From positions 100,304 through 164,303 of the forward strand of contig JAAFIM010000001.1 of the NCBI GenBank assembly GCA_013297745.1: DNA of 64,000 nucleotides. Reading direction: 5' to 3'. The notes beneath the pieces were generated by a model. The model ran no database searches, was not told the DNA's origin, and saw only the letters and a program-made list of their open reading frames with translations. Below, in pieces: positions 1-64,000 of the stretch; position 1 is the first letter of the stretch; each line of letters starts with the position of its first letter. This stretch comes from Chitinophagales bacterium (GTDB lineage: Bacteria > Bacteroidota > Bacteroidia > Chitinophagales > Saprospiraceae). A program made the position numbers and the translations under genes.

Positions 1-125
1 CCCCGTTGGGGTTGGTTTATTTTTACGTTTTTTGCGTTTATTTCCGCGTTCCCCACGCGGCGGCGTGGGGCTACCGTTGTTCAAGGAGGGCGTTCCGCCG
101 TTCAACCCCGTTGGGGTTGGTTTAT
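1..125. repeat. Dispersed two-hairpin repeat, one complete and one partial copy
   Basis: Positions 1-22 and 104-126 carry the same block, whose core AACCCC-GTT-GGGGTT is an inverted repeat. Between them, at about 50-71, is a second hairpin with arms CCCCACGC and GCGTGGGG. The same order (variable GC hairpin, then a CTAnnGnTGTTC segment, then the AACCCC/GGGGTT block) recurs at 2970-3024 with different stem bases. No credible gene is seen; the short open frames here are by-products of the repeat. Confidence 0.7.
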
Positions 126-150
126 TTGGCTTTTATTGTTGGGCATATAC

Positions 151-422
151 GAGTTACTGCTGTCAATATACGAGTTACTGCTGTCAATATATGAGTTGCT
201 GCTGTCAATATATGAGTTGCTGCTGTCAATATACGAGTTGCTGCTGTCAATATACGAGTTGCTGCTGTCAATATATGAGTTGCTGCTGTCAATATATGAG
301 TTGCTGCTGTCAATATATGAGTTGCTGCTGTCAATATACGAGTTGCTGCTGTCAATATACGAGTTGCTGCTGTCAATATACCAACTAAGATTGTTCATAT
401 ATTAACTAAGATTGTTTATATA
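151..422. repeat. 21-bp tandem array, 11 units plus 2 divergent units
   Basis: Eleven units of 21 bp (consensus GAGTTGCTGCTGTCAATATA plus C or T) start at 151 and every 21 bases to 361. Two more 21-bp units of different sequence (381-401 and 402-422, sharing CTAAGATTGTT and TATA) continue the same phase. Because 21 is a multiple of 3, several frames stay open on both strands (heptapeptides such as IYELLLS or NSYIDSS). None has a plausible start, signal or neighbour, so this is read as a non-coding minisatellite. Confidence 0.85.
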
Positions 423-536
423 CAAATTATATGTTTTAGGGTTGTTGTATTGGGGATTAACCCACCCCAGCCTTCCCTTTTAAAAGAGAGAGACTTGCGG
501 GAAATTTTAATTTTTATACTTTATATTTTTATCCAT

Positions 537-574
537 AAAAAAAAGAGCAGCCTTTTGGGTTGCTCTTTGTGTGA
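537..574 (-). terminator. Rho-independent terminator of the CotH-like gene
   Basis: Read on the minus strand, a stem around AAAGAGCAACC and GGCTGCTCTTT is followed by a long T run, about 12 bases past the stop codon at 586. Confidence 0.8.
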
Positions 575-585
575 GTGGGTGCAGA

Positions 586-2835
586 TTATTCTTTTTGGAA
601 TAGGACGGTATGTTGTTGTTGGTTGCTGTAAATGCAGAGGCTGTATAAACCCGCTGTAGGTAAGTGAGTGGAAAGGTTATAAATGCTAATAAAATTGGAT
701 TGATTAGCGTATTTTTGATTGTACAATAACTGACCCAAAGAGTTATAAATTTCTACTCTATCTATAGGCTGACTGTGTTGGATATTGAGAAAATTATTTG
801 CTGGATTGGGAAATAGTTGGGTTTGGGCGTTGTCAAAAACTTCCACTGCTACGGGTACGACTACAGGCGCACAGCGCAAAGATGTGTCTAATAATTGAGC
901 ATCTAACCAAACAAAACGGTCGCGCACCCAAGTTTTCAACTCTTCTATCTCGCCCGCATAATCGGCTGGCACGGGTTGGGGATTAGGCCATACATAAGTG
1001 CCAAGAATTGGCCAACGTTGGAAATTGCGCTGCTGGGCTTCGTCCAAATATAGGGCTGTTTGGTCAAAATAATTGAATAAAACGGTGGTATCTAAAGATT
1101 GATTGGTAGAACGATGATGTGTGTAGCGGCATTTTAGGGCTTTGACAAATAAAGAATCTTGTTCAAACTGTCCCCACCAAAAAGGCACTTGAAAGCCGTC
1201 CCAAGGGCAGACTTGACCAAAATTATAAGCCCAACCAGAAGTGATAAACGCATCGCAATAATCAGCATTGCCCCAAGCTATATCGTAATCCCAAGGGGGC
1301 GAAATGTGCCAAAGCGGGTCTCTGCTGTCTTTGTCTTTGTACAAAAAAGTACTTAGGCGATAACCATCTACGTTTTTGGAAACTTCATTTAAAATTAGAT
1401 AATCTATAAACTCGGGTTCAGAAGAGTAATTGCGCCAGTTATCTACTGTAGTATCGCCAAGCGGGAGATTAGCCAAAGCGTTTTCAAACTCATAAAAAGA
1501 TTGTTGTACATAATTTTCTTGTTGGGGAACAATATCGCCAGGTTTTGGGTAAGCATATTGTACAAAAATGGAAGGAATTTGGGTAGAAACCAAAGGAGCA
1601 AAAGCAGAGTTCCAACCTTGCCCGCCACCGCTACCTGTAGTTTTATCTATTTTGACGATATAACCACCCGTTAAATCCACCCCTGAAGTGTCGTCGGCTG
1701 TCAATTTGGCTATATTCACGCGGTTTTGGTCGCGTTTGATTTTCTCCATAAGGATGTAGATGCCCTGATATTCGTTGTTGATAACCACCTCAACAAAGCG
1801 GGTGCGGGGCGAGTAGTAGCCAAATTCAGCAAAGAGTTTGTAACTCAAAACATTATTAAGAAAGGTTTTATCTGAATAATTGGCGGATAAAATCCAATCG
1901 CTTTCGGCGGGCATACCCAAAAGGGAAACGCTCAACTCGTTTTGGGCAGCGTCTAAGGTTTCAAACCCGTAAGGTTTTTTGGGAAACGATTGAGAAGAAG
2001 AGCCGCGCGTTTCTATCCCTATAGTGCCGTTGTAAGCGTTGGGCGCGTCTGTGATGCGGTTGCGTTGGTTGTTGCCGTTGTAGATAATCCGCATTTGAGA
2101 AATCGTTTTGGGGTCATCCACTATGTTAGCGTTGTTGTAAGTATTGATAACCACTAAAGGCAAATTGGTAGAAAAAGCCGTTGTATCAAACACAAAAGGG
2201 GGCGAAAACCAAGCGGGCGTGGGTTGATAATTGTTGGAATTGTTATCAATAGCAGCCAAAAGATAGGGAATGGCGGTAAGGTCTGAAGAATTAGCGGTAA
2301 AATTATGCACTTGCACAGCCAAAACGTTAGCACCCTGATTGAGGATATTGGTAAAATTGGCTTTGGGCAAAACAACAGCGTTGGGGGTTTGACCCTGATA
2401 AAAACGCGCTTCTACACTCGCATCGGCCAAATCGGTAAAAGCGGGCGGCGTGCCTACAGTGCCGACATTGGCGCGGGCAATTTCTACCCCGTTGAGATAA
2501 GCCACATAACCGTCGTCGTAATCCATATAGAGCAATAATTGTTCTATAGCTGCCGTATCCACCACATTAAACTCGTGGCGCAGATAAACGCTAGCGGTTT
2601 GGGCGATAATGGTTTGGTCGTCGTTGTCGCCGTAGCCTATGCCTGTAGGCGCGGTTGTCCAAAGGGGACTATTGACAAAATTAACCGTGCGCCAATCGGG
2701 GGCGGGTTCTGTGTTGGGAACTAAGTATTGCCAAGGTTGCCCCTCTACAATAATGGCTTCGTAGTGGTTGATTTGCGCCCATAGCGCGGACGAAAAACCG
2801 CAGGCTAAAGCAAGGAAAGTCTTTTTTAGTTGCAT
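586..2835 (-). CDS. CotH-kinase-family secreted protein with T9SS sorting domain
   Basis: A 749-residue protein starting with a signal peptide (MQLKKTFLALACG to about residue 20). Residues about 25-210 look like a beta-sandwich module (YMDYDDGYVAYLNGVEIA) often found before CotH domains. The CotH-like part runs from about 225 to 640, with GIETRGSSSQSFPKKPYGFE, YILMEKIKRD and the catalytic-region motif PPWDYDIAWGN near residue 517. CotH homologues are atypical protein kinases; activity here is inferred from family only. The last 75 residues (LFPNPANNFLNI onward, ending GLYSLCIYSNQQQ) match a type A T9SS C-terminal sorting domain, so the protein should cross the outer membrane and be surface-attached or released. 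It is monocistronic, with a terminator just downstream and a TAacTTTG box at 2883-2876. Confidence 0.88.
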   Translation of the reverse strand: MQLKKTFLALACGFSSALWAQINHYEAIIVEGQPWQYLVPNTEPAPDWRTVNFVNSPLWTTAPTGIGYGDNDDQTIIAQTASVYLRHEFNVVDTAAIEQLLLYMDYDDGYVAYLNGVEIARANVGTVGTPPAFTDLADASVEARFYQGQTPNAVVLPKANFTNILNQGANVLAVQVHNFTANSSDLTAIPYLLAAIDNNSNNYQPTPAWFSPPFVFDTTAFSTNLPLVVINTYNNANIVDDPKTISQMRIIYNGNNQRNRITDAPNAYNGTIGIETRGSSSQSFPKKPYGFETLDAAQNELSVSLLGMPAESDWILSANYSDKTFLNNVLSYKLFAEFGYYSPRTRFVEVVINNEYQGIYILMEKIKRDQNRVNIAKLTADDTSGVDLTGGYIVKIDKTTGSGGGQGWNSAFAPLVSTQIPSIFVQYAYPKPGDIVPQQENYVQQSFYEFENALANLPLGDTTVDNWRNYSSEPEFIDYLILNEVSKNVDGYRLSTFLYKDKDSRDPLWHISPPWDYDIAWGNADYCDAFITSGWAYNFGQVCPWDGFQVPFWWGQFEQDSLFVKALKCRYTHHRSTNQSLDTTVLFNYFDQTALYLDEAQQRNFQRWPILGTYVWPNPQPVPADYAGEIEELKTWVRDRFVWLDAQLLDTSLRCAPVVVPVAVEVFDNAQTQLFPNPANNFLNIQHSQPIDRVEIYNSLGQLLYNQKYANQSNFISIYNLSTHLPTAGLYSLCIYSNQQQHTVLFQKE

Positions 2836-2875
2836 AAATTTATATGATTGGTAAGAATAAATATCAAATGGGAAA

Positions 2876-2883
2876 CAAAGTTA
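2876..2883 (-). promoter_or_regulatory. Bacteroidota -7 box for the CotH-like gene
   Basis: The minus-strand sequence TAacTTTG fits the Bacteroidota -7 consensus TAnnTTTG, about 40 bases before the ATG. No clear -33 TTG is seen at the usual distance. Confidence 0.5.
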
Positions 2884-2964
2884 GGTAAAAAATGGTATAT
2901 TTGTAATATAACTGTTTGAAAAAGATATTTGATGATTAAATTATTCGTGTTATTATCTTTTATA

Positions 2965-3262
2965 CGTTTTCCCCGCGTTGTAACGCGGGGCTATTGCTGT
3001 TCAACCCCGTTGGGGTTGGTTTGTGTTGAATAGGGTTACAAGAGCGTGTTTTTCAAAAAAATATAAAAACAATGTATTATTTGCTATAAAATAAGCGGAA
3101 GCGTGGGGTTTCGCTTTGCGGTTCTACCGATTTACACCCCACGCAAGAATAAAATTTTATAAAAGATGTATATTTTTGGTGTGTTGGGTATAAAACCCAA
3201 CACTAATAAGGTTTTTTTATTTACCGCACGGGGTATAAAACCTCGTGCTATTGTAAAAAATC
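2965..3262. repeat. Intergenic cluster of dispersed palindromes
   Basis: The 2836-3324 gap holds no gene. It contains a copy of the two-hairpin repeat (CCCCGCGTT/AACGCGGGG at 2971-2990, then the AACCCC/GGGGTT block at 3003-3024). Three further hairpins follow: GCGTGGGGT...ACACCCCACGC at 3110-3143, GTGTTGGGT-ATAAA-ACCCAACAC at about 3179-3202, and GCACGGGGT-ATAAA-ACCTCGTGC at about 3225-3250. The last type also occurs at 63625-63742. Stems differ between copies but remain paired. Confidence 0.75.
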
Positions 3263-3324
3263 TATACTCTCGTAACCCTAATGTTTAATAATTTAGTTTG
3301 CTTATTTAAAAATCAAAAAATAGG

Positions 3325-3828
3325 ATGAAAAAGATAGGTTTAATGTCCGATACGCATAATTATTTAGACCCGCAATTGTATAAAACTTTTGCAGAATGCG
3401 ATGAAATTTGGCACGCGGGCGATATTGGCAACGTAGAAATAGCCCAACAAATAGCAGCTTTTAAGCCGTTGCGGGCTGTGTTTGGGAATATAGACGATAA
3501 GCAAATTCAAAGTTTATACCCAGAACATTTATACTTTGAAATGGAAGGTGTGAGCGTGTTGATGATACATATAGCGGGAAGTTTGCCCCGTTACAACCAA
3601 AAAACGAAGCAGTTATTGGCGCAATATCGCCCCCAATTGTTGATTTGTGGACATTCGCATATCTTGAAAGTGCAGTTTGATGAGTTGAATAACTGTTTGT
3701 ATATCAATCCTGGCGCGTGTGGGGTTGAGGGTTGGCACAAGATGAAAACGGTGCTGCGGTTTGAACTAGCTGGGGGAAAGTTAGATAAGTTGGAGTTGGT
3801 GGAATTGGGCGCGCGGGCTAAAATTTAG
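3325..3828 (+). CDS. YfcE-type metallophosphoesterase
   Basis: A 167-residue cytoplasmic protein of the calcineurin-like phosphoesterase superfamily. All metal-binding motifs are visible in order: SDTH (8-11), GDIGN (about 33-37), GNID (about 55), MIHIAGS (about 79) and GHSH (about 110). The length and motif spacing match the single-domain YfcE/MJ0936 phosphodiesterases, which hydrolyse phosphodiester model substrates with divalent metals; the physiological substrate is not predictable. It stands alone between a repeat-rich gap and a shared terminator. Confidence 0.9.
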   Translation: MKKIGLMSDTHNYLDPQLYKTFAECDEIWHAGDIGNVEIAQQIAAFKPLRAVFGNIDDKQIQSLYPEHLYFEMEGVSVLMIHIAGSLPRYNQKTKQLLAQYRPQLLICGHSHILKVQFDELNNCLYINPGACGVEGWHKMKTVLRFELAGGKLDKLELVELGARAKI

Positions 3829-3846
3829 TTGCGCTGTTTAAATAAA

Positions 3847-3880
3847 AAAATCTCGCCTTGTGATAAAGCGAGATTTTGTT
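3847..3880. terminator. Bidirectional terminator
   Basis: Stem AAAATCTCGC / GCGAGATTTT with A and T runs on the two sides lies between convergent genes ending at 3828 and 3888. Confidence 0.85.
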
Positions 3881-3887
3881 GTTTATA

Positions 3888-5666
3888 TTAGAAAACTGAA
3901 ACCTTTAAATCGTCTATAAGTAAGGTTTTGGGGCTTTCTGTGTTCCAAAAATGGATAGAAACAGAATCAAAAGTAGTTTCGGGGATTTTAATATCAAAAA
4001 ATACGGGTTTGGTATCGCCATCGTTCATTAAGCGGGTGGGGCGGATGAATTTTTCTTTAACAACTTTGCCCTGATGTGTGAATCGGACGATAAATTGAGC
4101 CATATCCCACCAAGTCCATTCTTTTTGTTTTTGGTAAAAAACAGCTTCGGTGCGCAACCATTTTTTGTCCGTGCGCAAAGGGAAATTGTAATCTACAGTG
4201 CGTTTTTTCTCCCCGTTGAGATATTCGGAACGCTGCCCATTGATAGATTTTTCGGGATTAGCGTTTAGGCTGCTATCTTGTTCAAAATCGTTGGAATAAA
4301 CCTGCTGTAGATTGGTGGGGGTTTCGTAGTAAAATTCGTCTGTATCTAACATTTTTTTATACTCCAAAGACACAGACCAACGCCCCAAAGTAGCCCAAAA
4401 GTATTTTTCGGAAACTTCAGAACCGTCATAAACAGTGCCTCTATGCAATTGGTGAGTTAGCCAAACGTTGTGATAAATAAAAACAGCAGCAACGAGATAA
4501 AACGCACGATTGAGCCATTTATAATTTTCTAACCAAGCCAACAAAGCAGCAAAAGCGAAAGCCCAAACAGCATAACTTTGCACCATAGCGCGCCCGCCAT
4601 ACCACCAAATATCCCAAGCGCAAACGATGTAATAGTTTAATAAACTGAACGCAAAGACAGCCCAAACGTTGGCGCGGCGTTGAAAAAATAGAGGAATTAG
4701 CCCAATTATGGGAAATATCAGCATAGGACTGTACAATAACCAACCACTTCTATAGCTGAATGTATAAGCCCAAACGTGAGGCCGCGTCCAATAAAAACCT
4801 TGATCTTGGTAAGAATAGACAATCCAATCGCCAGAAGCATATTTCCAATAAGCCAATTGTATAAAACCAACCAAAGCCGTACAAACTGCTGCGAGAATAT
4901 ATTTATTTAAGTTATTGAAAATAAACCCAATGCGCTGTTTGAAATTTTCTAAATTATCAACTCCCCAAAGCAAAGGGATAAGCGCGGATATAATTTCGGT
5001 GGGGCGAGTGAGTGCCAAAATTCCCACAGTTAAGCCTATAAGTACAGCAGTTTTTGCACTTGGATATTGGTAAAAATTCCTACTTTGCAGCATTAAAATC
5101 ACATACCAACCGAATAGATAATTATGGGTCATCGCTGTGTCAATACCAGCATAGTTGAGATAATTGCTACCAGCCACGTACAAAAATATAACCGCAGCAG
5201 CGTGCCTATCTTCATAATAATACAATAACAATTTGCGTAGCAGCCAAATACCCAACAAAGCCCACAACAAACCATTCAATTGAATAGCCAACTGATAAGG
5301 CAGCGTAAAACCGTCGCGCTCGTAGCCCAAAGGCGGAGCTAAATTATCGGCTATAAAAAACGCGGGCAACATCTGCAAAGCCAAACCACAAGGGTATTTC
5401 ATCACATAATTTTGGCTTTTTTCGTGCAAAAAGGCTTGTTGATAATTGGGCGTAGGCGCGTATTTATCCAGAATAGTATCCGCAAAAGCCAATTTTTTGA
5501 CATCTTTATAGATAAAAGTAGCAGGCAAATACCAATAATAGCCAGAAACATCCCAGCCTATAGTAGCTTCAGCGTGGGGTTTGTTATATTTGGGATAATA
5601 GAACAAATTACTGTATATCAATAAGATAGCTGCTACAAAAACACTAATCAAAGAGTATATTTTCAT
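3888..5666 (-). CDS. GT-C-type multi-spanning membrane glycosyltransferase-like protein
   Basis: About 592 residues with roughly ten or more hydrophobic helices up to about residue 430, then a soluble C-terminal domain of about 170 residues. An acidic, aromatic first periplasmic loop (GWDVSGYYWYLPA) follows the first helix. That layout fits the GT-C (PMT/ArnT-like) fold, which uses polyprenyl-phosphate sugars, but no exact family is recognised. An in-frame ATG at 5684 is possible, yet it sits in the flank of a terminator hairpin ending at 5693. The ATG at 5666 (MKIYSLISVF) leaves room for a leader and is preferred. The C-terminal domain (end FDIKIPETTFDSVSIHFW) looks beta-rich. Confidence 0.6.
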   Translation of the reverse strand: MKIYSLISVFVAAILLIYSNLFYYPKYNKPHAEATIGWDVSGYYWYLPATFIYKDVKKLAFADTILDKYAPTPNYQQAFLHEKSQNYVMKYPCGLALQMLPAFFIADNLAPPLGYERDGFTLPYQLAIQLNGLLWALLGIWLLRKLLLYYYEDRHAAAVIFLYVAGSNYLNYAGIDTAMTHNYLFGWYVILMLQSRNFYQYPSAKTAVLIGLTVGILALTRPTEIISALIPLLWGVDNLENFKQRIGFIFNNLNKYILAAVCTALVGFIQLAYWKYASGDWIVYSYQDQGFYWTRPHVWAYTFSYRSGWLLYSPMLIFPIIGLIPLFFQRRANVWAVFAFSLLNYYIVCAWDIWWYGGRAMVQSYAVWAFAFAALLAWLENYKWLNRAFYLVAAVFIYHNVWLTHQLHRGTVYDGSEVSEKYFWATLGRWSVSLEYKKMLDTDEFYYETPTNLQQVYSNDFEQDSSLNANPEKSINGQRSEYLNGEKKRTVDYNFPLRTDKKWLRTEAVFYQKQKEWTWWDMAQFIVRFTHQGKVVKEKFIRPTRLMNDGDTKPVFFDIKIPETTFDSVSIHFWNTESPKTLLIDDLKVSVF

Positions 5667-5691
5667 AATAATTTTATTGAGCATTAACGCA

Positions 5692-5728
5692 AAAATCCCA
5701 CCTCGTAATGAAGTGGGATTTTGTTTTT
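5692..5728 (-). terminator. Terminator after the GNAT gene (copy A of a duplicated hairpin)
   Basis: Stem AAAATCCCAC(C/T)TC / GAAGTGGGATTTT. It is almost identical to the hairpin at 6899-6934; similarity extends a few bases outside the stem. Confidence 0.8.
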
Positions 5729-5769
5729 TTAAAAACTTCAGCCTTTCTCAGCATATGAGAAAAATACAT

Positions 5770-6774
5770 CTAAATAGCTTCAGTTTGCACATCACTCAAA
5801 ACAAAACAAAATTGTTTTCGTTCTTGCTCATTAGATTTAGCAGACGTCATATCAATGAATTTTAATTTATTGGCAATGTGAATAACAACCGCATTACTAT
5901 TTTTACAATTCAACATTAGGTATGGGGAATTGACTTTTTGCAGAAACTTTATTATCGTAGCAAGAACTTCTTGATTGTAGCCTCTATTCCGATGCTCATA
6001 GAAGAAAAAGCCTTGTGTCACAACAGGTTCGCGCGGTGAGTCAAAAAACAAGTCTCGTACACCAATAATTTCGCCAGTAGCTTTTTTTGTTATAGCCCAA
6101 GCTATAGATTTTTCTTGCAAAAAATTTTGTTGAAATTGTAATATATTATGATAAGCCTCAGTCCAGCTTATTTCACCACCAAGCGGATTAAATTCTTCCA
6201 CATAGTCTTCATCGTTGAGTATATGGAATAAATCATTTGTATCTTCTGTAGTAAAGGGTCTAAGAATAAGATTTTCTGTTACTATTATTGGAAAGTTTGA
6301 AAATACTAAACTGAAATTAGTTTTCCTCCCACCAATAAAAAAATAATCTGCCATTGGAATAGAATATTTATGGCTTATTAGCCTAAGCATTATTTTATTT
6401 CGTTCTATAAGCATTTTTAAGTTTACATTAAACCCCATAGCATTTAGTATGCTAATGTCCAAAAAAGATAATAAGGCAACATATGCCTCAAAATCTAATG
6501 AATAATCGTCAATCGTATAATCAAGGGCTATTAAATCCCAAAAAGCAAATAATATTTCCGTACGAAATTTTAATTCCTTATCCACCCCCTTTGGTAAAAT
6601 TTGTTTTATATTATCTATTAAGACACCCACTTCTATGTATATTAGTTTGGGAGGCAAAGATTTGTTATAATATAAAGGAATACAAGCAATATTTTCTTCA
6701 ACTTCTGCGAAAAAACAACGAAATAGAAAACCATCCTTGAGTTCAATTGCTAATTGGTTCATATAAAATATCAA
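5770..6774 (-). CDS. Two-domain protein with C-terminal GNAT acetyltransferase
   Basis: A 334-residue protein. Residues about 165-325 are a RimJ/RimL-like GNAT domain: it opens with ENLILRPFTTEDTNDLF, has the acetyl-CoA-loop region FFFYEHRNRGYNQEVL, and ends with SNAVVIHIANKLKF. The first 160 residues have no family that I recognise and include helical stretches (FEAYVALLSFLDISILNAMG). Such proteins N-acetylate a protein, peptide or small-molecule amine; the substrate is unknown. Start may be M1 or M5 (MNQLAIEL). A promoter (TActTTTG with CAA/TTG 19 bases away) lies at 6831-6860. It is flanked on both sides by near-identical terminators. Confidence 0.75.
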   Translation of the reverse strand: MIFYMNQLAIELKDGFLFRCFFAEVEENIACIPLYYNKSLPPKLIYIEVGVLIDNIKQILPKGVDKELKFRTEILFAFWDLIALDYTIDDYSLDFEAYVALLSFLDISILNAMGFNVNLKMLIERNKIMLRLISHKYSIPMADYFFIGGRKTNFSLVFSNFPIIVTENLILRPFTTEDTNDLFHILNDEDYVEEFNPLGGEISWTEAYHNILQFQQNFLQEKSIAWAITKKATGEIIGVRDLFFDSPREPVVTQGFFFYEHRNRGYNQEVLATIIKFLQKVNSPYLMLNCKNSNAVVIHIANKLKFIDMTSAKSNEQERKQFCFVLSDVQTEAI

Positions 6775-6830
6775 AATAAATAAGTCTTAAGAAAATAATA
6801 TTGAGTGATTGGCGTTTGATAAAAGCGGCG

Positions 6831-6860
6831 CAAAAGTAGAAGTTTTTTTGATGCTAACAA
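6831..6860 (-). promoter_or_regulatory. Promoter of the GNAT gene
   Basis: On the minus strand, TTG (6860-6858), a 19-base spacer, then TACTTTTG (6838-6831) match the Bacteroidota TTG-N17-23-TAnnTTTG pattern, about 57 bases before the ATG. Confidence 0.7.
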
Positions 6861-6898
6861 ATTTAATTTTCAATTAATTGTGTTTAGCATTTATTTAA

Positions 6899-6936
6899 AA
6901 ATCCCACTTCGTAATGAAGTGGGATTTTGTTTTAAG
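6899..6936 (-). terminator. Terminator of the dsbD operon (copy B of a duplicated hairpin)
   Basis: Perfect stem AAAATCCCACTTC / GAAGTGGGATTTT just past the dsbD stop codon. It is a near copy of the hairpin at 5692-5728. Confidence 0.85.
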
Positions 6937-6951
6937 TTCGGATTGAGCAGC

Positions 6952-9033
6952 TTATTGGTTTTTGAAGCGGTTTAAGCCGCATTGCAAAAATTCTGCATAT
7001 TTTTCTTTATCAAAAATAGCCTCTACAGGCGAATGTAAAACCTCTTCGTTGGGGTTGATAAGCACATAAAGCGGCTGGGTTTGTTGCCCAAAATTTACAC
7101 TTTCAAACTCTGCCCAAAGACTGCCTACAGTACGCAATTTGCGCCCGTCGGCTGTAGTGCGGATGCTATCCAAAGCTTTTCTATCATCAACGTATAAAGA
7201 AATTAGCACAAAATTTTCATTCAGCAACTTATTCACTTTATCATCCACCCAAACTTGGTCTTCCATTTTGCGGCAGTTTTCGCAACCGTGTCCTGTAAAA
7301 TCTATCATAGCGGGTTTGTTGACTTTTTTGGCGTGAGCCAAGCCCTCGTAATAATCTTTGAAACATTCGGTAATCCCAGCAGGGCAACCACAAGGGCGGA
7401 AATAAGAATAACAAGCTGGAGGCGCAATTCCACTCAATAAAGCGGGCGTATCGTAAGTTTTGGTTTTAACGTTGGTATAAAAACCTGTAGAAAAATAAGC
7501 AGCCAAAGCCAACCAGAATAAAGCAAACCAACGCCGTTTTTTGGAAATCACCGCTTCTTTGTCGTCGTGGGGAAAACTAATCAAACCCAACAGATATAAA
7601 CCCGTACCCAAGGCACAAGCGATAGTCGCAGTAAGATAAGTTTCGTATTTCAAAATTCCCCAATGCTCGGTAAGGTCAGCTTTGGATAGGAATTTGAACG
7701 CTAAAGCCAATTCTATAAAACCTAAAATCACTTTCATTGAAGTCATCCAGCCGCCACTTTTGGGCAAACCGTTCAACCAAGCGGGGAACATAGCAAACAG
7801 CGCAAAAGGCAAAGCCAAAGCTGTAGAAAAGCCCAACATCCCCGCAGTTGGTCCCATCAATCCACCGTCGGCAGCTTCTACCAATAAAGTGCCAATAATA
7901 GGCCCTGTACAAGAGAAAGAAACCAAAGCCAAAGTGAAAGCCATAAAGAAAATTCCCAACAAACCGCCTTTATCTGAAGCGTTTTCGGTGGCTGTAGTCC
8001 AAGACGAAGGCAATTTTATATCGTAATAACCAAAAAACGAAATCGCAAAAGCTACAAATAATATAAAAAACAAAGTATTGGGCAACCAATGGGTAGAAAT
8101 CCAATTCAAAATATCAGCACCAAAAGCTAAGGTTAAACCCAAACCCAAAGCGACATAAATTAGAATAATCGCTGCGCCGTAAATGAGCGAGTTGATAACC
8201 CCTTCTGCGCCCGCTTTTCCCCTTTTGGTAAAATAAGAAACCGTAAGCGGCACCATAGGAAACACACAGGGCGTAAGCAACGCCAACAAACCACCCAAAA
8301 AGCCGAATACGAAAATCATCAACCAACTTTGTTTATTCAAGCCCACCGCGTTAGAATTAACCCCACAACTGCCACCACTTTGAGCTATTGCAGATTGCGA
8401 ACTCACCAAAATAGGGCGGCTAATTTCTGTAGTCAAAGCGTTGTTAGTATTAATTTGAACCAATTTGGGCGTATCTACTGCCGTGTTGGGACTATCTATT
8501 TTAGCCAAGTTTTGTGTGTCCAAAGGCACAACATTTGTATTATTAGCGTTGGTCGTGTCGGCTTGTGCGGTTGGTTTTAACACAAAATCTATATCCGTAG
8601 GCGGCAAACATTGTGTAGCATCGCAAGTCATAAAGGTAAGAAAACCTTTTAGCTCTTTTGTACCCGCTTTAACCTTTAATTTATGGGTTATAACCAAATC
8701 TTTTTTGTATTTGGTAACATTCATCTCAAAACCCTCATCAAAACCTTCTTTTTTATTTTCGGGTTTTGAAGTACTTTCGGCTGCTTTGCCTTTTGATTCT
8801 GCATTTTCAAAGGTAAAAGATGTAGCGAATGGGCCTTGGTCGCTTTCCAAGTATTGGGAATAAACAACCCAACCTTCATTAATTTTAGCCTTAAAAGTAG
8901 CTTCCCATTCTGTCTCATTGATTGCTTTGGCAGACCAAGACCATTTGACTACATCAGTAGCTTTTTGTGCAAATAAGCTATTGGCAACAAATAACAATAG
9001 AATTATAGATAAAATTATTCTCATCATAATCAA
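6952..9033 (-). CDS. dsbD: Thiol:disulfide interchange protein DsbD
   Basis: About 690 residues with three parts. After a signal peptide (ATGs at residues 1, 3 and 4; MRIILSI is a likely start), an N-terminal periplasmic domain of about 120 residues carries the pair in TCDATQCLPP. A central eight-helix transmembrane part carries TPCVFPMVPLT (about 257) and SCTGPIIG. The C-terminal thioredoxin-like domain has GCENCRKME near 584. DsbD passes electrons from cytoplasmic thioredoxin through the membrane to periplasmic reductases, and all six expected cysteines are present. It follows 14 bases after a gene encoding a second copy of its own N-terminal domain, so the two are probably co-transcribed. 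Confidence 0.93.
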   Translation of the reverse strand: MIMMRIILSIILLLFVANSLFAQKATDVVKWSWSAKAINETEWEATFKAKINEGWVVYSQYLESDQGPFATSFTFENAESKGKAAESTSKPENKKEGFDEGFEMNVTKYKKDLVITHKLKVKAGTKELKGFLTFMTCDATQCLPPTDIDFVLKPTAQADTTNANNTNVVPLDTQNLAKIDSPNTAVDTPKLVQINTNNALTTEISRPILVSSQSAIAQSGGSCGVNSNAVGLNKQSWLMIFVFGFLGGLLALLTPCVFPMVPLTVSYFTKRGKAGAEGVINSLIYGAAIILIYVALGLGLTLAFGADILNWISTHWLPNTLFFILFVAFAISFFGYYDIKLPSSWTTATENASDKGGLLGIFFMAFTLALVSFSCTGPIIGTLLVEAADGGLMGPTAGMLGFSTALALPFALFAMFPAWLNGLPKSGGWMTSMKVILGFIELALAFKFLSKADLTEHWGILKYETYLTATIACALGTGLYLLGLISFPHDDKEAVISKKRRWFALFWLALAAYFSTGFYTNVKTKTYDTPALLSGIAPPACYSYFRPCGCPAGITECFKDYYEGLAHAKKVNKPAMIDFTGHGCENCRKMEDQVWVDDKVNKLLNENFVLISLYVDDRKALDSIRTTADGRKLRTVGSLWAEFESVNFGQQTQPLYVLINPNEEVLHSPVEAIFDKEKYAEFLQCGLNRFKNQ

Positions 9034-9047
9034 AATTTTAAACCAAT

Positions 9048-9500
9048 TTATTTAAGCAAAATTTCAAAATCCACATCGCGGGGCGGCAAGCAAGTATTGT
9101 CATCGCAAGTCATATAAGTAACCACGCCTTTAATCTTTTGACCTTTTTTAGCTTTTATAGTTTGTACAAATTTGACCTGTTTTTTATATTTGACCAAATT
9201 CATCTCAAACGTATTATCAAAACCCTCTATTTTAGTACCGACTTCTACAGGTTTGGTTGCACTCACCTCTTTTTGACCTTCCGACAATTCAAACTTTATA
9301 GCAGTAGCTACAGGGCCTTGGTCGCTTTCCAAATTTTGAGAATAGATAGCCCATTTGTCGTCGAGTGTGGCGGTAAGGGTAACTTTATAATCGTTTTTGC
9401 CCGATTTTTTGGCTTCAAAAGTCCATTTTACGGGATTTTTTTGCGCCCAAATTGTGGTAAATGTGAATAAGCAAAGCGCGAGGAAAAGGATTTTTTGCAT
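9048..9500 (-). CDS. Stand-alone DsbD N-terminal-domain protein
   Basis: 150 residues with a signal peptide (MQKILFLALCLFTFTTIWAQ) and one domain parallel to residues about 25-150 of the downstream DsbD. Shared blocks are YSQ.LESDQGP.AT, EGFD..FEMN..KYKK and TYMTCDDNTCLPPRDVDF. The cysteine pair is kept. It is likely a soluble periplasmic thiol-exchange partner produced by domain duplication; no membrane part is present. Promoter box TAttTTTG at 9554-9547. Confidence 0.82.
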   Translation of the reverse strand: MQKILFLALCLFTFTTIWAQKNPVKWTFEAKKSGKNDYKVTLTATLDDKWAIYSQNLESDQGPVATAIKFELSEGQKEVSATKPVEVGTKIEGFDNTFEMNLVKYKKQVKFVQTIKAKKGQKIKGVVTYMTCDDNTCLPPRDVDFEILLK

Positions 9501-9546
9501 AAGAAGTGAGAAAATTTAGAAATTGTTTGTAAATTAAATCCGACCG

Positions 9547-9554
9547 CAAAAATA
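9547..9554 (-). promoter_or_regulatory. -7 box of the nDsbD-dsbD operon
   Basis: The minus-strand TATTTTTG matches TAnnTTTG about 45 bases before the ATG at 9500. Confidence 0.55.
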
Positions 9555-9616
9555 CAGCCTTTTTTGTTTAGAAAATTATAAAGGAACGTTAATCTTTTGA
9601 TAAAGTTGGCAAAAGG

Positions 9617-10672
9617 CTATTTAATCTTGTGCGCGGGGTCGTTGATTGCGTCTTCGTGTTTATATTTTTTCTTTCTGCCGCTCAATACGGTGCGATAGCG
9701 TTCTGGGTGCAAACGAATATCTTTGACCAAATACTGCACATCCAAAACTGTGGTTTGCAAATCGGTAGAAAATTGTTTGTCGTAGATGAGTTTGTTCAAT
9801 AAGCCGTTTTGGTCTTTGACATTAGCCAAAAGTTGTACTTGAGTCATTGTTTCGTTGGTTTTTTTCAAAACGCCCTGCAACTCGGCTATAGTTTTATTCA
9901 TCGTTTCTACAGTTTCGTTGGTTTCTTTGAGCAATTTTTCCACGTTGCCATCTTTTACCTGTTTGGTAATCGCATTAACATTTTTGAGCATTGCCGTAAT
10001 TTCATCATTATTAGCTTTAAGATTATCGCTAATTGTTTTGAGATTAGCAACCGTAATGGAGATATTGACGGACGAACTCACCAATAAATTATTCACATTA
10101 TCGGATATACTTTTGAGGTTGCCGACGGTAGCGCGCACATCTGCCAAAGTCTGCTTCAATTCGCCTGATTCTTCGGCAGCCACACTCGCCCACAATTTTT
10201 GGGCAGAATCCAATTTGTTGAGATAAGGTTCAACAATAGGCTTAACCCCATCTATCATAGAAGCGATTTGCCCTTGTATCATTTCCCCATTTTGAAGGCA
10301 ATCTGCGCCTGTACAAGGTTTGGCGGACTTTAATTCTATGGTTTTGCCACTCATTATGGAAGGCTGTATCAACATAGCGCGGCTTGTGGGGTCTTTGCTA
10401 ATGCTAGTACCACCTTTTAGGCTCATTTCGGCTATTACTTTACCCTGAAGTTCTTTAGTCCCCAAGTAGATATTGGTAACTGCCCCAACTCTATAACCGT
10501 TGATAGTCACAGGAGCGGCTATTTGCAAGCCCTCGACACTATCATAAACTGCATTAATGACAATGCCACTTGTAAAAACATTTTTACCTTTCAAAAAATT
10601 ATAGCCCCAGAATATCAAAACGGCAGCGCACGCGCCCAAAATGCCTACTTTTACCTCGTTTTTTAAAGCCAT
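9617..10672 (-). CDS. MCE (MlaD-like) family protein
   Basis: 351 residues: one N-terminal membrane anchor (about 10-27), then an MCE domain (about 35-115: YDSVEGLQIAAPVTINGYRV), then a long helical region with heptad-like leucines (about 140-320). MCE proteins form hexameric tubes that carry lipids between the membranes; MlaD is the binding component in phospholipid transport. It is the downstream member of an amidase-MCE-MCE set. The 111-base gap before it holds its own TAttTTTG box at 10780-10773. Confidence 0.85.
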   Translation of the reverse strand: MALKNEVKVGILGACAAVLIFWGYNFLKGKNVFTSGIVINAVYDSVEGLQIAAPVTINGYRVGAVTNIYLGTKELQGKVIAEMSLKGGTSISKDPTSRAMLIQPSIMSGKTIELKSAKPCTGADCLQNGEMIQGQIASMIDGVKPIVEPYLNKLDSAQKLWASVAAEESGELKQTLADVRATVGNLKSISDNVNNLLVSSSVNISITVANLKTISDNLKANNDEITAMLKNVNAITKQVKDGNVEKLLKETNETVETMNKTIAELQGVLKKTNETMTQVQLLANVKDQNGLLNKLIYDKQFSTDLQTTVLDVQYLVKDIRLHPERYRTVLSGRKKKYKHEDAINDPAHKIK

Positions 10673-10772
10673 TTTAAGTGTTTTTTATTAGAATTTTGTT
10701 AGTTGTGATTATAGTTTTTGCCAAACCTGAAATAAGGTTATAGGCAGTGGATTAGAAGCATTTTTTGAGCAG

Positions 10773-10780
10773 CAAAAATA
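10773..10780 (-). promoter_or_regulatory. -7 box upstream of the second MCE gene
   Basis: TATTTTTG on the minus strand, in the gap between the two MCE genes, about 100 bases before the ATG at 10672. It suggests transcription partly independent of the upstream genes. Confidence 0.5.
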
Positions 10781-10783
10781 GAT

Positions 10784-11746
10784 TTACTTTTTGAACACTC
10801 TTCGGTATTTTTCGGGATTTTCATAAATATCTTTCACCTTTTGGTCGGTTTGGTTGATATTATTATGCAATTTGATAGCGGGGCTGTCTTGAAACATCAT
10901 TTTTTGCGCTGTGGGGCTATTTTTAAACGACTTTACTTGCTTATCCAGCCCCTCTACAGCTGCACCTGCTTTGGTTATTGCGGTGGAATTGGTTTGTATA
11001 GATTTATCCACACTATCAATTTTAGCCGCATAAGTTGGTATTTGCTTATTCAACTGCATTTGTTGCACACCTGCGAGTTGTTTATTCATATCTTTAAGCA
11101 TTTTTTCGTACTCTGGCATCTTTTTCTTCACATCTTCGGAAAGTTGTTGATAAGATTTTACTGAGTTATTGACCGTTTTATTCAATTGGGGTATTTTTTT
11201 AGCCCAAGAATCTGTATTTTTGCGCAAGTTTTCTATAGAAGCCATTGTATTGTACAATAAAGTATCCACATTACCCCGTATGCTGTATTTGTTCAGCACA
11301 GAATCGGCTTTGGCGCGCACTCCTATTGTAGCATCTTTGATAGATTGGGGAACAGACAAGACCCTACCTTTAAGCATTTCTTCGCCTTGCAAGCAATCAG
11401 AAAAGCAAGGTTCGCTTGAAACCAAATTAATTTGCCGTCCGCCAATAATGGAAGTATAAGTAATGACTGCTTCTGTATTGCGGGGCAATTTTACCTTTTC
11501 TACTATAGACATAGTAATTTTTATTTTTCCTGTCTGTTCATTTTTTTCTTCGGCGGATACATAACCCACATACATACCATTATGATAAACCCAATTATTG
11601 GGTTTGAGATGATAGATACTATCGTATTCGCTATACAAAGTGAGGCTTCGCTTGAGTACACCGCTTCTTTTGACGGCAGTATAAGCCCACAAAAAAGCAA
11701 TAAGTAAGCTTAGACCAATTAAACCAATAATAGATTCTTTTTTCAT
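10784..11746 (-). CDS. MCE (MlaD-like) family protein
   Basis: 320 residues: one anchor helix (about 7-24), an MCE domain (about 35-115: YDSIYHLKPNNWVYHNGMYV, then TYTSIIGGRQINL), and a coiled-coil-like tail. It is a distant paralogue of the next gene, sharing the layout and the E/KPC...C spacing after the domain (EPCFSDC here, KPCTGADC there). It begins 28 bases after the amidase stop, so it is probably in that operon. Likely role is lipid traffic across the periplasm. Confidence 0.83.
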   Translation of the reverse strand: MKKESIIGLIGLSLLIAFLWAYTAVKRSGVLKRSLTLYSEYDSIYHLKPNNWVYHNGMYVGYVSAEEKNEQTGKIKITMSIVEKVKLPRNTEAVITYTSIIGGRQINLVSSEPCFSDCLQGEEMLKGRVLSVPQSIKDATIGVRAKADSVLNKYSIRGNVDTLLYNTMASIENLRKNTDSWAKKIPQLNKTVNNSVKSYQQLSEDVKKKMPEYEKMLKDMNKQLAGVQQMQLNKQIPTYAAKIDSVDKSIQTNSTAITKAGAAVEGLDKQVKSFKNSPTAQKMMFQDSPAIKLHNNINQTDQKVKDIYENPEKYRRVFKK

Positions 11747-11774
11747 ATAATTTTTTGCAAAAAAAAATTAAAAT

Positions 11775-12896
11775 TTACTGCCTTTTGCCGCCTTTATACG
11801 TTATCAAAAAAGCATCTGGAAAACCATTGCTACGCCAAAAAGCCAATTCTGTTTGGGCTTGAGTTAAATTAGTAAATTTACCAACCAAATACTTGTGCGC
11901 ACCGTTATAAAATTCGGTTTGTAGATTTTGTACTTTACGCAGGTTGGTCGCATCAATAGCTATGGGTTTGGTAGAAGAAGCCAATTGCACCCTATAAACG
12001 ACAGAATTTGCTGAAGCGTTGGAGTTATCCACAGGGCTGATGTGGACAACTGGATTATTTTGTGTATTTTGTACGGTCTGCGTTTCTTTATTAAAAGAAA
12101 TTTTGCCCATATCCAACTCTTCCAGATATTGGCGCAAAGCCCTATAAATAGCAGAAGCGGTATAAACTTGCCCTTTGTCGGACAACAGATAATTTTCGTC
12201 TTGGGTATTGGATAAAAAACCTGTTTCTACCAACACACTCGGCATAGCAGAAGCCTTGAGCACCATAAACCCTGCTTGTTTGACCCCGCGACTTGGGCGT
12301 TGGGAACGAGCCGTGAATTGACCTTCTATCTTTTCGGCCAAAGAAAGGCTTTGTTTCAAATAAGCGTTTTGGTACATAGATAAAATAATATGCGCTTCGG
12401 GCGAATTGGGATTGTACCCGTCATAACGTCTTTCGTAATTATTTTCTAACAAAATCACCGAATTTTCGCGCTTGGCTACGTTCAAATTTTCTTCGGCTGT
12501 GTGCAAACCCATTACGTAAGTTTCAGAGCCTAATATATTTTCATTCCGTTTGAGCAACGAATTGCAATGAATAGAGATAAAAATATCCGCTTTGGCATCA
12601 TTAGCGATTTGGGCGCGTTCGTGCAATTCTAAAAAAACGTCCGTATTGCGGGTATAAACCACCTTGACATTATCCAAATGTGTGGTCAAATACCCACCAA
12701 CTTTAAGTGCTATGCTCAAAGCTATATTTTTTTCTTGAGCTTTTTTGCCCAACGAACCGCTATCTTTGCCGCCGTGCCCTGCATCTATCACCACAATCCG
12801 CTTGTTGGGCTTGGGTGCGTAAGTTGCACTAGATTCAAAAGCAGTGGCAGGCAACAACAACCAAAGCAATAGTGCTATATATTTAAAATGGTTCAA
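11775..12896 (-). CDS. N-acetylmuramoyl-L-alanine amidase with C-terminal SPOR-like domain
   Basis: 373 residues with a signal peptide. Residues about 30-255 are an Amidase_3 zinc domain with the expected ligands: DAGHGGKDSG (first His), the early Glu in EKNIALSI, FISIHCNS (second His) and the catalytic Glu in VLVETGFLSN. The last 80 residues (VYRVQLASS... FYNGAHKYLVGKF) fit a SPOR peptidoglycan-binding domain. It cleaves the stem peptide from muramic acid during septum or wall turnover. It is divergent from lptD, with a TActTTTG box at 12944-12937 between them. Confidence 0.92.
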   Translation of the reverse strand: MNHFKYIALLLWLLLPATAFESSATYAPKPNKRIVVIDAGHGGKDSGSLGKKAQEKNIALSIALKVGGYLTTHLDNVKVVYTRNTDVFLELHERAQIANDAKADIFISIHCNSLLKRNENILGSETYVMGLHTAEENLNVAKRENSVILLENNYERRYDGYNPNSPEAHIILSMYQNAYLKQSLSLAEKIEGQFTARSQRPSRGVKQAGFMVLKASAMPSVLVETGFLSNTQDENYLLSDKGQVYTASAIYRALRQYLEELDMGKISFNKETQTVQNTQNNPVVHISPVDNSNASANSVVYRVQLASSTKPIAIDATNLRKVQNLQTEFYNGAHKYLVGKFTNLTQAQTELAFWRSNGFPDAFLITYKGGKRQ

Positions 12897-12936
12897 TTTT
12901 TGAGTTTCAATTTTTTTACATTAAAAATTTTGGCTG

Positions 12937-12944
12937 CAAAAGTA
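12937..12944 (-). promoter_or_regulatory. -7 box of the amidase-MCE operon
   Basis: Minus-strand TACTTTTG, about 40 bases before the amidase ATG. Confidence 0.55.
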
Positions 12945-13040
12945 GCTTTTTTTTCGCGTTTGATGCTGTTTGCGGCTTTTATTATAAAAAAAATTATTTA
13001 GTATTTCAATCAAAATATAGATTTTACACCTTTTTTCTGT

Positions 13041-15980
13041 ATGCAACGTATAAATTACCTTTATTTTTTTATTCTAATTTCTTTATTTTCATCTTGTGTA
13101 TATCCATACCACACAGCTCAAGCGCGGCGGGGTAGAACTCAAGCCAAAAAATTGCAAAAGATTGAAAAACAAAACTTTGCTAAAAATTTGGTAGCTCGGT
13201 TGGATAGTTTTTTGTTGGGCGTAGAGCCAAAAATAGAAAATGGAAAAATTAAAATTTTCAAATCGCCAACAATAATTATAGATAGTGCTAAACTAGACAG
13301 CACCAAAACAGCAGCCAATAAAATATCCAAATTAAATAAAACTACCAAAGATAGCAGCCTAATCGCCAATGACAGTTTGAGCAACAGCGTAGATAGTACC
13401 AAGATAAGCGCGGATAGTAGCTTATTGGATAGTATTTTGCCGCGTCCAGATTATATCAAATTTTCATCTGATTCGTTGGACGCAGAAGTCAATTATCAAG
13501 CTCGCGATTCTATGATTTATGAACTTTCGGAACGCAAAATTTATCTTTATGGAGAAGCAGAGGTTATTTATAAAGATTATAAACTCACGGCAGGCAAAAT
13601 TGTCATTGATTTGCAAAGTTCTTTGGCTGTGGCTGAAGGTTTGTTGGATAGCAATGATATAGAAAAAGAAAGGCCAACTTTTAAGGACGCGGGGCAAGAA
13701 TTTACGGCAAAAAAGATAGAATTTAATTTCAAATCTAAAAAAGGTAAAGTTTATGAAGCCAGCACCAAGCAAGGCGATGGATTTTTTATCAGCGAAGTTA
13801 CCAAATTCATATCCCGCAACGACAGTACAGCCCAAGAAGGCGATGTGATTTATAGCGAAAACTGTTTATATACAACCTGCAATCACAGATATCCGCATTT
13901 TGGCATAAGAGGCACAAAAGCTAAAGTTATACCCAACAGATTGATAGTATTAGGGCCTTCTTATTTAGAAATTATGGGCACACCTACCCCTTTGGTATTG
14001 CCATTTGCTTTTTTTCCCCTCAATCAAAAAAATGATAGAAGTTCTGGCTTAGTTTTTTCCACCAATATCGTTTTTTCGCCAGCTTTTGGCGCGGGTTTAT
14101 TGGGTATGGGTTATTATTTTAGATTTTCTGACAATATAGATTTAAGACTGACTGCAGATTTGTATATGCGGGGTAGTTTTGCTATCAATGCAGCTTCAGA
14201 ATATGTATCTCGTTATCAATATAAAGGCAATTTTAGATTTGGTTATTCTCGTTTTATTTTTGACCAACAAGGCACACCAGGATATAGAATTCAACCCGAT
14301 TTTAATATCAACTGGGTATATAATCAAGATGTCAAAGCCCACCCCAGCCGCACTTTTTCGGCTTCAGTCAATTTTGGTACAGCCAATTATTTTAGAATAA
14401 ACAGCAATTCAGCCAATCAAGTACTACAAGGCACTTTTCAATCGCAAATATCTCTTTCTCAACGACTTAGCAAAAACCTAACCTTTATTATTTCTGCTTC
14501 GCACAGCCAAAACACAGCCACCCGAGTGATGACGCTCAACTTGCCTTCATCCCAATTAAGGCTCAACAACATCAGCCCGTTCAAACGCAAAGTAGGCAGT
14601 GGCGATAAATGGTATGAACAGATAAAATTCGCTTATAATATTTCTTTCGACAATAGAATTTCTATTGCGGACAGCCTTTTGTTTGCGCCTGAAGGTTTGC
14701 AGCGATTGTTGGATACTATGGATTATAGCATTAAGCACCAGCCACAATTGACGTTCAACCTCAAAGTTTTGAAATATATCAATGTTCAACCCCAATTACA
14801 GTATTCAGAAACTTGGGTTTTCCAGTCCAAAGAACGCGTTTTCAACAATTCTTTATTTATAAAACCAGATACGACCTTCAACTCCGAAGACCGCACTGTA
14901 GTGGATAAAATAAAATTTGACACCACTTTTGGCAGGGTAGAAACGAGCAAAGCGCGCGGCTTTTATCAAATCCGAGATATGAGCGCAGGCTTAAGTATGA
15001 ACACACAAATTTATGCTTTTACGAGTTTTGCTATAGGTAGATTGCACAGAATAAGAGCTGTTTTTCGCCCAGATGTGGGTTTTAGATGGCGGCCAGACTA
15101 TCAATCCGATTTTTGGAATTATTATCAAGAATTAATCACAGATTCGCGTTATCCTGACCGTAGCCAATTTTTCAGGAGATACGATGCAGCCCCAGGAGGC
15201 GGCAAGTCTGCACTCATCACTTATGCGCTTTCTACCCGCATAGACGGCAAATGGCGGAAAGCAGCAGCAGATACCAGCAAAGAACGATACAAAAATATCA
15301 TTTTATTGAATAACGTAGCCCTTTCAGGCAATTACAACATAGCCATAGATTCGTTTCAATGGTCTGTCATCAATATGAACGCCAACGCCACTTTATTGAA
15401 ATTAATAACTTTAACCACTAATTTTAGCTTTGACCCTTATACAGCCGACAAAAATACAGACCGCAGGCTACAAAGTTTGGAATGGAACGAAAACGGTAGA
15501 TTAGCCCGCCTTACCAATTGTAATCTCAACGCTTCCACCTCTTTAAGCAATGGCTCTTGGGCAGAAATATCCAAAGCCTTGGGCATACAACCCAAAACAG
15601 AAAAAACCAAAAGCCCCAATCCCAACAATCCAGCTTTTTTGCAAGCCTTGACCCTCAATTATAACCTAAATGTAGCCTTCAAATACGCCAACGGCAAAGA
15701 CACCACTTTATATACCAGCAACGAATTAAGTTTGGTGGGGACTTTCAATTTTAGCAAAAATTGGAATATGCGCATTACTCGTATAGGCTATGATTTTAGC
15801 CGCCAAACTCTAACTTATCCCGATTTTACCTTTTCGCGCAAATTGCATTGTTGGGAAATGGGTGTAGAATGGTGTCCAGCCCCTGAACGCAGAACTTGGC
15901 GATTTTTCTTACAAGTCAGACCTGGTAGCCTTGGTTTTATTAGAGTACCTTACAATAAAACTGTTTTAGACCCTTATTAA
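13041..15980 (+). CDS. lptD: LptD/OstA-like LPS-assembly outer-membrane protein
   Basis: 979 residues. A signal or lipoprotein-like start (LFSSCVYPYH) is followed by a Lys/Ser/Asp-rich linker. At about 150-260 is an OstA-like periplasmic part (YGEAEVIYKDYKLTAGKIVI), and about 280-979 is a beta-barrel with many alternating strands. In this phylum the equivalent protein inserts lipopolysaccharide in the outer leaflet. The length fits Bacteroidota LptD-like proteins, and adjacency to a divergent amidase-MCE set is a common arrangement. It ends in an aromatic/hydrophobic strand near PYNKTVLDPY. Confidence 0.85.
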   Translation: MQRINYLYFFILISLFSSCVYPYHTAQARRGRTQAKKLQKIEKQNFAKNLVARLDSFLLGVEPKIENGKIKIFKSPTIIIDSAKLDSTKTAANKISKLNKTTKDSSLIANDSLSNSVDSTKISADSSLLDSILPRPDYIKFSSDSLDAEVNYQARDSMIYELSERKIYLYGEAEVIYKDYKLTAGKIVIDLQSSLAVAEGLLDSNDIEKERPTFKDAGQEFTAKKIEFNFKSKKGKVYEASTKQGDGFFISEVTKFISRNDSTAQEGDVIYSENCLYTTCNHRYPHFGIRGTKAKVIPNRLIVLGPSYLEIMGTPTPLVLPFAFFPLNQKNDRSSGLVFSTNIVFSPAFGAGLLGMGYYFRFSDNIDLRLTADLYMRGSFAINAASEYVSRYQYKGNFRFGYSRFIFDQQGTPGYRIQPDFNINWVYNQDVKAHPSRTFSASVNFGTANYFRINSNSANQVLQGTFQSQISLSQRLSKNLTFIISASHSQNTATRVMTLNLPSSQLRLNNISPFKRKVGSGDKWYEQIKFAYNISFDNRISIADSLLFAPEGLQRLLDTMDYSIKHQPQLTFNLKVLKYINVQPQLQYSETWVFQSKERVFNNSLFIKPDTTFNSEDRTVVDKIKFDTTFGRVETSKARGFYQIRDMSAGLSMNTQIYAFTSFAIGRLHRIRAVFRPDVGFRWRPDYQSDFWNYYQELITDSRYPDRSQFFRRYDAAPGGGKSALITYALSTRIDGKWRKAAADTSKERYKNIILLNNVALSGNYNIAIDSFQWSVINMNANATLLKLITLTTNFSFDPYTADKNTDRRLQSLEWNENGRLARLTNCNLNASTSLSNGSWAEISKALGIQPKTEKTKSPNPNNPAFLQALTLNYNLNVAFKYANGKDTTLYTSNELSLVGTFNFSKNWNMRITRIGYDFSRQTLTYPDFTFSRKLHCWEMGVEWCPAPERRTWRFFLQVRPGSLGFIRVPYNKTVLDPY

Positions 15981-16004
15981 TAAAATTAAAAAGCCTTTTC
16001 TTAA

Positions 16005-16043
16005 AATTAAAAAGCCTTTTCTCTACGAAAGGGCTTTTTTTTA
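16005..16043 (+). terminator. Terminator of lptD
   Basis: Stem AAAAGCCTTTTC / GAAAGGGCTTTTTT with a T run. A partial copy of its left arm precedes it by about 23 bases. Confidence 0.75.
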
Positions 16044-16074
16044 TTGATAAAATGATAAATATGCAAATAAATAC

Positions 16075-16082
16075 TACTTTTG
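16075..16082 (+). promoter_or_regulatory. -7 box of the symporter gene
   Basis: TACTTTTG, 43 bases before the ATG at 16125. Confidence 0.5.
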
Positions 16083-16124
16083 CGGTTCTAAAAAAATTAA
16101 GTCGTTAGCAAAAAATATAAAATT

Positions 16125-17426
16125 ATGCGCAAATTAGCATTACATTGGCAAATTTTGATAGGAATGTTGGCAGGTATAGGGATAGGACTATTATGTTCTA
16201 ATATAGACGGCGGGGCAACTTTTATCAAAAACTGGATAAAACCCTTAGGACCTGTTTTTATCAATTTGTTAAAAATGGTAGCCATTCCGTTGATAATAGC
16301 TTCATTGATAAAAGGTGTATCAGATTTGCGCGATATGGCCAAATTATCCAAAATAGGTTCGCGCACTATGGGGCTTTATATTTGCACCACGATGATAGCC
16401 ACGGGCATAGGTTTGGGGTTGGCTTTGCTCATCAACCCTGGAGGTAGCATATCAGAAGAGACAAGATTGGCAATGATAGCACAAACTCCACAAAAAGCAT
16501 CAGAAAACATAGCCAAAGCCGTACAAGCCAGCCAAGTAGAGAGTAGCCCCATTCAAGTTTTGGTGGATATAGTCCCGTCCAACCTATTTGCGGCGATGAC
16601 AGACAACGGACAGATGCTACAGGTGATATTTTTTGTGATGATGTTTGCAGTAGCTTTGGTTATGTTGAAACCAGAAACCAACCCCAAAGTAGCTCAAGTC
16701 AAAGATTTTTTCGACGGGCTAAACGATATTATCCTCAAGATGATAGATATTATTATGCTCTTTGCGCCTTTTGGGGTGTTTGCACTATTGGCGGCTTTGG
16801 TTACAGAAGCGCCCAATGCAGATATTTTTGTAGCTTTGGGCAGTTACGCAGCTACAGTTTTGATAGGATTGGCATTAGTTCTACTTGTTGATGCTTTATT
16901 TGTGTTTATTTTTACCCGCAGAAATCCATTTTTCTTTTTCAAATCAATCGCTCCCGCCCAATTAGTCGCTTTCTCTTCCTCATCGAGCGCAGCTACTTTA
17001 CCCATAACGATGGAATGTACCACCAAAAACTTGGGCGTGGATAAAGAAGTCGCCTCTTTTGTTATCCCTGTAGGTGCAACAGTCAATATGGACGGAACGG
17101 CATTATATCAAGCTGTGGCTACAGTGTTTATAGCGCAAGCATTCAATCAAGATTTGAGCACGGGACAATTATTGAGTATAGTCGTTACGGCAACTTTGGC
17201 ATCTATAGGCAGTGCGGCTGTGCCCGGCGCGGGTATGTTGATGTTGGTGGTTATTTTGCAATCTGTAGGGATAGACCCAGCAGCTATAGCACTTATTGCG
17301 GCTATAGACCGCCCATTGGATATGTGCAGAACAATAGTCAATATCACAGGTGATATGTCTGTGGCTATGGTAGTAGCCAACTCTTTGGGCAAACTCAACG
17401 AGCCCGAAACACAAGAAACAGCTTAA
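16125..17426 (+). CDS. Dicarboxylate/amino acid:cation symporter (DAACS family)
   Basis: 433 residues with the eight-helix plus two re-entrant-loop layout of GltP/DctA proteins. The serine-rich hairpin loop is present (SSSSAATLPITMECT, about 288-302), as are the NMDGTALY motif (about 322-329) and the helix-8 region DRPLDMCRTIVNITGD. These proteins take up glutamate, aspartate or C4-dicarboxylates with Na+ or H+. The Arg in the DMCR motif resembles acidic amino-acid carriers, but substrate cannot be settled here. Monocistronic and convergent with the acetyltransferase gene. Confidence 0.93.
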   Translation: MRKLALHWQILIGMLAGIGIGLLCSNIDGGATFIKNWIKPLGPVFINLLKMVAIPLIIASLIKGVSDLRDMAKLSKIGSRTMGLYICTTMIATGIGLGLALLINPGGSISEETRLAMIAQTPQKASENIAKAVQASQVESSPIQVLVDIVPSNLFAAMTDNGQMLQVIFFVMMFAVALVMLKPETNPKVAQVKDFFDGLNDIILKMIDIIMLFAPFGVFALLAALVTEAPNADIFVALGSYAATVLIGLALVLLVDALFVFIFTRRNPFFFFKSIAPAQLVAFSSSSSAATLPITMECTTKNLGVDKEVASFVIPVGATVNMDGTALYQAVATVFIAQAFNQDLSTGQLLSIVVTATLASIGSAAVPGAGMLMLVVILQSVGIDPAAIALIAAIDRPLDMCRTIVNITGDMSVAMVVANSLGKLNEPETQETA

Positions 17427-17433
17427 ATCGCAA

Positions 17434-18012
17434 CTACTTAGCAATACAACGCACCAACCCCGATTCCATTTGATACACAAATCCAGATTCGGGACAAGTC
17501 GCCAACTGATTTTCGTTAAAAAATAATCTGTGTCCGTAGTGGCTCATATAACCCGAAATTCTCGCAGGCACGCCCAACATTAGCGCAAAGTCGGGCACAT
17601 CGCCCCGCACCACAGCCCCAGCCCCAATAAAAGCATATTCGCCTACAGTCGCCCCACAAACAATAGTAGCATTTGCGCCTATAGTTGCGCCTTTTTTGAC
17701 CAAAGTGGGCAAGTATTCATTTTTGCGATTGACAGCAGAACGGGGGTTGATAACATTGGTAAAAACCATACTTGGTCCCAAAAATACGTCGTCTTGGCAA
17801 ATCACGCCCGTATAAATAGAAACGTTATTTTGCACCTTGACATTATTGCCCAACTGCACCCCGTCAGCCACAAACACATTTTGCCCCAAATTGCAATGTT
17901 CTCCGATAACAGCTTTGGGCATAATATGGCAAAAATGCCAAATTTTAGTGCCCTTGCCAATAATACAACCTTCATCCAAAAACGCGGAACTGTGTGCGAA
18001 AAATTGATTCAT
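17434..18012 (-). CDS. Hexapeptide-repeat sugar N-acetyltransferase (WlbB/WbpD type)
   Basis: 192 residues from the ATG at 18012 (MNQFFAHSSAFLDEG). The longer frame reaching 18117 adds a non-conserved stretch and is rejected. Left-handed beta-helix hexapeptide repeats run from about 12 to 150. NPRSAVNRKNEYLPTLVKKG is a loop typical of acetyltransferases that make di-N-acetylated uronic sugars for surface polysaccharides. It has a short extra C-terminal region. No sugar-pathway genes are adjacent, though an epimerase lies at 21591. Confidence 0.85.
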   Translation of the reverse strand: MNQFFAHSSAFLDEGCIIGKGTKIWHFCHIMPKAVIGEHCNLGQNVFVADGVQLGNNVKVQNNVSIYTGVICQDDVFLGPSMVFTNVINPRSAVNRKNEYLPTLVKKGATIGANATIVCGATVGEYAFIGAGAVVRGDVPDFALMLGVPARISGYMSHYGHRLFFNENQLATCPESGFVYQMESGLVRCIAK

Positions 18013-18205
18013 TTGATATAATAGTTTTAAATCATAAAAAAAATAAAGCCTAAGCCCAACACAAGCACAAAAGTAATAAAGAAAAAATAATTGCAAAAAA
18101 AAACCTGAATCACACAACCAAAAAGACCTAAAATTGCATCTTTGGGCTTAAATCTATAGTTTTTTTAAAAAAAATGAATAAAAAAGCAGTTTTTTTAAAA
18201 AAAAA

Positions 18206-18237
18206 TTTGGTAGGTTGGAAATACTTTACAATTTTTG
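18206..18237 (+). promoter_or_regulatory. Probable tRNA promoter
   Basis: TTTG (18206-18209), a 20-base spacer, then AATTTTTG (18230-18237; one mismatch to TAnnTTTG), about 50 bases before the tRNA. Confidence 0.5.
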
Positions 18238-18286
18238 CAGCGCGTTTTAACCAAATAGGCGAATACAAGCCAAAAAAATTATATTA

Positions 18287-18374
18287 GGAGAGGTGTCCGA
18301 GTGGTTGAAGGAGCACGCCTGGAAAGTGTGTATAGGTCAAAAGCTTATCGCGGGTTCGAATCCCGCCCTCTCCG
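18287..18374 (+). tRNA. tRNA-Ser (anticodon GGA)
   Basis: An 88-base class II tRNA. The acceptor stem is GGAGAGG / CCTCTCC with discriminator G. The D-loop region is CCGAGTGGTTGAAGG and the anticodon loop CTGGAAA. A long variable arm (about GTATAGG...CTTATC) identifies it as serine-type. The T-arm is GCGGGTTCGAATCCCGC. CCA is not encoded. It reads UCU/UCC codons. Confidence 0.96.
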
Positions 18375-18384
18375 CACATCAACT

Positions 18385-18428
18385 AAAAGACTTGCGAAAG
18401 AAATTCAATTTTGCAAGTCTTTTTTTTT
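18385..18428 (+). terminator. tRNA terminator
   Basis: Stem AAAAGACTTGC / GCAAGTCTTTT followed by eight or more T. Confidence 0.85.
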
Positions 18429-18511
18429 AGCAAAAAAACAAGCACAATCAATCATTTTTTTTAAACACATATTTCACTTTACCAACATCTTATAAAACTA
18501 TCAGTTATTGT

Positions 18512-19327
18512 ATGAAAAAAATAGTTTTTATGTTCGCGTTGGCTGCGGTAGCAGTTCTTGGCACTAGCAATGTAAGTTATGCCCAAACTCCTGATTCACC
18601 AGCCACCAACACCACCCAACCGACAACCAATCCTGACCCAGCACCAGCCACAACAGGCAAACCAGCAGTAGCAGTAGAAAGTGTATCTTTCCACCAGTCT
18701 ATGAAAAAATCATTTATTGATGGGGGCTGGGAATATATGGCGCCTATCTTGGTTTGTTTGATATTTGGTTTGGCTATAGCTATTGAGCGCGTAATCACGC
18801 TAAGTTTGGCTTCTATCAACACCAAAAAACTACTTGGACAATTGGAGCAATCTATAGCAAGTGGTGATTTTGAAGGTGCAAAAGCAATTTGTAAATCAAC
18901 CCCTGGACCTACAGCTGAAGTTATCGGCGAAGGTTTGCGCCGTGTAAATGAAGGTGTAGATGGTGTAGAAAAAGCCATCGTATCTAATGCCAGCGTTCAA
19001 ACTTCACTTTTGGAAAAAGGTTTGGTATGGATTTCTTTGTGTATCGCTATCGCGCCTATGCTTGGGTTCTTTGGTACGGTTATTGGTATGATTATCGCTT
19101 TTGACACTATCGAGAAAGAAGGTGATATCAAACCAGCATCAGTAGCGGGTGGTATCAAGGTAGCACTTTTGACTACAGTTTTGGGTCTTGTAGTGGCTAT
19201 GATTTTGCAAGTATTCTACAACTACATCACTTCCAAAGTAGATAGTATCGTTACAGATATGGAAGACGCAACTATCAGCGTATTGAATATATTGATAGAA
19301 AACGGCTACGCCGAAGGTAGAAAATAA
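18512..19327 (+). CDS. exbB: ExbB/TolQ-family proton-channel protein
   Basis: 271 residues: a signal-like first helix, a Pro/Thr-rich linker (about 27-55), then the MotA/TolQ/ExbB fold with three main helices (about 73-95, 165-190 and 205-232). The diagnostic stretch IAPMLGFFGTVIGMI is present. ExbB pairs with ExbD to harvest the proton gradient and drive TonB- or gliding-type machines. It heads a five-gene operon with 30-45-base gaps. The extra N-terminal helix plus linker is common in Bacteroidota. Confidence 0.9.
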   Translation: MKKIVFMFALAAVAVLGTSNVSYAQTPDSPATNTTQPTTNPDPAPATTGKPAVAVESVSFHQSMKKSFIDGGWEYMAPILVCLIFGLAIAIERVITLSLASINTKKLLGQLEQSIASGDFEGAKAICKSTPGPTAEVIGEGLRRVNEGVDGVEKAIVSNASVQTSLLEKGLVWISLCIAIAPMLGFFGTVIGMIIAFDTIEKEGDIKPASVAGGIKVALLTTVLGLVVAMILQVFYNYITSKVDSIVTDMEDATISVLNILIENGYAEGRK

Positions 19328-19361
19328 TTCTTTCACTTCATATATTTAAAAAGTTTTCTTT

Positions 19362-19853
19362 ATGAACGGCTTATATCATTTTTTGAAAGATAAAGGTTTG
19401 CTTATAGCTTCATTAGTGGGCTTGGCACTCACCTTGGTATTTTTTGCTTTGATGGTTTCTGGTATTCCTGATGTATCTATGTTGCCTGATGACATTTCCA
19501 AACGCAATGCGCTTTATCCTGTTTCGAGCTTTGACCCTTTCTTATACCTCAACGAATTTTTAGTTCTTTTTGCATTTTTTGTTGTATTGCCTGCTGCTGC
19601 TGCTTTGGGTGTGGCTCGCAATCCCAAAGGTTCTATTTTTGGGCTAATTGGTGTGGTTGTTGTGGTTGTTTTATTTGGTGTGTTTTATGCTATGGCTTCA
19701 GGCGAAATGACAGCTTCTGCGCTCAAAATGGGCTTGGACTCAGGCACAGTAAAAATTGTTGAAGCTTGTATATACATCACTTATTTCTTTGTAATCACTT
19801 CTATCGCTATTCCTATAGGTATGGCTATATTTGGTGCAGTTAGAAATAGATAA
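19362..19853 (+). CDS. Four-helix membrane protein of the Exb operon
   Basis: 163 residues with four hydrophobic helices (about 13-33, 65-85, 90-112 and 130-155). No enzyme motif is seen. It sits between exbB and the first exbD, a position often filled by an uncharacterised membrane protein in Bacteroidota. It may be an accessory subunit of the ExbB-ExbD complex; this is inference from position. Confidence 0.65.
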   Translation: MNGLYHFLKDKGLLIASLVGLALTLVFFALMVSGIPDVSMLPDDISKRNALYPVSSFDPFLYLNEFLVLFAFFVVLPAAAALGVARNPKGSIFGLIGVVVVVVLFGVFYAMASGEMTASALKMGLDSGTVKIVEACIYITYFFVITSIAIPIGMAIFGAVRNR

Positions 19854-19888
19854 TTTTTTTTTGAAAAACCTTTAAATTTTATCGCACT

Positions 19889-20440
19889 ATGCCAAGAGAA
19901 AAAACGCCCGAAATCAACGCGGGGTCTATGGCCGACATCGCTTTCTTGCTGTTGGTGTTCTTTTTGGTAACAACCACCATCTCTACCGATACAGGGGTTA
20001 ATACCGTTCTACCGCCTTATATTCCGCCTATGGCTGACCCGCCAAAAATAGAACGTCAAAATTTGTATTCTATAAAAATCAATAGTCAAAACCAACTGTT
20101 GCTTAATGGTTCAGAAGGGCAATATACGCAAATAAAAGGCAATGTTATTGAGTTTTTGACCAACTACAACCGCCGTCAAGACTATTCAGAAAATCCTCGT
20201 GTGGCTGTTGTTTCTATACAAAATGACAACGGTACAGACTTTGATACTTATTTGACGGTTTATAACGAGGTCAAAGCTGGATACAACGCAGTTTGGGAGG
20301 CTTACGCCCAAAAACAATTCGGTAGAAATATGGCTAACCTTACCCAAGTAGAGGTAGATTCGGTAAAAGCTGAATTTCCGCAGTTGTTGTCAGAAGCCGA
20401 ACCCACAGATTTTGGCCAAGAAACTGTGCCTGTACAGTAA
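19889..20440 (+). CDS. exbD: ExbD/TolR-family protein
   Basis: 183 residues. The short cytoplasmic start PREKTPEINAGSMADIAF leads into one helix with the conserved proton-path Asp (MADIAFLLLVFFLV), then a periplasmic domain. All features of a canonical Bacteroidota ExbD are present. It has an extended C-terminal half (about 95-183) nearly repeated in the next gene. Confidence 0.9.
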   Translation: MPREKTPEINAGSMADIAFLLLVFFLVTTTISTDTGVNTVLPPYIPPMADPPKIERQNLYSIKINSQNQLLLNGSEGQYTQIKGNVIEFLTNYNRRQDYSENPRVAVVSIQNDNGTDFDTYLTVYNEVKAGYNAVWEAYAQKQFGRNMANLTQVEVDSVKAEFPQLLSEAEPTDFGQETVPVQ

Positions 20441-20472
20441 TTTTTTACTTTTTTAGCCCCAAACTTTTTGAT

Positions 20473-21012
20473 ATGAAAAAACCTGATAAAAATGCTAAAA
20501 AAGGGATATTATTGTCTGTCGATGTAGCTTTCGCCCTGCTTATTTTTTGGGTAGTTGCCCAAGCTATTCACACAGATACAGCCATTGATACGATTTTGCC
20601 ACCTTATGTGCCAGAGCATGCAGATAGCCCACGCTGTCATTATACAGGCAACTTATTCAGTATCAAAATAAACAGCGAAAACGAGATTCTACTGCACGGT
20701 AGTCTAGCCGAATACGCTGACATTAAACCAACTATTATTGAATTTTTGACCAATTATAACCGCCGCCCCGACTATTCGGAAAATCCACGCCTCGCTGTTG
20801 TGTCTATACAAAACGATAACGGTACAGATTTTGGCGCTTATTTAACGGTTTATAACGAAATAAAAGCTGGATATAATGCGGTTTGGGATGCTTACGCCCA
20901 ACAACAATTCGGTAAAAGTATGGCTAACTTGCAACAGTGGCAAATTGATTCAGTAAAAGCTGAATTTCCATTATTACTTTCAGAATCTGAACCCACCAAT
21001 TTTGGCGGCTAA
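20473..21012 (+). CDS. Divergent ExbD paralogue
   Basis: 179 residues, clearly a tandem copy of the preceding ExbD: the C-terminal halves match almost residue for residue (EFLTNYNRR.DYSENPR.AV and YLTVYNE.KAGYNAVW). The N-terminal segment differs: the NAGSMADIAFLLLVFF stretch is replaced by LLSVDVAFALLIFWV. The helix Asp is kept (VDVAF), but the Gly/Ser/Met before it is lost and Trp residues appear. Either a specialised partner subunit or a copy under relaxed constraint. Confidence 0.82.
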   Translation: MKKPDKNAKKGILLSVDVAFALLIFWVVAQAIHTDTAIDTILPPYVPEHADSPRCHYTGNLFSIKINSENEILLHGSLAEYADIKPTIIEFLTNYNRRPDYSENPRLAVVSIQNDNGTDFGAYLTVYNEIKAGYNAVWDAYAQQQFGKSMANLQQWQIDSVKAEFPLLLSESEPTNFGG

Positions 21013-21056
21013 TCCCCAAAAAACTATTTTTTGACCTTTTTAAATCTCTTTCTAAT

Positions 21057-21518
21057 ATGCCTTTCAAAAAGAAACAGAAAGACACGCCAGCCATCACTAC
21101 AGCTTCATTACCTGACATCGTGTTTATGTTGTTGTGTTTTTTTATGGTGGTAACCAAAATGCGAGATGCAGAGGTTTTTGTAAAAACTAACGTTCCCAAC
21201 GCCACAGAATTACAAAAATTAGAAGACAAAACGCTTTTAAATTATATCTACATAGGCTCGCCCACCAAACAATACCAAGAGAAAATGGGTTCTGCTCCAC
21301 GTATACAATTAGATGACGCCTTTGCTACACCAGAAGATATTCCTGTTTGGGTAGAAAAACGCAAAATCAATAACATTTCGCCAGACAAACACGGCAAAAT
21401 GATAGCTGCTATGCGTATTGATAAAGACGCCAAAATGGGTATTATCACCAAAGTCAAAACTGAACTGCGTAAAGTCAATTTGCGTAAAGTCAGCTACTTG
21501 GCAGGCAAACGCAACTAA
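21057..21518 (+). CDS. ExbD/TolR-family protein (third paralogue)
   Basis: 153 residues: a Lys-rich start, one helix with the conserved Asp (SLPDIVFMLLCFFMV), and a short periplasmic domain ending in RKVNLRKVSYLAGKRN. It is the second ExbD type usually found after the first one in Bacteroidota Exb operons, and is last in the operon with a terminator just behind. Confidence 0.87.
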   Translation: MPFKKKQKDTPAITTASLPDIVFMLLCFFMVVTKMRDAEVFVKTNVPNATELQKLEDKTLLNYIYIGSPTKQYQEKMGSAPRIQLDDAFATPEDIPVWVEKRKINNISPDKHGKMIAAMRIDKDAKMGIITKVKTELRKVNLRKVSYLAGKRN

Positions 21519-21531
21519 TACAATACTTTTC

Positions 21532-21563
21532 AAAAGTCTTCCGATTTGGAAGGCTTTTTTTTA
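21532..21563 (+). terminator. Terminator of the exb operon
   Basis: Stem AAAAGTCTTCC / GGAAGGCTTTT and T run. Confidence 0.8.
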
Positions 21564-21590
21564 TTATAAACAATTTTGATATAAATCACA

Positions 21591-22634
21591 ATGAAAACAC
21601 ATTTAATTTCGGGCGGCTGTGGCTTTGTAGGTCGCAATATGGTAAAACGTTTATATCAAAGCAGCAACGATAGAATTATTTTTATAGATGATTTATCCGT
21701 TGGCACTGCACCAAGCACTTGGTTGGATGAGCCTTTGGTGGCAGAAAATGGCAATCTACAAATTTTTGGCGAATCAAAAAGATTAGTTTTTCTAAAAGCA
21801 GATTTTCGCGAAGTATTGCGGTTTTTGATACAAAACCCCAAGTATTTTCAAAAAAGTTTTGGTTTAGATTTTGAACATTTTGCTGATGTTTTCCACTTTG
21901 CAGCTATAGTAGGCGGGCGCGCGACTATTGATGGAGACCCAATGAAAGTAGCTTTGGATTTGTCTATTGATGCCGAATTTTTTTATTGGATAACCCGCTA
22001 CAAACCCGCGCGAGTGTTGTATCCAAGCTCATCGGCTGCTTATCCCGTCAACAAACAAACCGCAGAAAATACGATACAATTGAGCGAAAGCGATATTGAT
22101 TTCAACAATATGGGGCAACCCGATATGACTTATGGCTGGTCAAAATTGACTGGTGAGTATCTTGCTAAAATTGCAGCTCAACATTATCAAGTAGCCGTCA
22201 CTTGCATTCGTCCGTTTTCTGGTTATGGCGAAGACCAAGATTTTACCTATCCTATCCCTTCTTTGGCCAAAAGAGCGGCAGGGCGCGAAAACCCGTTTGA
22301 GGTGTGGGGTTCTGGGCATCAAGGGCGCGATTTTGTGCATATAGACGATGTGTTGGACTGCATTTTGTTGGCTATGGGCAAAATTCAAGACGGTACGGCG
22401 ATAAATATCGGTATGGGAAGATTGACTTCTTTCCGCGAAGTTATTGGTATTTTCTCGCAAATTGCTGGTTATCAACCCGAAATCAAAGCACTTTTGGATA
22501 AACCCGTAGGCGTACATTCTCGCTATTGCAATATGGATTTTGTACAAAAAACGTTGGGTTGGACAGCCAAAATTAGCTTAGAAGAAGGCCTGAAGCGCGT
22601 TTATGATGCCGTTTTGAAAAAAATAAACCAATAA
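21591..22634 (+). CDS. NAD-dependent sugar epimerase/dehydratase
   Basis: 347 residues of the extended short-chain dehydrogenase type. The nucleotide motif GGCGFVG is at residues 8-14. The Ser/Tyr/Lys active-site set is visible as SSSAAYP and YGWSK (near 183-187), and GSGHQGRDFVHIDDV lies near 240. These enzymes act on nucleotide sugars, for instance as 4-epimerase or GDP-mannose dehydratase-like steps; the exact substrate is open. It stands alone between two terminators. Confidence 0.88.
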   Translation: MKTHLISGGCGFVGRNMVKRLYQSSNDRIIFIDDLSVGTAPSTWLDEPLVAENGNLQIFGESKRLVFLKADFREVLRFLIQNPKYFQKSFGLDFEHFADVFHFAAIVGGRATIDGDPMKVALDLSIDAEFFYWITRYKPARVLYPSSSAAYPVNKQTAENTIQLSESDIDFNNMGQPDMTYGWSKLTGEYLAKIAAQHYQVAVTCIRPFSGYGEDQDFTYPIPSLAKRAAGRENPFEVWGSGHQGRDFVHIDDVLDCILLAMGKIQDGTAINIGMGRLTSFREVIGIFSQIAGYQPEIKALLDKPVGVHSRYCNMDFVQKTLGWTAKISLEEGLKRVYDAVLKKINQ

Positions 22635-22650
22635 TCTCATCTATATAAAC

Positions 22651-22684
22651 AGAAAAAGTCAAGCAGCGCGCTTGACTTTTTTTT
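22651..22684. terminator. Bidirectional terminator
   Basis: Stem AAAAAGTCAAGC / GCTTGACTTTTT between convergent genes. Confidence 0.85.
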
Positions 22685-23702
22685 ATTCGTTTTTATCCGC
22701 AAATTTTTGTTTCCATTGCTGCACGCTGACCCGTTCTACAATAATATCAATACAATCATTGACTATACTAGAAGCCAAACTGTGCCCTGTATCTGTTTTA
22801 TTGGGTTCTAATGCTATATCAAAAATCCCCTGAACTATACCCAATAGCGCAGGTTCGGCTTTGGAATAAGAAAAATCTTGTAGTAATTTATCAAATACTG
22901 CAAAAACAATTTCACTGACCGACTCCTGTAAAGTATGGCGCATAAAATTGCCCAATAAAGGAAAATTTTGTAAATTCGCCACCTCTTTATTGTTATAAAC
23001 AGAAACAGCCACAGTTTTTTGTATATAAGCACGAATAGGCTCTCTATGGATTTCATATTGTTGCCGCAATTGAGTTTGTATAGCAGCAGCCACATAATTG
23101 ACAAATAAAGCTTTGCGGGGTATAAATACTTTTTCTATCAATTTATCAATCAAAGGTTCTCCTTTTTGCAACTCGGATTGTAGCTCGCGCAACAACTTGA
23201 CTGCCACTCGGTCGGAAACTTCTTCCACTGCGATAGAATAATAATGTAAAAAGGTTTTGATAATTACATTGTTTTTTAAATCCAAAAATCCCCAATTATA
23301 GAGTTTGTACAACATAGAAAAAACCCGAAACAAACGCAATACCCGAAAAGAGCCATTTGGTACAATCCCCAAAACGTCATACCAATGCGCTATAGGATAA
23401 AAAAACCAACGATAATATGTTTTTCTATAAATAGCCAAAGCCCAGCGCAATAATAATTCAGCAGCAAAAATTAATACCACAAAACCATCAAAAAATAAAA
23501 AATTGGGATGCACCACATCTCGATAATACAAACCAAAGTTGGTAAAATAATCAATAAAAAGGGTTTGGATATAGGCTACTTCAAACAACGCATCAAAAGC
23601 CAACCAAAGCAAATCCAATAGCAAAATGCTCAACATAAAAATATCCAAAGCAATAGAAAAAAAATGGCGGCTTTTGCGTAGTTCGCTAAATAATAATTGC
23701 AT
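22683..23702 (-). CDS. Voltage-sensor-like membrane protein without an evident pore
   Basis: 339 residues. Four N-terminal helices (about 14-36, 65-90, 95-115 and 118-140) resemble the S1-S4 module of ion channels. The fourth has arginines every third or fourth residue (RVLRLFRVFSMLYKLYN). No S5-P-loop-S6 pore or selectivity motif follows; the remaining 200 residues are soluble and helical (LLRELQSELQKGEPLIDKLI). Similar proteins in the phylum are sometimes called ion transporters. Function is unknown. Divergent from the PorP gene, with paired promoter boxes between them. Confidence 0.6.
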   Translation of the reverse strand: MQLLFSELRKSRHFFSIALDIFMLSILLLDLLWLAFDALFEVAYIQTLFIDYFTNFGLYYRDVVHPNFLFFDGFVVLIFAAELLLRWALAIYRKTYYRWFFYPIAHWYDVLGIVPNGSFRVLRLFRVFSMLYKLYNWGFLDLKNNVIIKTFLHYYSIAVEEVSDRVAVKLLRELQSELQKGEPLIDKLIEKVFIPRKALFVNYVAAAIQTQLRQQYEIHREPIRAYIQKTVAVSVYNNKEVANLQNFPLLGNFMRHTLQESVSEIVFAVFDKLLQDFSYSKAEPALLGIVQGIFDIALEPNKTDTGHSLASSIVNDCIDIIVERVSVQQWKQKFADKNE

Positions 23703-23782
23703 AAATTAAATCCAAAGATGAATAACTGTTCAAAAAAATATTTTTTTTGGCTATTTTTCTGATTAAAACTAAAATAATTCTA

Positions 23783-23800
23783 CAAAAGTAGCTAATTTTG
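23783..23800. promoter_or_regulatory. Back-to-back -7 boxes
   Basis: TACTTTTG on the minus strand (23790-23783) faces the 22683-23702 gene. TAATTTTG on the plus strand (23793-23800) faces the PorP gene. The boxes are two bases apart. Confidence 0.5.
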
Positions 23801-23853
23801 CGCTTTCAAAACTTTTTTTTTATAAAAAACAACAAAAAACAGAAATTTAATTT

Positions 23854-23861
23854 CTATCTTT
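23854..23861 (+). promoter_or_regulatory. -7 box of the PorP/SprF-like gene
   Basis: TATCTTTG, which overlaps the TTG at 23860 where a longer frame could begin. Transcription should start about 23869, so translation from 23860 is impossible and the ATG at 23941 is supported. Confidence 0.65.
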
Positions 23862-23940
23862 GCGGCTAAAATTTTACTCATCAAACACTCAACCTTCAAT
23901 TAAATCTATTAAATCAAAAAAAAATCAAAACATTCTGAAT

Positions 23941-24981
23941 ATGATACAGATTCGTAAACAAATACTATTATTGTTAATGCTCGGATTTTTTGGGGTTATC
24001 CAAGCACAAGACATACACTACTCTATGTTTGACCTTGCTCCTATCCAACTCAATGCAGCCAACACAGGCAACTTTGCTGGTACTTTTCGCATTGGAGGTA
24101 TTTATAGAGGGCAATGGACTGGATTAAACACCAATACAGGGCTAACAGGTACAAGCAACTTCAAAGGTTTTAATACCCCTTCAGCTTATATTGATGTGCC
24201 TTTCACATTTAGCAAAAAAAATCCAATCCGTAGTTGGTTTGGTGTTGGTTTGAGTTTCTTGAGTGACAAAGCTGGTATGGGCGGACTTTCTACTATGGGT
24301 GGTTCTTTGTCTTTGGCTTATCACTTGGGCTTGGGCGCCAATGGCAACACACGTATATCTATAGGTGCTCGTGGCGGTTTGTCACAACAACGCGTAGATG
24401 CTAGCGTGTTTTCTTTTGAAGATGGCATTATATCAGGCAATACAAGTATAGACAACAACTTGGCTAGTGATGCGGTTTCTTATGCAGATTTTTCTGCGGG
24501 TTTGCAACTCACACACATGACTTCGGCTTGGAATGTAACTGCTGGTTTTGCAGCCAACCATATTTCTCGCCCCAAGTACAACTTTTTGGGTACAGACGCA
24601 CAACTACCTATGGGCTTGGTGGGCAATTTGACTTTCAATTTTAATTTGGGTCAAAAATTCTTGCTTCGTCCTATGGCTTTTTATCAATATATGAGCCGCG
24701 CTCAAGAGACCAATTTGCAGGCTTTATTTGGTATTCACTTCAATGATGCCAAAGATGTGACTTTCCTTGTAGGTGGTGGTTATCGCTTGGGTGATGCTGC
24801 TATTGGTCGCATTGGCTTGGAACTAAAAGGCTTGCGTTTTGGATTTGCTTATGATTTCAACCTAAGCTCACTTTCGCAAACTAACGGTCGTGCTCAAGCA
24901 TTTGAGGTGGGACTTTCTTATATCGCTAAGTTGTACAAAAAACCTTTGGTAAAAGAAATCTTGTTCTGCCCTCGTTTCTAA
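23941..24981 (+). CDS. PorP/SprF-family T9SS outer-membrane protein
   Basis: 346 residues from the ATG at 23941, followed by signal peptide MIQIRKQILLLLMLGFFG...QAQ. The family hallmarks follow: DIHYSMFDLAPIQLNAANTG at the mature N-terminus, IGGIYRGQW, and alternating beta-strands to the end. PorP/SprF proteins are outer-membrane anchors that link T9SS or gliding components with peptidoglycan-bound OmpA-like partners. The next gene encodes exactly such a TPR-PD40-OmpA protein, 56 bases downstream. Confidence 0.88.
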   Translation: MIQIRKQILLLLMLGFFGVIQAQDIHYSMFDLAPIQLNAANTGNFAGTFRIGGIYRGQWTGLNTNTGLTGTSNFKGFNTPSAYIDVPFTFSKKNPIRSWFGVGLSFLSDKAGMGGLSTMGGSLSLAYHLGLGANGNTRISIGARGGLSQQRVDASVFSFEDGIISGNTSIDNNLASDAVSYADFSAGLQLTHMTSAWNVTAGFAANHISRPKYNFLGTDAQLPMGLVGNLTFNFNLGQKFLLRPMAFYQYMSRAQETNLQALFGIHFNDAKDVTFLVGGGYRLGDAAIGRIGLELKGLRFGFAYDFNLSSLSQTNGRAQAFEVGLSYIAKLYKKPLVKEILFCPRF

Positions 24982-25037
24982 TCCCTTCCTTTTGTTGAAC
25001 TCTATCCTATTAAAGCTCTAAATTGTCATTATAAATA

Positions 25038-27476
25038 ATGAAACATATCCCTTTGGCAATAATAATTGCCGCTTCACTAGCCCAAACTGCTTGGGCGCAA
25101 CCTACTCGCTCCCTTACTCCTGACAAAATGATGGAAATAGGTGATGCAAGTTTTGGTCAAAAAGACACTTATACAGCCCTCGAATGGTATACAAAAGCTT
25201 ATGACGCTGACAATTCCAATTTATTGGCAGCTCACCAAATCGCTACTATGTACGACCAACTTCGCGATTACAAAGAAGCTACTAAATGGTATGCTACTGT
25301 AGTAGATAAAGATAAAAATAAAGCTTATCCCAATGCTCGTCTGCGTTATGCACATACGCTAAAACTAAATGGTCAGTACGAAGAAGCTATCAAACAGTTT
25401 ACTGAAGTAGAAAAAGAAACTGCTGATGAACGCACCAAAAAAATATGTGCCATAGAAATTGAAGGTGCGCGCTGGGCTCGCAAATACCCAGAACAACCAG
25501 AACCGTTGGTGATAGAAAACGTTGGACGTAGTATCAACTCTCCTTCTTCAGAAGATGGTGCTTTTGCAGCTACTCGCGATAAAATTTATTACTCTTCGCT
25601 CAAAACTGATACGCTAATCTATACAGCTGAAGCTCCCGAAGACAAAAAAACCGCCAAAATCTATTATTCAACCCGCAGTTCGGACGGCACAGGCTGGGAA
25701 GCAGGCAAAGAATTTAACAATAGCATACTTTATCAAAGCGGTTTTCACGCAGTACAACCAGCTTTTACCCCTGATAAATCTAAATTTTATTTTGTAAAAG
25801 CAAAATTGGAAGGCAACTTCCTAAAAAACAGCCGCATTTATGTAGCCAATAACCAAAACGATAATTTGAGCAACCCTGTAGCTTTGTCTTTCAACTCAAA
25901 CGACTATAGCTGCAAAAATCCTCAAGTTGCTGTTATGGAAGGCAAATTGGTCTTGTTGTTTTCCTCTGACAAACCAGGCGGCAAAGGCGGTTTTGATATA
26001 TGGTATGCAGAAATCAACGCAGATGGCACCACTAAAGAGCCTTTGTTGGTTGGTGGCAACGTCAATACTATAGCTGACGACATTACCCCTTTCTTTGATG
26101 CACGCGAATCTATACTATATTTTAGCTCTCAAGGACACCCAAGTGTAGGCGGTTTTGACGTGTTCAAATCCAAATACAGCGCAGGCACTTACTCACAACC
26201 CGAAAATATGGGTTTTGGTTTCAACTCTCGCGTGGATGATTTCGGTTTCTCTATCAATCAAGAAGGCGCTGATGACTGTTATGGTTATGTAGTTTCTAAC
26301 CGTCCTGGTACGATTTCTATGAAAAGCGAAACTTGTTGCGATGACGTATTTTCTGTATTGATGCCCAACCGTTGCGATATTATCGCTAATGTGAACGTTA
26401 TCGACGAAGAAACTAAACAACCGCTCAAAAACGCTACAGTTCAATTGGTAGATAAAGCCACAGGCAAAGTTATCGACCAACAGAGCAATAAAGAAGGCAA
26501 CAACTATACTTTCAAGTTAGAACCCAACAAAGAGTATGAAGTTGTAGCCATAAAAGAAGGTTTTGACAAACCAAGCTCACAAACCAAACTTTCTACCCTC
26601 AAAAAAGATATTGGCGAAGTTACCAAACCTGTTACTATCAACAAAGAAACGCCTCTTAAAGAACAATTGGGCTTAGTGGTAGAAACTTACAACGCCAAAA
26701 CTCAACAAGGTTTGAATGGTGCTGAAGTTGCTATTTTTGATGCAGCTACAGGCGCAGAGTTGAAAAAAGAAAAACAAGATGGCAAAAATCGCTATGTTTT
26801 CCCATTAGGACGCGACCGCCAATACAAAATCGTAGCTTCTCGCGAAGGTTTTACGAGCGAAACTCGCACTATGACCCTTCAACAGGTGAAAATGGGCGAA
26901 ATGCAAAAAGTATATCTTACGCCTATGGAATTGCCTATATTCTATGATATATTCTTTGATTTCAACCGCGATGCTATCCGTACAGGTGCTGCTGATACCC
27001 TCAATAGAGTACTTGCTTCTTTGCAACAATTCCCTAACCTAGTAGTAGAAGTTCGCGGACACGCGGATGCTATTGGTAGTGATGGTTACAACGACCAACT
27101 TTCTGCTCGCCGTTCCAAAAATGCTATCGAATGGTTGGTAACCAAAGGTATAGCTCGTGAACGTTTTATCCCTCGCGCTGCTGGTGAAAAAGAACCTCGC
27201 GCTGCCAACGATAACAACGGTGTAGATAATCCCGAAGGACGTCAATTAAATCGCCGTGTTGAGTTCAAAATCATTGATGCCAAAGATGTAAAACCAACCC
27301 CAACTGGTGGCGTTACCGAATCTGGCAACCCTACAACCCCAGAAAAAACTGACCCTAAAAAAGACAAAATGTCTGGCAAAGGAAATGCTGATGCCAAAAA
27401 AGATAAAATGTCTGGCGAAAAAAATACCACAGATAAAAAAGACAAAATCAATAAAGCAGACGAAAAAAAAAAATAA
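25038..27476 (+). CDS. TPR-PD40-OmpA family protein (PorE/SprE-region type)
   Basis: 812 residues in the zero frame. Signal peptide to about 20; TPR-like helices about 25-140; PD40/WD40-like beta-propeller repeats about 160-390 (SSDKPGGKGGFDIWYAEI, FSSQGHPSVGGFDVFKS); two carboxypeptidase-regulatory-like folds about 450-625; OmpA domain about 634-750 with the peptidoglycan-binding motif LSARRSKNAIEWLVTKGI and NRRVEFKI. A Lys/Asp/Ser-rich tail follows (KKDKMSGKGN, KKDKMSGEKN). It tethers an outer-membrane machine to the wall and partners PorP. The frame ends TAA at 27474 right after an A11 run, and a DUF1573 domain follows in the -1 frame. Confidence 0.88.
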   Translation: MKHIPLAIIIAASLAQTAWAQPTRSLTPDKMMEIGDASFGQKDTYTALEWYTKAYDADNSNLLAAHQIATMYDQLRDYKEATKWYATVVDKDKNKAYPNARLRYAHTLKLNGQYEEAIKQFTEVEKETADERTKKICAIEIEGARWARKYPEQPEPLVIENVGRSINSPSSEDGAFAATRDKIYYSSLKTDTLIYTAEAPEDKKTAKIYYSTRSSDGTGWEAGKEFNNSILYQSGFHAVQPAFTPDKSKFYFVKAKLEGNFLKNSRIYVANNQNDNLSNPVALSFNSNDYSCKNPQVAVMEGKLVLLFSSDKPGGKGGFDIWYAEINADGTTKEPLLVGGNVNTIADDITPFFDARESILYFSSQGHPSVGGFDVFKSKYSAGTYSQPENMGFGFNSRVDDFGFSINQEGADDCYGYVVSNRPGTISMKSETCCDDVFSVLMPNRCDIIANVNVIDEETKQPLKNATVQLVDKATGKVIDQQSNKEGNNYTFKLEPNKEYEVVAIKEGFDKPSSQTKLSTLKKDIGEVTKPVTINKETPLKEQLGLVVETYNAKTQQGLNGAEVAIFDAATGAELKKEKQDGKNRYVFPLGRDRQYKIVASREGFTSETRTMTLQQVKMGEMQKVYLTPMELPIFYDIFFDFNRDAIRTGAADTLNRVLASLQQFPNLVVEVRGHADAIGSDGYNDQLSARRSKNAIEWLVTKGIARERFIPRAAGEKEPRAANDNNGVDNPEGRQLNRRVEFKIIDAKDVKPTPTGGVTESGNPTTPEKTDPKKDKMSGKGNADAKKDKMSGEKNTTDKKDKINKADEKKK

Positions 27477-27829
27477 GTGATTCGGACAAAACAGGCACTA
27501 ATCCTAACCCAACCACTACGATAACTTTCGGCAATACAAACACAAAATTAGGTCAAATTAAATTCGGCGAAACCAAAGAATTTACTTTTGAATTCACCAA
27601 CACAGGCAAAGAGGAATTTGTAGTCAAAAATATAGGTGGCTCTTGCTCTTGTACGGAAATTATAGACTTTAAAAAACGTGTTGCTGCTGGTCAAAAAGGA
27701 TTTATCAAAGTAAAATTTGATTCTAATAAAGCCTCTGTCCAAAATGCTTATCCTTCTGGAGTAGAGATTTTTGCCAATACGCCTGACCCACTTACCCTTT
27801 TCAATTTTACCATTGACGTTGTCAAATAA
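27455..27829 (+). CDS. DUF1573 domain in the -1 frame of the OmpA-family gene, no start codon
   Basis: This frame opens at 27455 after a stop and runs to TAA at 27827-27829. It has no ATG, GTG, TTG or CTG before or within the domain. The translated part (about 118 residues from the shift point) is a clear DUF1573 Ig-like domain: LGQIKFGETKEFTFEFTNTG, then GGSCSCTEI, then GQKGFIKVKFDS. It can be made only as a fusion with the OmpA-family protein, by -1 shift or one extra A in the A11 tract at 27463-27473, giving about 930 residues; or the break is a mutation or assembly error. The Lys-rich tail of the zero frame reads as the natural linker. Confidence 0.72.
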   Translation, partial: SRRKKKISDSDKTGTNPNPTTTITFGNTNTKLGQIKFGETKEFTFEFTNTGKEEFVVKNIGGSCSCTEIIDFKKRVAAGQKGFIKVKFDSNKASVQNAYPSGVEIFANTPDPLTLFNFTIDVVK

Positions 27830-27837
27830 TAACTTCT

Positions 27838-27873
27838 TGGGCTTGGCTTTTTTGCTAAGCCCTTTTTTTTTAA
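27838..27873 (+). terminator. Terminator after the DUF1573 frame
   Basis: GGGCTTGGC / GCTAAGCCC with a nine-T run. It lies just beyond the DUF1573 stop and not behind the OmpA stop at 27476, which supports one transcript covering both. Confidence 0.85.
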
Positions 27874-27898
27874 TCATCTTAGCCTTAACTTCTTCCCA

Positions 27899-28873
27899 AT
27901 GAATTTTTCCCAATTCCAACAACAGCTACAACAAACTCTTGCTTTTACTGAGCAATTGGCTAAACAATTTCCTGACGGCAATCTGCCCGCTTTGGATAAA
28001 GATGTGCTGACTGCTCGCCTGCGCTCGCTCTATGAGTTATTAACTTTTAACCAACCCAGTAACCTTTTTGTACAAACTTCAACCCCTACAGTTTTGGTGG
28101 AAACTATCGCTGAAACGGTTGAACAACCCACAGCTTTGGTGGAAACTATCGCTGAAACAGTTGAAAAACCCACAGTTTTGGTGGAAACTATAGCTGAAAC
28201 GGTTGAACAACCTACAGTTTTGGTGGAAACTATAGCTGAAACGGTTGAACAACCCACAGTTTTGGTGGAAACTATCGCTGAAGAATCCACAAGCAATGAA
28301 GTAGAGTTTGTTATAGAACAACCCCATACCCGTCTTAAACCAGAAGTCAATACACCTTTGGAAATTATAAACACAGAAAATATCTCCCAAGATAATTCGC
28401 TTGCTATAGTTCAAACCCCAAAAGAAGAACCTAAAACTGAAGTGACAGGTTTAACTGTCAATAGTGGATTTTCTATGGTAGAACAAAAAATAACGATTAA
28501 TAATCGTGCTATTTATGATGCTAATGAAGAAGCTTTGCGCAATCAATCCAGCTTTAAATCTGAATATGACGAATTATTTGAGTTTAAGGCTGCTTCTGAA
28601 TTATCCCAACGCTTAAGCGAGACCAAAGTGGAAGACCTCAATAAAGCTATGGGGTTGAATGAAAAATTCTTTTATATCAACGAATTATTTGGTGGCAATA
28701 GCGCAAAATTTCGCGCTTGTTTGGAATTTCTAAACAACAATGCTAAAAATATAGAAAGTGCCCGCGAGTACTTAGAAGCTGATATTATGGACACACATAG
28801 TTGGGCTAATCCCAAACGCAAACCTTTGGCCAAAGACTTTATCAAAACAGTAAGAAGACGTTATTTAAAATAA
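27899..28873 (+). CDS. Uncharacterised cytoplasmic protein with 14-residue acidic repeats
   Basis: 324 residues in three parts. An N-terminal helical part (1-60, MNFSQFQQQLQQTL) is followed by 4.6 copies of VLVETIAETVEQPT (about 65-128) and an acidic linker. The C-terminal domain of about 110 residues (KAMGLNEKFFYINELFGGN, then CLEFLNNN and KDFIKTVRRRYLK) is, as I recall, conserved in Bacteroidota proteins of unknown function. The repeat part is a flexible low-complexity spacer and is also a 42-bp DNA repeat. No signal peptide. Confidence 0.75.
   Translation: MNFSQFQQQLQQTLAFTEQLAKQFPDGNLPALDKDVLTARLRSLYELLTFNQPSNLFVQTSTPTVLVETIAETVEQPTALVETIAETVEKPTVLVETIAETVEQPTVLVETIAETVEQPTVLVETIAEESTSNEVEFVIEQPHTRLKPEVNTPLEIINTENISQDNSLAIVQTPKEEPKTEVTGLTVNSGFSMVEQKITINNRAIYDANEEALRNQSSFKSEYDELFEFKAASELSQRLSETKVEDLNKAMGLNEKFFYINELFGGNSAKFRACLEFLNNNAKNIESAREYLEADIMDTHSWANPKRKPLAKDFIKTVRRRYLK
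28091..28282 (+). repeat. 42-bp tandem repeat inside the 27899 gene
   Basis: Units start at 28091, 28133, 28175, 28217 and 28259 (the last partial), with only a few base differences (for example ATCGCT/ATAGCT and CAACCC/AAACCC). The recent-looking array lengthens the protein in 14-residue steps without changing frame. Confidence 0.9.
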
Positions 28874-28885
28874 AACTAAGGCTAG

Positions 28886-28920
28886 TTCGCTCCCCTTTCC
28901 GAAGGGAGAGCGTTTTTATT
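28886..28920 (+). terminator. Terminator
   Basis: Imperfect stem CGCTCCCCTTTC / AAGGGAGAGCG and a short T run. Confidence 0.65.
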
Positions 28921-28943
28921 TACAAAAAAAATTAAATCCTAAA

Positions 28944-31184
28944 ATGGCAAAAAAAATAAATCCCAAAAATAAAGCTGTACCCGACCCCATACCCAACAAC
29001 GTTGCAAGCCCCAAAGAAGAAATCAAAAATACAGAACCCAGCCAACAAGAAGCAGTAATACTAGAAAATGTAGCTTATCCATCCCAATATGTGGAAGAAT
29101 ATCAACAAAGCGGTTTATTCAAAAAGATATTTTGCTGGGTCGCTGCTATTGGGTTGGTATTGATGTCGATATTAAGTTTTGACTACGGCATATCAGGCGA
29201 TGAACAAGATATGTCAGAATACGGAAAGTCGGCACTCCAATTTTACACATCAGCGGGCAAAGATACATCAGCGTTCAAATTACCTTTGGACAAAGACCGC
29301 GTTTTTCGCTACTATGGCGCTTGGTTTGATGTAACAGCTGCCGCCATCAATAAAGTATCTCCTTTTTGGGAATACGACACCCGCCATTTATGGAATGCTT
29401 GGGTTGGTTGGCTGGCTATGCTATTTACGGGTTTGTGTGTGCAAAGATTAGCGGGTTGGCGGGCTGCTTTGATTGCTTTTGGGTTGATATATTTATCGCC
29501 AAGTTTTTTTGGTCACTCTATGAATAACCCCAAAGATATACCTTTTGCGTTTGGTATGGTATTTTCGTTATATTGGTTTATCCGTATTGTGCAAGAAATG
29601 CCCAACCCCAGCAAGAAAACACTATTTTGGGCTATGTTAGGAATAGGTTTGGCTATAGGCGCGCGTATAGCAGGTTTGATGTCAATAGGCTTTTTAGCTT
29701 TTATGATGGGCATTGATTTGTGGCGGCGTTATGGGATAATAAGCGGCACTTTTTCGAGTAGAATTATACCCTATTTATGGCGTGGGTTGGCAGTAGCTGT
29801 GGGCGGTTTTGCGATAGGCATGTTATTTTGGCCGTATGGTTTATTATCTCCTATCAAAAACACCCTTTACACCCTCAAACACATTTCGCACTTTCCGTTA
29901 TCACTACGCGAATTATTTGAAGGCGAACTTATACTATCTGCCGAATTACCAAGATATTACCTATTCAAATTTTTGATGATTAGCAATCCAGTTATAGTTT
30001 TTATAGGTTTATTTTCTGCTTTAGCTTTCCTCAAAAGTTTTGCGAAAAGATACGACGCCGTTTTATCGGGTGGATTAGCTTTTGCGTTTTTATTCCCTTT
30101 GGCTTATATCACTTACCAACACGCCAATGTTTACGGAGGCTGGCGGCATATTTTATTTGTGTATCCACCTTTGGTAGCTGTATCAGCTTTAGGTTTTGAA
30201 AATCTACTGCGTCAATTTGAAGAAAAAAAAGCAGCTTTTTATGCTGTAATAGGTTTATTAGGATTGGCTGGTACAAATAGCGTATTTTGGTATATTTATG
30301 CACACCCCAACCAATATATCTATTATAATGCGCTAGTGGGTGGCTTAGACGGTGCAACGGGAAATTATGAAACAGATTATTATTTCAACGGGATGCGCGC
30401 TACTTCGGACTGGTTTAGAACAGAAATTTTGGACAAACTACCTCAAGGCGATAGCGTTGTAGTAGCTTCCAATGCCAGCAAACAGTTGGATTTTTATTTC
30501 AAAGGAGATAAACGCATCAAAATTGTTTATACCAACTTCTACAATCGCAGCAATATACAATGGCAATACGGTATTTTCAACGTTAAGGGTGTTCATCCTG
30601 TACAAATCAAGCAAGGTTATTATCCCCCCAAAGGTACGATTTATACCAATCAAGTGAGCCAAACTGTGGTAGGTATAGTGATGAAACGCCTAAGCAATGA
30701 CGATTATATATGTTCAGAAGCCAATAAAGTAGGCGATTTTAACAAAACCATACAATTGGCTAATAATTATCTACAGAATATAGATTCTACAGATATTAGC
30801 GTGCGAGCTTTTTTGTCGAATGCATATTTGCAAACAAATAATTTAGACCAAGCCATCACCATCTCCAAGGGTACAGACAAATTTTATCCTGACCACGCTG
30901 GCGCTTTGGGGGTAATTGGACAAGCCTATTCCCGACAAGGTAAATTTACTGAATCAGCTGCAGTTTTTGAACGACTTTTGTCAGACAACAGGGATTTATT
31001 TTGGGCTCATTATTTTCAGGGTATGAATTATGGCAATTTGAATAACTGTGATAAAGCTCTTTCCCACATTGATACTTGCATTAGCATAAAACGCGATTTT
31101 AAAGATGCTTACGCCATAGGCGAACAAATTGCTACTCGTTGCGGCTATACCAGCAAAGCCAACGCTTACAGAGCAGGCAAATAA
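28944..31184 (+). CDS. GT-C-like membrane glycosyltransferase with C-terminal TPRs
   Basis: 746 residues. A soluble Lys/Pro-rich head of about 60 residues is followed by about ten membrane helices (65-480). The first periplasmic loop carries the acidic motif SFDYGISGDEQDMSEYG, the place of the catalytic Asp in GT-C enzymes. Residues about 590-740 form TPR repeats (AFLSNAYLQTNNLDQAI, ALGVIGQAYSRQGKF). Probably transfers a lipid-linked sugar at the periplasmic face; substrate unknown. Monocistronic, with a strong terminator. Confidence 0.68.
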   Translation: MAKKINPKNKAVPDPIPNNVASPKEEIKNTEPSQQEAVILENVAYPSQYVEEYQQSGLFKKIFCWVAAIGLVLMSILSFDYGISGDEQDMSEYGKSALQFYTSAGKDTSAFKLPLDKDRVFRYYGAWFDVTAAAINKVSPFWEYDTRHLWNAWVGWLAMLFTGLCVQRLAGWRAALIAFGLIYLSPSFFGHSMNNPKDIPFAFGMVFSLYWFIRIVQEMPNPSKKTLFWAMLGIGLAIGARIAGLMSIGFLAFMMGIDLWRRYGIISGTFSSRIIPYLWRGLAVAVGGFAIGMLFWPYGLLSPIKNTLYTLKHISHFPLSLRELFEGELILSAELPRYYLFKFLMISNPVIVFIGLFSALAFLKSFAKRYDAVLSGGLAFAFLFPLAYITYQHANVYGGWRHILFVYPPLVAVSALGFENLLRQFEEKKAAFYAVIGLLGLAGTNSVFWYIYAHPNQYIYYNALVGGLDGATGNYETDYYFNGMRATSDWFRTEILDKLPQGDSVVVASNASKQLDFYFKGDKRIKIVYTNFYNRSNIQWQYGIFNVKGVHPVQIKQGYYPPKGTIYTNQVSQTVVGIVMKRLSNDDYICSEANKVGDFNKTIQLANNYLQNIDSTDISVRAFLSNAYLQTNNLDQAITISKGTDKFYPDHAGALGVIGQAYSRQGKFTESAAVFERLLSDNRDLFWAHYFQGMNYGNLNNCDKALSHIDTCISIKRDFKDAYAIGEQIATRCGYTSKANAYRAGK

Positions 31185-31196
31185 AAATTTATGCAT

Positions 31197-31237
31197 AAAA
31201 AAAAGACCTTTCCGATTGGGAAAAGGTCTTTTTTTTA
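31197..31237. terminator. Bidirectional terminator
   Basis: AAAAAAGACCTTT / AAAGGTCTTTTTT stem between convergent genes. Confidence 0.85.
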
Positions 31238-31243
31238 TACGAA

Positions 31244-31936
31244 TTAGCCGCCCGCTAAAGCTATACAAGCTATACTTATGCGTATATTGGGTATTTTGTT
31301 GAGCATATCGACACAAGCCTCCAAAGTAGCCCCCGTAGTAATTACATCATCTACCAATAAAATATGTTTGCCACTCAAGGCTGCTTCATTGGCAATATAA
31401 AACACATCTTTGACATTTTCCAACCTTTCGGCGCGCGATTTGGCTGTTTGGGTAACTGTAGCTTTGGTTTTGATAAAATCTCGAGTAGAAAGGCGGCAAT
31501 TGAGCATTTCAGCTATTCCCTTGCCAAATAAAGTGGCTTGATTATAACCCCGTTTGAACTCTTTTTCTGGATGCATCGGCACAGGCACTACAACATCAAT
31601 ATCATAATCCGCTTGAGTAGCCAATAAGCCCCCGCAAAGTTTGCCAAGTGCTATACCAATTTCGGGACGGTTGTCGTATTTGAGTTTATGAACTAAATTC
31701 TGCAAATAACCCCCCTTAGCAAAATTGAATAAAGTCATCGCCCTGTGCAATTCTATTTTGCCATAAAAACGCTCCATTACTTTATTGTTGGGATATTGAT
31801 AATAATCAGCAATGCTCACTTTATACGCACAAGAAGCACACCAAATATCAGCAGGCATTTTTTTGTTCGTATCACAAGCAAGGCATAAATCAGGATACAA
31901 TAAATCCCCTAAAAATTGCAGTGGAGAAAAAAGCAT
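31244..31936 (-). CDS. comF: ComF-family phosphoribosyltransferase-like protein
   Basis: 230 residues. The N-terminal zinc-finger-like cysteines (LCLACD and WCASCAY) and the type I phosphoribosyltransferase fold are present, with the PRPP loop VDDVITTGATLE near residue 193 and VPVPMHPEKEFKRGYNQ near 115. ComF is needed for DNA uptake and handling during natural transformation in other bacteria; in Bacteroidota the role is assumed from family. No competence neighbours are seen. Confidence 0.9.
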   Translation of the reverse strand: MLFSPLQFLGDLLYPDLCLACDTNKKMPADIWCASCAYKVSIADYYQYPNNKVMERFYGKIELHRAMTLFNFAKGGYLQNLVHKLKYDNRPEIGIALGKLCGGLLATQADYDIDVVVPVPMHPEKEFKRGYNQATLFGKGIAEMLNCRLSTRDFIKTKATVTQTAKSRAERLENVKDVFYIANEAALSGKHILLVDDVITTGATLEACVDMLNKIPNIRISIACIALAGG

Positions 31937-31973
31937 AAATAATTAATTATCAATAATTTAAAAATCTATTTTT

Positions 31974-32483
31974 TTAATCTAAAGTGCCACATTGGCCAAA
32001 ATTAAGACTTTTGCAGAAATCAACCAATTTTTGTCTGCCCAACTCACTAAAAGCAGCTGACTTCTCGGGCATATCTTCAGGGTTGGCGACTATGGGCGTA
32101 GCCGAAAAATTATTACATTGAAAACAGATGCTAATATGTGCAACTATTTTATCTTGAGCATCATAAAAAACCAGCCCCAAACGCGGTTCAAAACAACGAT
32201 GCGACATTCCCCCGTAGCTATCAGGATTATTGATTAAACCCAAAAAGTGTTTAATTTGGTCGGGGCTGAGTTCCTGTTCTTTTTTGATATTGCTATTAAG
32301 CGCGCCTGATTTGGTTACGATTTTTTCGCGAACTTGGTTATCCTCAAAATGATAAGCTACCACTTTGGTATAAGCTGAATTGGGAAAAGCAAAATTTTTA
32401 TGCGAAGGTTTGTTTTGGGATTGACCAGCATCTTTGCAAGCCCAGAAATTTAAAAATATACTAAGTAGTAAAAAATATCTCAT
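31974..32483 (-). CDS. Small lipoprotein of unknown function
   Basis: 169 residues from the ATG at 32483 (MRYFLLLSIFLNFWAC). The longer frame to 32546 would push the lipobox (FWAC) too far from the N-terminus. The mature part is polar and has cysteines in a SICFQCNNFS motif. No family is recognised. Divergent from the YwqK-like pair. Confidence 0.6.
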   Translation of the reverse strand: MRYFLLLSIFLNFWACKDAGQSQNKPSHKNFAFPNSAYTKVVAYHFEDNQVREKIVTKSGALNSNIKKEQELSPDQIKHFLGLINNPDSYGGMSHRCFEPRLGLVFYDAQDKIVAHISICFQCNNFSATPIVANPEDMPEKSAAFSELGRQKLVDFCKSLNFGQCGTLD

Positions 32484-32580
32484 AAAGGAATTATTAATCT
32501 TGATGATATAAAGTTGATAATATAGTAAGCGCTTATTTTTATGCAAAAAAAGGAAAATTTATTACCGCAAAAGATTTTTT

Positions 32581-32613
32581 TTTGTTTTTAGTTGTAACTT
32601 TTTAGCAACTTTG
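32581..32613 (+). promoter_or_regulatory. Probable promoter of the YwqK-like pair
   Basis: TTTG (32581-32584), 21 bases, then CAACTTTG (one mismatch to TAnnTTTG), about 41 bases before the ATG. Confidence 0.5.
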
Positions 32614-32653
32614 CGCTTATTTTTTTGTTTTCAATCACCAATACACACAAAAT

Positions 32654-33358
32654 ATGCGTAAAACATCAATTATAGCAAGCCTTAATTTAGCTTTTTTGTT
32701 ATTATTAACCGCTTGCAGCAGCGAAACCACAAACAACAACAATCCGCCCACAACAGAAGAAACTGTAGCTGTGGAAATAATGACTGTCAAAAACGATGCT
32801 GGGCAAGTCGTGGAAGAATATCAAATGGATAAAGTCCGAAAACTCAAACACGGTTATGAAAAATCCTTTTATACCAGTGGCAAATTGATGCTAGAACGCA
32901 ACTACAAACTCGGCCAAGCAGAGGGAAAAGAGTTGTCGTACTACGAAAGCGGCCAACTCAAAAGCGAAATTATCAATCAAAACAATCGCCGTAATGGTGC
33001 GTTCAAACATTACTACGAAAATGGCAAATTAGAACAAGAGGGCGTTTATAAAGATGACGGAATTGAGGGCATTTTGAAAGTGTATTACAACACAGGCGCG
33101 CTCAAAGAAACCGTTACGTACAAAGACGGCAAAGAAAACGGCGAATTTATAGAATACAACGAAAATAACAGCCTCAAAGCCAAAGGCAATTATCTCACCA
33201 ACGACGAAGGCAAAGAGGTAGAAAATGGGCTGCTAGAATTGTACGACGAAACAGGCAAATTAAGCTCTAAAATGGACTGCGATATGGGCGTTTGTTATAC
33301 TGTTTGGACAGCAGAAAAAGGAAATATCACCCCCAAAAAATTGCCAAAACCCAATTAA
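32654..33358 (+). CDS. MORN_2/YwqK-like lipoprotein (first of a tandem pair)
   Basis: 234 residues. Lipoprotein signal with lipobox LTAC near residue 19, an Asn/Thr-rich linker, then about six short beta-hairpin repeats of the YwqK/MORN_2 type (SFYTSGKLMLERNYKLGQAEG, shown here in consensus as YYxxGxLxxExxYKxGxxxG). These repeats are often called antitoxin-like by database transfer but occur widely in Bacteroidota surface lipoproteins. It ends with paired cysteines (CDMGVC). The next gene is a paralogue starting 5 bases later. Confidence 0.75.
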   Translation: MRKTSIIASLNLAFLLLLTACSSETTNNNNPPTTEETVAVEIMTVKNDAGQVVEEYQMDKVRKLKHGYEKSFYTSGKLMLERNYKLGQAEGKELSYYESGQLKSEIINQNNRRNGAFKHYYENGKLEQEGVYKDDGIEGILKVYYNTGALKETVTYKDGKENGEFIEYNENNSLKAKGNYLTNDEGKEVENGLLELYDETGKLSSKMDCDMGVCYTVWTAEKGNITPKKLPKPN

Positions 33359-33363
33359 TCATA

Positions 33364-33963
33364 ATGCGTAATTTGCTCCTGTTCTGTGGCGGATTGATAG
33401 CATTGACTTGGTCGAGTTGTAGCCGAATTGTGCGCACCTATTCAGAAACAGGCCAATTGCAGGAAAAATACCGCCGCGACCGCCAACGCCAAATGCACGG
33501 CGAGTATAAATTATATTATTCCAATAAACAACTCTCTATCGCCCGCCAATATCAACACGGGCAAATCATAGGCACAGAATACACCTATTACGAAAATGGC
33601 AAAATTCGCAAAATTGCCCAATATCAACGCAATCTATACAACGGCAACTTTACCTATTACTACGATACTGGCGTGCTGGAACAAGAGGGCGTTTATAAAG
33701 ATGATGCTATAATCGGCAAACTAAAAACCTATTATAAATCTGGCCAACTGAAAGAAATTGTAAATTTTGAAAATGGGGAAGAAAATGGAGAGTTTATTTA
33801 TTATTATCCCAACGGCAAAGTGAAAGCTACAGGTCAGTTGAGAAATGGGGATAATTTTGACGGACAAATTCTTCGCTACGACGAAACCACGGGCGAATTG
33901 ATACAAAAACAACAATGCGATATGGGCGAATGTATCACTACTTGGCAAATTGGGGATAAATAA
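33364..33963 (+). CDS. MORN_2/YwqK-like lipoprotein (second of the pair)
   Basis: 199 residues from the ATG at 33364 (MRNLLLFCGGLIALTWSSC). The longer frame from 33292 lies inside the preceding gene and is rejected. The lipobox-like WSSC is followed by the same repeats and the same CDMGEC ending as the upstream copy; the segments LEQEGVYKDD are shared. Co-transcribed with its paralogue. Function unknown. Confidence 0.75.
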   Translation: MRNLLLFCGGLIALTWSSCSRIVRTYSETGQLQEKYRRDRQRQMHGEYKLYYSNKQLSIARQYQHGQIIGTEYTYYENGKIRKIAQYQRNLYNGNFTYYYDTGVLEQEGVYKDDAIIGKLKTYYKSGQLKEIVNFENGEENGEFIYYYPNGKVKATGQLRNGDNFDGQILRYDETTGELIQKQQCDMGECITTWQIGDK

Positions 33964-33969
33964 ATTACA

Positions 33970-34016
33970 AAAAAGGCTTTTACCAACTTATTATAGGTTG
34001 GTGAAAGCCTTTTTAC
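33970..34016. terminator. Bidirectional terminator
   Basis: AAAAAGGCTTTTACCAAC / GGTTGGTGAAAGCCTTTTT, a long stem between convergent genes. Confidence 0.9.
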
Positions 34017-34423
34017 TTATTGCGCAATTGCAAAAAATCATCATAATTTCGCACATAATCAGCAGCATTATATTCCGTAGAAGCCAATACCAACTGAATA
34101 GCCGTATGCGAATACTGCATCGTGTGCCAGCACAAACGGGGCAAATACAAACCCTGAGTGGGTTGGTCTAATACAAAAGTTTCTTTGTCGCCGTTGGGCA
34201 TTTCTGTATAAACTACAATTTTACCCGTAAGCGCGACCAAAACCATTTCAGTATCGTGATGCGCGTGAAAACCACGGGTTACACTTTGTGGGGTAAAATA
34301 TGTCCAAAATGTCCGCTTTACATCAAAAGGGATATGTTTTTGATTTTCGGCGATACTGATGAAACCTATAGTACTTTCGCCTATAGCGGGAAAGTTAAGT
34401 ATGTAGGGCGAGGTTTTATTCAT
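34013..34423 (-). CDS. dTDP-sugar isomerase (FdtA/WxcM type)
   Basis: 136 residues, a single cupin barrel. FTPQSVTRGFHAHHDTEM supplies the histidine pair of the 3,4-ketoisomerases acting on dTDP-4-keto-6-deoxyglucose, and LPRLCWHTMQYS follows. These enzymes feed amino-sugar branches of surface polysaccharides. It starts 11 bases after the stop of the GT-C gene upstream, consistent with co-transcription and a polysaccharide-linked role. Confidence 0.85.
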   Translation of the reverse strand: MNKTSPYILNFPAIGESTIGFISIAENQKHIPFDVKRTFWTYFTPQSVTRGFHAHHDTEMVLVALTGKIVVYTEMPNGDKETFVLDQPTQGLYLPRLCWHTMQYSHTAIQLVLASTEYNAADYVRNYDDFLQLRNK

Positions 34424-34433
34424 AAAAAATTGC

Positions 34434-36146
34434 TTATTTTAACTCAAAAATAATCGCGAAATAAGTGCGTTGCCCAGGTATTTGTACGGGCTGATAAGTA
34501 GCTGCTTGAGCATCGTTTAGCACATATTTTACATCTGGCCTACCCAATAAATCCACATAACCTACGGGTTTGTACAAAGGGGGAATAACTGTAGAAAGTA
34601 AGTTATTCAACCAAGCAAAATTAGCTTTAGGATTGGCCAAAATGGAAATATCGTGGTTGAAAAACACAATAAAACGCGGCTTTTTCTCTGTAATATCTTT
34701 TTCAAACTCTTGTTGCCAACTTTTGATATTGAGCATCGTACTGTCTTGCATCAAATAAGAAAAATAAGCGTGGCGAGTAGCCGATTTTAGCCCCGTATAA
34801 ATCAACAGTTGCGGTTCAGAACCTATCAACAGCATTTGGTCGTTGGGTTTGGATTTGGCTTTCACATATTTGCCGATTTCGTAAGCCTCATTGAACGGAT
34901 TGCCGCCGTAAGTGCCAGACACCACTTTCGGAATGTCTTTTTTGGCGGTAAAATAGTATTTATTAAGCGTAGTGATATTGATAACCAACAACAAAGCAGG
35001 CGCAGCAATTACCGCCCAACCTACAGATTGATTTTTGTGGCTTAACGCAAAAAGTGAGTAAAAAGCTGCCCCAAAACACAAAGCCAAAGCGGGAACTAAC
35101 ATCAACCAATAATGTCCGTAAAAACTCAAACTTGGGGTTATGGTCATAAAAGAGAAAAAGGCAATTAGCAATAAGCCAATTTTTTTGTACCAACTATTTT
35201 TTTCCCCTTTTATCAAAAAGTTCATTATCAACCCAGCGCCAGCAATTAGCCAAAAATATAGATAATTTTTAGTAGCGGCTTTAAACGCGAACATAAAATA
35301 ATCTTTGCCCCCCAACTGCCCATTTTCGCCAGTCCAAGGGATACGGGTTGCATATTGTCCAGAGAAAGTTACCGACCAATAAAACATTTCTGATAAAGCC
35401 CCCATTAGCCACATTATCAAACACAAAAGCCCGAAAGTGCCAAAAACACCAGCCGAATAGATTAAGCCTTTGACGATGATATTTTTAAACCGATTTTCGC
35501 CATCTCCTTCTATCTGTGTTTTTTGCGCGTAGTACAGCACCGTAGCCAAACCGCCCAAGATGATAAAAAATACCCCATTGGGTTTGGTGAGCATAGACAA
35601 ACACATAAAAACGCCCGATGTGAGCAATAAACCCCAGCGATTTTGTATAAGCCCTTTTTGTAAAAAGAATAAGCCACCTGTAGCCCAAAAAACAACTATA
35701 TGTTCAGACTGCCGCGTAAAACCTGATATTTCGGGTGCTAATCCCAATAGCAAAGCAGCAGCAGCCACAGCAAAAGCGGTAGGTTTGTGTTCGTCAAACC
35801 AAGATTTGGCAAAATGGTATAAAAATAAAAAGCTGCCTATATTCAATAAAGTAATCCCTACAGCCAAACCTTTGAAACTGCCAAAAATAGCGATTAAAAG
35901 CCCATACATATAGAAAATACCGGGCAAACGCGATTCATAAAAATCCAAATAAGGCGTTTTCCCCTCCATAGCCAACTGCCCATAATACGCATAAATACCC
36001 TCGTCCCTTTCCATAGGCACTTCAAAAAAATGCGAACGGATATAATAGTAAAAAATAGCAATCAAGCCCAATACTATAGGCTCAAAATAAGGAATAGAAA
36101 AATCTACTTGGCGCGCAGATATGTTTTGTTCTGCCTGTGTTTTCAT
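34434..36146 (-). CDS. GT-C (family 39-like) membrane glycosyltransferase
   Basis: 570 residues with about eleven helices. The first periplasmic loop has the family signature PMERDEGIYAYYGQLAM with the catalytic-type Asp next to Glu, followed by TPYLDFYESRLPGIFYMYG. This layout fits PMT/ArnT-like transferases using polyprenyl-phosphate sugars. The last 140 residues are a soluble periplasmic part. Probably expressed with the sugar isomerase downstream. Confidence 0.78.
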   Translation of the reverse strand: MKTQAEQNISARQVDFSIPYFEPIVLGLIAIFYYYIRSHFFEVPMERDEGIYAYYGQLAMEGKTPYLDFYESRLPGIFYMYGLLIAIFGSFKGLAVGITLLNIGSFLFLYHFAKSWFDEHKPTAFAVAAAALLLGLAPEISGFTRQSEHIVVFWATGGLFFLQKGLIQNRWGLLLTSGVFMCLSMLTKPNGVFFIILGGLATVLYYAQKTQIEGDGENRFKNIIVKGLIYSAGVFGTFGLLCLIMWLMGALSEMFYWSVTFSGQYATRIPWTGENGQLGGKDYFMFAFKAATKNYLYFWLIAGAGLIMNFLIKGEKNSWYKKIGLLLIAFFSFMTITPSLSFYGHYWLMLVPALALCFGAAFYSLFALSHKNQSVGWAVIAAPALLLVINITTLNKYYFTAKKDIPKVVSGTYGGNPFNEAYEIGKYVKAKSKPNDQMLLIGSEPQLLIYTGLKSATRHAYFSYLMQDSTMLNIKSWQQEFEKDITEKKPRFIVFFNHDISILANPKANFAWLNNLLSTVIPPLYKPVGYVDLLGRPDVKYVLNDAQAATYQPVQIPGQRTYFAIIFELK

Positions 36147-36189
36147 ATAAATTTATTAGAGGAATGCAATCAAAAAAAATTACAAAGTA

Positions 36190-36588
36190 CTAAATTGTCC
36201 AGTCTTCTATTCGTATGCCACTAATACGGGATAAATGCTTGTGATTGTTGGTAACCATAATTAGACTATTAGCCAGCGCAGTAGCCCCAATCAACAAATC
36301 AAAATCGTCAATCATTGTACCCTGTTGTTTTAAGCGAGCTTTTTCAGATGCAAAAATATCCAAAGCGGTAAAAATAGGAATGATTTGTAATTGCAACTGA
36401 AAATTATTTAGCATTTGTCTATTTTTATCAATTTGAAGGCTATTTTCCACCCCAAATTTTAACTCTGCTAAAGTAATTTCAGAAATAAAGCAATTATGTA
36501 GCCCAACCTTGTTTATTTTATTTTGCAAATCAAATTTACCTTTCAAATAGTAAATACAAATGTTAGTATCCAAAAGATATTGATTCAT
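36190..36588 (-). CDS. vapC: PIN-domain toxin, VapC type
   Basis: 132 residues of the PIN ribonuclease fold. Catalytic acids visible are Asp in YLLDTNICIYYLKG, Glu in SEITLAELKFGV, Asp in MIDDFDLLIGATAL, and the final TNNHKHLSRI block. VapC toxins cut tRNA or other RNA. The ATG overlaps the stop of the antitoxin gene (ATGA), the standard coupling of type II modules. Confidence 0.92.
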   Translation of the reverse strand: MNQYLLDTNICIYYLKGKFDLQNKINKVGLHNCFISEITLAELKFGVENSLQIDKNRQMLNNFQLQLQIIPIFTALDIFASEKARLKQQGTMIDDFDLLIGATALANSLIMVTNNHKHLSRISGIRIEDWTI

Positions 36589-36860
36589 AACTCTTCTATT
36601 TTTCTATCCGTAAAACGCGCCATTCTAATCTCTGCGATAATCTCGTCAGCAGTTTTTTCGCTTTCAAAAGCACCAAAAAATGGGCTTATATCAGGATTAG
36701 TAGTTGATATATTATTTGCTATTAAATCAGGTTGGCGAATAGACATAGACAAGAAAGCGATAATATCTAATTTGTCGCCAGCGGTTAAATTATTAAGCAA
36801 AGAAAGATAAATTTCTACCAATTTGGATTTTGGCTGTAAATGGTTGGGAATTATTTGCAT
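36585..36860 (-). CDS. vapB: VapB-type antitoxin
   Basis: 91 residues, assigned by its position and by a tail that fits toxin-binding peptides (FESEKTADEIIAEIRMARFT). The first 55 residues (KLVEIYLSLLNNLTAGDKLDIIAFLS) are helical rather than an evident AbrB or ribbon-helix-helix DNA-binding fold. It probably neutralises the adjacent PIN toxin and may repress the operon. Confidence 0.75.
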   Translation of the reverse strand: MQIIPNHLQPKSKLVEIYLSLLNNLTAGDKLDIIAFLSMSIRQPDLIANNISTTNPDISPFFGAFESEKTADEIIAEIRMARFTDRKIEEL

Positions 36861-36897
36861 ACTTTAAAAATTTATTAAAGAGAAAAAATTTAAAATC

Positions 36898-37713
36898 TTA
36901 CTTCACTTTTTTGTGAGTGGCTTGTAGTATATCAAACTTATTACTTTCGTTTTTATAATGCACAAAAGCGACAATTTCGCATTTATTGGCTTGCCAAGCG
37001 GCAGGCAAGGAATAGGAAAAAGTTTGCGTTTGGGTTTCAAAAACAGCGTTTCCATCGTGGATTTGTAGCCCTTGATAGTCAGTGATTATATCCCGCAGCA
37101 CGTGCTTGTGGGTGTAAAAAGTATCCACGCCACCCAAATCCAATTGAGCCGACACCATACCAGATTCGGTAAGTAAGACGGTTAAACCCAGCTTTTCGTT
37201 TATATTTTCGTTTATATTTTTATCAATTTCTATGCTGATATTGAGTTGGCGAGAAGCCGTATCAAACACGTGCGTAATATCCAAATCTACCAAAGGCTCA
37301 CGGCACAATTCACCCGCAATATAACCCGACCAACTGCTCACACCAAGCGGGCGTTGAGTTTCTGCGCTAAACAACTTGCGGTTGATAGTAGCGGCTGGAT
37401 AAGAGGTTACAGGTCCCAAAAGATTGTCTAAACTTGTGCCTTTTGTTGTGGTAAAATCCTCCACACTAAACGAATAAGGCACAGAAAAATAACCAGAGTG
37501 AATACCCACAGCTATAATTTTGTCCTCGCCGTATTGTTCGATTAACTGCTCAATTTTTTGGCTACCTATAGGACAATTTACACAGCGTACTCCCGTAAAT
37601 TCTTCTATAATTACGCGTCTTTCTGTTTGACATTCGCCAATAACAGGGGGAATTTCTTTGCAAGCTGAAGCCAATACAACAGCAGATAAAGCGAGTAACG
37701 AGCTAATTTTCAT
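36898..37713 (-). CDS. Omp28-related lipoprotein with thioredoxin-like domain
   Basis: 271 residues. Lipobox ASAC near residue 18. A thioredoxin-like part follows with the motif EEFTGVRCVNCPIGSQ (CxxC) near residue 39-55 and a cis-Pro-like TSYPAATINR, then a beta-rich C-terminal half. Omp28-type proteins are periplasmic or surface lipoproteins; redox activity is plausible from the CxxC but not proven. Promoter box TAttTTTG at 37764-37757. Confidence 0.83.
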   Translation of the reverse strand: MKISSLLALSAVVLASACKEIPPVIGECQTERRVIIEEFTGVRCVNCPIGSQKIEQLIEQYGEDKIIAVGIHSGYFSVPYSFSVEDFTTTKGTSLDNLLGPVTSYPAATINRKLFSAETQRPLGVSSWSGYIAGELCREPLVDLDITHVFDTASRQLNISIEIDKNINENINEKLGLTVLLTESGMVSAQLDLGGVDTFYTHKHVLRDIITDYQGLQIHDGNAVFETQTQTFSYSLPAAWQANKCEIVAFVHYKNESNKFDILQATHKKVK

Positions 37714-37756
37714 AGTTATTGATTTGGTTATAAATGGTTGTTGGATAAGAATGGCG

Positions 37757-37764
37757 CAAAAATA
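37757..37764 (-). promoter_or_regulatory. -7 box of the Omp28-like gene
   Basis: Minus-strand TATTTTTG, about 45 bases before the ATG. Confidence 0.5.
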
Positions 37765-37789
37765 ATCATTTTTTGATAAAAAAACTTTT

Positions 37790-38767
37790 TTAATGCGAAC
37801 AAGTGTGGTTGTGGCTGTGGAAAACGATTTCTATATTGCTTTTTTGTACGTGGTGATGTTCTAACAAATGCTTTATTTTGTGTTGAATATCAGCTACTTG
37901 CGATATGGTTAAGCCATCTTTAAAAGATAATTTTAAAGCCGCCATATTTTCCGAACTACTCAAAGCCCAAACCTGCAATTCCAACACTTTTTCCACTCCA
38001 GCCACGTGCAAAACTGCGTGTTTTAATTTTTCCCAATCTACAGCATCGGGAACAGCAGCATTGATTAAACGCCAACTTTGTGCCAATAAAGACCAAGTGG
38101 AACGCACCAACAGCAACACTACAGCCAAACTTACCGCAGCATCCAGCCATTGCCAACTCGTCAGCCAGATTAAAACTCCAGAAACCAAAACCCCCAAAGA
38201 AACCAGCGCATCGGCTACCATATGCAGATAAGCCCCGCGCATATTGGCATCTTCTTTGCTACCCGACATTAGCAAAAACGCCGTCGCCGAGTTGATAATT
38301 ATCCCCAAACCAGCCACAGCAGCCGTTTCCAACCCAAAAACTTCGCTATTGAGCAACCAAAAACGGGCAATACTCTGATAAGCTAAAAAAATTAACGCCA
38401 CAGCCAACAAGACACTATTGAAAAATGCGGCTAAAATGGTTGTTTTTTTCAACCCAAAATTATAACGGGAATTAGCGGGAATTTTTGCCAATCTGAACGC
38501 CAACAAAGCCAATAATAAACTCGCCGCATCGGATAAATTGTGGCTTGCATCTGCCCACAAAGCTACAGAATTATAAAAATATCCAGCCGCCGCTTCCACC
38601 CCCACAAAGATAAAATTTAGCAACGCCGCTATAATTAAACTCCAGCTAATAGCTTGAATATCAAAATGATGCGTATGCCCGTGTGAGTGGTCGTGATGTG
38701 CGTGGTCGTGGTGATTATGCGAATGGTTATGTTCGTGCGAATGGTCGTGATGATGGGAATGAGCCAT
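37790..38767 (-). CDS. CDF-family zinc/divalent-cation exporter
   Basis: 325 residues. A very His-rich cytoplasmic start (about 17 His in 34 residues) is followed by six helices with the two metal-site motifs WADASHNLSD and HMVADALVS (HxxxD), and a cytoplasmic C-terminal domain. CDF proteins exchange cytoplasmic Zn2+ (or Fe2+, Co2+, Cd2+) for protons. The His/Asp site points to zinc. It begins 3 bases after meaB and is probably translated with it. Confidence 0.93.
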   Translation of the reverse strand: MAHSHHHDHSHEHNHSHNHHDHAHHDHSHGHTHHFDIQAISWSLIIAALLNFIFVGVEAAAGYFYNSVALWADASHNLSDAASLLLALLAFRLAKIPANSRYNFGLKKTTILAAFFNSVLLAVALIFLAYQSIARFWLLNSEVFGLETAAVAGLGIIINSATAFLLMSGSKEDANMRGAYLHMVADALVSLGVLVSGVLIWLTSWQWLDAAVSLAVVLLLVRSTWSLLAQSWRLINAAVPDAVDWEKLKHAVLHVAGVEKVLELQVWALSSSENMAALKLSFKDGLTISQVADIQHKIKHLLEHHHVQKSNIEIVFHSHNHTCSH

Positions 38768-38770
38768 ATT

Positions 38771-39796
38771 TTATTTGGATAAAAATTGGTTTAATAATAA
38801 TTCTGCTGCATAAAACGGGGAAACTTCGCCACTTTCTACCTTTTGTTCTAAATTGATTAAATTATTATAAACGGCAGTATTTTGATAAAAAGCAGCTTGC
38901 AGTTTTTGTTGTATGCTTTGATGCAACCAATAACGCGACTGCTGCGCTCTTTGTTGGGCAAAAAAGCCGCTTTGTTGGGTTTGAGATTGATATTTTTGTA
39001 AAATTTGATGAATTTCTGACAATCCTTTTTTTTCTATAGCTGAAGCCAAAACCGCTTGCGCTGTCCAACCGCTCGCTTTGGCTGGGAATAAATGTAGTCC
39101 GTTGGCTGCTTGTCGTTGTGCTAATTTTGCCGATAAAATCGCTTCTCCGTCCGCTTTGTTGATAACCACTAAATCCGCCATTTCCATAACCCCGCGTTTT
39201 ATCCCTTGCAAATCGTCGCCAGCATTGGGCAACAACAACAGCATAAAAAAATCCACCATTGATTGCACCATCGTTTCGGATTGCCCCACGCCTACAGTTT
39301 CTACCAAAATCAGCTCAAAACCTGCCGCTTCGCATAAAATTATCGTTTCGCGCGTTTTTTGGGCTACACCACCTAAGGTTTTACCCGCTGGACTTGGGCG
39401 TATAAACACTTGATTTTCAACAGATAACAACTGCATACGGGTTTTGTCCCCCAAAATAGAGCCGCCGCTCACTTGACTGCTAGGGTCTATAGCCAACACA
39501 GCCAATTTTTGCCTTTTTTGGATAATTTCCAACCCAAAATTTTCTATAAAAGTACTTTTTCCCACTCCAGGACTTCCCGTAATCCCCACCCGCAAAGAAC
39601 GCCCCGAATGTGGCAAACAACGCTCTATAATTTGTTGCGCAATTTGCTGATGTTTTTCTAAATGGCTCTCTATCAACGTAATAGCTTGGCTCAAAATGCT
39701 TCTATCACCGCTCAAAATACCTTTAACATAGTCTTCTACCGTATATTGAGGGCGACGAAAACGCTGCGCCAAAGCATCCAAATTAAAATTATTCAT
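38771..39796 (-). CDS. meaB: Methylmalonyl-CoA mutase-associated GTPase MeaB
   Basis: 341 residues of the G3E family. Walker A is GITGSPGVGKST near 72; Walker-B-like and switch elements are LAIDPSSQVSGGSILGDKTRM and ETVGVGQSE; NKAD gives the base-specificity motif. MeaB guards and repairs the B12-dependent mutase. The mutase genes are not in this window; instead the gene is joined to a metal exporter. Confidence 0.93.
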   Translation of the reverse strand: MNNFNLDALAQRFRRPQYTVEDYVKGILSGDRSILSQAITLIESHLEKHQQIAQQIIERCLPHSGRSLRVGITGSPGVGKSTFIENFGLEIIQKRQKLAVLAIDPSSQVSGGSILGDKTRMQLLSVENQVFIRPSPAGKTLGGVAQKTRETIILCEAAGFELILVETVGVGQSETMVQSMVDFFMLLLLPNAGDDLQGIKRGVMEMADLVVINKADGEAILSAKLAQRQAANGLHLFPAKASGWTAQAVLASAIEKKGLSEIHQILQKYQSQTQQSGFFAQQRAQQSRYWLHQSIQQKLQAAFYQNTAVYNNLINLEQKVESGEVSPFYAAELLLNQFLSK

Positions 39797-39905
39797 AAAA
39801 ATTTGTTAAGAAATTCAATTTTTTTCAAAAATATATACAGTTGGCACAAGTTTTGCATCTATAGGGTTATCAAAACAAAATTTAAGTTAGAAATACACCC
39901 CAATT

Positions 39906-40367
39906 ATGAAAACATTAAAATTTATAATTTGCGCTTTATTGGTCTGTGTGGTTTGCAGCAGCCAAGCGCAAGTGAGCCAAACTATATCCAACGCTTACAC
40001 TATAGAAGCAGAAATCAACCAACTTTTTTTAGATTTAGAAACTAATGCAACTATAGAAATTCGCAAAACAGCCGCATCCAGAGTTTCAATCGAAACAACT
40101 ATTAAAGCTAATGTACCTAACGATAAAATGTTGTCTTTTTTGATAGAACAAGGCCGTTATACAAACGAAACTACAACCGACAAGGGCAAAGGTACATTAA
40201 AAATTGCTAATAAAAAAAATAAAACTACGCTAATGGTAAAAGGGAAAGAATGTACAGAAGAATTTGTATATATCATTTATGTTCCCAACCAAATCCAATT
40301 TGTAAAAAACACAAATGGCGATAATATATTTGGCAATAATACAGCCGTTAGCCTCCACAAAGAATAA
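39906..40367 (+). CDS. Small secreted protein of unknown function
   Basis: 153 residues with a signal peptide (MKTLKFIICALLVCVVCSSQAQ). The mature part is beta-rich and alternates (ATIEIRKTAASRVSIETTI). The style resembles the beta-helix of DUF4097-like adhesins, but the similarity is weak. The C-terminus may be shortened compared with such proteins. No operon partner. Confidence 0.55.
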   Translation: MKTLKFIICALLVCVVCSSQAQVSQTISNAYTIEAEINQLFLDLETNATIEIRKTAASRVSIETTIKANVPNDKMLSFLIEQGRYTNETTTDKGKGTLKIANKKNKTTLMVKGKECTEEFVYIIYVPNQIQFVKNTNGDNIFGNNTAVSLHKE

Positions 40368-40419
40368 AATTTCTAGTCATAATGATAATGATTTTTTAGG
40401 TGAAAATGGGTTTAAAAGT

Positions 40420-40521
40420 GAATAGCCCCGTCCAACTGCACAGTTCGGCGGGGTTTTTTTATTTCCAATTTTTCAATAAAAAAACGCCCTTTCCGATTAT
40501 GGAAGAGAGCGTTTTTTTATT
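40420..40521. terminator. Two terminators in tandem
   Basis: The first (about 40423-40459) has CCCCG / CGGGG arms and a T run for the plus-strand gene. The second (40478-40519) has AAAAACGCCCTTTCC / GGAAGAGAGCGTTTTT and works in both directions, ending the SET-domain operon on the minus strand. Confidence 0.75.
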
Positions 40522-40533
40522 TGTAATTTTGAA

Positions 40534-41052
40534 TTATAGAAACAAATCAGGGCGTTTTTTCTGGAAATACTCGCGGATAAAGTCGGGTAGTTGGTTGTGT
40601 TTGATATAATCTATCAATTGATTTTCGGGAATAAAATCAGCATTTCTCACCTCTTTTCTACAATTTTCAGCCCCACAACGGCATTCCATAAGCCAATTTT
40701 TGGACGTAAAACTTGGTAGTACGGTAGTAGAGTAATCAAAGGCAATTTCTTCACCAACTTCTATGTCTCGCCTTGCTATGAGTTGATTTTTACCTATAAT
40801 TGCGCAACAAGGATTACAAGTATGGTTAATAGCAATAAATAATGGCTCAAGTAACAAATAGCTATTTTTAGTCATTTGGAAAGGCATATCTATATGCACT
40901 TGTTTTGTTAGCACCAATAGCAAGCATTTGAACCAATCCACTTCTTTACCTTCCATAAAACAGACAGTTTCGCCTTTTTTGATAGGAATAATAGCAAAAA
41001 CACCATTTCCTTGTATAGGGGAAGTTCTTACTTCTATCTTGGTTATTCCCAT
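40534..41052 (-). CDS. SET-domain protein (putative lysine methyltransferase)
   Basis: 172 residues from the ATG at 41052 (MGITKIEVRTSPIQGNGVFA); the longer frame to 41145 only re-reads the upstream cyclophilin gene. SET motifs are in order: GNGVFA near 16-21, INHTCNPCC (NHSxxPN equivalent), EIAFDYS, and a post-SET CRCGAENC zinc motif (CxCx4C). SET enzymes transfer methyl from S-adenosylmethionine to lysine. Bacterial examples are sparse and mostly uncharacterised. It lies 4 bases after the cyclophilin stop, so it is the third gene of the pyk operon. Confidence 0.85.
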   Translation of the reverse strand: MGITKIEVRTSPIQGNGVFAIIPIKKGETVCFMEGKEVDWFKCLLLVLTKQVHIDMPFQMTKNSYLLLEPLFIAINHTCNPCCAIIGKNQLIARRDIEVGEEIAFDYSTTVLPSFTSKNWLMECRCGAENCRKEVRNADFIPENQLIDYIKHNQLPDFIREYFQKKRPDLFL

Positions 41053-41056
41053 AGTA

Positions 41057-41731
41057 TTATTTGCGGATTTTAGTGCTGATGATTTTAATCGGTTCATTGG
41101 GTTGTCCTGCGCCATTAGTTGGCACAACCGCGATTTTATCCACAACGTCCATCCCGTCTATTACTTTGCCAAAAACGGTATATTCTCTATCCAAATGTGG
41201 CGTGCCGCCTTGTTCTTTGTAGGCTTTTTCCTGTTCGGCTGTGTAAGTATAACCTTTGTAACGCGCCAATTGGTCAAATAACTGCGGTTGTATATTTTGG
41301 GCTTGCACGATATAAAATTGAGTGGCGGAAGATGCGCGGGTTGGATTGACTTGGTCGCCCATACGCGCTGCACAAAGTGCGCCTCTGTAGTGGAATAGTG
41401 TGCTATCAAATTCAGCAGCTATAGTGGAATTATCCAACTCTTCGCCCTCGTAAGTTGCGCCAGCAGCGCGAGCGTTGGGGTCTCCGCCCTGTATCATAAA
41501 ATCTTTGATAATTCTATGAAAATTAATATCGTGGTAAAAGCCATTTTTGACCAATTTTAAAAAATTATCGCGGTGGCGGGGCGTTTTGTGTGAAAGTTGG
41601 ACGCTGATAGTACCCAAACTCGTTTCTATTTCTACTATAGGCGAGTATTGGGGAGAAGAGGGATTATTCATTGCTGAACGACAGGCTGTAAAAGCGGTTA
41701 AAATTATAAAAAAATAAAGATATTTGAACAT
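41057..41731 (-). CDS. Cyclophilin-type peptidyl-prolyl isomerase, lipoprotein
   Basis: 224 residues. Lipobox FTAC near 17, then a cyclophilin domain: FHRIIKDFMIQGGDP holds the catalytic Arg/Phe/Gln motif, and YTVFGKVIDGMDVVDKI is the C-terminal signature. An insertion rich in Glu/Lys (YTYTAEQEKAYKEQ) is typical of Bacteroidota members. It works on prolyl bonds of exported proteins in the periplasm. The ATG follows directly on the pyruvate kinase stop. Confidence 0.93.
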   Translation of the reverse strand: MFKYLYFFIILTAFTACRSAMNNPSSPQYSPIVEIETSLGTISVQLSHKTPRHRDNFLKLVKNGFYHDINFHRIIKDFMIQGGDPNARAAGATYEGEELDNSTIAAEFDSTLFHYRGALCAARMGDQVNPTRASSATQFYIVQAQNIQPQLFDQLARYKGYTYTAEQEKAYKEQGGTPHLDREYTVFGKVIDGMDVVDKIAVVPTNGAGQPNEPIKIISTKIRK

Positions 41732-43153
41732 TTAGACCACAGAAATTTTAAGCATATTGGTTTTTTTCCGCGCTTGGAGCGGCATACTGCCCGTGTTGAT
41801 GAGAATATCACCTATTTTTATCAAGCCTTTGGCTATCAAAATCTCCTGCAAATCTTTAAAAGTTTCGTCTGTAGTCGTGAATTTATCATAATAAAAACAG
41901 CGAATACCCCAAACCAAATTGAGCGTATTGAGCATATCAGCATCGGGCGAGAAAATAAATATCTCAGATTTGGGGCGATAAGAAGACACCACAAAACCCG
42001 TATAACCCGATTTGGTCATCCCTACAATGGCTTTAGCTTTGACTTCGCGCGCCAAACGGCAAGCTGTGAAACAAACCGCATCGGATAAAAAAGATTCGGA
42101 ATGGTCATCTGGTTTGAAATTGCGATAATAAATACTATCTTGGGTTTCAGCTTGTTGTACGATACGGCGCATCGCCTCTACTACTTTGGCTGGGTGGTCG
42201 CCCATAGCGGTTTCGTTGGACAACATCACCACATCAGCGCCATCTATAACCGCGTTGGCAACGTCCATAATCTCGGCTCTTGTAGGCGTAGGATTTTTTA
42301 TCATACTATCCATCATTTGAGTGGCTACAATAACGGGTTTTGCGCTGCGAATACATTTTTCAGTAATCATTTTTTGCAACATCGGCAAACGCTCCATCGG
42401 CATTTCTACCCCCAAATCGCCACGCGCTATCATCACGCCATCGGTAGCTTCTATAATGCTGTCAATATTGCGAATAGCTTCTGGTTTTTCTATTTTGGCG
42501 ATAATTTTGGCGGAGTGATTTTTGGCTAAAATACGCTTTCTCAACTCATCAATATCGTTGGCGTTGCGCACAAAAGAAAGTGCAATCCAATTGAAAGGCT
42601 GGGTGAGCATAAAATCCAAATCTGCTAAGTCTTTTTCTGTCAAACTTGGCAACGAAACTTGTGTGTCGGGTAAATTCACCCCTTTGCGCGAGGATAAAAA
42701 ATTGCCGAACAAAACCTCCAATTTTACGGTGTCTTTGCCGTTGGTTTCTTTCACCAAAAGTTCTACTTTGCCGTCATCAACCAGCACTTTTTCCCCCACT
42801 TTCACATCTTGCGCAAAAGTGTCATAACTCATATAAATTTTATCGGGCGTGCCTACGCATTTTTCGTTTATAAAGGTCAATACATCGCCTTTTTTGAGCG
42901 GAAAGCCATTATTTTCCAACTCGCCAATTCTTAATTTAGGACCTTGTAAGTCGCCCAAAATAGAAATGTTTGTTTTATACTTTTTGTTGATATGTTGTAC
43001 AAATTCCACCACCCGCAAATGGTCGGCTTGAGTACCGTGCGAAAAATTGAGCCGTACCGCATCTATACCCGAATGTATAAGTGCCAACAAATCGTTGTAG
43101 CTAGAAGAAGCGGGGCCTATAGTGGCGAGTATTTTTGTTTTTTGAAAATTCAT
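41732..43153 (-). CDS. pyk: Pyruvate kinase
   Basis: 473 residues, the normal length for bacterial type I/II pyruvate kinase. KTKILATIGPASS is the opening strand; the active-site stretch IIAKIEKPEAI and the MIARGDLGVE metal motif are clear; NLPDTQVSLPSLTEKD lies in domain B/A. It makes pyruvate and ATP from phosphoenolpyruvate. It heads a three-gene operon with cyclophilin and SET-domain genes. -7 box TAtcTTTG at 43199-43192. Confidence 0.96.
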   Translation of the reverse strand: MNFQKTKILATIGPASSSYNDLLALIHSGIDAVRLNFSHGTQADHLRVVEFVQHINKKYKTNISILGDLQGPKLRIGELENNGFPLKKGDVLTFINEKCVGTPDKIYMSYDTFAQDVKVGEKVLVDDGKVELLVKETNGKDTVKLEVLFGNFLSSRKGVNLPDTQVSLPSLTEKDLADLDFMLTQPFNWIALSFVRNANDIDELRKRILAKNHSAKIIAKIEKPEAIRNIDSIIEATDGVMIARGDLGVEMPMERLPMLQKMITEKCIRSAKPVIVATQMMDSMIKNPTPTRAEIMDVANAVIDGADVVMLSNETAMGDHPAKVVEAMRRIVQQAETQDSIYYRNFKPDDHSESFLSDAVCFTACRLAREVKAKAIVGMTKSGYTGFVVSSYRPKSEIFIFSPDADMLNTLNLVWGIRCFYYDKFTTTDETFKDLQEILIAKGLIKIGDILINTGSMPLQARKKTNMLKISVV

Positions 43154-43191
43154 TTTAGTTTATTAGCAATTTGAGGTGAGCAAATAGTGGC

Positions 43192-43199
43192 GCAAAGAT
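43192..43199 (-). promoter_or_regulatory. -7 box of pyk
   Basis: Minus-strand TATCTTTG, about 40 bases before the ATG. Confidence 0.6.
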
Positions 43200-43248
43200 A
43201 GATTTATTATTTATCAAAATGCTAATTTTGCAAAAAAATACAAAAGAT

Positions 43249-43286
43249 AAAAGCCCCCACTTGCACAAGTGAGGGCTTTTTTTTTA
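43249..43286 (-). terminator. Terminator of the DoxX-like gene
   Basis: Minus-strand stem AAGCCCTCACTTG / CAAGTGGGGGCTT with flanking runs. Confidence 0.8.
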
Positions 43287-43309
43287 CAACATATCAATCC
43301 TATGAAAAA

Positions 43310-43690
43310 TTATGCGGATAAAATTGCTTGGTAACGGTCTTTGTTGGCAAACAACAAAAATAATACCAAAGCTATTAAAACTATACTAACAACAGGGAAA
43401 ATCTCCCCCATAATAAAAATGTGGAAAAATGTGATATTCAATACTATCGGCGCAGCCAATACATAAGCCAATGGACGGCGGAAACCCACCAACATCATCA
43501 GCCCCGTAACAACTTCTAAGCCTTTTACCACGTGCATAAAACCCGTTTTTACCATAATATCCATCCACATAAACGCTTGGGAATCCTTTGGAAAATTATC
43601 TAGGTTGAACATTGGGGTAAAAAATATAATCCCAAAAGCAAAAAATACCAATCCCAATAGATAGTTGGCTACAAGTGTGGCTATTTTCAT
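43310..43690 (-). CDS. DoxX-like small membrane protein
   Basis: 126 residues with four helices, the usual length and layout of the DoxX/DoxD-like family (LLGLVFFAFGIIFF at the start, VVKGLEVVTGLMMLVG in the middle). Function in most members is unknown; some are linked with sulfur or redox chemistry. It sits 28 bases after a nitroreductase gene, so a shared redox context is possible. Confidence 0.75.
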   Translation of the reverse strand: MKIATLVANYLLGLVFFAFGIIFFTPMFNLDNFPKDSQAFMWMDIMVKTGFMHVVKGLEVVTGLMMLVGFRRPLAYVLAAPIVLNITFFHIFIMGEIFPVVSIVLIALVLFLLFANKDRYQAILSA

Positions 43691-43718
43691 CGCATTTTTT
43701 TTATTTTCAGCCGTTTAA

Positions 43719-44369
43719 CTACAGAAATTTGAAAAATTTGTCTGAAGCGCGGCGTACTTTTTTAGCACCTGTGAGGTAATCGCCTGCTGCATCTCTGTAA
43801 CCCAAAGGCAACATAACTGTAGAATGTAAACCTTGAGCAGCCAAGCCCAAAATTTCATCCACTTGCGCGGGTACAAATCCCTCCATTGGGGTTGCATCAA
43901 CTTGAGCAGCCGCAGCCGCGATAAGTGCAGTTCCCAAAGCGATATAAATTTGTTTGTCAATCCATATTTTTTTGGTGTTGTCGTCCAAAGGAAGTACATT
44001 TCCTGCTATGTAACCTTTAAAGCCCTCAAGAGCTTCCAAAGGTGCGTTGCGCTGGGTAGCTATGTCTTGAATATAATTATCTATATGTTGGGCAGTTACT
44101 GTATTCCAACCGCAAAAAACTAACAGATGAGAACAATCTACAGTTTGAGTTTGTCCATAAGCTGCCGCTTGTATTTTAGCTTTTAGTTCAGGATTTTCAA
44201 TTACCAAAACGGTAAAAGGTTGCAAACCGTAAGAAGTCGCGGTGAGGCGGATTGTTTCTAAAATTTGGTCAATCGTTTCAGCTGAAACTTTTTGTCCGTT
44301 CATTTTTTTGGTTGCGTAGCGCCAGTTTAGTTGTTCTATCAAAGTAGAAGTCGCTGATGTTGTGCTCAT
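43719..44369 (-). CDS. Nitroreductase-family NAD(P)H:flavin oxidoreductase
   Basis: 216 residues. RYATKKMNG near the N-terminus and SYGLQPFTVLVI give the FMN-binding region; ATPMEGFVPAQVDEILGL and LPLGYRDAAGDY are typical of NfsB/NfnB-like enzymes. They reduce nitroaromatics, quinones or flavins using NAD(P)H. Likely co-transcribed with the DoxX-like gene. Confidence 0.9.
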   Translation of the reverse strand: MSTTSATSTLIEQLNWRYATKKMNGQKVSAETIDQILETIRLTATSYGLQPFTVLVIENPELKAKIQAAAYGQTQTVDCSHLLVFCGWNTVTAQHIDNYIQDIATQRNAPLEALEGFKGYIAGNVLPLDDNTKKIWIDKQIYIALGTALIAAAAAQVDATPMEGFVPAQVDEILGLAAQGLHSTVMLPLGYRDAAGDYLTGAKKVRRASDKFFKFL

Positions 44370-44482
44370 AATTGAATTAAATTATTAATAATTGTTGAAA
44401 GATTAAAAATGACAACACAAAAGTCTATAAAATGTTTGTATGTACATATATTTTTTATACACAATAACAAAACTTTAACTAA

Positions 44483-44516
44483 AAAAAGCCCTTCCCTACT
44501 CGGAAAGGACTGTGTA
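44483..44516 (-). terminator. Terminator of the LRR protein gene
   Basis: Minus-strand AGTCCTTTCC / GGAAGGGCTT stem followed by seven T. Confidence 0.7.
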
Positions 44517-44535
44517 AAATTATATTTTTTGGCTG

Positions 44536-46887
44536 CTATTCCAAAATCATTTTTTGGCTAAAATTGCCTTTTGAAGTTTGCACTTGCATAAAATATACGC
44601 CTTTTGGCAACGCTTTTAAGCTAATTTGTGGATTATTGCCGCTAACTTTTTGATTATGAACCAACTCACCTAATTGACTGTAAATGAACAAATTAGCAGT
44701 TTCTAATTCAACACTCGCGTTTAAAATAAAATTGCCGTTATTGGGATTTGGTATAATTTTAAAACTTGTATTTTGTTCGTTTTGAGAATTTACGCCCACA
44801 CAAATTACGGCCTGAATGCTATCTATGTTGGTATTAACAGGCGCGTTAAAATCAAAATAAATATGCGCTTGGCTTTCTATGAAAAGGGCAGGTTGTAAAA
44901 ATACTTGCGTCGCCACCAAGTTCCCTTTTGGCTTAATTTTAAACTCAATAAAACCGTGTGAAAGTGGCTCGTTGGTAAAAGAATCTATCAAATTAATGTT
45001 GTTAAAAATCCATTTTACGGCTACAGCGGGTTGGTTGTTGCGCAATACATTTTGAATTTCCAAACTATAAGCGTGGCTTGCCGCCAAAGTTTGTAAAGTG
45101 CTAATATCCAAGTAATTAGATAAAGTATCTTGCACGATTACATCTTCTGCGTAAAAAGTTCCCGTATTTTGAAAGCGAATTTTATAAAAAATATCTTCAT
45201 TTTCTTCATTAGAATTAACACAAATCAGAATACCATCTTTATTGGCGTTAATATCGTTGGGGTCGTATGCGCCAACAACCGTATTTTGCGCTTGAGCAAA
45301 ATTATTGCTTGTGTCCGCATCAGTTTGGGCAAGCGTTCCACTCAAATTATAAGTTATAAAATTGCCAAGCGGCACAGAAACGGGTACATTTACCATTATT
45401 TCTATTTGGCGAGTTTCAAAAGGCTGCAAATTGCTGAACGTCCAAGCCAAATTTTGACCACTTTGCACAGCCGATTCAGAAGCAGAAATAAAACTAATTT
45501 GCGCATCTAAATCCAAACTTAAATTACCGCTATTGATAACCGTATTGCCCACGTTGCTGTAGCTCACCACAAAATAATTGTCAAAACCTGGCCTGTGCAA
45601 ACTTTGGCTAATATGTACGCCCAAATCCGTTTGACTACCCAAAGCCGTTAGCACAAAATCCCTACCGCTAAAAATTTGGCTACTCGTGTCCGTAATAACC
45701 GTGTAAGATGCTGGCGAAACGCTAAAATAGTTAGGATTGTAGCCATTTGCCAAACTTATATCGCTTGTGTCATCGAAATCCATATACATTTGATAAAGCC
45801 CTGTGCTGTCTGTCGCTGCTGCGTAATAAGGGCTGCCTGCTATGATATTATTTACTAAAGGAATGTCTATTGAAGTGTCAAAAAAATTATTATTATTTGC
45901 ATCAAAATAGGTTTGGCCTTGTACTTGGTTATAACTTGGGCAATTGTTGGGATTATTCAAATTACAGAGGCTTGGTGTAGCTACATCAAAGTATACATTT
46001 GGCGGCAAATTAGGAATGCAAGTTATGTTAGTATTTGCTATATGGACTTCAGTTAAATCATTTGATAATAAAGGCAAACAAAATAAATTAGGATTATTAG
46101 AACAATATAATCGCCAAAGTATATTTGGGAGTTGGGGCAAAAAATATAAATTATTATTCCCACACCAAATATACCCTAAAGAGGAAGGTAAATTCGGTAA
46201 ACTTGTTAATTGGTTAAATTCACAAGAGAGTAGGCTTAAAGAATTAGGCAAAGCAGGTAAATTAGTCAGTTGATTATGACCACAATACACTTCTGTTAAT
46301 CCACTCGGCAAAGCAGGCAGATTTAGTAATTGACAGTTGTCACAATCTAAATACGTTAAAGAGTTTAAAAATAATAGAGAAGGCAAAGCTATTAACGGAT
46401 TGTTTGAACAAGCAAAGATAGTTAAAGAATTAGGTAAAACAGGTAAAGTTGATAATGCATTGGTACTACAATCTAATGCTGACAACAAATTAGGTAAATT
46501 AGGCAAACTTGTAAGTTGATTTCTATCGCAATACAAACGAGTCAAGGAATTTGGCAAAGTAGGCAAACTTGTAAGTTGATTAGAAGGACAATTTAACTCA
46601 ACAAGAGAATTTGGCAAAATTGGTAAACTAGTTAGTTGGTTAGCACCACAATATAGCGCCTCCAAATTTGTAAAGCCAGCTACTCCAGTCAAGTCAGCAA
46701 TATTGCTCGAATACACATTCAAATTTGTCAATGTCTGCGCCGCAGGCAACAAATCATTATTTGCATCAATACAAGTTGGGCATTGCTGCCGTATCGCTGC
46801 TGCAAAGTTAGCATCTGGGATGTTTTGGGCTTTAAGCCAAAAAGCAGCTACAAAAAGGCTGCAAAAAAGGGTAAACGTGCGCATCAT
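44536..46887 (-). CDS. Leucine-rich-repeat secreted protein with T9SS sorting domain
   Basis: About 783 residues from the ATG at 46887 (MMRTFTLFCSLFVAAFWLKAQ). The longer frame to 46923 cannot be used because its first codon overlaps the -7 box at 46921-46928. Residues about 55-300 hold roughly twelve repeats of 20-21 residues on the plan LTSLPxLPxSLxxLxCxxNQ, the short LP-type LRR known from YopM and IpaH. A DUF11-like/beta-sandwich region follows (DPNDINANKDG, KIRFQNTGTFYAEDVIVQDT), and the last 80 residues (FKIIPNPNNGNFIL to GNFSQKMILE) are a type A sorting domain. The repeats are also visible in DNA with a 60-63-bp period. Confidence 0.88.
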   Translation of the reverse strand: MMRTFTLFCSLFVAAFWLKAQNIPDANFAAAIRQQCPTCIDANNDLLPAAQTLTNLNVYSSNIADLTGVAGFTNLEALYCGANQLTSLPILPNSLVELNCPSNQLTSLPTLPNSLTRLYCDRNQLTSLPNLPNLLSALDCSTNALSTLPVLPNSLTIFACSNNPLIALPSLLFLNSLTYLDCDNCQLLNLPALPSGLTEVYCGHNQLTNLPALPNSLSLLSCEFNQLTSLPNLPSSLGYIWCGNNNLYFLPQLPNILWRLYCSNNPNLFCLPLLSNDLTEVHIANTNITCIPNLPPNVYFDVATPSLCNLNNPNNCPSYNQVQGQTYFDANNNNFFDTSIDIPLVNNIIAGSPYYAAATDSTGLYQMYMDFDDTSDISLANGYNPNYFSVSPASYTVITDTSSQIFSGRDFVLTALGSQTDLGVHISQSLHRPGFDNYFVVSYSNVGNTVINSGNLSLDLDAQISFISASESAVQSGQNLAWTFSNLQPFETRQIEIMVNVPVSVPLGNFITYNLSGTLAQTDADTSNNFAQAQNTVVGAYDPNDINANKDGILICVNSNEENEDIFYKIRFQNTGTFYAEDVIVQDTLSNYLDISTLQTLAASHAYSLEIQNVLRNNQPAVAVKWIFNNINLIDSFTNEPLSHGFIEFKIKPKGNLVATQVFLQPALFIESQAHIYFDFNAPVNTNIDSIQAVICVGVNSQNEQNTSFKIIPNPNNGNFILNASVELETANLFIYSQLGELVHNQKVSGNNPQISLKALPKGVYFMQVQTSKGNFSQKMILE

Positions 46888-46920
46888 AAAATTAGTTTTT
46901 GAAAAGTGAATAATGAAACA

Positions 46921-46928
46921 CAAAAGTA
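46921..46928 (-). promoter_or_regulatory. -7 box of the LRR gene
   Basis: Minus-strand TACTTTTG, about 35 bases before the ATG at 46887. It decides the start codon. Confidence 0.6.
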
Positions 46929-46990
46929 AGCAATTTTTTTAATAAATAAAATCTTTTTTTATAAAAATTGTACGATTCCAAACTAAAAAG

Positions 46991-47028
46991 CATAAAAAAA
47001 AGCCCTCTTCTTGCGAAAAGGGCTGTAA
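46991..47028 (-). terminator. Terminator of the 47056 gene
   Basis: Minus-strand AGCCCTTTTCGC / AAGAGGGCT stem followed by nine T. Confidence 0.8.
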
Positions 47029-47055
47029 CATTGTGTGTTGATTGGGAAATTACTA

Positions 47056-49233
47056 TTATTGTTTTACAAATTTTTTGGCGTAACTGCCTTCGCTTGTAGT
47101 AATGAATAGATAATAAACGCCTGTAGGCAATTCTTCTACCGCGATTTGTGCGACTTGCGCGCCTGCGGCTTGGTTTTGGTTTTGGCTGATGTTTTTAATC
47201 ACTTGTCCCATTCCATTAACGATATTTAAGCTCACTTCTACATCGCTAACTAACTGATATTTAACATTTAGTAAGGTTGTAGCGGGATTGGGCATAATTT
47301 CTAAACCAATTTCTTCTGCTCTGGTTTGGGCTATAGCTACAGGTTGCACGATTGTGGTAACTTGCGTGTTGGTGATTACAGGCTCGTTGAAATCAAAGTA
47401 AATCGCTGCGCTGTTGTTGATTTCTGTTTGTAAAGGCAAACCTGCTTGTCTATCCATTTTGAAGCTAATAAATCCGTGTGAAGCTGGCTCATTGCTGAAT
47501 GAATCTGCTAAGTAAATGTTATCAAAAGTAGCAATTAAAACATTACCTTCTACACGTACATTGGCGCGGTGGCTGGTGTTGATATTTTTTACCGAACTAG
47601 CTATCAAATTATTTTCAAAAGTATCGCGAATTTCTACTCTAATAGCTGGCGCGTTGCCCGTATTTTGGAAACGAATTAGATAATCCATTTCTGTGTCTTG
47701 AGTATAAATTTCTGCATCAAAACTATTGCCCGAACGGAAATTAAACTGTTGTTTGTCGTTGGGGTCATAAGAATTAACTACAGTAGCTACCGTCACATCG
47801 TTATTGTCTGCTGGCACTGCATCACCTACTAATGGCGTAACGGAAACATTATTGCTTAATGTTGTACCGAAAGGCTGATTGCTGCCAAGATTTGCTTGAA
47901 AACTAATATATCTACACTCACCACTCAACAAATTGCTATAAGCAAACACTAAATTATTCGCATTGATAGTTGGGGTGATAGGTTGATAATTGTAATAATA
48001 ACCATAATTCACCAAAGATTGAACGTATGCAGAAGCAGGCACATAGGTCAATAAAGGGTCTAATACAACGGTTATATCTCCAGTTTGAGGTAAATTCCCA
48101 GCGTTGCAAACATAAATACTGTTCCATTGATTATTCATAGGGCGTACATTTCCAGCATAATAACTAACTTGCACATCTATATCATTGGCACGACCTATAA
48201 AAAAGTTATTATTGCTATAATTTCCACCTTGCGCGGTTGTAGTTACAGTATAATTATTTGTATTGGGACAGATTACTGCCACTGCGCCATAAGGGGTTAC
48301 AGAAAGAGAATAAGTGGTGGCTTCTGTGGTATTAAATTGATAATAACCATTAGCTTGGGTATAAGGATAGTGTGCCTGTCCTGTAGTAAGGTCTGTAATA
48401 ACAACTTGTTGATACCAAGCATAACCATTTTGTGTAGGTTGGCAGCTAGCGTTGTTGTACACATAACCAGAAATAGTAGAAAGGCAATTGGGCGTATTAT
48501 CAACTTGAAAAACGCGTCTTACTGTGCAATTAGTGTTTGGGTCTGTTACCGTCAAACCGTAAGCACCAGCAACTAAACCTGTAGCTGAAGCTGTTGTTTG
48601 CCCGTCAGACCATTCATAAATATAATTACCAGAGGTGTAAAAATTAATGCTACCAGTAGCCATTGTACAATTAGCCTCATTAACCCGCGTGCCATAGTTG
48701 AACAAGCCTTGACCTACATTTATACTTTCGTATGTTTGGCAATAATTGCCAGCGTGACCCACATAAATATAATCGCTATCAAATAGACCTGAAACGTCTT
48801 CTGTCGTAAAACCACTATAACCCCACTGATAAGTATATGGTGGTGTACCCCCACTTACAGTTACATCTACAATACCGCCCAAACCGTTGGCAGAACAAAC
48901 ATTTTGGATTACTGTGTGTGTTACCGTTACGGGTACAAAACTGGTAAAACGTGCAGTTACGTTGTCTGTCGCTGTAGCTCCTGTGGCATCGGTAACAGTT
49001 ACAGAATAGAACTGCCCTACATTTGGATTGTCAATGCGTTGGGTTGTACTGCCATCATTCCATAGATAAGTATAAGGAGGATTGTTGCCCCAAGCCCAAA
49101 CTTCAACAGCTGCTATACCCGTTTGGCAATCTACAGAATCTCGCAACCAAAGGCTAAAATTTTGTGCTTTTGCTTGATATGCTGTTCCCATAAAAAAGAG
49201 CAGCGCAAAAAAAGAAAAGATTGTTTTCAACAT
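47056..49233 (-). CDS. SprB-repeat-like secreted protein with T9SS sorting domain
   Basis: 725 residues. Signal peptide MLKTIFSFFALLFFMG...AKAQ. Residues about 25-235 contain three or four Ig-like modules with the SprB-type PPYTYLWNDG / PPYTYQWGYSG motif and SVTVTDATG, familiar from gliding adhesins. A carboxypeptidase-regulatory-like segment follows, then the module DPNDKQQFNFRSG...YLIRFQNTGNAPA, and a type A sorting domain (LEIMPNPATTLLNV to EGSYAKKFVKQ). Likely a surface adhesin; the C-terminal half is parallel to the neighbouring LRR protein. Confidence 0.85.
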   Translation of the reverse strand: MLKTIFSFFALLFFMGTAYQAKAQNFSLWLRDSVDCQTGIAAVEVWAWGNNPPYTYLWNDGSTTQRIDNPNVGQFYSVTVTDATGATATDNVTARFTSFVPVTVTHTVIQNVCSANGLGGIVDVTVSGGTPPYTYQWGYSGFTTEDVSGLFDSDYIYVGHAGNYCQTYESINVGQGLFNYGTRVNEANCTMATGSINFYTSGNYIYEWSDGQTTASATGLVAGAYGLTVTDPNTNCTVRRVFQVDNTPNCLSTISGYVYNNASCQPTQNGYAWYQQVVITDLTTGQAHYPYTQANGYYQFNTTEATTYSLSVTPYGAVAVICPNTNNYTVTTTAQGGNYSNNNFFIGRANDIDVQVSYYAGNVRPMNNQWNSIYVCNAGNLPQTGDITVVLDPLLTYVPASAYVQSLVNYGYYYNYQPITPTINANNLVFAYSNLLSGECRYISFQANLGSNQPFGTTLSNNVSVTPLVGDAVPADNNDVTVATVVNSYDPNDKQQFNFRSGNSFDAEIYTQDTEMDYLIRFQNTGNAPAIRVEIRDTFENNLIASSVKNINTSHRANVRVEGNVLIATFDNIYLADSFSNEPASHGFISFKMDRQAGLPLQTEINNSAAIYFDFNEPVITNTQVTTIVQPVAIAQTRAEEIGLEIMPNPATTLLNVKYQLVSDVEVSLNIVNGMGQVIKNISQNQNQAAGAQVAQIAVEELPTGVYYLFITTSEGSYAKKFVKQ

Positions 49234-49285
49234 AGTTGTAAATGTGTTTTGTAAATAAAAAAATGTGTTTTGTTATTTGATGATA

Positions 49286-49293
49286 CAAAAGTA
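49286..49293 (-). promoter_or_regulatory. -7 box of the 47056 gene
   Basis: Minus-strand TACTTTTG, 53 bases before the ATG. Confidence 0.5.
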
Positions 49294-49312
49294 TAGCGGT
49301 TTGCTTTAAAAA

Positions 49313-49357
49313 AAAATAACAAAAAAATAGGCTTGTCAAATATAAACTTGACAAACC
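49313..49357 (-). terminator. Terminator of the 49435 gene
   Basis: Minus-strand GGTTTGTCAA / TTGACAAGCC stem followed by a T-rich run. Confidence 0.75.
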
Positions 49358-49434
49358 ACTGATTATAATTGGATAAAACTTATTTTTTATCAAAAAAACT
49401 TTTTATAATAAAAATAAAAGACGCTACAAAAAAT

Positions 49435-50145
49435 CTATTTGGTAGCATTAAATACATACTTTTGCAAATTCACAGCTATTTTTCCCCTTGTTATGGATTT
49501 ATTGTTTTGAACAAGTGCCGATAAAAAATATACCTTTGCCCCATCAAAACCTGACAAATACAATTGGTTTCCTTGTATATTGCCGACGAGGTGAGCGTCT
49601 ATTTCGCCAATTTTTAGCTTAGCTTTTACCACATTTTCTTTTTGTTGGAACTCAAACTGCAAAACTTGCATAGAATCTACCCCTTGTTGGGCAAAATCTG
49701 CCTGCCAAAGTCCAGAAATATCAGCTATTGGTTCGCGACGCACATCAGGAAAACGGGGAAATTTGCCACTTTGGGCTTGAAAAACAAGCGGATATTCGCT
49801 ATCGTCCTCAAAAAACAACTTGCCTTCCATCAAATTGATTTCATAAATCACCCGTAGATAAGTTTTGGATTTATTAAAATAAGCAAATAGCGTATCGCCC
49901 CAAAACCGCAAACTATCCGTCTCCATTTGGCTCAATCCGTTATCAAAAACTAATTTTTGCGGCTTGCCTTTTTCATCACTTTTGACCTGAAATAATACAG
50001 GCGCTCGTTCTGCCGTAGTTGCATCAGTTACGAATACCCCGCGCCAATCGTCAGGCGCTATATACTCAAAAGGACGACCTGTTTGAATGCTAAAACAGGA
50101 AGATAAAATTATAGATGAGTAAATTAAAATATAGAATGATTTCAT
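49435..50145 (-). CDS. Lipoprotein resembling the N-terminal part of TlpA-type proteins
   Basis: 236 residues with lipobox LSSC near 17. Two related beta-rich halves follow (DDWRGVFVTDATTAERAPVL; later ISGLWQADFA), with LFFEDDSEYPLVFQAQ. The composition and order recall the domain that precedes the thioredoxin fold in Bacteroidota TlpA-like lipoproteins, but no thioredoxin domain or CxxC is present. Function is unknown. Confidence 0.5.
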   Translation of the reverse strand: MKSFYILIYSSIILSSCFSIQTGRPFEYIAPDDWRGVFVTDATTAERAPVLFQVKSDEKGKPQKLVFDNGLSQMETDSLRFWGDTLFAYFNKSKTYLRVIYEINLMEGKLFFEDDSEYPLVFQAQSGKFPRFPDVRREPIADISGLWQADFAQQGVDSMQVLQFEFQQKENVVKAKLKIGEIDAHLVGNIQGNQLYLSGFDGAKVYFLSALVQNNKSITRGKIAVNLQKYVFNATK

Positions 50146-50224
50146 TTTTTAGAAAATTGTTTATATTGATAACTTTAACCCTTTTTAATTGATTTTTGTT
50201 TAAAAAAACGTAATTTTTTATATT

Positions 50225-51460
50225 ATGCCCAACATTTTATTCCGCCACATCAAAGGCTTAGTCTTAGCCAATCACGAATTTAGCCGCTTAGAGGGCGCAG
50301 CTATGCACAATATCCCGATTATAGAAAATGCTTATTTATTGGTTGAAAATGAGCGCATTATAGATTTTGGCAATATGCAATTTTGCCCTGAGCGAGCCGA
50401 CCAAATTATAGACTGTAAAGGAAGATTTATTTTGCCCGCTTGGTGCGATTCACACACGCATTTGGTATTTGCAGGAAGCCGAGAAACCGAATTTTTGGAT
50501 AAAATCAAGGGACTTTCTTACGCCGAAATAGCCGCCAAAGGCGGGGGAATTTTGAACTCGGCGCGATTATTACAACAAACGCCAGAAGAAGAATTATTAG
50601 CGCAAAGTTTGCCCCGTTTGCACGAAATTAGCCAAAACGGAACGGGCGCAGTGGAGATAAAAAGCGGTTATGGGCTGACATTGGAAGCCGAGTTGAAAAT
50701 GTTGCGGGTTATTCGCGAGTTGAAAAAACATACTTTGATGCCCATAAAAGCTACATTTTTGGCTGCTCACGCTCTACCGTTGGAGTATAAAGACAACAAG
50801 CGCGGTTATTTGGATTTGGTTATCAACAAAATGCTGCCTGCTGTAGCTGATGAAAATTTGGCTGATTTTATAGATGTATTTTGCGAAACGGGATTTTTTA
50901 GCCCTCAAGACACTGAAGAAATTTGCCAAGCGGCGGCGCGTTACAATTTAATCCCAAAAATACACGCCAACCAACTCGGTTTTAGCGGCGGCGTACAAAT
51001 TGGGGTTTTGAATAAAGCCCTTTCCGTTGACCATTTGGAACACGCCGACGATGCAGAAATCCAAGCACTTTTGGGCAGCCCAACTATAGGCACATTATTG
51101 CCTTCAGCCGCTTTTTTCCTCAAAATGCCCTATCCCAAAGCGCGCAAAATGATAGATAAAGGTTTGGGCGTAGCCTTGGCTACAGATTTCAACCCAGGAA
51201 GTTCGCCATCGGGCAAAATGCCTTTTGTGCTGACTTTAGCCTGTCTGTATATGGGGATGTCGCCCCAAGAAGCGATTAGTGCGGCTACTATCAATGGTGC
51301 TTATGCGATGAATTTGGAGCAAGAAGTCGGCAGCATTTGCAGGGGAAAATTAGCCAATTTGATTATAACCCAACCCATCAACAGCCTTGCTTTTATTCCT
51401 TACTATTTTGGGGGCGATGTGGTAGAATCTGTTTGGATAAAAGGGCAAAAAATCAAATAA
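50225..51460 (+). CDS. hutI: Imidazolonepropionase
   Basis: 411 residues, full length. Metal and substrate motifs are DSHTHLVFAGSR near 78-89, KSGYGLTLEAELKMLR, HANQLGFSGG, DHLEHADDAE and ALATDFNPGSSP. It opens the imidazolone ring in histidine breakdown, giving formiminoglutamate. Other hut genes are not in this window, so it is either separated from them or part of a dispersed pathway. Confidence 0.95.
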   Translation: MPNILFRHIKGLVLANHEFSRLEGAAMHNIPIIENAYLLVENERIIDFGNMQFCPERADQIIDCKGRFILPAWCDSHTHLVFAGSRETEFLDKIKGLSYAEIAAKGGGILNSARLLQQTPEEELLAQSLPRLHEISQNGTGAVEIKSGYGLTLEAELKMLRVIRELKKHTLMPIKATFLAAHALPLEYKDNKRGYLDLVINKMLPAVADENLADFIDVFCETGFFSPQDTEEICQAAARYNLIPKIHANQLGFSGGVQIGVLNKALSVDHLEHADDAEIQALLGSPTIGTLLPSAAFFLKMPYPKARKMIDKGLGVALATDFNPGSSPSGKMPFVLTLACLYMGMSPQEAISAATINGAYAMNLEQEVGSICRGKLANLIITQPINSLAFIPYYFGGDVVESVWIKGQKIK

Positions 51461-51860
51461 TGACATTTCTTAATACAACCGTTTTAATGTAAATTTTATG
51501 TAAATTCTGAATTTTGTTTGTAATTTTTCAAAAACAGAATAAAAAATAAAAAAATAGCTATTTAACCAAATAAAATTTTAATAATCCCCCAAAAACAACT
51601 TTTGCGGTTTTTCATATATTAAAACAGAAAATTAAATAAGTCGTTGAAAAAATAACGTTGGCCGACGAAAGTGATTTTGGTCGGAAAAAAGCTGCAAATG
51701 GTCTAACAAAACTTGCACGGTTGAAAAAGTCGCCTTACCTTTGCAGTGTCAAAAGAAATAAAGATAATTTCTAAGACAAAAAAACAACCACAAACCGAAC
51801 AAAATTTGGTTTTTTATCAACAAACATTATTTTCTTGCTTAAAATAAAATTCATACAACT
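51461..51860 (+). promoter_or_regulatory. 400-bp intergenic region with a strong promoter
   Basis: No gene is seen. TTG at 51713-51715, 20 bases, then TACCTTTG at 51736-51743 match the Bacteroidota promoter exactly, giving a leader of about 110 bases before the WG-repeat gene. A hairpin CCGAC / GTCGG at 51662-51684 has no T run. Confidence 0.65.
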
Positions 51861-52457
51861 ATGAAAAATGTAAAATTCGTTTTCGCCCTCGTTTTAGCTT
51901 TGGCTTTGGGTTTCAACAATAACATTCAAGCACAACAAGCTATTTTGGCTTCACATATAGCTGACGACGGCGGCAAAAAAATGACCACTAACGGCGCAAC
52001 CATCGTTTCTCAAGCGCACGAAGGTATGGTTATCACCCTTCAAAATGGAAAATACGGTTTCGCCAACAAACAAGGCGTTGATGTAGTTTTGCCCACTTAC
52101 GAAGATGCACACTTATTCAGCAACAATTACGCTGCTGTTCGCACTAACGCAGGTTGGACTTTTATCAACAAACAGGGCAAAAAAATCAGCCGCCGCACTT
52201 ACGACTGGGTCGGTTCTTTCGGTGAGATGGGTTACGCTCCCGTTCAAATCAACGGCAAATGGGGCTTTATCAACGAACAAGGCGCAGAAATTAGCTCAAT
52301 TAAATACGACAAAGTTGCTCAATTTGATAAAAATGGCAACGCCGTAGTAAAAATTGGCGAAAATTGGTTTTTGTTGAACGAAAATGGCGTAGAAACGCCT
52401 ATGGACAACGCCGACAAAACACAACAAGCTGATATTGAGCGTCTTATCAAACTTTAG
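51861..52457 (+). CDS. WG-repeat secreted protein
   Basis: 198 residues. Signal peptide to about 24 (MKNVKFVFALVLALALGFNN). Four WG-type repeats (NGKYGFANKQGVDVVLPTYE, AGWTFINKQGKKISRRTYD, NGKWGFINEQGAEISSIKYD, ENWFLLNENG) make up residues about 52-180. WG repeats form beta-rich arrays of uncertain ligand. It has its own strong promoter and terminator, suggesting high expression. Confidence 0.85.
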   Translation: MKNVKFVFALVLALALGFNNNIQAQQAILASHIADDGGKKMTTNGATIVSQAHEGMVITLQNGKYGFANKQGVDVVLPTYEDAHLFSNNYAAVRTNAGWTFINKQGKKISRRTYDWVGSFGEMGYAPVQINGKWGFINEQGAEISSIKYDKVAQFDKNGNAVVKIGENWFLLNENGVETPMDNADKTQQADIERLIKL

Positions 52458-52526
52458 AATTAGAATTTTTTTTCATACAAGCAAAGATGAATCATAACTA
52501 AAAATCGTAAAGAAATTTGGTATAAA

Positions 52527-52562
52527 CTAGCCTGTCGCGTGAGCGGCGGGCTTTTTTTTTAT
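52527..52562 (+). terminator. Terminator of the WG-repeat gene
   Basis: Stem around AGCCTGTCGC / GCGGCGGGCT with nine T. Confidence 0.7.
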
Positions 52563-52614
52563 TTAATCTGTAACTTTTTCGCTATCTGCTATTTATGAAT
52601 AAAATTATAAGATA

Positions 52615-53238
52615 ATGCTAAAACATTTTTTTCTATTTATTTGCCTTTTTACTTATCTGTCGCTCGCTGCGCAAATAAAACCTGTAGTTATTTACTCTGG
52701 CGAATATTGCGTGGAAAGGACAGTTATCAACCCTCTTTATTATAAACCTTGCCAGCAAGGCGCAGATACCAATAAACAAGAAAAGCATATTTTTGAATTG
52801 GTATTATTAGAAAATAATGAATTTTGGGCTGTGCAAAATAGCAGATACACTTTTCAGCGCGATAGTTTGCAGTTCATCACAGGACGTTGGAAAATAGATA
52901 GTCAAAATTATGTATTGGAAGTAGATAGCGCGCCCAAGCGTTTTAGCCATTTCAAAAAAGTTAGTTATCGTCCCGATTATTTTAAAAGACCTTTTTTTCG
53001 TTCGCCTAATCGCGCAAGATATTTGGATAGTGAAAATTATAATTTCGTTCTGCCTGCCACAAGCAATAATATTTCGCAAGAAGGTTTATTTATTTATCCC
53101 AAAGAATGTTTTTGTTTTATCGTTCTGACCAAAACGCTAACTTTTCCCACTCAAAAAAAGAGTTTGCCTATACAGTTTTTCTTTGAATCTTCTATTCTTG
53201 CCGAAATCCCGCGCACTTTGTACGAGTTAAAAGATTGA
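52615..53238 (+). CDS. Small secreted protein of unknown function (copy 1)
   Basis: 207 residues with signal peptide (MLKHFFLFICLFTYLSLAAQ). The mature part begins VVIYSGEYCVERTVINPLYY and has YTFQRDSLQFITGRWKID, suggesting a lipocalin-like or beta-rich fold, but no family is recognised. The closing peptide EIPRTLYELKD is identical in copy 2. The C-terminal third (SENYNFVLPATSN) differs strongly from copy 2. Confidence 0.7.
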   Translation: MLKHFFLFICLFTYLSLAAQIKPVVIYSGEYCVERTVINPLYYKPCQQGADTNKQEKHIFELVLLENNEFWAVQNSRYTFQRDSLQFITGRWKIDSQNYVLEVDSAPKRFSHFKKVSYRPDYFKRPFFRSPNRARYLDSENYNFVLPATSNNISQEGLFIYPKECFCFIVLTKTLTFPTQKKSLPIQFFFESSILAEIPRTLYELKD

Positions 53239-53243
53239 TATTA

Positions 53244-53274
53244 TAAAGTCTGCCTGTGGGTGGACTTTTTTTTA
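53244..53274 (+). terminator. Terminator of copy 1
   Basis: Stem AAAGTCTGCC / GGGTGGACTTT with T run; repeated at 53955-53987 behind copy 2. Confidence 0.75.
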
Positions 53275-53324
53275 TTTAATCTGTAACTTTTTCGCTATCT
53301 GCTATTTATGAATAAAATTATAAG

Positions 53325-53948
53325 ATGATGCTAAAACATTTTTTTCTATTTCTCTGCCTTTTTGGTTCTCTGTCGCTCGCTGCGCAAATAAAACCTGTAG
53401 TTATTTACTCTGGCGAATATTGCGTGGAAAGGACGGTTATAAACCCTCTTTATTATAAACCTTGCCAACAAGATGCAGATACAAATAGACAAGAAAAACA
53501 TATCTTTGAGCTGGTATTATTAGAAAATAATGAATTTTGGGCTGTGCAAAATAGCAGATACACTTTTCAGCGCGATAGTTTGCAGTTCATCACAGGACGT
53601 TGGAAAATAGATAGTCAAAATTATGTATTGGAAGTAGATAGCGCGCCTAAGCGTTTTAGCCATTTCAAAAAAGTTAGTTATCGTCCCGATTATTTTAAAA
53701 GACCTTTTTTCCGTGCGCCCAATCGCGCCCAACACTTAGATTTTGAAGAATATCAAATGGTAGTACCTTTTACCCACTCAAAAATGAAGCATATTAGCCT
53801 GCGTATTTACCCAACTGAATGTTTTTGTTTTATTGGTCTAACACAATCATTCACTTTTCCTATCAATACTACCTCTTTGCCCATTCAATACCTTGACCCT
53901 GAATTTACAGCCGAAATCCCGCGCACTTTGTACGAGTTAAAAGATTGA
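53325..53948 (+). CDS. Small secreted protein of unknown function (copy 2)
   Basis: 207 residues counted from the first ATG; the ATG at 53328 is the true equivalent of copy 1. Same signal peptide type and the same central block as copy 1. Residues about 130-190 (EEYQMVVPFTHSKMKHISL) diverge, and then the last 11 residues are again identical. Function unknown. Confidence 0.7.
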   Translation: MMLKHFFLFLCLFGSLSLAAQIKPVVIYSGEYCVERTVINPLYYKPCQQDADTNRQEKHIFELVLLENNEFWAVQNSRYTFQRDSLQFITGRWKIDSQNYVLEVDSAPKRFSHFKKVSYRPDYFKRPFFRAPNRAQHLDFEEYQMVVPFTHSKMKHISLRIYPTECFCFIGLTQSFTFPINTTSLPIQYLDPEFTAEIPRTLYELKD

Positions 53949-53954
53949 TATTAT

Positions 53955-53987
53955 AAAGTCTGCCTGTGGGCGGGCTTTTTTTTTGCA
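53955..53987 (+). terminator. Terminator of copy 2
   Basis: Stem AAAGTCTGCC / GGGCGGGCTTT with T run, the repeat counterpart of 53244-53274. Confidence 0.75.
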
Positions 53988-53992
53988 CAAAA

Positions 53993-54024
53993 TTGGCATT
54001 TTATAAATAAATAGATTAGTTTTG
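53993..54024 (+). promoter_or_regulatory. Promoter of the DUF389 gene
   Basis: TTG (53993-53995), 21 bases, then TAGTTTTG (54017-54024). The TTG used by a longer frame at 54022 lies inside the -7 box, so translation begins at the ATG at 54043 or later. Confidence 0.7.
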
Positions 54025-54042
54025 CGCCAAATTTTTCTCCTT

Positions 54043-55566
54043 ATGAGAAAAAAGAAACACTCAACCCCACAAAACGAAAACAACAATATGCCAGAAAATA
54101 ACGAAACCCAAAATAATCAAACTAACCCAACCGACCAACAAGAAACTAATCACGAAAACCAAACTGACCAACAAGAATACTTTAGCCAAGAAGATTTTGA
54201 ACCAACTTGGCAAGAGCGGCTTAAAGATTTATTCAGTTTGCAATTGGATACGGACGAAGCCAACACTCACGCCCAAATTAGCAAAAGTATAGATTTCAAA
54301 GGCGGCAATTTATGGGCTTTGTTGTTCGCGGCAGCTTTGGCTTCTATAGGTTTGAACACCAATTCTGTAGCTGTGATTATTGGCGCAATGTTGATTTCTC
54401 CCCTAATGCAACCGATTGTGGCTGTGGGTTATGCAGCAGCTACGATTGATTTGAGTTTATTGCGCACAGCAGCCCGCAACTTGGGTTTAATGGTTTTGGT
54501 GGCTTTATCGGCAGCATTTTTATACTTTTTGCTAACGCCGCTCAAAGAAGCCACGCCCGAAATTTTGGCTCGCGTGCGCCCAACTTTATACGATGTGTTG
54601 ATAGCCATTTCGGGGGGAGCGGTTGGAATAATTGCCGCCACACAACGGGAAAAAAATCTACTCTCTTTGGCTGGCGTAGCGATTGCTACAGCGTTGATGC
54701 CGCCGCTTTGCGTGGCTGGGTATGGGTTGGCGACAGCGCAATTTGGTTTCTTTGTGGGTGGTTTTTTCTTATTTTTTATCAATTCGGTATTTATAAGCCT
54801 AACAAGTTTATTATTTACCAAATTTTTTCTAAAATTCCCCAACAAAACCTTTCTAGAACCCAAACAAGAGCAACAAGCCAAATATATTTTGGGTGGATTA
54901 ATCGCTTTGGCTGTAGTGCCGAGTATTTTTACCGCCGTGCAAGTGGTACGCGAAGCTATTTTTATCAACAGAGCCAATTTTTTTATAACTGATAACCTCA
55001 CTTTTTCCAACACAACGATATTAAAACCGTACAATTTGCAATATAATTTGGATACGCCCACAATAGAACTGGTGTTAATCGGCGAACCTTTGCCCGCGCA
55101 AGTGGTTGAAAACGTGCAGAATAAACTACAAGATGCGCGTTATAATCTAAGCGGTTCTAAACTAATTTTGCGCCAAAGCAACAATAGCCAAAGTTATTAC
55201 GGCGGACAAATCAACAGCTCGGTCGTAGAATCTGCCTTAAAAACCAAAGACCAAATTATAGAAGACCAGCGCAAAAAAATCAACGAATTGGAGCGCAATA
55301 CGGGCAAATCTGGCGGAGGCGGACAAGCTATTTCTCAACAAAATTTAACATCAATTAGCAAAAAATTGGCTGCCCTATTCCCAGAAGTGCGCAAAGTGGC
55401 TTATAATGAAATGTTGAGTGTTTCGCCCGACGGCGGCACAGCAGAATTAATGCCCATTTTTTTGATAAAAACAGAATCCGATTTGGATAAAGATACCAAA
55501 AATAAGATTGAGAACTTTTTAAAAATAGAGTTGGACTTAAACGCGGTGCAGGTGATAAGCTATTAA
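54043..55566 (+). CDS. DUF389 membrane protein
   Basis: About 507 residues. An Asn/Gln/Glu-rich head (about 1-55) is followed by a domain with about six helices carrying the family signature IGLNTNSVAVIIGAMLISPL (about 107-126), AISGGAVGIIAATQRE and IATALMPPLCVAGYG. A periplasmic or cytoplasmic C-terminal part (about 300-507) follows, with a coiled-coil segment (KDQIIEDQRKKINELERN). The function of DUF389 proteins is unknown. Its own promoter suggests a single-gene unit. Confidence 0.85.
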   Translation: MRKKKHSTPQNENNNMPENNETQNNQTNPTDQQETNHENQTDQQEYFSQEDFEPTWQERLKDLFSLQLDTDEANTHAQISKSIDFKGGNLWALLFAAALASIGLNTNSVAVIIGAMLISPLMQPIVAVGYAAATIDLSLLRTAARNLGLMVLVALSAAFLYFLLTPLKEATPEILARVRPTLYDVLIAISGGAVGIIAATQREKNLLSLAGVAIATALMPPLCVAGYGLATAQFGFFVGGFFLFFINSVFISLTSLLFTKFFLKFPNKTFLEPKQEQQAKYILGGLIALAVVPSIFTAVQVVREAIFINRANFFITDNLTFSNTTILKPYNLQYNLDTPTIELVLIGEPLPAQVVENVQNKLQDARYNLSGSKLILRQSNNSQSYYGGQINSSVVESALKTKDQIIEDQRKKINELERNTGKSGGGGQAISQQNLTSISKKLAALFPEVRKVAYNEMLSVSPDGGTAELMPIFLIKTESDLDKDTKNKIENFLKIELDLNAVQVISY

Positions 55567-55673
55567 CCAAAAATACTTTTTATAAATTTTTTTTTTAAAA
55601 AATAGCCAAGCACACAACAAATTAATAATTTGTTACGTTGAAGCAGCAACACAATTAAAAAACAATTAATAAT

Positions 55674-56102
55674 ATGCTTAAACAAATCATTTTCGCCACT
55701 ACTTTGGCTATCTTCGCTTTCGCGCAAAATGCTAACGCTCAAAAAAAAGCTGAAGTAAAAACACTTGGCGATTTAATCTCTTACAACATCGCTGACCTTC
55801 AGAAAACAACAACACAAAAACCCAAACAAGAAACCACCACGCTTGGTGAAATTTCGGCTTTAGCTGAGCTCAAATCAACTTCTGCTCCAGCAACCTGCGA
55901 AATCACTAGCCTTGTTCTACAAATAGAACGCGCTGGCTTAGACCCAATGGAAATTACTGGCTTGACCAATAAAGAAAAGTTTTCTAAAACGATGAAGTCC
56001 CTCAAAAAAGGCGACCGCCTCACTTTTACCCAAATGAAAGGCAAATGCAAAGGCGAGGCTAAAGAACAGGAATTAACTGATGTGGTGATTGAAGTGAAAT
56101 AA
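55674..56102 (+). CDS. Small secreted protein, possibly GldM-C-like
   Basis: 142 residues. Signal peptide MLKQIIFATTLAIFAFAQNA. After a Thr/Gln/Lys-rich linker, the last 70 residues (CEITSLVLQIERAGLDPMEI, then FSKTMKSLKKGDRLTF, MKGKCKGEAKEQ) have the order seen in the C-terminal domain of GldM, a T9SS motor subunit: a strand, a helix, then a charged hairpin. This is a pattern match by eye, not proof. If true, it would be a free single-domain relative. Confidence 0.5.
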   Translation: MLKQIIFATTLAIFAFAQNANAQKKAEVKTLGDLISYNIADLQKTTTQKPKQETTTLGEISALAELKSTSAPATCEITSLVLQIERAGLDPMEITGLTNKEKFSKTMKSLKKGDRLTFTQMKGKCKGEAKEQELTDVVIEVK

Positions 56103-56117
56103 TAAGAACATTCAAAT

Positions 56118-56246
56118 TTATAAAAGTCCTTTTGCAAAAGAGGGCTTTTTTTATTTATTTTTGGTAACTTTTTGAGCATTGCTTTTCTATAATGATTTAT
56201 ATAGAATAAAAAAATCCCCTCTCCAGCTCGGAAAGGGGATTTATAA
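56118..56246. terminator. Two terminators between convergent genes
   Basis: 56120-56152 has AAAAGTCCTTTTG / AAAGAGGGCTTTTTTT for the plus-strand gene. 56212-56246 has AAATCCCCT / AGGGGATTT for the minus-strand decarboxylase gene. Confidence 0.7.
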
Positions 56247-56263
56247 TTTTTATAAATTCATAA

Positions 56264-57448
56264 CTAATCAATAGCTATAATTTTGACAGGAGGCAAACCG
56301 TTGAAGAAAGCAGCGCCTGTGCTGTGCGTGTACGCGCCCATAGTTGGCACCAACAATAAATCGCCAATTTCCATATCAGGCAATAAATGGTCGTGGCGGG
56401 AAACTACATCAGAAGAATCGCAAGTTGGCCCTGCAATAATACAAGTTTCCAAAGCTGCCGTGCGAGATTTGGGGTGCATAATTTCGTAATCTACGTGGTC
56501 AAACACTTTACCAGAAAAACAGCCGTACAAACCTTCGTCGATAAAATACCAAGTTTCGCCAGAACGCACATTTTTACCCAAAATTTTGGTAATCAAAGTA
56601 GCATTGCGAGCAGCCAAACCGCGGCCAGGTTCTGCCACATAACGCGCGCCTGTATCGCCAAAATGATTTTCTAAATAACCATAAACTTCTGCTGCAAAAC
56701 TGTGCAAACTCGGAATTGCTTCGCGATAAGGCGCGGGAAATCCCCCACCAATATCTATCAACTCCAAAGGACAGCCAATTTCTACACAATAATCCCAAAA
56801 CTTACGCACTTCTATCAACATATCGTCGTAATCGGTCGGGTCGATACATTGAGAACCCACGTGAAAAGCCAAGCCTTTGACCGTTCCGCCCTTTTGCATA
56901 GCGGCATTTACCAACTCGCGCGCTTTGGACAATTCGCAACCAAATTTGGCAGACAAGTTGATTAAACTATGCTCGCCAGATGCTTTTAATCTCAAAATCA
57001 GATTAAAATCTTTGCTATAATTTAGCATTTTATCCAATTCGCTTTCGCAATCAAACGTGAACCAACGCACGCCAGCCTCGTGGCAAATGGAGATATTTTC
57101 AGCCGTTTTGCAAGGATGGGTATGAATCATTCTGTCCGTGCTAAAACCAGCTTTTAAAGTTGCGTGGAGTTCGCCGTGTGAGCAAATATCCACAAAACCG
57201 CCTTCTTTTTGCAATTCGTCAAGGAGGCTTGGTTCATAATTCGCTTTGACCGCGTAGTACAAATCTACTTTGGGCATTGCAGTTTTGAGCGTCCTATAAT
57301 TTTCGCGGATTGAAGTGCGGCTATACACCACTAAAGGTGTGCCGTACGTGTTGGCCAACTCATTGGCGCGTTCAAAGCTAATTACGGGGCGAGCGATTTC
57401 CTTTTCTGTGAGGACAGCTAAGGGTTCAAACTGCGTGTTTTCTTTCAT
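56264..57448 (-). CDS. Type III PLP decarboxylase (ornithine decarboxylase-like)
   Basis: 394 residues of the alanine-racemase-fold group. The PLP lysine lies in DLYYAVKAN (near 69), the HVGSQ and GGGFP motifs follow, EPGRGL binds phosphate, and the catalytic Cys is in AGPTCDSSDVV near 340. The CDSSD form fits ornithine (or lysine) decarboxylase better than diaminopimelate decarboxylase, which has a CES-type motif. It makes putrescine or cadaverine in the cytoplasm. A promoter is at 57519-57550. Confidence 0.87.
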   Translation of the reverse strand: MKENTQFEPLAVLTEKEIARPVISFERANELANTYGTPLVVYSRTSIRENYRTLKTAMPKVDLYYAVKANYEPSLLDELQKEGGFVDICSHGELHATLKAGFSTDRMIHTHPCKTAENISICHEAGVRWFTFDCESELDKMLNYSKDFNLILRLKASGEHSLINLSAKFGCELSKARELVNAAMQKGGTVKGLAFHVGSQCIDPTDYDDMLIEVRKFWDYCVEIGCPLELIDIGGGFPAPYREAIPSLHSFAAEVYGYLENHFGDTGARYVAEPGRGLAARNATLITKILGKNVRSGETWYFIDEGLYGCFSGKVFDHVDYEIMHPKSRTAALETCIIAGPTCDSSDVVSRHDHLLPDMEIGDLLLVPTMGAYTHSTGAAFFNGLPPVKIIAID

Positions 57449-57518
57449 TGAGAGAATACTATATTTGTATTGTTGTGAGTAAAAATGAATTTATTATACC
57501 TTTTTTGAAATAGGACAG

Positions 57519-57550
57519 CAAAAATAAGCAAAAGTTTTCAATTCGTGCAA
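57519..57550 (-). promoter_or_regulatory. Promoter of the decarboxylase gene
   Basis: Minus-strand TTG (57550-57548), 21 bases, then TATTTTTG (57526-57519). Confidence 0.65.
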
Positions 57551-57579
57551 CTTTTTTTAGAAAAAATGATAAAAAAAAC

Positions 57580-57607
57580 TTGAATTCAATTTTTTTAGCT
57601 ATTTTTG
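57580..57607 (+). promoter_or_regulatory. Promoter of the 42-residue gene
   Basis: TTG (57580-57582), 17 bases, then TATTTTTG (57600-57607), about 33 bases before the ATG at 57641. Confidence 0.65.
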
Positions 57608-57640
57608 CGGCAAATTATTCACTTTTTAAATAAGATAATT

Positions 57641-57769
57641 ATGTCTAATTCAGGCGCACCACAAGGGGCAAAAGCCACATTTTTATTGGGTTTGATTACA
57701 GCTATTGTTACTTTGGTACTGTTAATCAATTATGTAGTTAGTCAAAATATGATTAATTTACCCAAATAA
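57641..57769 (+). CDS. 42-residue single-helix membrane protein
   Basis: The frame from ATG 57641 to TAA 57767-57769 codes for MSNSGAPQGAKATFLL followed by GLITAIVTLVLLINYVVSQ and NMINLPK. There is one transmembrane helix (about 14-34) with short polar ends. It lies between a consensus promoter (57580-57607) and a strong terminator (57789-57828) and has nothing else on its transcript, so a real small gene is likely. Function is unknown; single-helix proteins of this size are often subunits of membrane complexes or regulators. Confidence 0.75.
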   Translation: MSNSGAPQGAKATFLLGLITAIVTLVLLINYVVSQNMINLPK

Positions 57770-57788
57770 TCCAGCTTTATTTTTAGCA

Positions 57789-57828
57789 AAAAGCGTTCCA
57801 ACTACACAAGTTGAAACGCTTTTTTTTT
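57789..57828. terminator. Bidirectional terminator
   Basis: Stem AAAAGCGTTCCAACT / AGTTGAAACGCTTTT with A and T runs on the two sides. Confidence 0.9.
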
Positions 57829-57830
57829 GC

Positions 57831-58151
57831 TTATATTTTCACCAAATTTCCCCGCTCGTCCTCCAGCTCAATTCCCGTATATCGGCATAACTCTTCAATT
57901 ATAGCAAATGTTTGATATTGTTGTATAAAAGACGGCGGAAATAGTTTTGTAGCTCTTCCATTAATTACGAAAATGGGCGAATAAGGACTTTCTAAATCAA
58001 ACTCACTTCTAATTTTTTCAATATCGGCAACTTTGTACGTCCATTTTTGGGTAGCCGATAAGCAATAACAGCATAAATTATAAAATATAAAATTTGGAAA
58101 GGCACAAGCCCTCAATAAGGGCTGAGCGTATAATAAGTATGAGCAGCCCAA
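57831..58151 (-). pseudogene. Remnant of the 60408-60983 family
   Basis: The last 75 codons (QKWTYKVADIEKIRSEFD to ELCRYTGIELEDERGNLVKI) are parallel to the C-terminal part of the 191-residue protein at 60408-60983. The first 30 residues do not match it, lack its two helices and use a TTG start. Another frame of the same stretch reads hydrophobic (FIIYAVIAYRLPK), which hints at a frameshift. It is best read as a broken duplicate; a short functional protein cannot be excluded. Confidence 0.6.
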
Positions 58152-58155
58152 GTAT

Positions 58156-59511
58156 TTAGAATTTTTTCAATTCTTGCAATAAATTATTATGCGCTTCATT
58201 TATTCGCAAAATTTTAACCACTGCAAATTTATTTTTATCAATTTTCACCTCTAATACAACATCTTGCATTGGGCTAATAAACGCAGCTTCTTTTTTATTA
58301 TCTTGTATGCCGAACTCAACTTTACAAGGCTGATATTCTTCTGCAGTTTCCCTGTTATATGTTTTTATAAAGCTCACAAAACCACTTTTCGCTTCATTAT
58401 CAATTTCTTGCACTTGAGTATTAGCAGCTTCTTCCATCGCCAAAAAATTATTAAAATACATTATTTGGGCTGTTTTTACCCCTCTAAATGTGTGTAATGT
58501 ATCCTGAACGCGCTGATATTTACAAAGATTTATTGTGATAAAACCTATTGAATCCCGATTGGCTTTTATCGCTGATTTATTCAATAAATTTATAAGTGCT
58601 GTATTTATTTTGTTATAATTAGCCGTGTCGTTGGACTGTTTATAACTTTCCTGTTTAGAGTAAAGTTGTAGTAATTCTTTGCTTTGTTTTTTATTTTTTA
58701 ATTGTAATTCCTCTACATAATACCCAGCCGTTATTGATTTACAATTTTCCTTATAAGGCTTTTTTTGAAAAGGAATTTGTAGCTCAAGTGCTTCAATTTT
58801 ACGCTTAATGACAGTCTTAATTTGCTCTGTATTCAACATCCAAGCATCTATAAAAGGAGATAAATAACTATATTGCTTTTGTAAAATTAAAAAACTGCTC
58901 TCTGTGCGCGTTTCTGCAATTTTGTGGTCAAAATAGTTTATTATTTTCAACTCAACCGTATCGTTCATTGTACAAACTTGCCAATACAAACTATCCAAAG
59001 TCCAGCGATAATAGTGTTTAATTTTAAATTCTTTTATATCTATTAAAGTGTTTAAATAGCCATTCAAACTGTTATCTTGTTTTGCTTCTTTAATCAATCG
59101 GTTGGCTTCCAATTCAATTAATGATAGTACGATGTGGGTAGAATCTTTAAATAAATTTAACGCAATAGCTTTATTTTCAGCCCTTACCGCCAATTCTTTA
59201 ATTTTTGTTAAATGCTCAATTCTCAAATTTTCTTTTCGCGAATAGCAGCCTTCAGGTTGTAAATATCTATAACCATCACACAACCTACCAAAAACGAAAT
59301 GAGGTTGAATAAACTCAGAATTATTTGTAGCCGCTTCAATTAATTTTTTTGTGCTGTCATAACGACTTTCAAATTTATCAAAATACTCTTTACAAGTTTC
59401 AAGAGGTCTATCGTAAAAATTATTATTAATAGTATTTTTATCGCTATTATTGGTTACTGCCAAAGAAATTAAGCAACAAAATAGTACGTAAAACCAGTTG
59501 GATGTTTTCAT
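58156..59511 (-). CDS. Secreted helical protein of unknown function
   Basis: 451 residues. N-terminal signal (MKTSNWFYVLFCCLISLAVT). The mature part is rich in Lys, Asn and helical stretches (ELQLKNKKQSKELLQLYSKQ) with scattered cysteines. No family is recognised. It lies among duplicated and decayed small genes, and 5 bases before the remnant at 57831-58151. Confidence 0.6.
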   Translation of the reverse strand: MKTSNWFYVLFCCLISLAVTNNSDKNTINNNFYDRPLETCKEYFDKFESRYDSTKKLIEAATNNSEFIQPHFVFGRLCDGYRYLQPEGCYSRKENLRIEHLTKIKELAVRAENKAIALNLFKDSTHIVLSLIELEANRLIKEAKQDNSLNGYLNTLIDIKEFKIKHYYRWTLDSLYWQVCTMNDTVELKIINYFDHKIAETRTESSFLILQKQYSYLSPFIDAWMLNTEQIKTVIKRKIEALELQIPFQKKPYKENCKSITAGYYVEELQLKNKKQSKELLQLYSKQESYKQSNDTANYNKINTALINLLNKSAIKANRDSIGFITINLCKYQRVQDTLHTFRGVKTAQIMYFNNFLAMEEAANTQVQEIDNEAKSGFVSFIKTYNRETAEEYQPCKVEFGIQDNKKEAAFISPMQDVVLEVKIDKNKFAVVKILRINEAHNNLLQELKKF

Positions 59512-59620
59512 AAAAAAGTGATTTAATTTTTTTAAAAAATAGGCTTACCAACAATATATGGTAGCCATTTTAAATTTTATTTTGTTTTTATTTATTTTGT
59601 CTTTCGAACAACATTTTAAG

Positions 59621-59824
59621 CTAAAATTGTTCATTATTAGTCGTTTTTATTGATAAATCACGATTTCGTAACCCTAATATATACTTTACTTCATTTGTAT
59701 CCATTCCTATTCTTATTTGTTGCCAGCGGTTTGCTGTGTAATTTTCTGAATACACAGTTGGGCAGGTACATTCGTGGCAAGCGTAAAAACAAAGAATAAT
59801 AAATAAAAATAAATAATTCTGCAT
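59621..59824 (-). pseudogene. Truncated copy of the BamE-like lipoprotein
   Basis: 67 residues. The first 45 (MQNYLFLFIILCFYACHECT to GMDTNEVKYILG) match the 115-residue protein at 59943-60290 almost perfectly, but the next bases differ and the frame ends after LRNRDLSIKTTNNEQF. The C-terminal half is missing. Upstream sequence and terminator are duplicated as well. Confidence 0.75.
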
Positions 59825-59907
59825 AATTAAAAGTTTTCAGCCCGCAAGATATAGCAATTTTTTATACCGCACAAATTTTTTAAATAAAAATAAGATTAGG
59901 GATATAA

Positions 59908-59938
59908 AAAAGCCCCAAGCGCAGAGGCAAGGGGCGAA
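59908..59938 (-). terminator. Terminator
   Basis: GCCCCTTGC / GCGCTTGGGGC stem, T run on the minus strand, following the 59943-60290 gene. Confidence 0.75.
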
Positions 59939-59942
59939 AAAT

Positions 59943-60290
59943 CTAATCATAAGCAATCGTGTCTTTTACAAGTCTAACAATCCAAGTGGAGTCAAAAAAA
60001 ATACTTTTTGTTTTCCAACACTCACAAGGAAAAATCTCTCCACCAATAGAATCATTAGAGTATTTCCAGTATCTTGTAAGTCCATTGTGTCTATTGATGA
60101 AAGCATCATATTTAAGCAAATTTGTAGACAAAGGTTCGCCTAATATATACTTTACTTCATTTGTATCCATTCCTACTCTTATTTGTCGCCAGCGATTTTC
60201 TGTATAATTTTCTGAATACACAGTCGGGCAGGTACATTCGTGGCAAGCGTAAAAACATAAAAGAATAAAGATAAATAAATAATTCTGCAT
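59943..60290 (-). CDS. BamE/SmpA-like small lipoprotein
   Basis: 115 residues. Lipobox FYAC near 14. RWRQIRVGMDTNEVKYILGE is close to the opening GM(T/S)xxxVxxxLG motif of the SmpA/OmlA/BamE fold, followed by RYWKYSND and a short strand. BamE helps outer-membrane protein assembly in other bacteria, but many lipoproteins share the fold, so the role is open. Its upstream neighbour ends in a near-identical terminator. Confidence 0.7.
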   Translation of the reverse strand: MQNYLFIFILLCFYACHECTCPTVYSENYTENRWRQIRVGMDTNEVKYILGEPLSTNLLKYDAFINRHNGLTRYWKYSNDSIGGEIFPCECWKTKSIFFDSTWIVRLVKDTIAYD

Positions 60291-60373
60291 AATTAAAAGT
60301 TTTCAGCGCGCAAGATATAGCAATTTTTGACACTTCACAAATTTTTAAAATAAAAATAAGATTTGAGATATAA

Positions 60374-60404
60374 AAAAGCCCCAAGCGCGAAGCAAGGGGC
60401 AAAT
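60374..60404 (-). terminator. Terminator of the 60408-62515 operon
   Basis: GCCCCTTGC / GCGCTTGGGGC stem and T run on the minus strand, just past the stop at 60408. Confidence 0.8.
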
Positions 60405-60407
60405 TAA

Positions 60408-60983
60408 TTATACTTTTACCAAATTTCCAAACTCGTCTTCCAGCCTAATACCTGTATGTTGGCAAATATCTTTGATAAGTTGAAATAAATGGCAACCAAG
60501 TATTTGGCTGGGAATGAGTTCTATTTCTTTAACCTCACTTTCAATATAAATAAAAAAAATAGGCCTATAATACTCATCCTCCGAGTGGTGTTCTTTCTCC
60601 ACGATTTTTTTTATATCTGTAATTTTATATGTCCACTGTACTTTTGGTGTATACAAACTAATTTTTTGATTAGTAACAGTAATTTCAAAAAAAAAGCTTT
60701 TAGCATCCACGGCACCTTTTAGAATAATATACATCCACCAAAGAAGTACAAATAGCATAAATACAATGAGTAAAGCTTCTATACTATTGCGTGAATACTG
60801 CGATAAATCAACTTGTATTAAATTGAAAATTAACACAAGTATAAATGTACCTATAAAGCCCAAAAAAGCAAGAGTTTTATAGCCTACTGTTTGCTCATAC
60901 GCCCAAAAACTTTGAAAGTATTCACTATAAAAGGTAATTTTATCACCTTCTACTATTTTTTTATAAAAAACTTCTTCTGGCAT
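60408..60983 (-). CDS. Two-helix membrane protein of unknown function
   Basis: 191 residues: a polar start (to about 32), two helices (about 38-57 and 68-90), then a cytoplasmic domain (about 100-191, ending TGIRLEDEFGNLVKV). Its ATG overlaps the last base of the upstream stop (TAATG), so it is co-translated with the 510-residue gene. A broken relative is at 57831-58151. A role as immunity or anchor protein for the upstream gene product is a guess from operon position. Confidence 0.65.
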   Translation of the reverse strand: MPEEVFYKKIVEGDKITFYSEYFQSFWAYEQTVGYKTLAFLGFIGTFILVLIFNLIQVDLSQYSRNSIEALLIVFMLFVLLWWMYIILKGAVDAKSFFFEITVTNQKISLYTPKVQWTYKITDIKKIVEKEHHSEDEYYRPIFFIYIESEVKEIELIPSQILGCHLFQLIKDICQHTGIRLEDEFGNLVKV

Positions 60984-62515
60984 TATCGTAAATGTGGAGG
61001 GACTAAGTCATCAACTGTATCTATAACGCCTACGCCATTAGGTGTTATTTCTATAGTAGGTGCTATTTCTATAGCTAAAAAGCATTGATACAAAGAATGT
61101 GCAATTTCTAACGCATCATAAATGGTAACAATAACATTAACAACAGGAATAAAACGCAAGGCAGTTTTTAAAGCAAAGCGTTTTAATAACTGTTCGCTTC
61201 CCTCTTTAATTACTTTTTCAGCAATTTCTTTCTGTTGCTTGTTAGTAATAGATTCTGCAATTTCTACCATTTCTTTGGTATTGTCTGCTATTTGCTTGGA
61301 AATTGCTGTCATTACTTTTTTATCAGACTTACTATGGTATTGTTGGTTAGTAAGTTCTTTTAATCGTACTTGTTTTTCAACACCAATTTTAGCTTTTTTA
61401 TTAATTTGTTCTACTTTTTTCTTGTCATTTTTAGTGGAATCCGCCCCAATATTGGCACTAGCACAAATTAACGCTGTATCAATTTTAATTTCCCCCGAAA
61501 CAACACATTTTGCTACATTAAACACTTTTTCTATGTCCTTGATTGTGGGAAATAAAGCCATAAGTATGTGAATCATACCAATTTTCCCATCTCCTTCAAC
61601 ACCAAGAGATATGCTAATTGGATTTAATCTCCAATTTTCAGATAAAATATTGTCATCTTCATTGTGCTCTGAAAAAGATGAAAGTTTGGGACCTTCTACT
61701 TTTAAAAAAATCTTAAAGTATTTTAAAAGCTTTATTTCTACTTTAGCATCTCCCAAAGATATAGCATTTGCAAGTTGATAAACCATCTGTCCACCATTAT
61801 TTAGTCCCCATGTACTAGTATCAGATAGCTTTAAACCATTTAGTATAAAATCACCAGTTATACTTTGAGTATCAATCAATGAAGTATAATTTTGGGTAAG
61901 CGTGTTTTTGTCAAGAGCAAAAGTAAAATTGATTTCTCCTTTTATAAAAGTTGCTTCAATTTTACATTTTTTAATTTTCGCTAGTGTTGGTCTATCAGCC
62001 AATTCTTTACGAAAAGAAAGTGGTACTTTCTTGTACTCAACCCCTAAATCAGGATTTACGAAGGGTACTACTGGCAGTTGCAAATTTACCCCATCTTTCT
62101 TAATTAAAGCAATCATCAAGCCTTCAATTGTAGTTTTTTGAGCTTCAAAATAGGCTTTATCATTTTTGTGGTCTGAATAAAATTTTTCCAATTTAGACAA
62201 AAAATTAGAAAAAATTGTTGTCTCTTCATCAGAAAGATTGTTGTATTTTTCTAATAGAGTATCTTTTACAGATTTAGGCAAGGAAGATTTCTCTATAAGC
62301 GCATCAATACCAGCACCTTGCGGGTCTTTATCGCCCAAGTCTGGGGCAGCTTTTTTAGCAGTTGCATCTGCAGTTTTAGTATTCGCAGCCACCACTTTGA
62401 TACATTTATCCACCAAATCTTGGAAAGGTTTGGGTAGCGGTGCCTTGATTTTTTGAATGGTAGCGAGAGCGGCTTGCATAGCAGCGAAAGCCTCTTGTTT
62501 GGTTTTGAAAGACAT
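60983..62515 (-). CDS. 510-residue protein of unknown function with hydrophobic C-terminal hairpin
   Basis: No signal peptide. Helical N-terminal part (MSFKTKQEAFAAMQAALATI), a beta-rich middle (about 185-320, EATFIKGEINFTFALDKN), a Lys-rich coiled segment (about 360-440), and a hydrophobic stretch near 460-495 (LRFIPVVNVIVTIYDALEIA). I recognise no family. The layout (soluble head, hydrophobic tail, adjacent membrane protein) fits an effector-like or pore-like protein but this is not shown. It begins 6 bases after the interrupted gene. Confidence 0.6.
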   Translation of the reverse strand: MSFKTKQEAFAAMQAALATIQKIKAPLPKPFQDLVDKCIKVVAANTKTADATAKKAAPDLGDKDPQGAGIDALIEKSSLPKSVKDTLLEKYNNLSDEETTIFSNFLSKLEKFYSDHKNDKAYFEAQKTTIEGLMIALIKKDGVNLQLPVVPFVNPDLGVEYKKVPLSFRKELADRPTLAKIKKCKIEATFIKGEINFTFALDKNTLTQNYTSLIDTQSITGDFILNGLKLSDTSTWGLNNGGQMVYQLANAISLGDAKVEIKLLKYFKIFLKVEGPKLSSFSEHNEDDNILSENWRLNPISISLGVEGDGKIGMIHILMALFPTIKDIEKVFNVAKCVVSGEIKIDTALICASANIGADSTKNDKKKVEQINKKAKIGVEKQVRLKELTNQQYHSKSDKKVMTAISKQIADNTKEMVEIAESITNKQQKEIAEKVIKEGSEQLLKRFALKTALRFIPVVNVIVTIYDALEIAHSLYQCFLAIEIAPTIEITPNGVGVIDTVDDLVPPHLR

Positions 62516-62521
62516 AATGGA

Positions 62522-63481
62522 TTAGGCTTTTTTAGCGTTAGGATATAAAAAATCGTGGGCAGCTTTTAGCGATTTTAACGCTTCTTGGACAGCGGCTTTA
62601 TCCTGTTCGGAAATAGCTGGCGCGGCTTTTTCTTTGGTTTCTGTAGTTTCGGGAGCGGGTTTAGTTTCCACCTCATCAGCTACATCTTCCATCGCTTCTG
62701 CTGCTTCTGCCAATTTATCAGCTTCTTTTTCACTAATTACTGCGCCGATTTTATAACCTGCGTGGGTGGTGGTGAAAGCGGCTTTAATAGCGTTTTTCAA
62801 TATGGTTTCTTTGCTCGCAAATTTGCCTTTGCTGGGCAATAAATTAAGCACGGTTTTGCCCGCTTCGTCCAGCGTAATGTAAGCCACGCCGTGCAATTCG
62901 TTCGCACCTTTAAGTTCTTTAATCTCAGCTTTTACTTTGTTGACTGGAGTTACGCTTGAGGTTTAAATTTAGTACAAAACAGCTGTAACGTTAAATTGGG
63001 TAGAATTTTTTTTGACGGCTTACGCCTAAAAAATTTATTTTTATTACTTTTTTGGTGGCAAAAAAGTAACCAAAAAAGCCAACGCCAAAAAGGCGTTTTT
63101 GCTTGTATTTTCTACGAAAATAAGCGCAAAACCGTCGCTACAAGCCGACGTTTTTTGCTATGCAAAAAAGCTACTGCCCTCGCTGCGCTCGGTTGGTCGT
63201 CTTTCCGCGACATACGCTGGTTTTGGCGTCGCACGGCGAAAATTTAGTGTTTGTATTTAATTTTTATCAAACAAATAGCTGAAGCGTAACTCCAGTTTGT
63301 TGAGTTTGCCGAATAAAAACAAAGCACCTTCTTTCCCGTCAGGAAATTTGTGGTCTGCTTTAATAAAAAAAGGTAAGGCTGTTTCTGGGCTGGTCGCCTT
63401 TTTTGCCAAATTTGTGATGTCTTTTTTGGAAACATCAGCCGCTGTGAAGGTTTTTAGCCCTCCTTTGGGATTGAATGCCAT
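62522..63481 (-). pseudogene. Gene split by a 352-bp mobile element
   Basis: The 5' part (63481 to 63296) codes for MAFNPKGGLKTFTAADVSKK to FGKLNK; the 3' part (62943 to 62522) continues VKAEIKELKGANELHGVAYI to AHDFLYPNAKKA. Removing the element and one copy of the 8-bp target site leaves a 600-base open frame (199 residues) with no frame change. Predicted protein: soluble, Lys/Ala/Glu-rich, no signal peptide, family not recognised. As it stands the first part ends inside the element after ELRFSYLFDKN. Confidence 0.9.
62936..63303. mobile_element. 352-bp MITE-like element with 14-bp TIRs and 8-bp target duplication
   Basis: Perfect terminal inverted repeats CTGGAGTTACGCTT (62944-62957) and AAGCGTAACTCCAG (63282-63295) are bounded by direct repeats TTTGTTGA at 62936-62943 and 63296-63303. 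Inside are a perfect hairpin TTACTTTTTTG / CAAAAAAGTAA with a GTGG loop (63044-63069) and a second hairpin AACGCC / GGCGTT (about 63081-63096). No transposase is present; the short open frame at 62996-63247 has no recognisable domain. It would need a transposase in trans. Confidence 0.93.
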
Positions 63482-63877
63482 TTTTGTAGCTATTCAATTG
63501 GTGTAAAATAAAAAAATTATATTTTCAGCTGCAAGGTAAGTCATTTTTTTGAGTTACCAAACTTTTTTTTGTAAAAAGTTAGATGTTTTGACAGATGTTT
63601 AGTAAGAAAAACTGTGTACAATTTGCGCGCTCAATAGCGTGGGGTTTTATACCCCACGCACGAAATCAAATAAAAAAATGATATATTTTGATAAAATTTT
63701 TATTGCCGCGTGGGGTGTAAAACCCCACGCTATTGAGCGCGCCTTATGTTATTGTTGCTTGTTTTAGCTTTTAAAACCTTACTAAACACCTTTTGATAAA
63801 AAAATTAAAAATAAAGCTATTTCTAATTAGAAAAAATAAAAAAGCCCCCGCTGGAGAGCAAAGGGCTGTAAATTCAA
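63482..63877. repeat. Intergenic region with a 35-bp inverted repeat
   Basis: No gene is seen. Arms at 63625-63659 and 63708-63742 pair along 35 bases with one mismatch, across a 48-base AT-rich spacer. Each arm is itself a palindrome (GCGTGGGGT ... ACCCCACGC). The core matches the hairpins near 3179-3250. Confidence 0.85.
63838..63869 (-). terminator. Terminator of the partial gene at the window end
   Basis: Minus-strand AGCCCTTTGC / GCGGGGGCTTTTTT stem, just past the stop at 63878. Confidence 0.65.
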
Positions 63878-64000
63878 CTATTTCAAATTTTTGGGTGCAT
63901 TGGGATACGATTTATAAAAATCGGCTGGGCAAGTGCTGGTTTGACAAAATAATTTATACAAACCATTCCAAATATCGCTATTGTTGGGATAATTGGGGAA
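63878..64000 (-). CDS. C-terminal fragment of a gene running off the window
   Basis: 40 codons, FPNYPNNSDIWNGLYKLF then CQTSTCPADFYKSYPNAP, ending at TAG 63878-63880. The frame is open to the window edge and is followed by a terminator, so it is likely the 3' end of a real gene. No family can be named from 40 residues. Confidence 0.6.
   Translation of the reverse strand, partial: FPNYPNNSDIWNGLYKLFCQTSTCPADFYKSYPNAPKNLK

Follow-up and report, generated by a model that had tools for sequence, protein, structure and literature searches.

Putative transcriptional slippage joining a DUF1573 domain to a PorE-like OmpA-family protein in Saprospiraceae-like bacteria

Introduction

The locus described here raises the question of whether a gene that ends at its own stop codon may also encode a domain lying beyond that stop in another frame. 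In the window, i.e. the whole stretch of 64,000 nucleotides of Saprospiraceae DNA that was analysed, the frame of an OmpA-family protein closes directly behind a run of 11 A, and a DUF1573 domain follows in the -1 register. A first-pass annotation had proposed that slippage at this homopolymer gives two products, with and without the extension, and had named mutation or sequencing error as the alternative. On present evidence we give a probability of roughly 0.8 to a programmed frameshift by RNA polymerase slippage at the end of this PorE-like OmpA-family gene, which lies behind porP/sprF. Slippage by the polymerase and not by the ribosome, the production of both proteins and any importance of their ratio are things that we infer from sequence.

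Materials and methods

The OmpA part was found in 358 of 398 genomes of the family, and junctions were drawn from the roughly 150 of these that were listed, 60 having a short open frame and 60 a long one; not taken were G094 and G253, which abut a contig end, and some of the long-frame junctions. The set of 161 contains 26 of the first 30 loci, and L008, L017, L018 and L027, in which no DUF1573 was found, enter only the tree. Fifteen of 23 loci of a further set were used (leaving out L196 and L199-L205), and the named loci are the best 80 of 573, all 80 of which were examined. The tree holds 132 of 145 loci, nine duplicates and four loci with too little sequence having been dropped. Locus frequencies given below are counts in this sample and not family-wide estimates.

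Results and discussion

The gene at issue (25038-27476, forward strand, 0 frame) encodes an 812-residue protein with TPR, PD40, carboxypeptidase-regulatory and OmpA domains, all above their Pfam cut-offs except PD40, which is slightly under (20.3 against 20.9 bits). PorE of Porphyromonas gingivalis, a T9SS protein that acts with PorP, has TPR, beta-propeller, carboxypeptidase-regulatory and OmpA_C domains, an order that the window protein would share if the sub-threshold PD40 match is taken as the propeller (PMC7192894, PMC9143113). Because the score for NCBIfam T9SS_PorE lies under the cut-off (245 against 600 bits), we use the label PorE-like only; the window protein also departs from PorE in lacking a lipobox Cys and in being followed by DUF1573. 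It scores under the cut-off for CHU_0125_OmpA as well (263 against 620 bits), and its N-terminus, judged by eye, carries a signal peptide with AWA-QP but without Cys in place of a lipoprotein signal. It is probably a peptidoglycan-binding anchor of the OmpA family. Directly upstream on the same strand (23860-24981 by first start, the likely ATG being near 23941) lies a PorP/SprF-family outer-membrane protein (PF11751, E 3e-34; TIGR03519, 154 bits, over the cut-off of 90.55), and a PorP/SprF-like frame precedes the gene in all 26 tract loci (described below) that have enough upstream sequence.

The OmpA frame runs out through a Lys-rich tail encoded by an imperfect 39-nt tandem repeat (27356-27448) into the A11 tract (27463-27473), the proposed slippage site, and its TAA follows at once (27474-27476), ending the unslipped product as the first-pass annotation had described. 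In the third frame a TGA (27478-27480) closes transcripts that have lost one base or gained two. The -1 frame, open from stop to stop over 27455-27829 on the forward strand, carries the DUF1573 domain (about 27521-27808; PF07610, E 2.6e-19, 69.5 bits against a gathering score of 26.1), and no ATG, GTG or TTG stands ahead of the domain in this frame, nor was a signal peptide detected in it, in keeping with the earlier claim of a domain without any usual start. One added base joins 812 to 118 residues, and by our own count the product has the 930 residues anticipated. A terminator-like hairpin of intrinsic type (27839-27871, forward strand), with a nine-pair stem followed by T9, does lie beyond the DUF1573 stop; the region has four such sites, not above the 3.3 of shuffled sequence (sd 1.8), and this one has the longest stem.

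An AlphaFold model of the DUF1573 part, for which the alignment took in 36 of the 39 tract loci, reached a pLDDT of 89.1, and Foldseek placed the PapD-like HYDIN structure 2e6j at rank 2 and P. gingivalis 2qsv at rank 4; a sequence search of solved structures with the same part gave no match up to E 1. The extension had been called a surface domain, which is unlikely because peptidoglycan is the expected ligand of the OmpA part; a periplasmic position of the DUF1573 domain is more probable.

The tract is the longest A/T run in the window, which has 17 runs of at least nine, and the whole 4.28 Mb genome has nine distinct tracts of 11 or more A. AAA makes up 98% of the Lys codons of the gene, so that a pure AAA run is by itself unsurprising in this genome, and the case rests on the relatives.

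The same design recurs in 39 distinct related loci, spanning 16 coded genera and two named contigs (L264, L286), each with a tract of 9-11 A or T at the OmpA-DUF1573 junction (A9 in 7, A10 in 24, A11 in 3, T9 in 5) and the domain out of frame, in the -1 register in 37 and in +1 in two. In the clade of the tree that includes the window locus, the tract is kept throughout (13 of 13 rows). An unbroken OmpA-DUF1573 fusion, the homologue that the first-pass annotation had suggested looking for, is found in 78 of 161 relatives' loci, and together with the 39 tract loci such fusions support the proposal of two products from a slippery homopolymer. Plain fusions also occur in the culturable Neolewinella persica (L302) and Lewinella cohaerens (L305). 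DUF1573 genes with a start of their own, which had been set down as evidence to the contrary, do occur, at 19 loci (17 of the 161 plus L067 and L091); these are separate genes, with a lipoprotein-like signal in 12 of 19 by pattern and in six of the remaining seven by eye, and the window frame has neither start nor signal. In other families OmpA and DUF1573 were not seen side by side among the matches listed (by eye).

In the relatives the coding sequence of the OmpA part contains no A/T run of at least nine in 298,068 bases from 145 loci, and such a run is present in 4 of 98 distinct in-frame linkers as against 38 of 41 overlapping out-of-frame junctions. Runs of 6-8 serve as junction in none of those 41 loci, the junction tract never being shorter than nine; the A7 of L067 and the A6 of L091 fall 3' of the OmpA stop and hence form no junction. 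Loci in which AAA is the minor Lys codon retain the tract as well (AAA share 0.31 in L009, 0.32 in L238). A stop closes the third frame within 15 nt of the tract in 36 of 39 loci (median 5 nt; L005, L286 and L064 being the exceptions) and in 17 of 20 genus-level units; control values per frame are 0.21-0.28 for 93 fused linkers and 0.40 for positions farther on in the tract loci. The 0 frame is closed in 38 of 39, which is weak evidence as it is partly built into the selection of the class. Four fusions from three genera (G012, G141, G197 and G272) carry an A9 or A10 tract in frame, and in all four both other frames meet a stop 0-13 nt past the tract. The out-of-frame domain is under purifying selection in most pairs tested, with dN/dS of 0.04-0.11 in eight of nine computable pairs, some loci being used twice; the T9 pair L109/L111 gives 0.35.

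These features suggest the following scheme. RNA polymerase would slip on the A11, and in relatives on A9-A11 or T9. Transcripts as long as the template, or longer by a multiple of three bases, would be translated to the stop right after the tract, giving the short anchor; those that gain a single base, or one more than a multiple of three, would be read into the -1 frame and yield the anchor extended by a C-terminal Ig/PapD-like DUF1573 domain; and third-frame transcripts would terminate translation within a few codons. The added domain may then act as a periplasmic extension of a T9SS-type anchor. We favour slippage because the tract is at least nine long, because the third frame is closed and because the in-frame A9/A10 fusions mirror the arrangement. 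The length threshold near nine fits the RNA:DNA hybrid within the polymerase, which spans 9-10 bp, and the slippage-prone 9A and 9T runs that have been analysed (PMC5009743, PMC1088944). One inserted base is needed in 37 of 39 loci, and insertions are reported to prevail in A/T runs in vivo (PMC5574713). The opposite direction is needed in two; mixed direction among orthologues is described as the mark of transcriptional realignment (PMC3711429). These two +1-frame loci are known from draft assemblies, and an error could account for either.

The explanation that survives best beside slippage, though we consider it unlikely, is a programmed -1 shift of the ribosome on A_AAA_AAN or U_UUU_UUN, to which a hairpin beyond the stop codon would contribute in some genera. 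The 37:2 bias towards -1 fits such a shift too, any run of at least nine holds a slippery heptamer in register as a matter of arithmetic, and A_AAA_AAG is reported to be efficient in E. coli and the weak A_AAA_AAC very likely to be used by IS elements (PMC4066793). However, the heptamer needs only seven bases and junction tracts of 6-8 are never seen, T9 replaces the A run in five loci, and two loci are in the +1 frame. Nor would a -1 ribosomal shift ever enter the third frame, which is nevertheless closed in all but three loci, as are both other frames at all four in-frame tracts.

Predicted RNA structure speaks in part for the ribosome. Directly after the tract (offsets 0-6) z falls below -2 in 11-14 of 39 loci, as against 0-2 of 39 in six control windows (offsets -130 to -80 and 70 to 180) and a mean near zero in 94-97 fused linkers; in a further count z is below -2 in 12 of 39 loci, and an SD-like motif stands upstream of the tract in 12 of 39, a motif count without control. 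When L066, L068 and L073 are aligned, a stem common to the three can be seen by eye, each arm of which has changes. This post-tract excess of hairpins, confined to a minority of loci, ran contrary to expectation, and it counts against slippage, as such a structure could act on ribosomes and hardly on a polymerase still in the tract. In the loci that show it the ribosome may contribute. The window locus has the heptamer with neither downstream structure (z +0.48) nor SD-like motif, and its relatives L004 (z +0.72) and L189 (z +0.99) also have neither. Three other relatives of the window, L188, L192 and L193, have z below -2. Measured from the domain start (offsets 0/40), mean z is -0.73/-0.80 in tract loci, with 6/5 of 39 below -2, and -0.18/-0.32 in fused loci, with 3/9 of 97. 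RNAalifold found no fold for the g22 set of seven or for g17, and a weak one for a mixed set of six.

Phase variation, in which tract length would mutate in the DNA and switch the extension on or off within a population, is considerably less probable than a ribosomal shift. Long homopolymers are mutable and phase variation is described as common in surface proteins (PMC3711429), and one genus (g17) has tract lengths from 9 to 11. Against it, the register is non-random, with 16 genera in -1, two in +1 and three in frame (-1 share against one third, P 7e-5, by genus, g6 and g79 being counted in two groups), and tract length is equal within G149/G223, whose OmpA parts are identical, and within the closely related pairs L066/L068, L192/L193 and L109/L111.

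Sequencing or assembly error, or a recent frameshift that has made the domain a pseudogene, is less probable again. Homopolymers are error-prone, a consistent loss of one base, of the kind found in some long-read assemblies, would mimic a -1 frame, and a relative (G244) has a frameshift in mid-domain. Yet the same junction is affected in 39 distinct loci, three of them on contigs with short-read assembler names (L238 NODE_, L259 k99_, L315 k127_), and the out-of-frame design is present in the near-complete genomes G149, G270, G079 and G238. Because of this recurrence, these genomes and the purifying selection on the shifted frame, beside which the third frame is closed, the alternative named in the first-pass annotation is very unlikely. 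Least credible of all is reinitiation of a second gene at a rare start codon after the OmpA stop, which is suggested by the close overlap of that stop with the domain frame, by the separate DUF1573 genes and by a possible start ahead of the domain in 15 of 39 tract loci (ATG in six), but which meets no ATG, GTG or TTG in the window or in 24 of 39 loci, nor the signal peptide that separate genes mostly show, and would leave the tract without a role.

The closest precedent for polymerase slippage at the junction is tssM1 of Citrobacter rodentium, a T6SS gene in which, as in the window, 11 A shortly precede the stop of an envelope-anchored secretion-system component and one inserted base joins a C-terminal domain, giving two length variants; frameshifting of about 20% and mRNAs with 10-15 A are reported (PMC4256274). 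The gene and secretion system are unrelated, and slippage is proven there and inferred here. The tssM1 case is reported in C. rodentium and Yersinia pseudotuberculosis (PMC4256274), whereas here the design recurs through a family in A, T and in-frame versions. In dnaX of Thermus thermophilus, polymerase slippage on an in-frame A9 is followed by stops in both other frames (PMC5009743, PMC1088944), an arrangement matched by the four in-frame fusions; the proteins are unrelated, and the unslipped product is the long one in dnaX and the short one in the window. Shigella mxiE and spa13 resemble the window locus in that an inserted base fuses two overlapping frames to add a C-terminal extension, and mxiE has a U run comparable to that of the T9 loci, but these are plasmid-borne T3SS genes for unrelated proteins (PMC5009743, PMC1088944).

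Taken more broadly, and with somewhat better than even confidence, we suggest that in Saprospiraceae-like bacteria a PorP-linked anchor that binds peptidoglycan is made in two forms, in proportions set by polymerase slippage, and that the switch has arisen repeatedly at one and the same junction from A or T tracts in both polarities, a slip either adding or losing the domain, while evolution has alternated between it, a plain fusion and a DUF1573 lipoprotein encoded separately. If this is so, slippage would serve stoichiometry in T9SS as it does in T3SS and T6SS; none of the titles and abstracts listed in searches of the open-licence literature reports slippage for T9SS proteins or for this gene family. 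The locus is also a candidate example of slippage that is widely conserved and affects a chromosomal gene outside mobile elements. The natural series of A9, A10, A11, T9, in-frame tract, plain fusion and separate gene would permit direct tests of how the domain ratio is set and of the reasons for its toggling. The domain would be lost by any gene finder that closes the gene at the 0-frame stop, and comparable C-terminal parts may thus escape annotation.

The OmpA-DUF1573 junction

The OmpA-family ORF (25038-27476, forward strand, 812 aa) ends in an A11 tract (27463-27473) followed by TAA, and the DUF1573 domain is encoded on the same strand in the -1 frame (27455-27829; PF07610, 69.5 bits), as the first-pass annotation had described. 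Its claims that this frame has no usual start codon and precedes the terminator were likewise borne out: ATG, GTG and TTG are absent upstream of the domain, and a terminator-like hairpin with T9 lies downstream of the frame. The genome, G000, is a draft assembly of 154 contigs. The junction is a real, conserved recoding site, and comparison of sequences indicates that the recoding is most likely programmed transcriptional slippage. Its interest lies in its spread and its switching states.

The TPR, carboxypeptidase-regulatory and OmpA domains of the OmpA-family protein exceed Pfam cut-offs, with a PD40 match just below, in the same order as described for PorE (TPR, beta-propeller, carboxypeptidase-regulatory, OmpA; PMC7192894, PMC9143113). 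The protein differs from PorE in scoring under the NCBIfam PorE cut-off and no lipobox is seen in it by eye, hence the label PorE-like. The gene upstream belongs to the PorP/SprF family (PF11751; TIGR03519 above cut-off), and a linking role between peptidoglycan and PorP has been suggested for PorE (PMC9143113). Among the papers listed in literature searches, no title or abstract deals with this gene or with a comparable T9SS switch. A second site in the genome (G000:C144:47637-47758, locus L002) resembles the Lys-rich tail region with 70% DNA identity.

Distribution of the tract

Sixty genomes were searched separately with the OmpA part and the DUF1573 part, further junctions being added later; among the matches listed, DUF1573 often lies directly downstream of the OmpA part. 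Of 161 loci classified, DUF1573 is fused in frame in 78, the unbroken fusions that the first-pass annotation had suggested looking for, out of frame and overlapping the OmpA end in 41, a separate gene in 17, and absent from the fetched span in 25. Of the 41 overlapping loci, 38 have an A or T tract of 9-11 bases at the junction (including the A10 of L183). The overlapping loci without one are L067 and L091, in each of which DUF1573 is a separate gene with its own signal, and L165/L332 (genome G244), a gene fused except for a frameshift inside its DUF1573 domain, probably error or decay. The earlier view that the domain is joined only by a frame change stands for the window locus, whose DUF1573 frame lacks a usual start and a signal, and does not extend to all homologues, separate genes occurring in 17/161 loci and in L067 and L091. 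A named-contig set (best 80 of 573 loci) adds L264 (A10) and L286 (T9), and L186 was dropped as a repeat, its junction being identical to that of L185, leaving 39 distinct tract loci (A9 in 7, A10 in 24, A11 in 3, T9 in 5) that span 16 coded genera plus the two named contigs. The domain is in the -1 register in 37 and +1 in two (L118, L191).

Across the 298,068 bases that code for the OmpA part in 145 loci, no A or T run reaches nine, the longest being A8 (15 times) and T8 (once); runs of nine or more are found in 4/98 distinct fused linkers. Fisher's test of 39/39 against 4/98 gives 5e-30 with kinship not removed and the 39 defined by their tract, so that the fair figure is the 38/41 overlapping loci. 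AAA makes up 0.98 of Lys codons in the window gene, 0.31 in L009 and 0.32 in L238; codon usage alone would permit a tract in the first but hardly in the other two. On a quick tree of 132 OmpA parts, with some open forks, at least 15 state changes are required between tract and all other states, and at least 12 between tract and fused only. One supported clade (window, genome G098, genera g79 and g22), whose proteins are 45-54% identical to that of the window, has the tract in 13/13 rows.

The out-of-frame domain

The shifted frame is coding. Of 12 pairs picked among close relatives, with some loci used twice, eight have a dN/dS of 0.04-0.11 in this frame; the T9 pair L109/L111 has 0.35, and the remaining three were saturated. 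An AlphaFold model from the alignment of 36 out-of-frame domains has eight strands (pLDDT 89.1) and resembles HYDIN/PapD-like folds, and linker words such as SSLYGRKDLTGVPIM are common to one tract and one fused locus (L022, L031). Separate DUF1573 genes carry a lipoprotein-like signal in 12/19 cases by pattern and in six of the remaining seven by eye. The window DUF1573 frame has no signal and therefore would be exported only when joined to the OmpA protein. A C-x-C motif (C57, C59 of 27476-27826) is invariant in the 36 aligned domains, and the domain matches the OS_HP2 (seleno)protein family below threshold (34.9 bits where 100 are required), a hint of a redox or metal role.

Probable polymerase slippage and possible ribosomal frameshifting

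Slippage on the homopolymer, as first proposed, is supported by the 39 distinct tract loci, by closure of the third frame (neither that of OmpA, the 0 frame, nor that of DUF1573) and by mirror in-frame tracts, and the latter two, with tract lengths of at least nine, favour the polymerase over the ribosome. All junction tracts are at least nine bases long, and seven bases are enough for a ribosomal slippery heptamer. A -1 ribosomal shift never enters the third frame, which is closed within 15 nt in 36/39 tract loci (median 5 nt), compared with control values of 0.21-0.28 per frame at 14,232 positions in 93 fused linkers and 0.40 further along the same tract loci. By genus-level unit it is closed in 17/20 (P 6e-6 if closure by chance is set at 0.35, and 1e-3 if at 0.5); the 0 frame is closed in 38/39 loci, partly by class definition. 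At the in-frame tracts, fused loci from three genera with A10 (G012, G141, G197) or A9 (G272), both other frames meet a stop within 0-13 nt in 4/4 cases, as at the slippage tract of Thermus dnaX (PMC5009743). The slippage-prone runs that PMC1088944 analyses are 9A and 9T, and the one inserted base required in 37/39 tract loci fits the predominance of insertions at A/T runs (PMC5574713).

In lineages with a hairpin or SD-like motif the ribosome may contribute, or the switch may be coupled to termination. RNA structure with z < -2 follows the tract directly (offsets 0-6) in 11-14/39 loci, compared with 0-2/39 in control windows placed between offsets -130 and -80 and between 70 and 180; an earlier run gave 12/39 against 1/39, and fused linkers have mean z of -0.32 to 0.13. 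In L066, L068 and L073 (genus g103) a hairpin behind A10 keeps its stem with changes on both sides, judged by eye, as in ribosomal frameshift sites, and an SD-like motif lies upstream in 12/39 loci, a count with no control frequency. The window locus has neither downstream structure (z +0.48) nor SD-like motif. In L109 and L111 (G333, G362) a long stem follows T9 within the DUF1573 linker, ending in L109 in a T run; it looks like an intrinsic terminator that shifted-frame translation would have to cross.

For transcriptional slippage the nearest tested case is the unrelated tssM1 of Citrobacter rodentium, in which A11 upstream of a stop yields mRNAs with 10-15 A and about 20% frameshifting, both forms and their ratio being required for the T6SS (PMC4256274); the window switch would operate alike.

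Two tandem repeats also lie in the window: a 42-nt unit (28088-28282, 4.6 copies) within the ORF 27899-28873, encoding repeats like TVLVETIAETVEQP, and a 21-nt unit (145-381, 11.3 copies, 97% matches).
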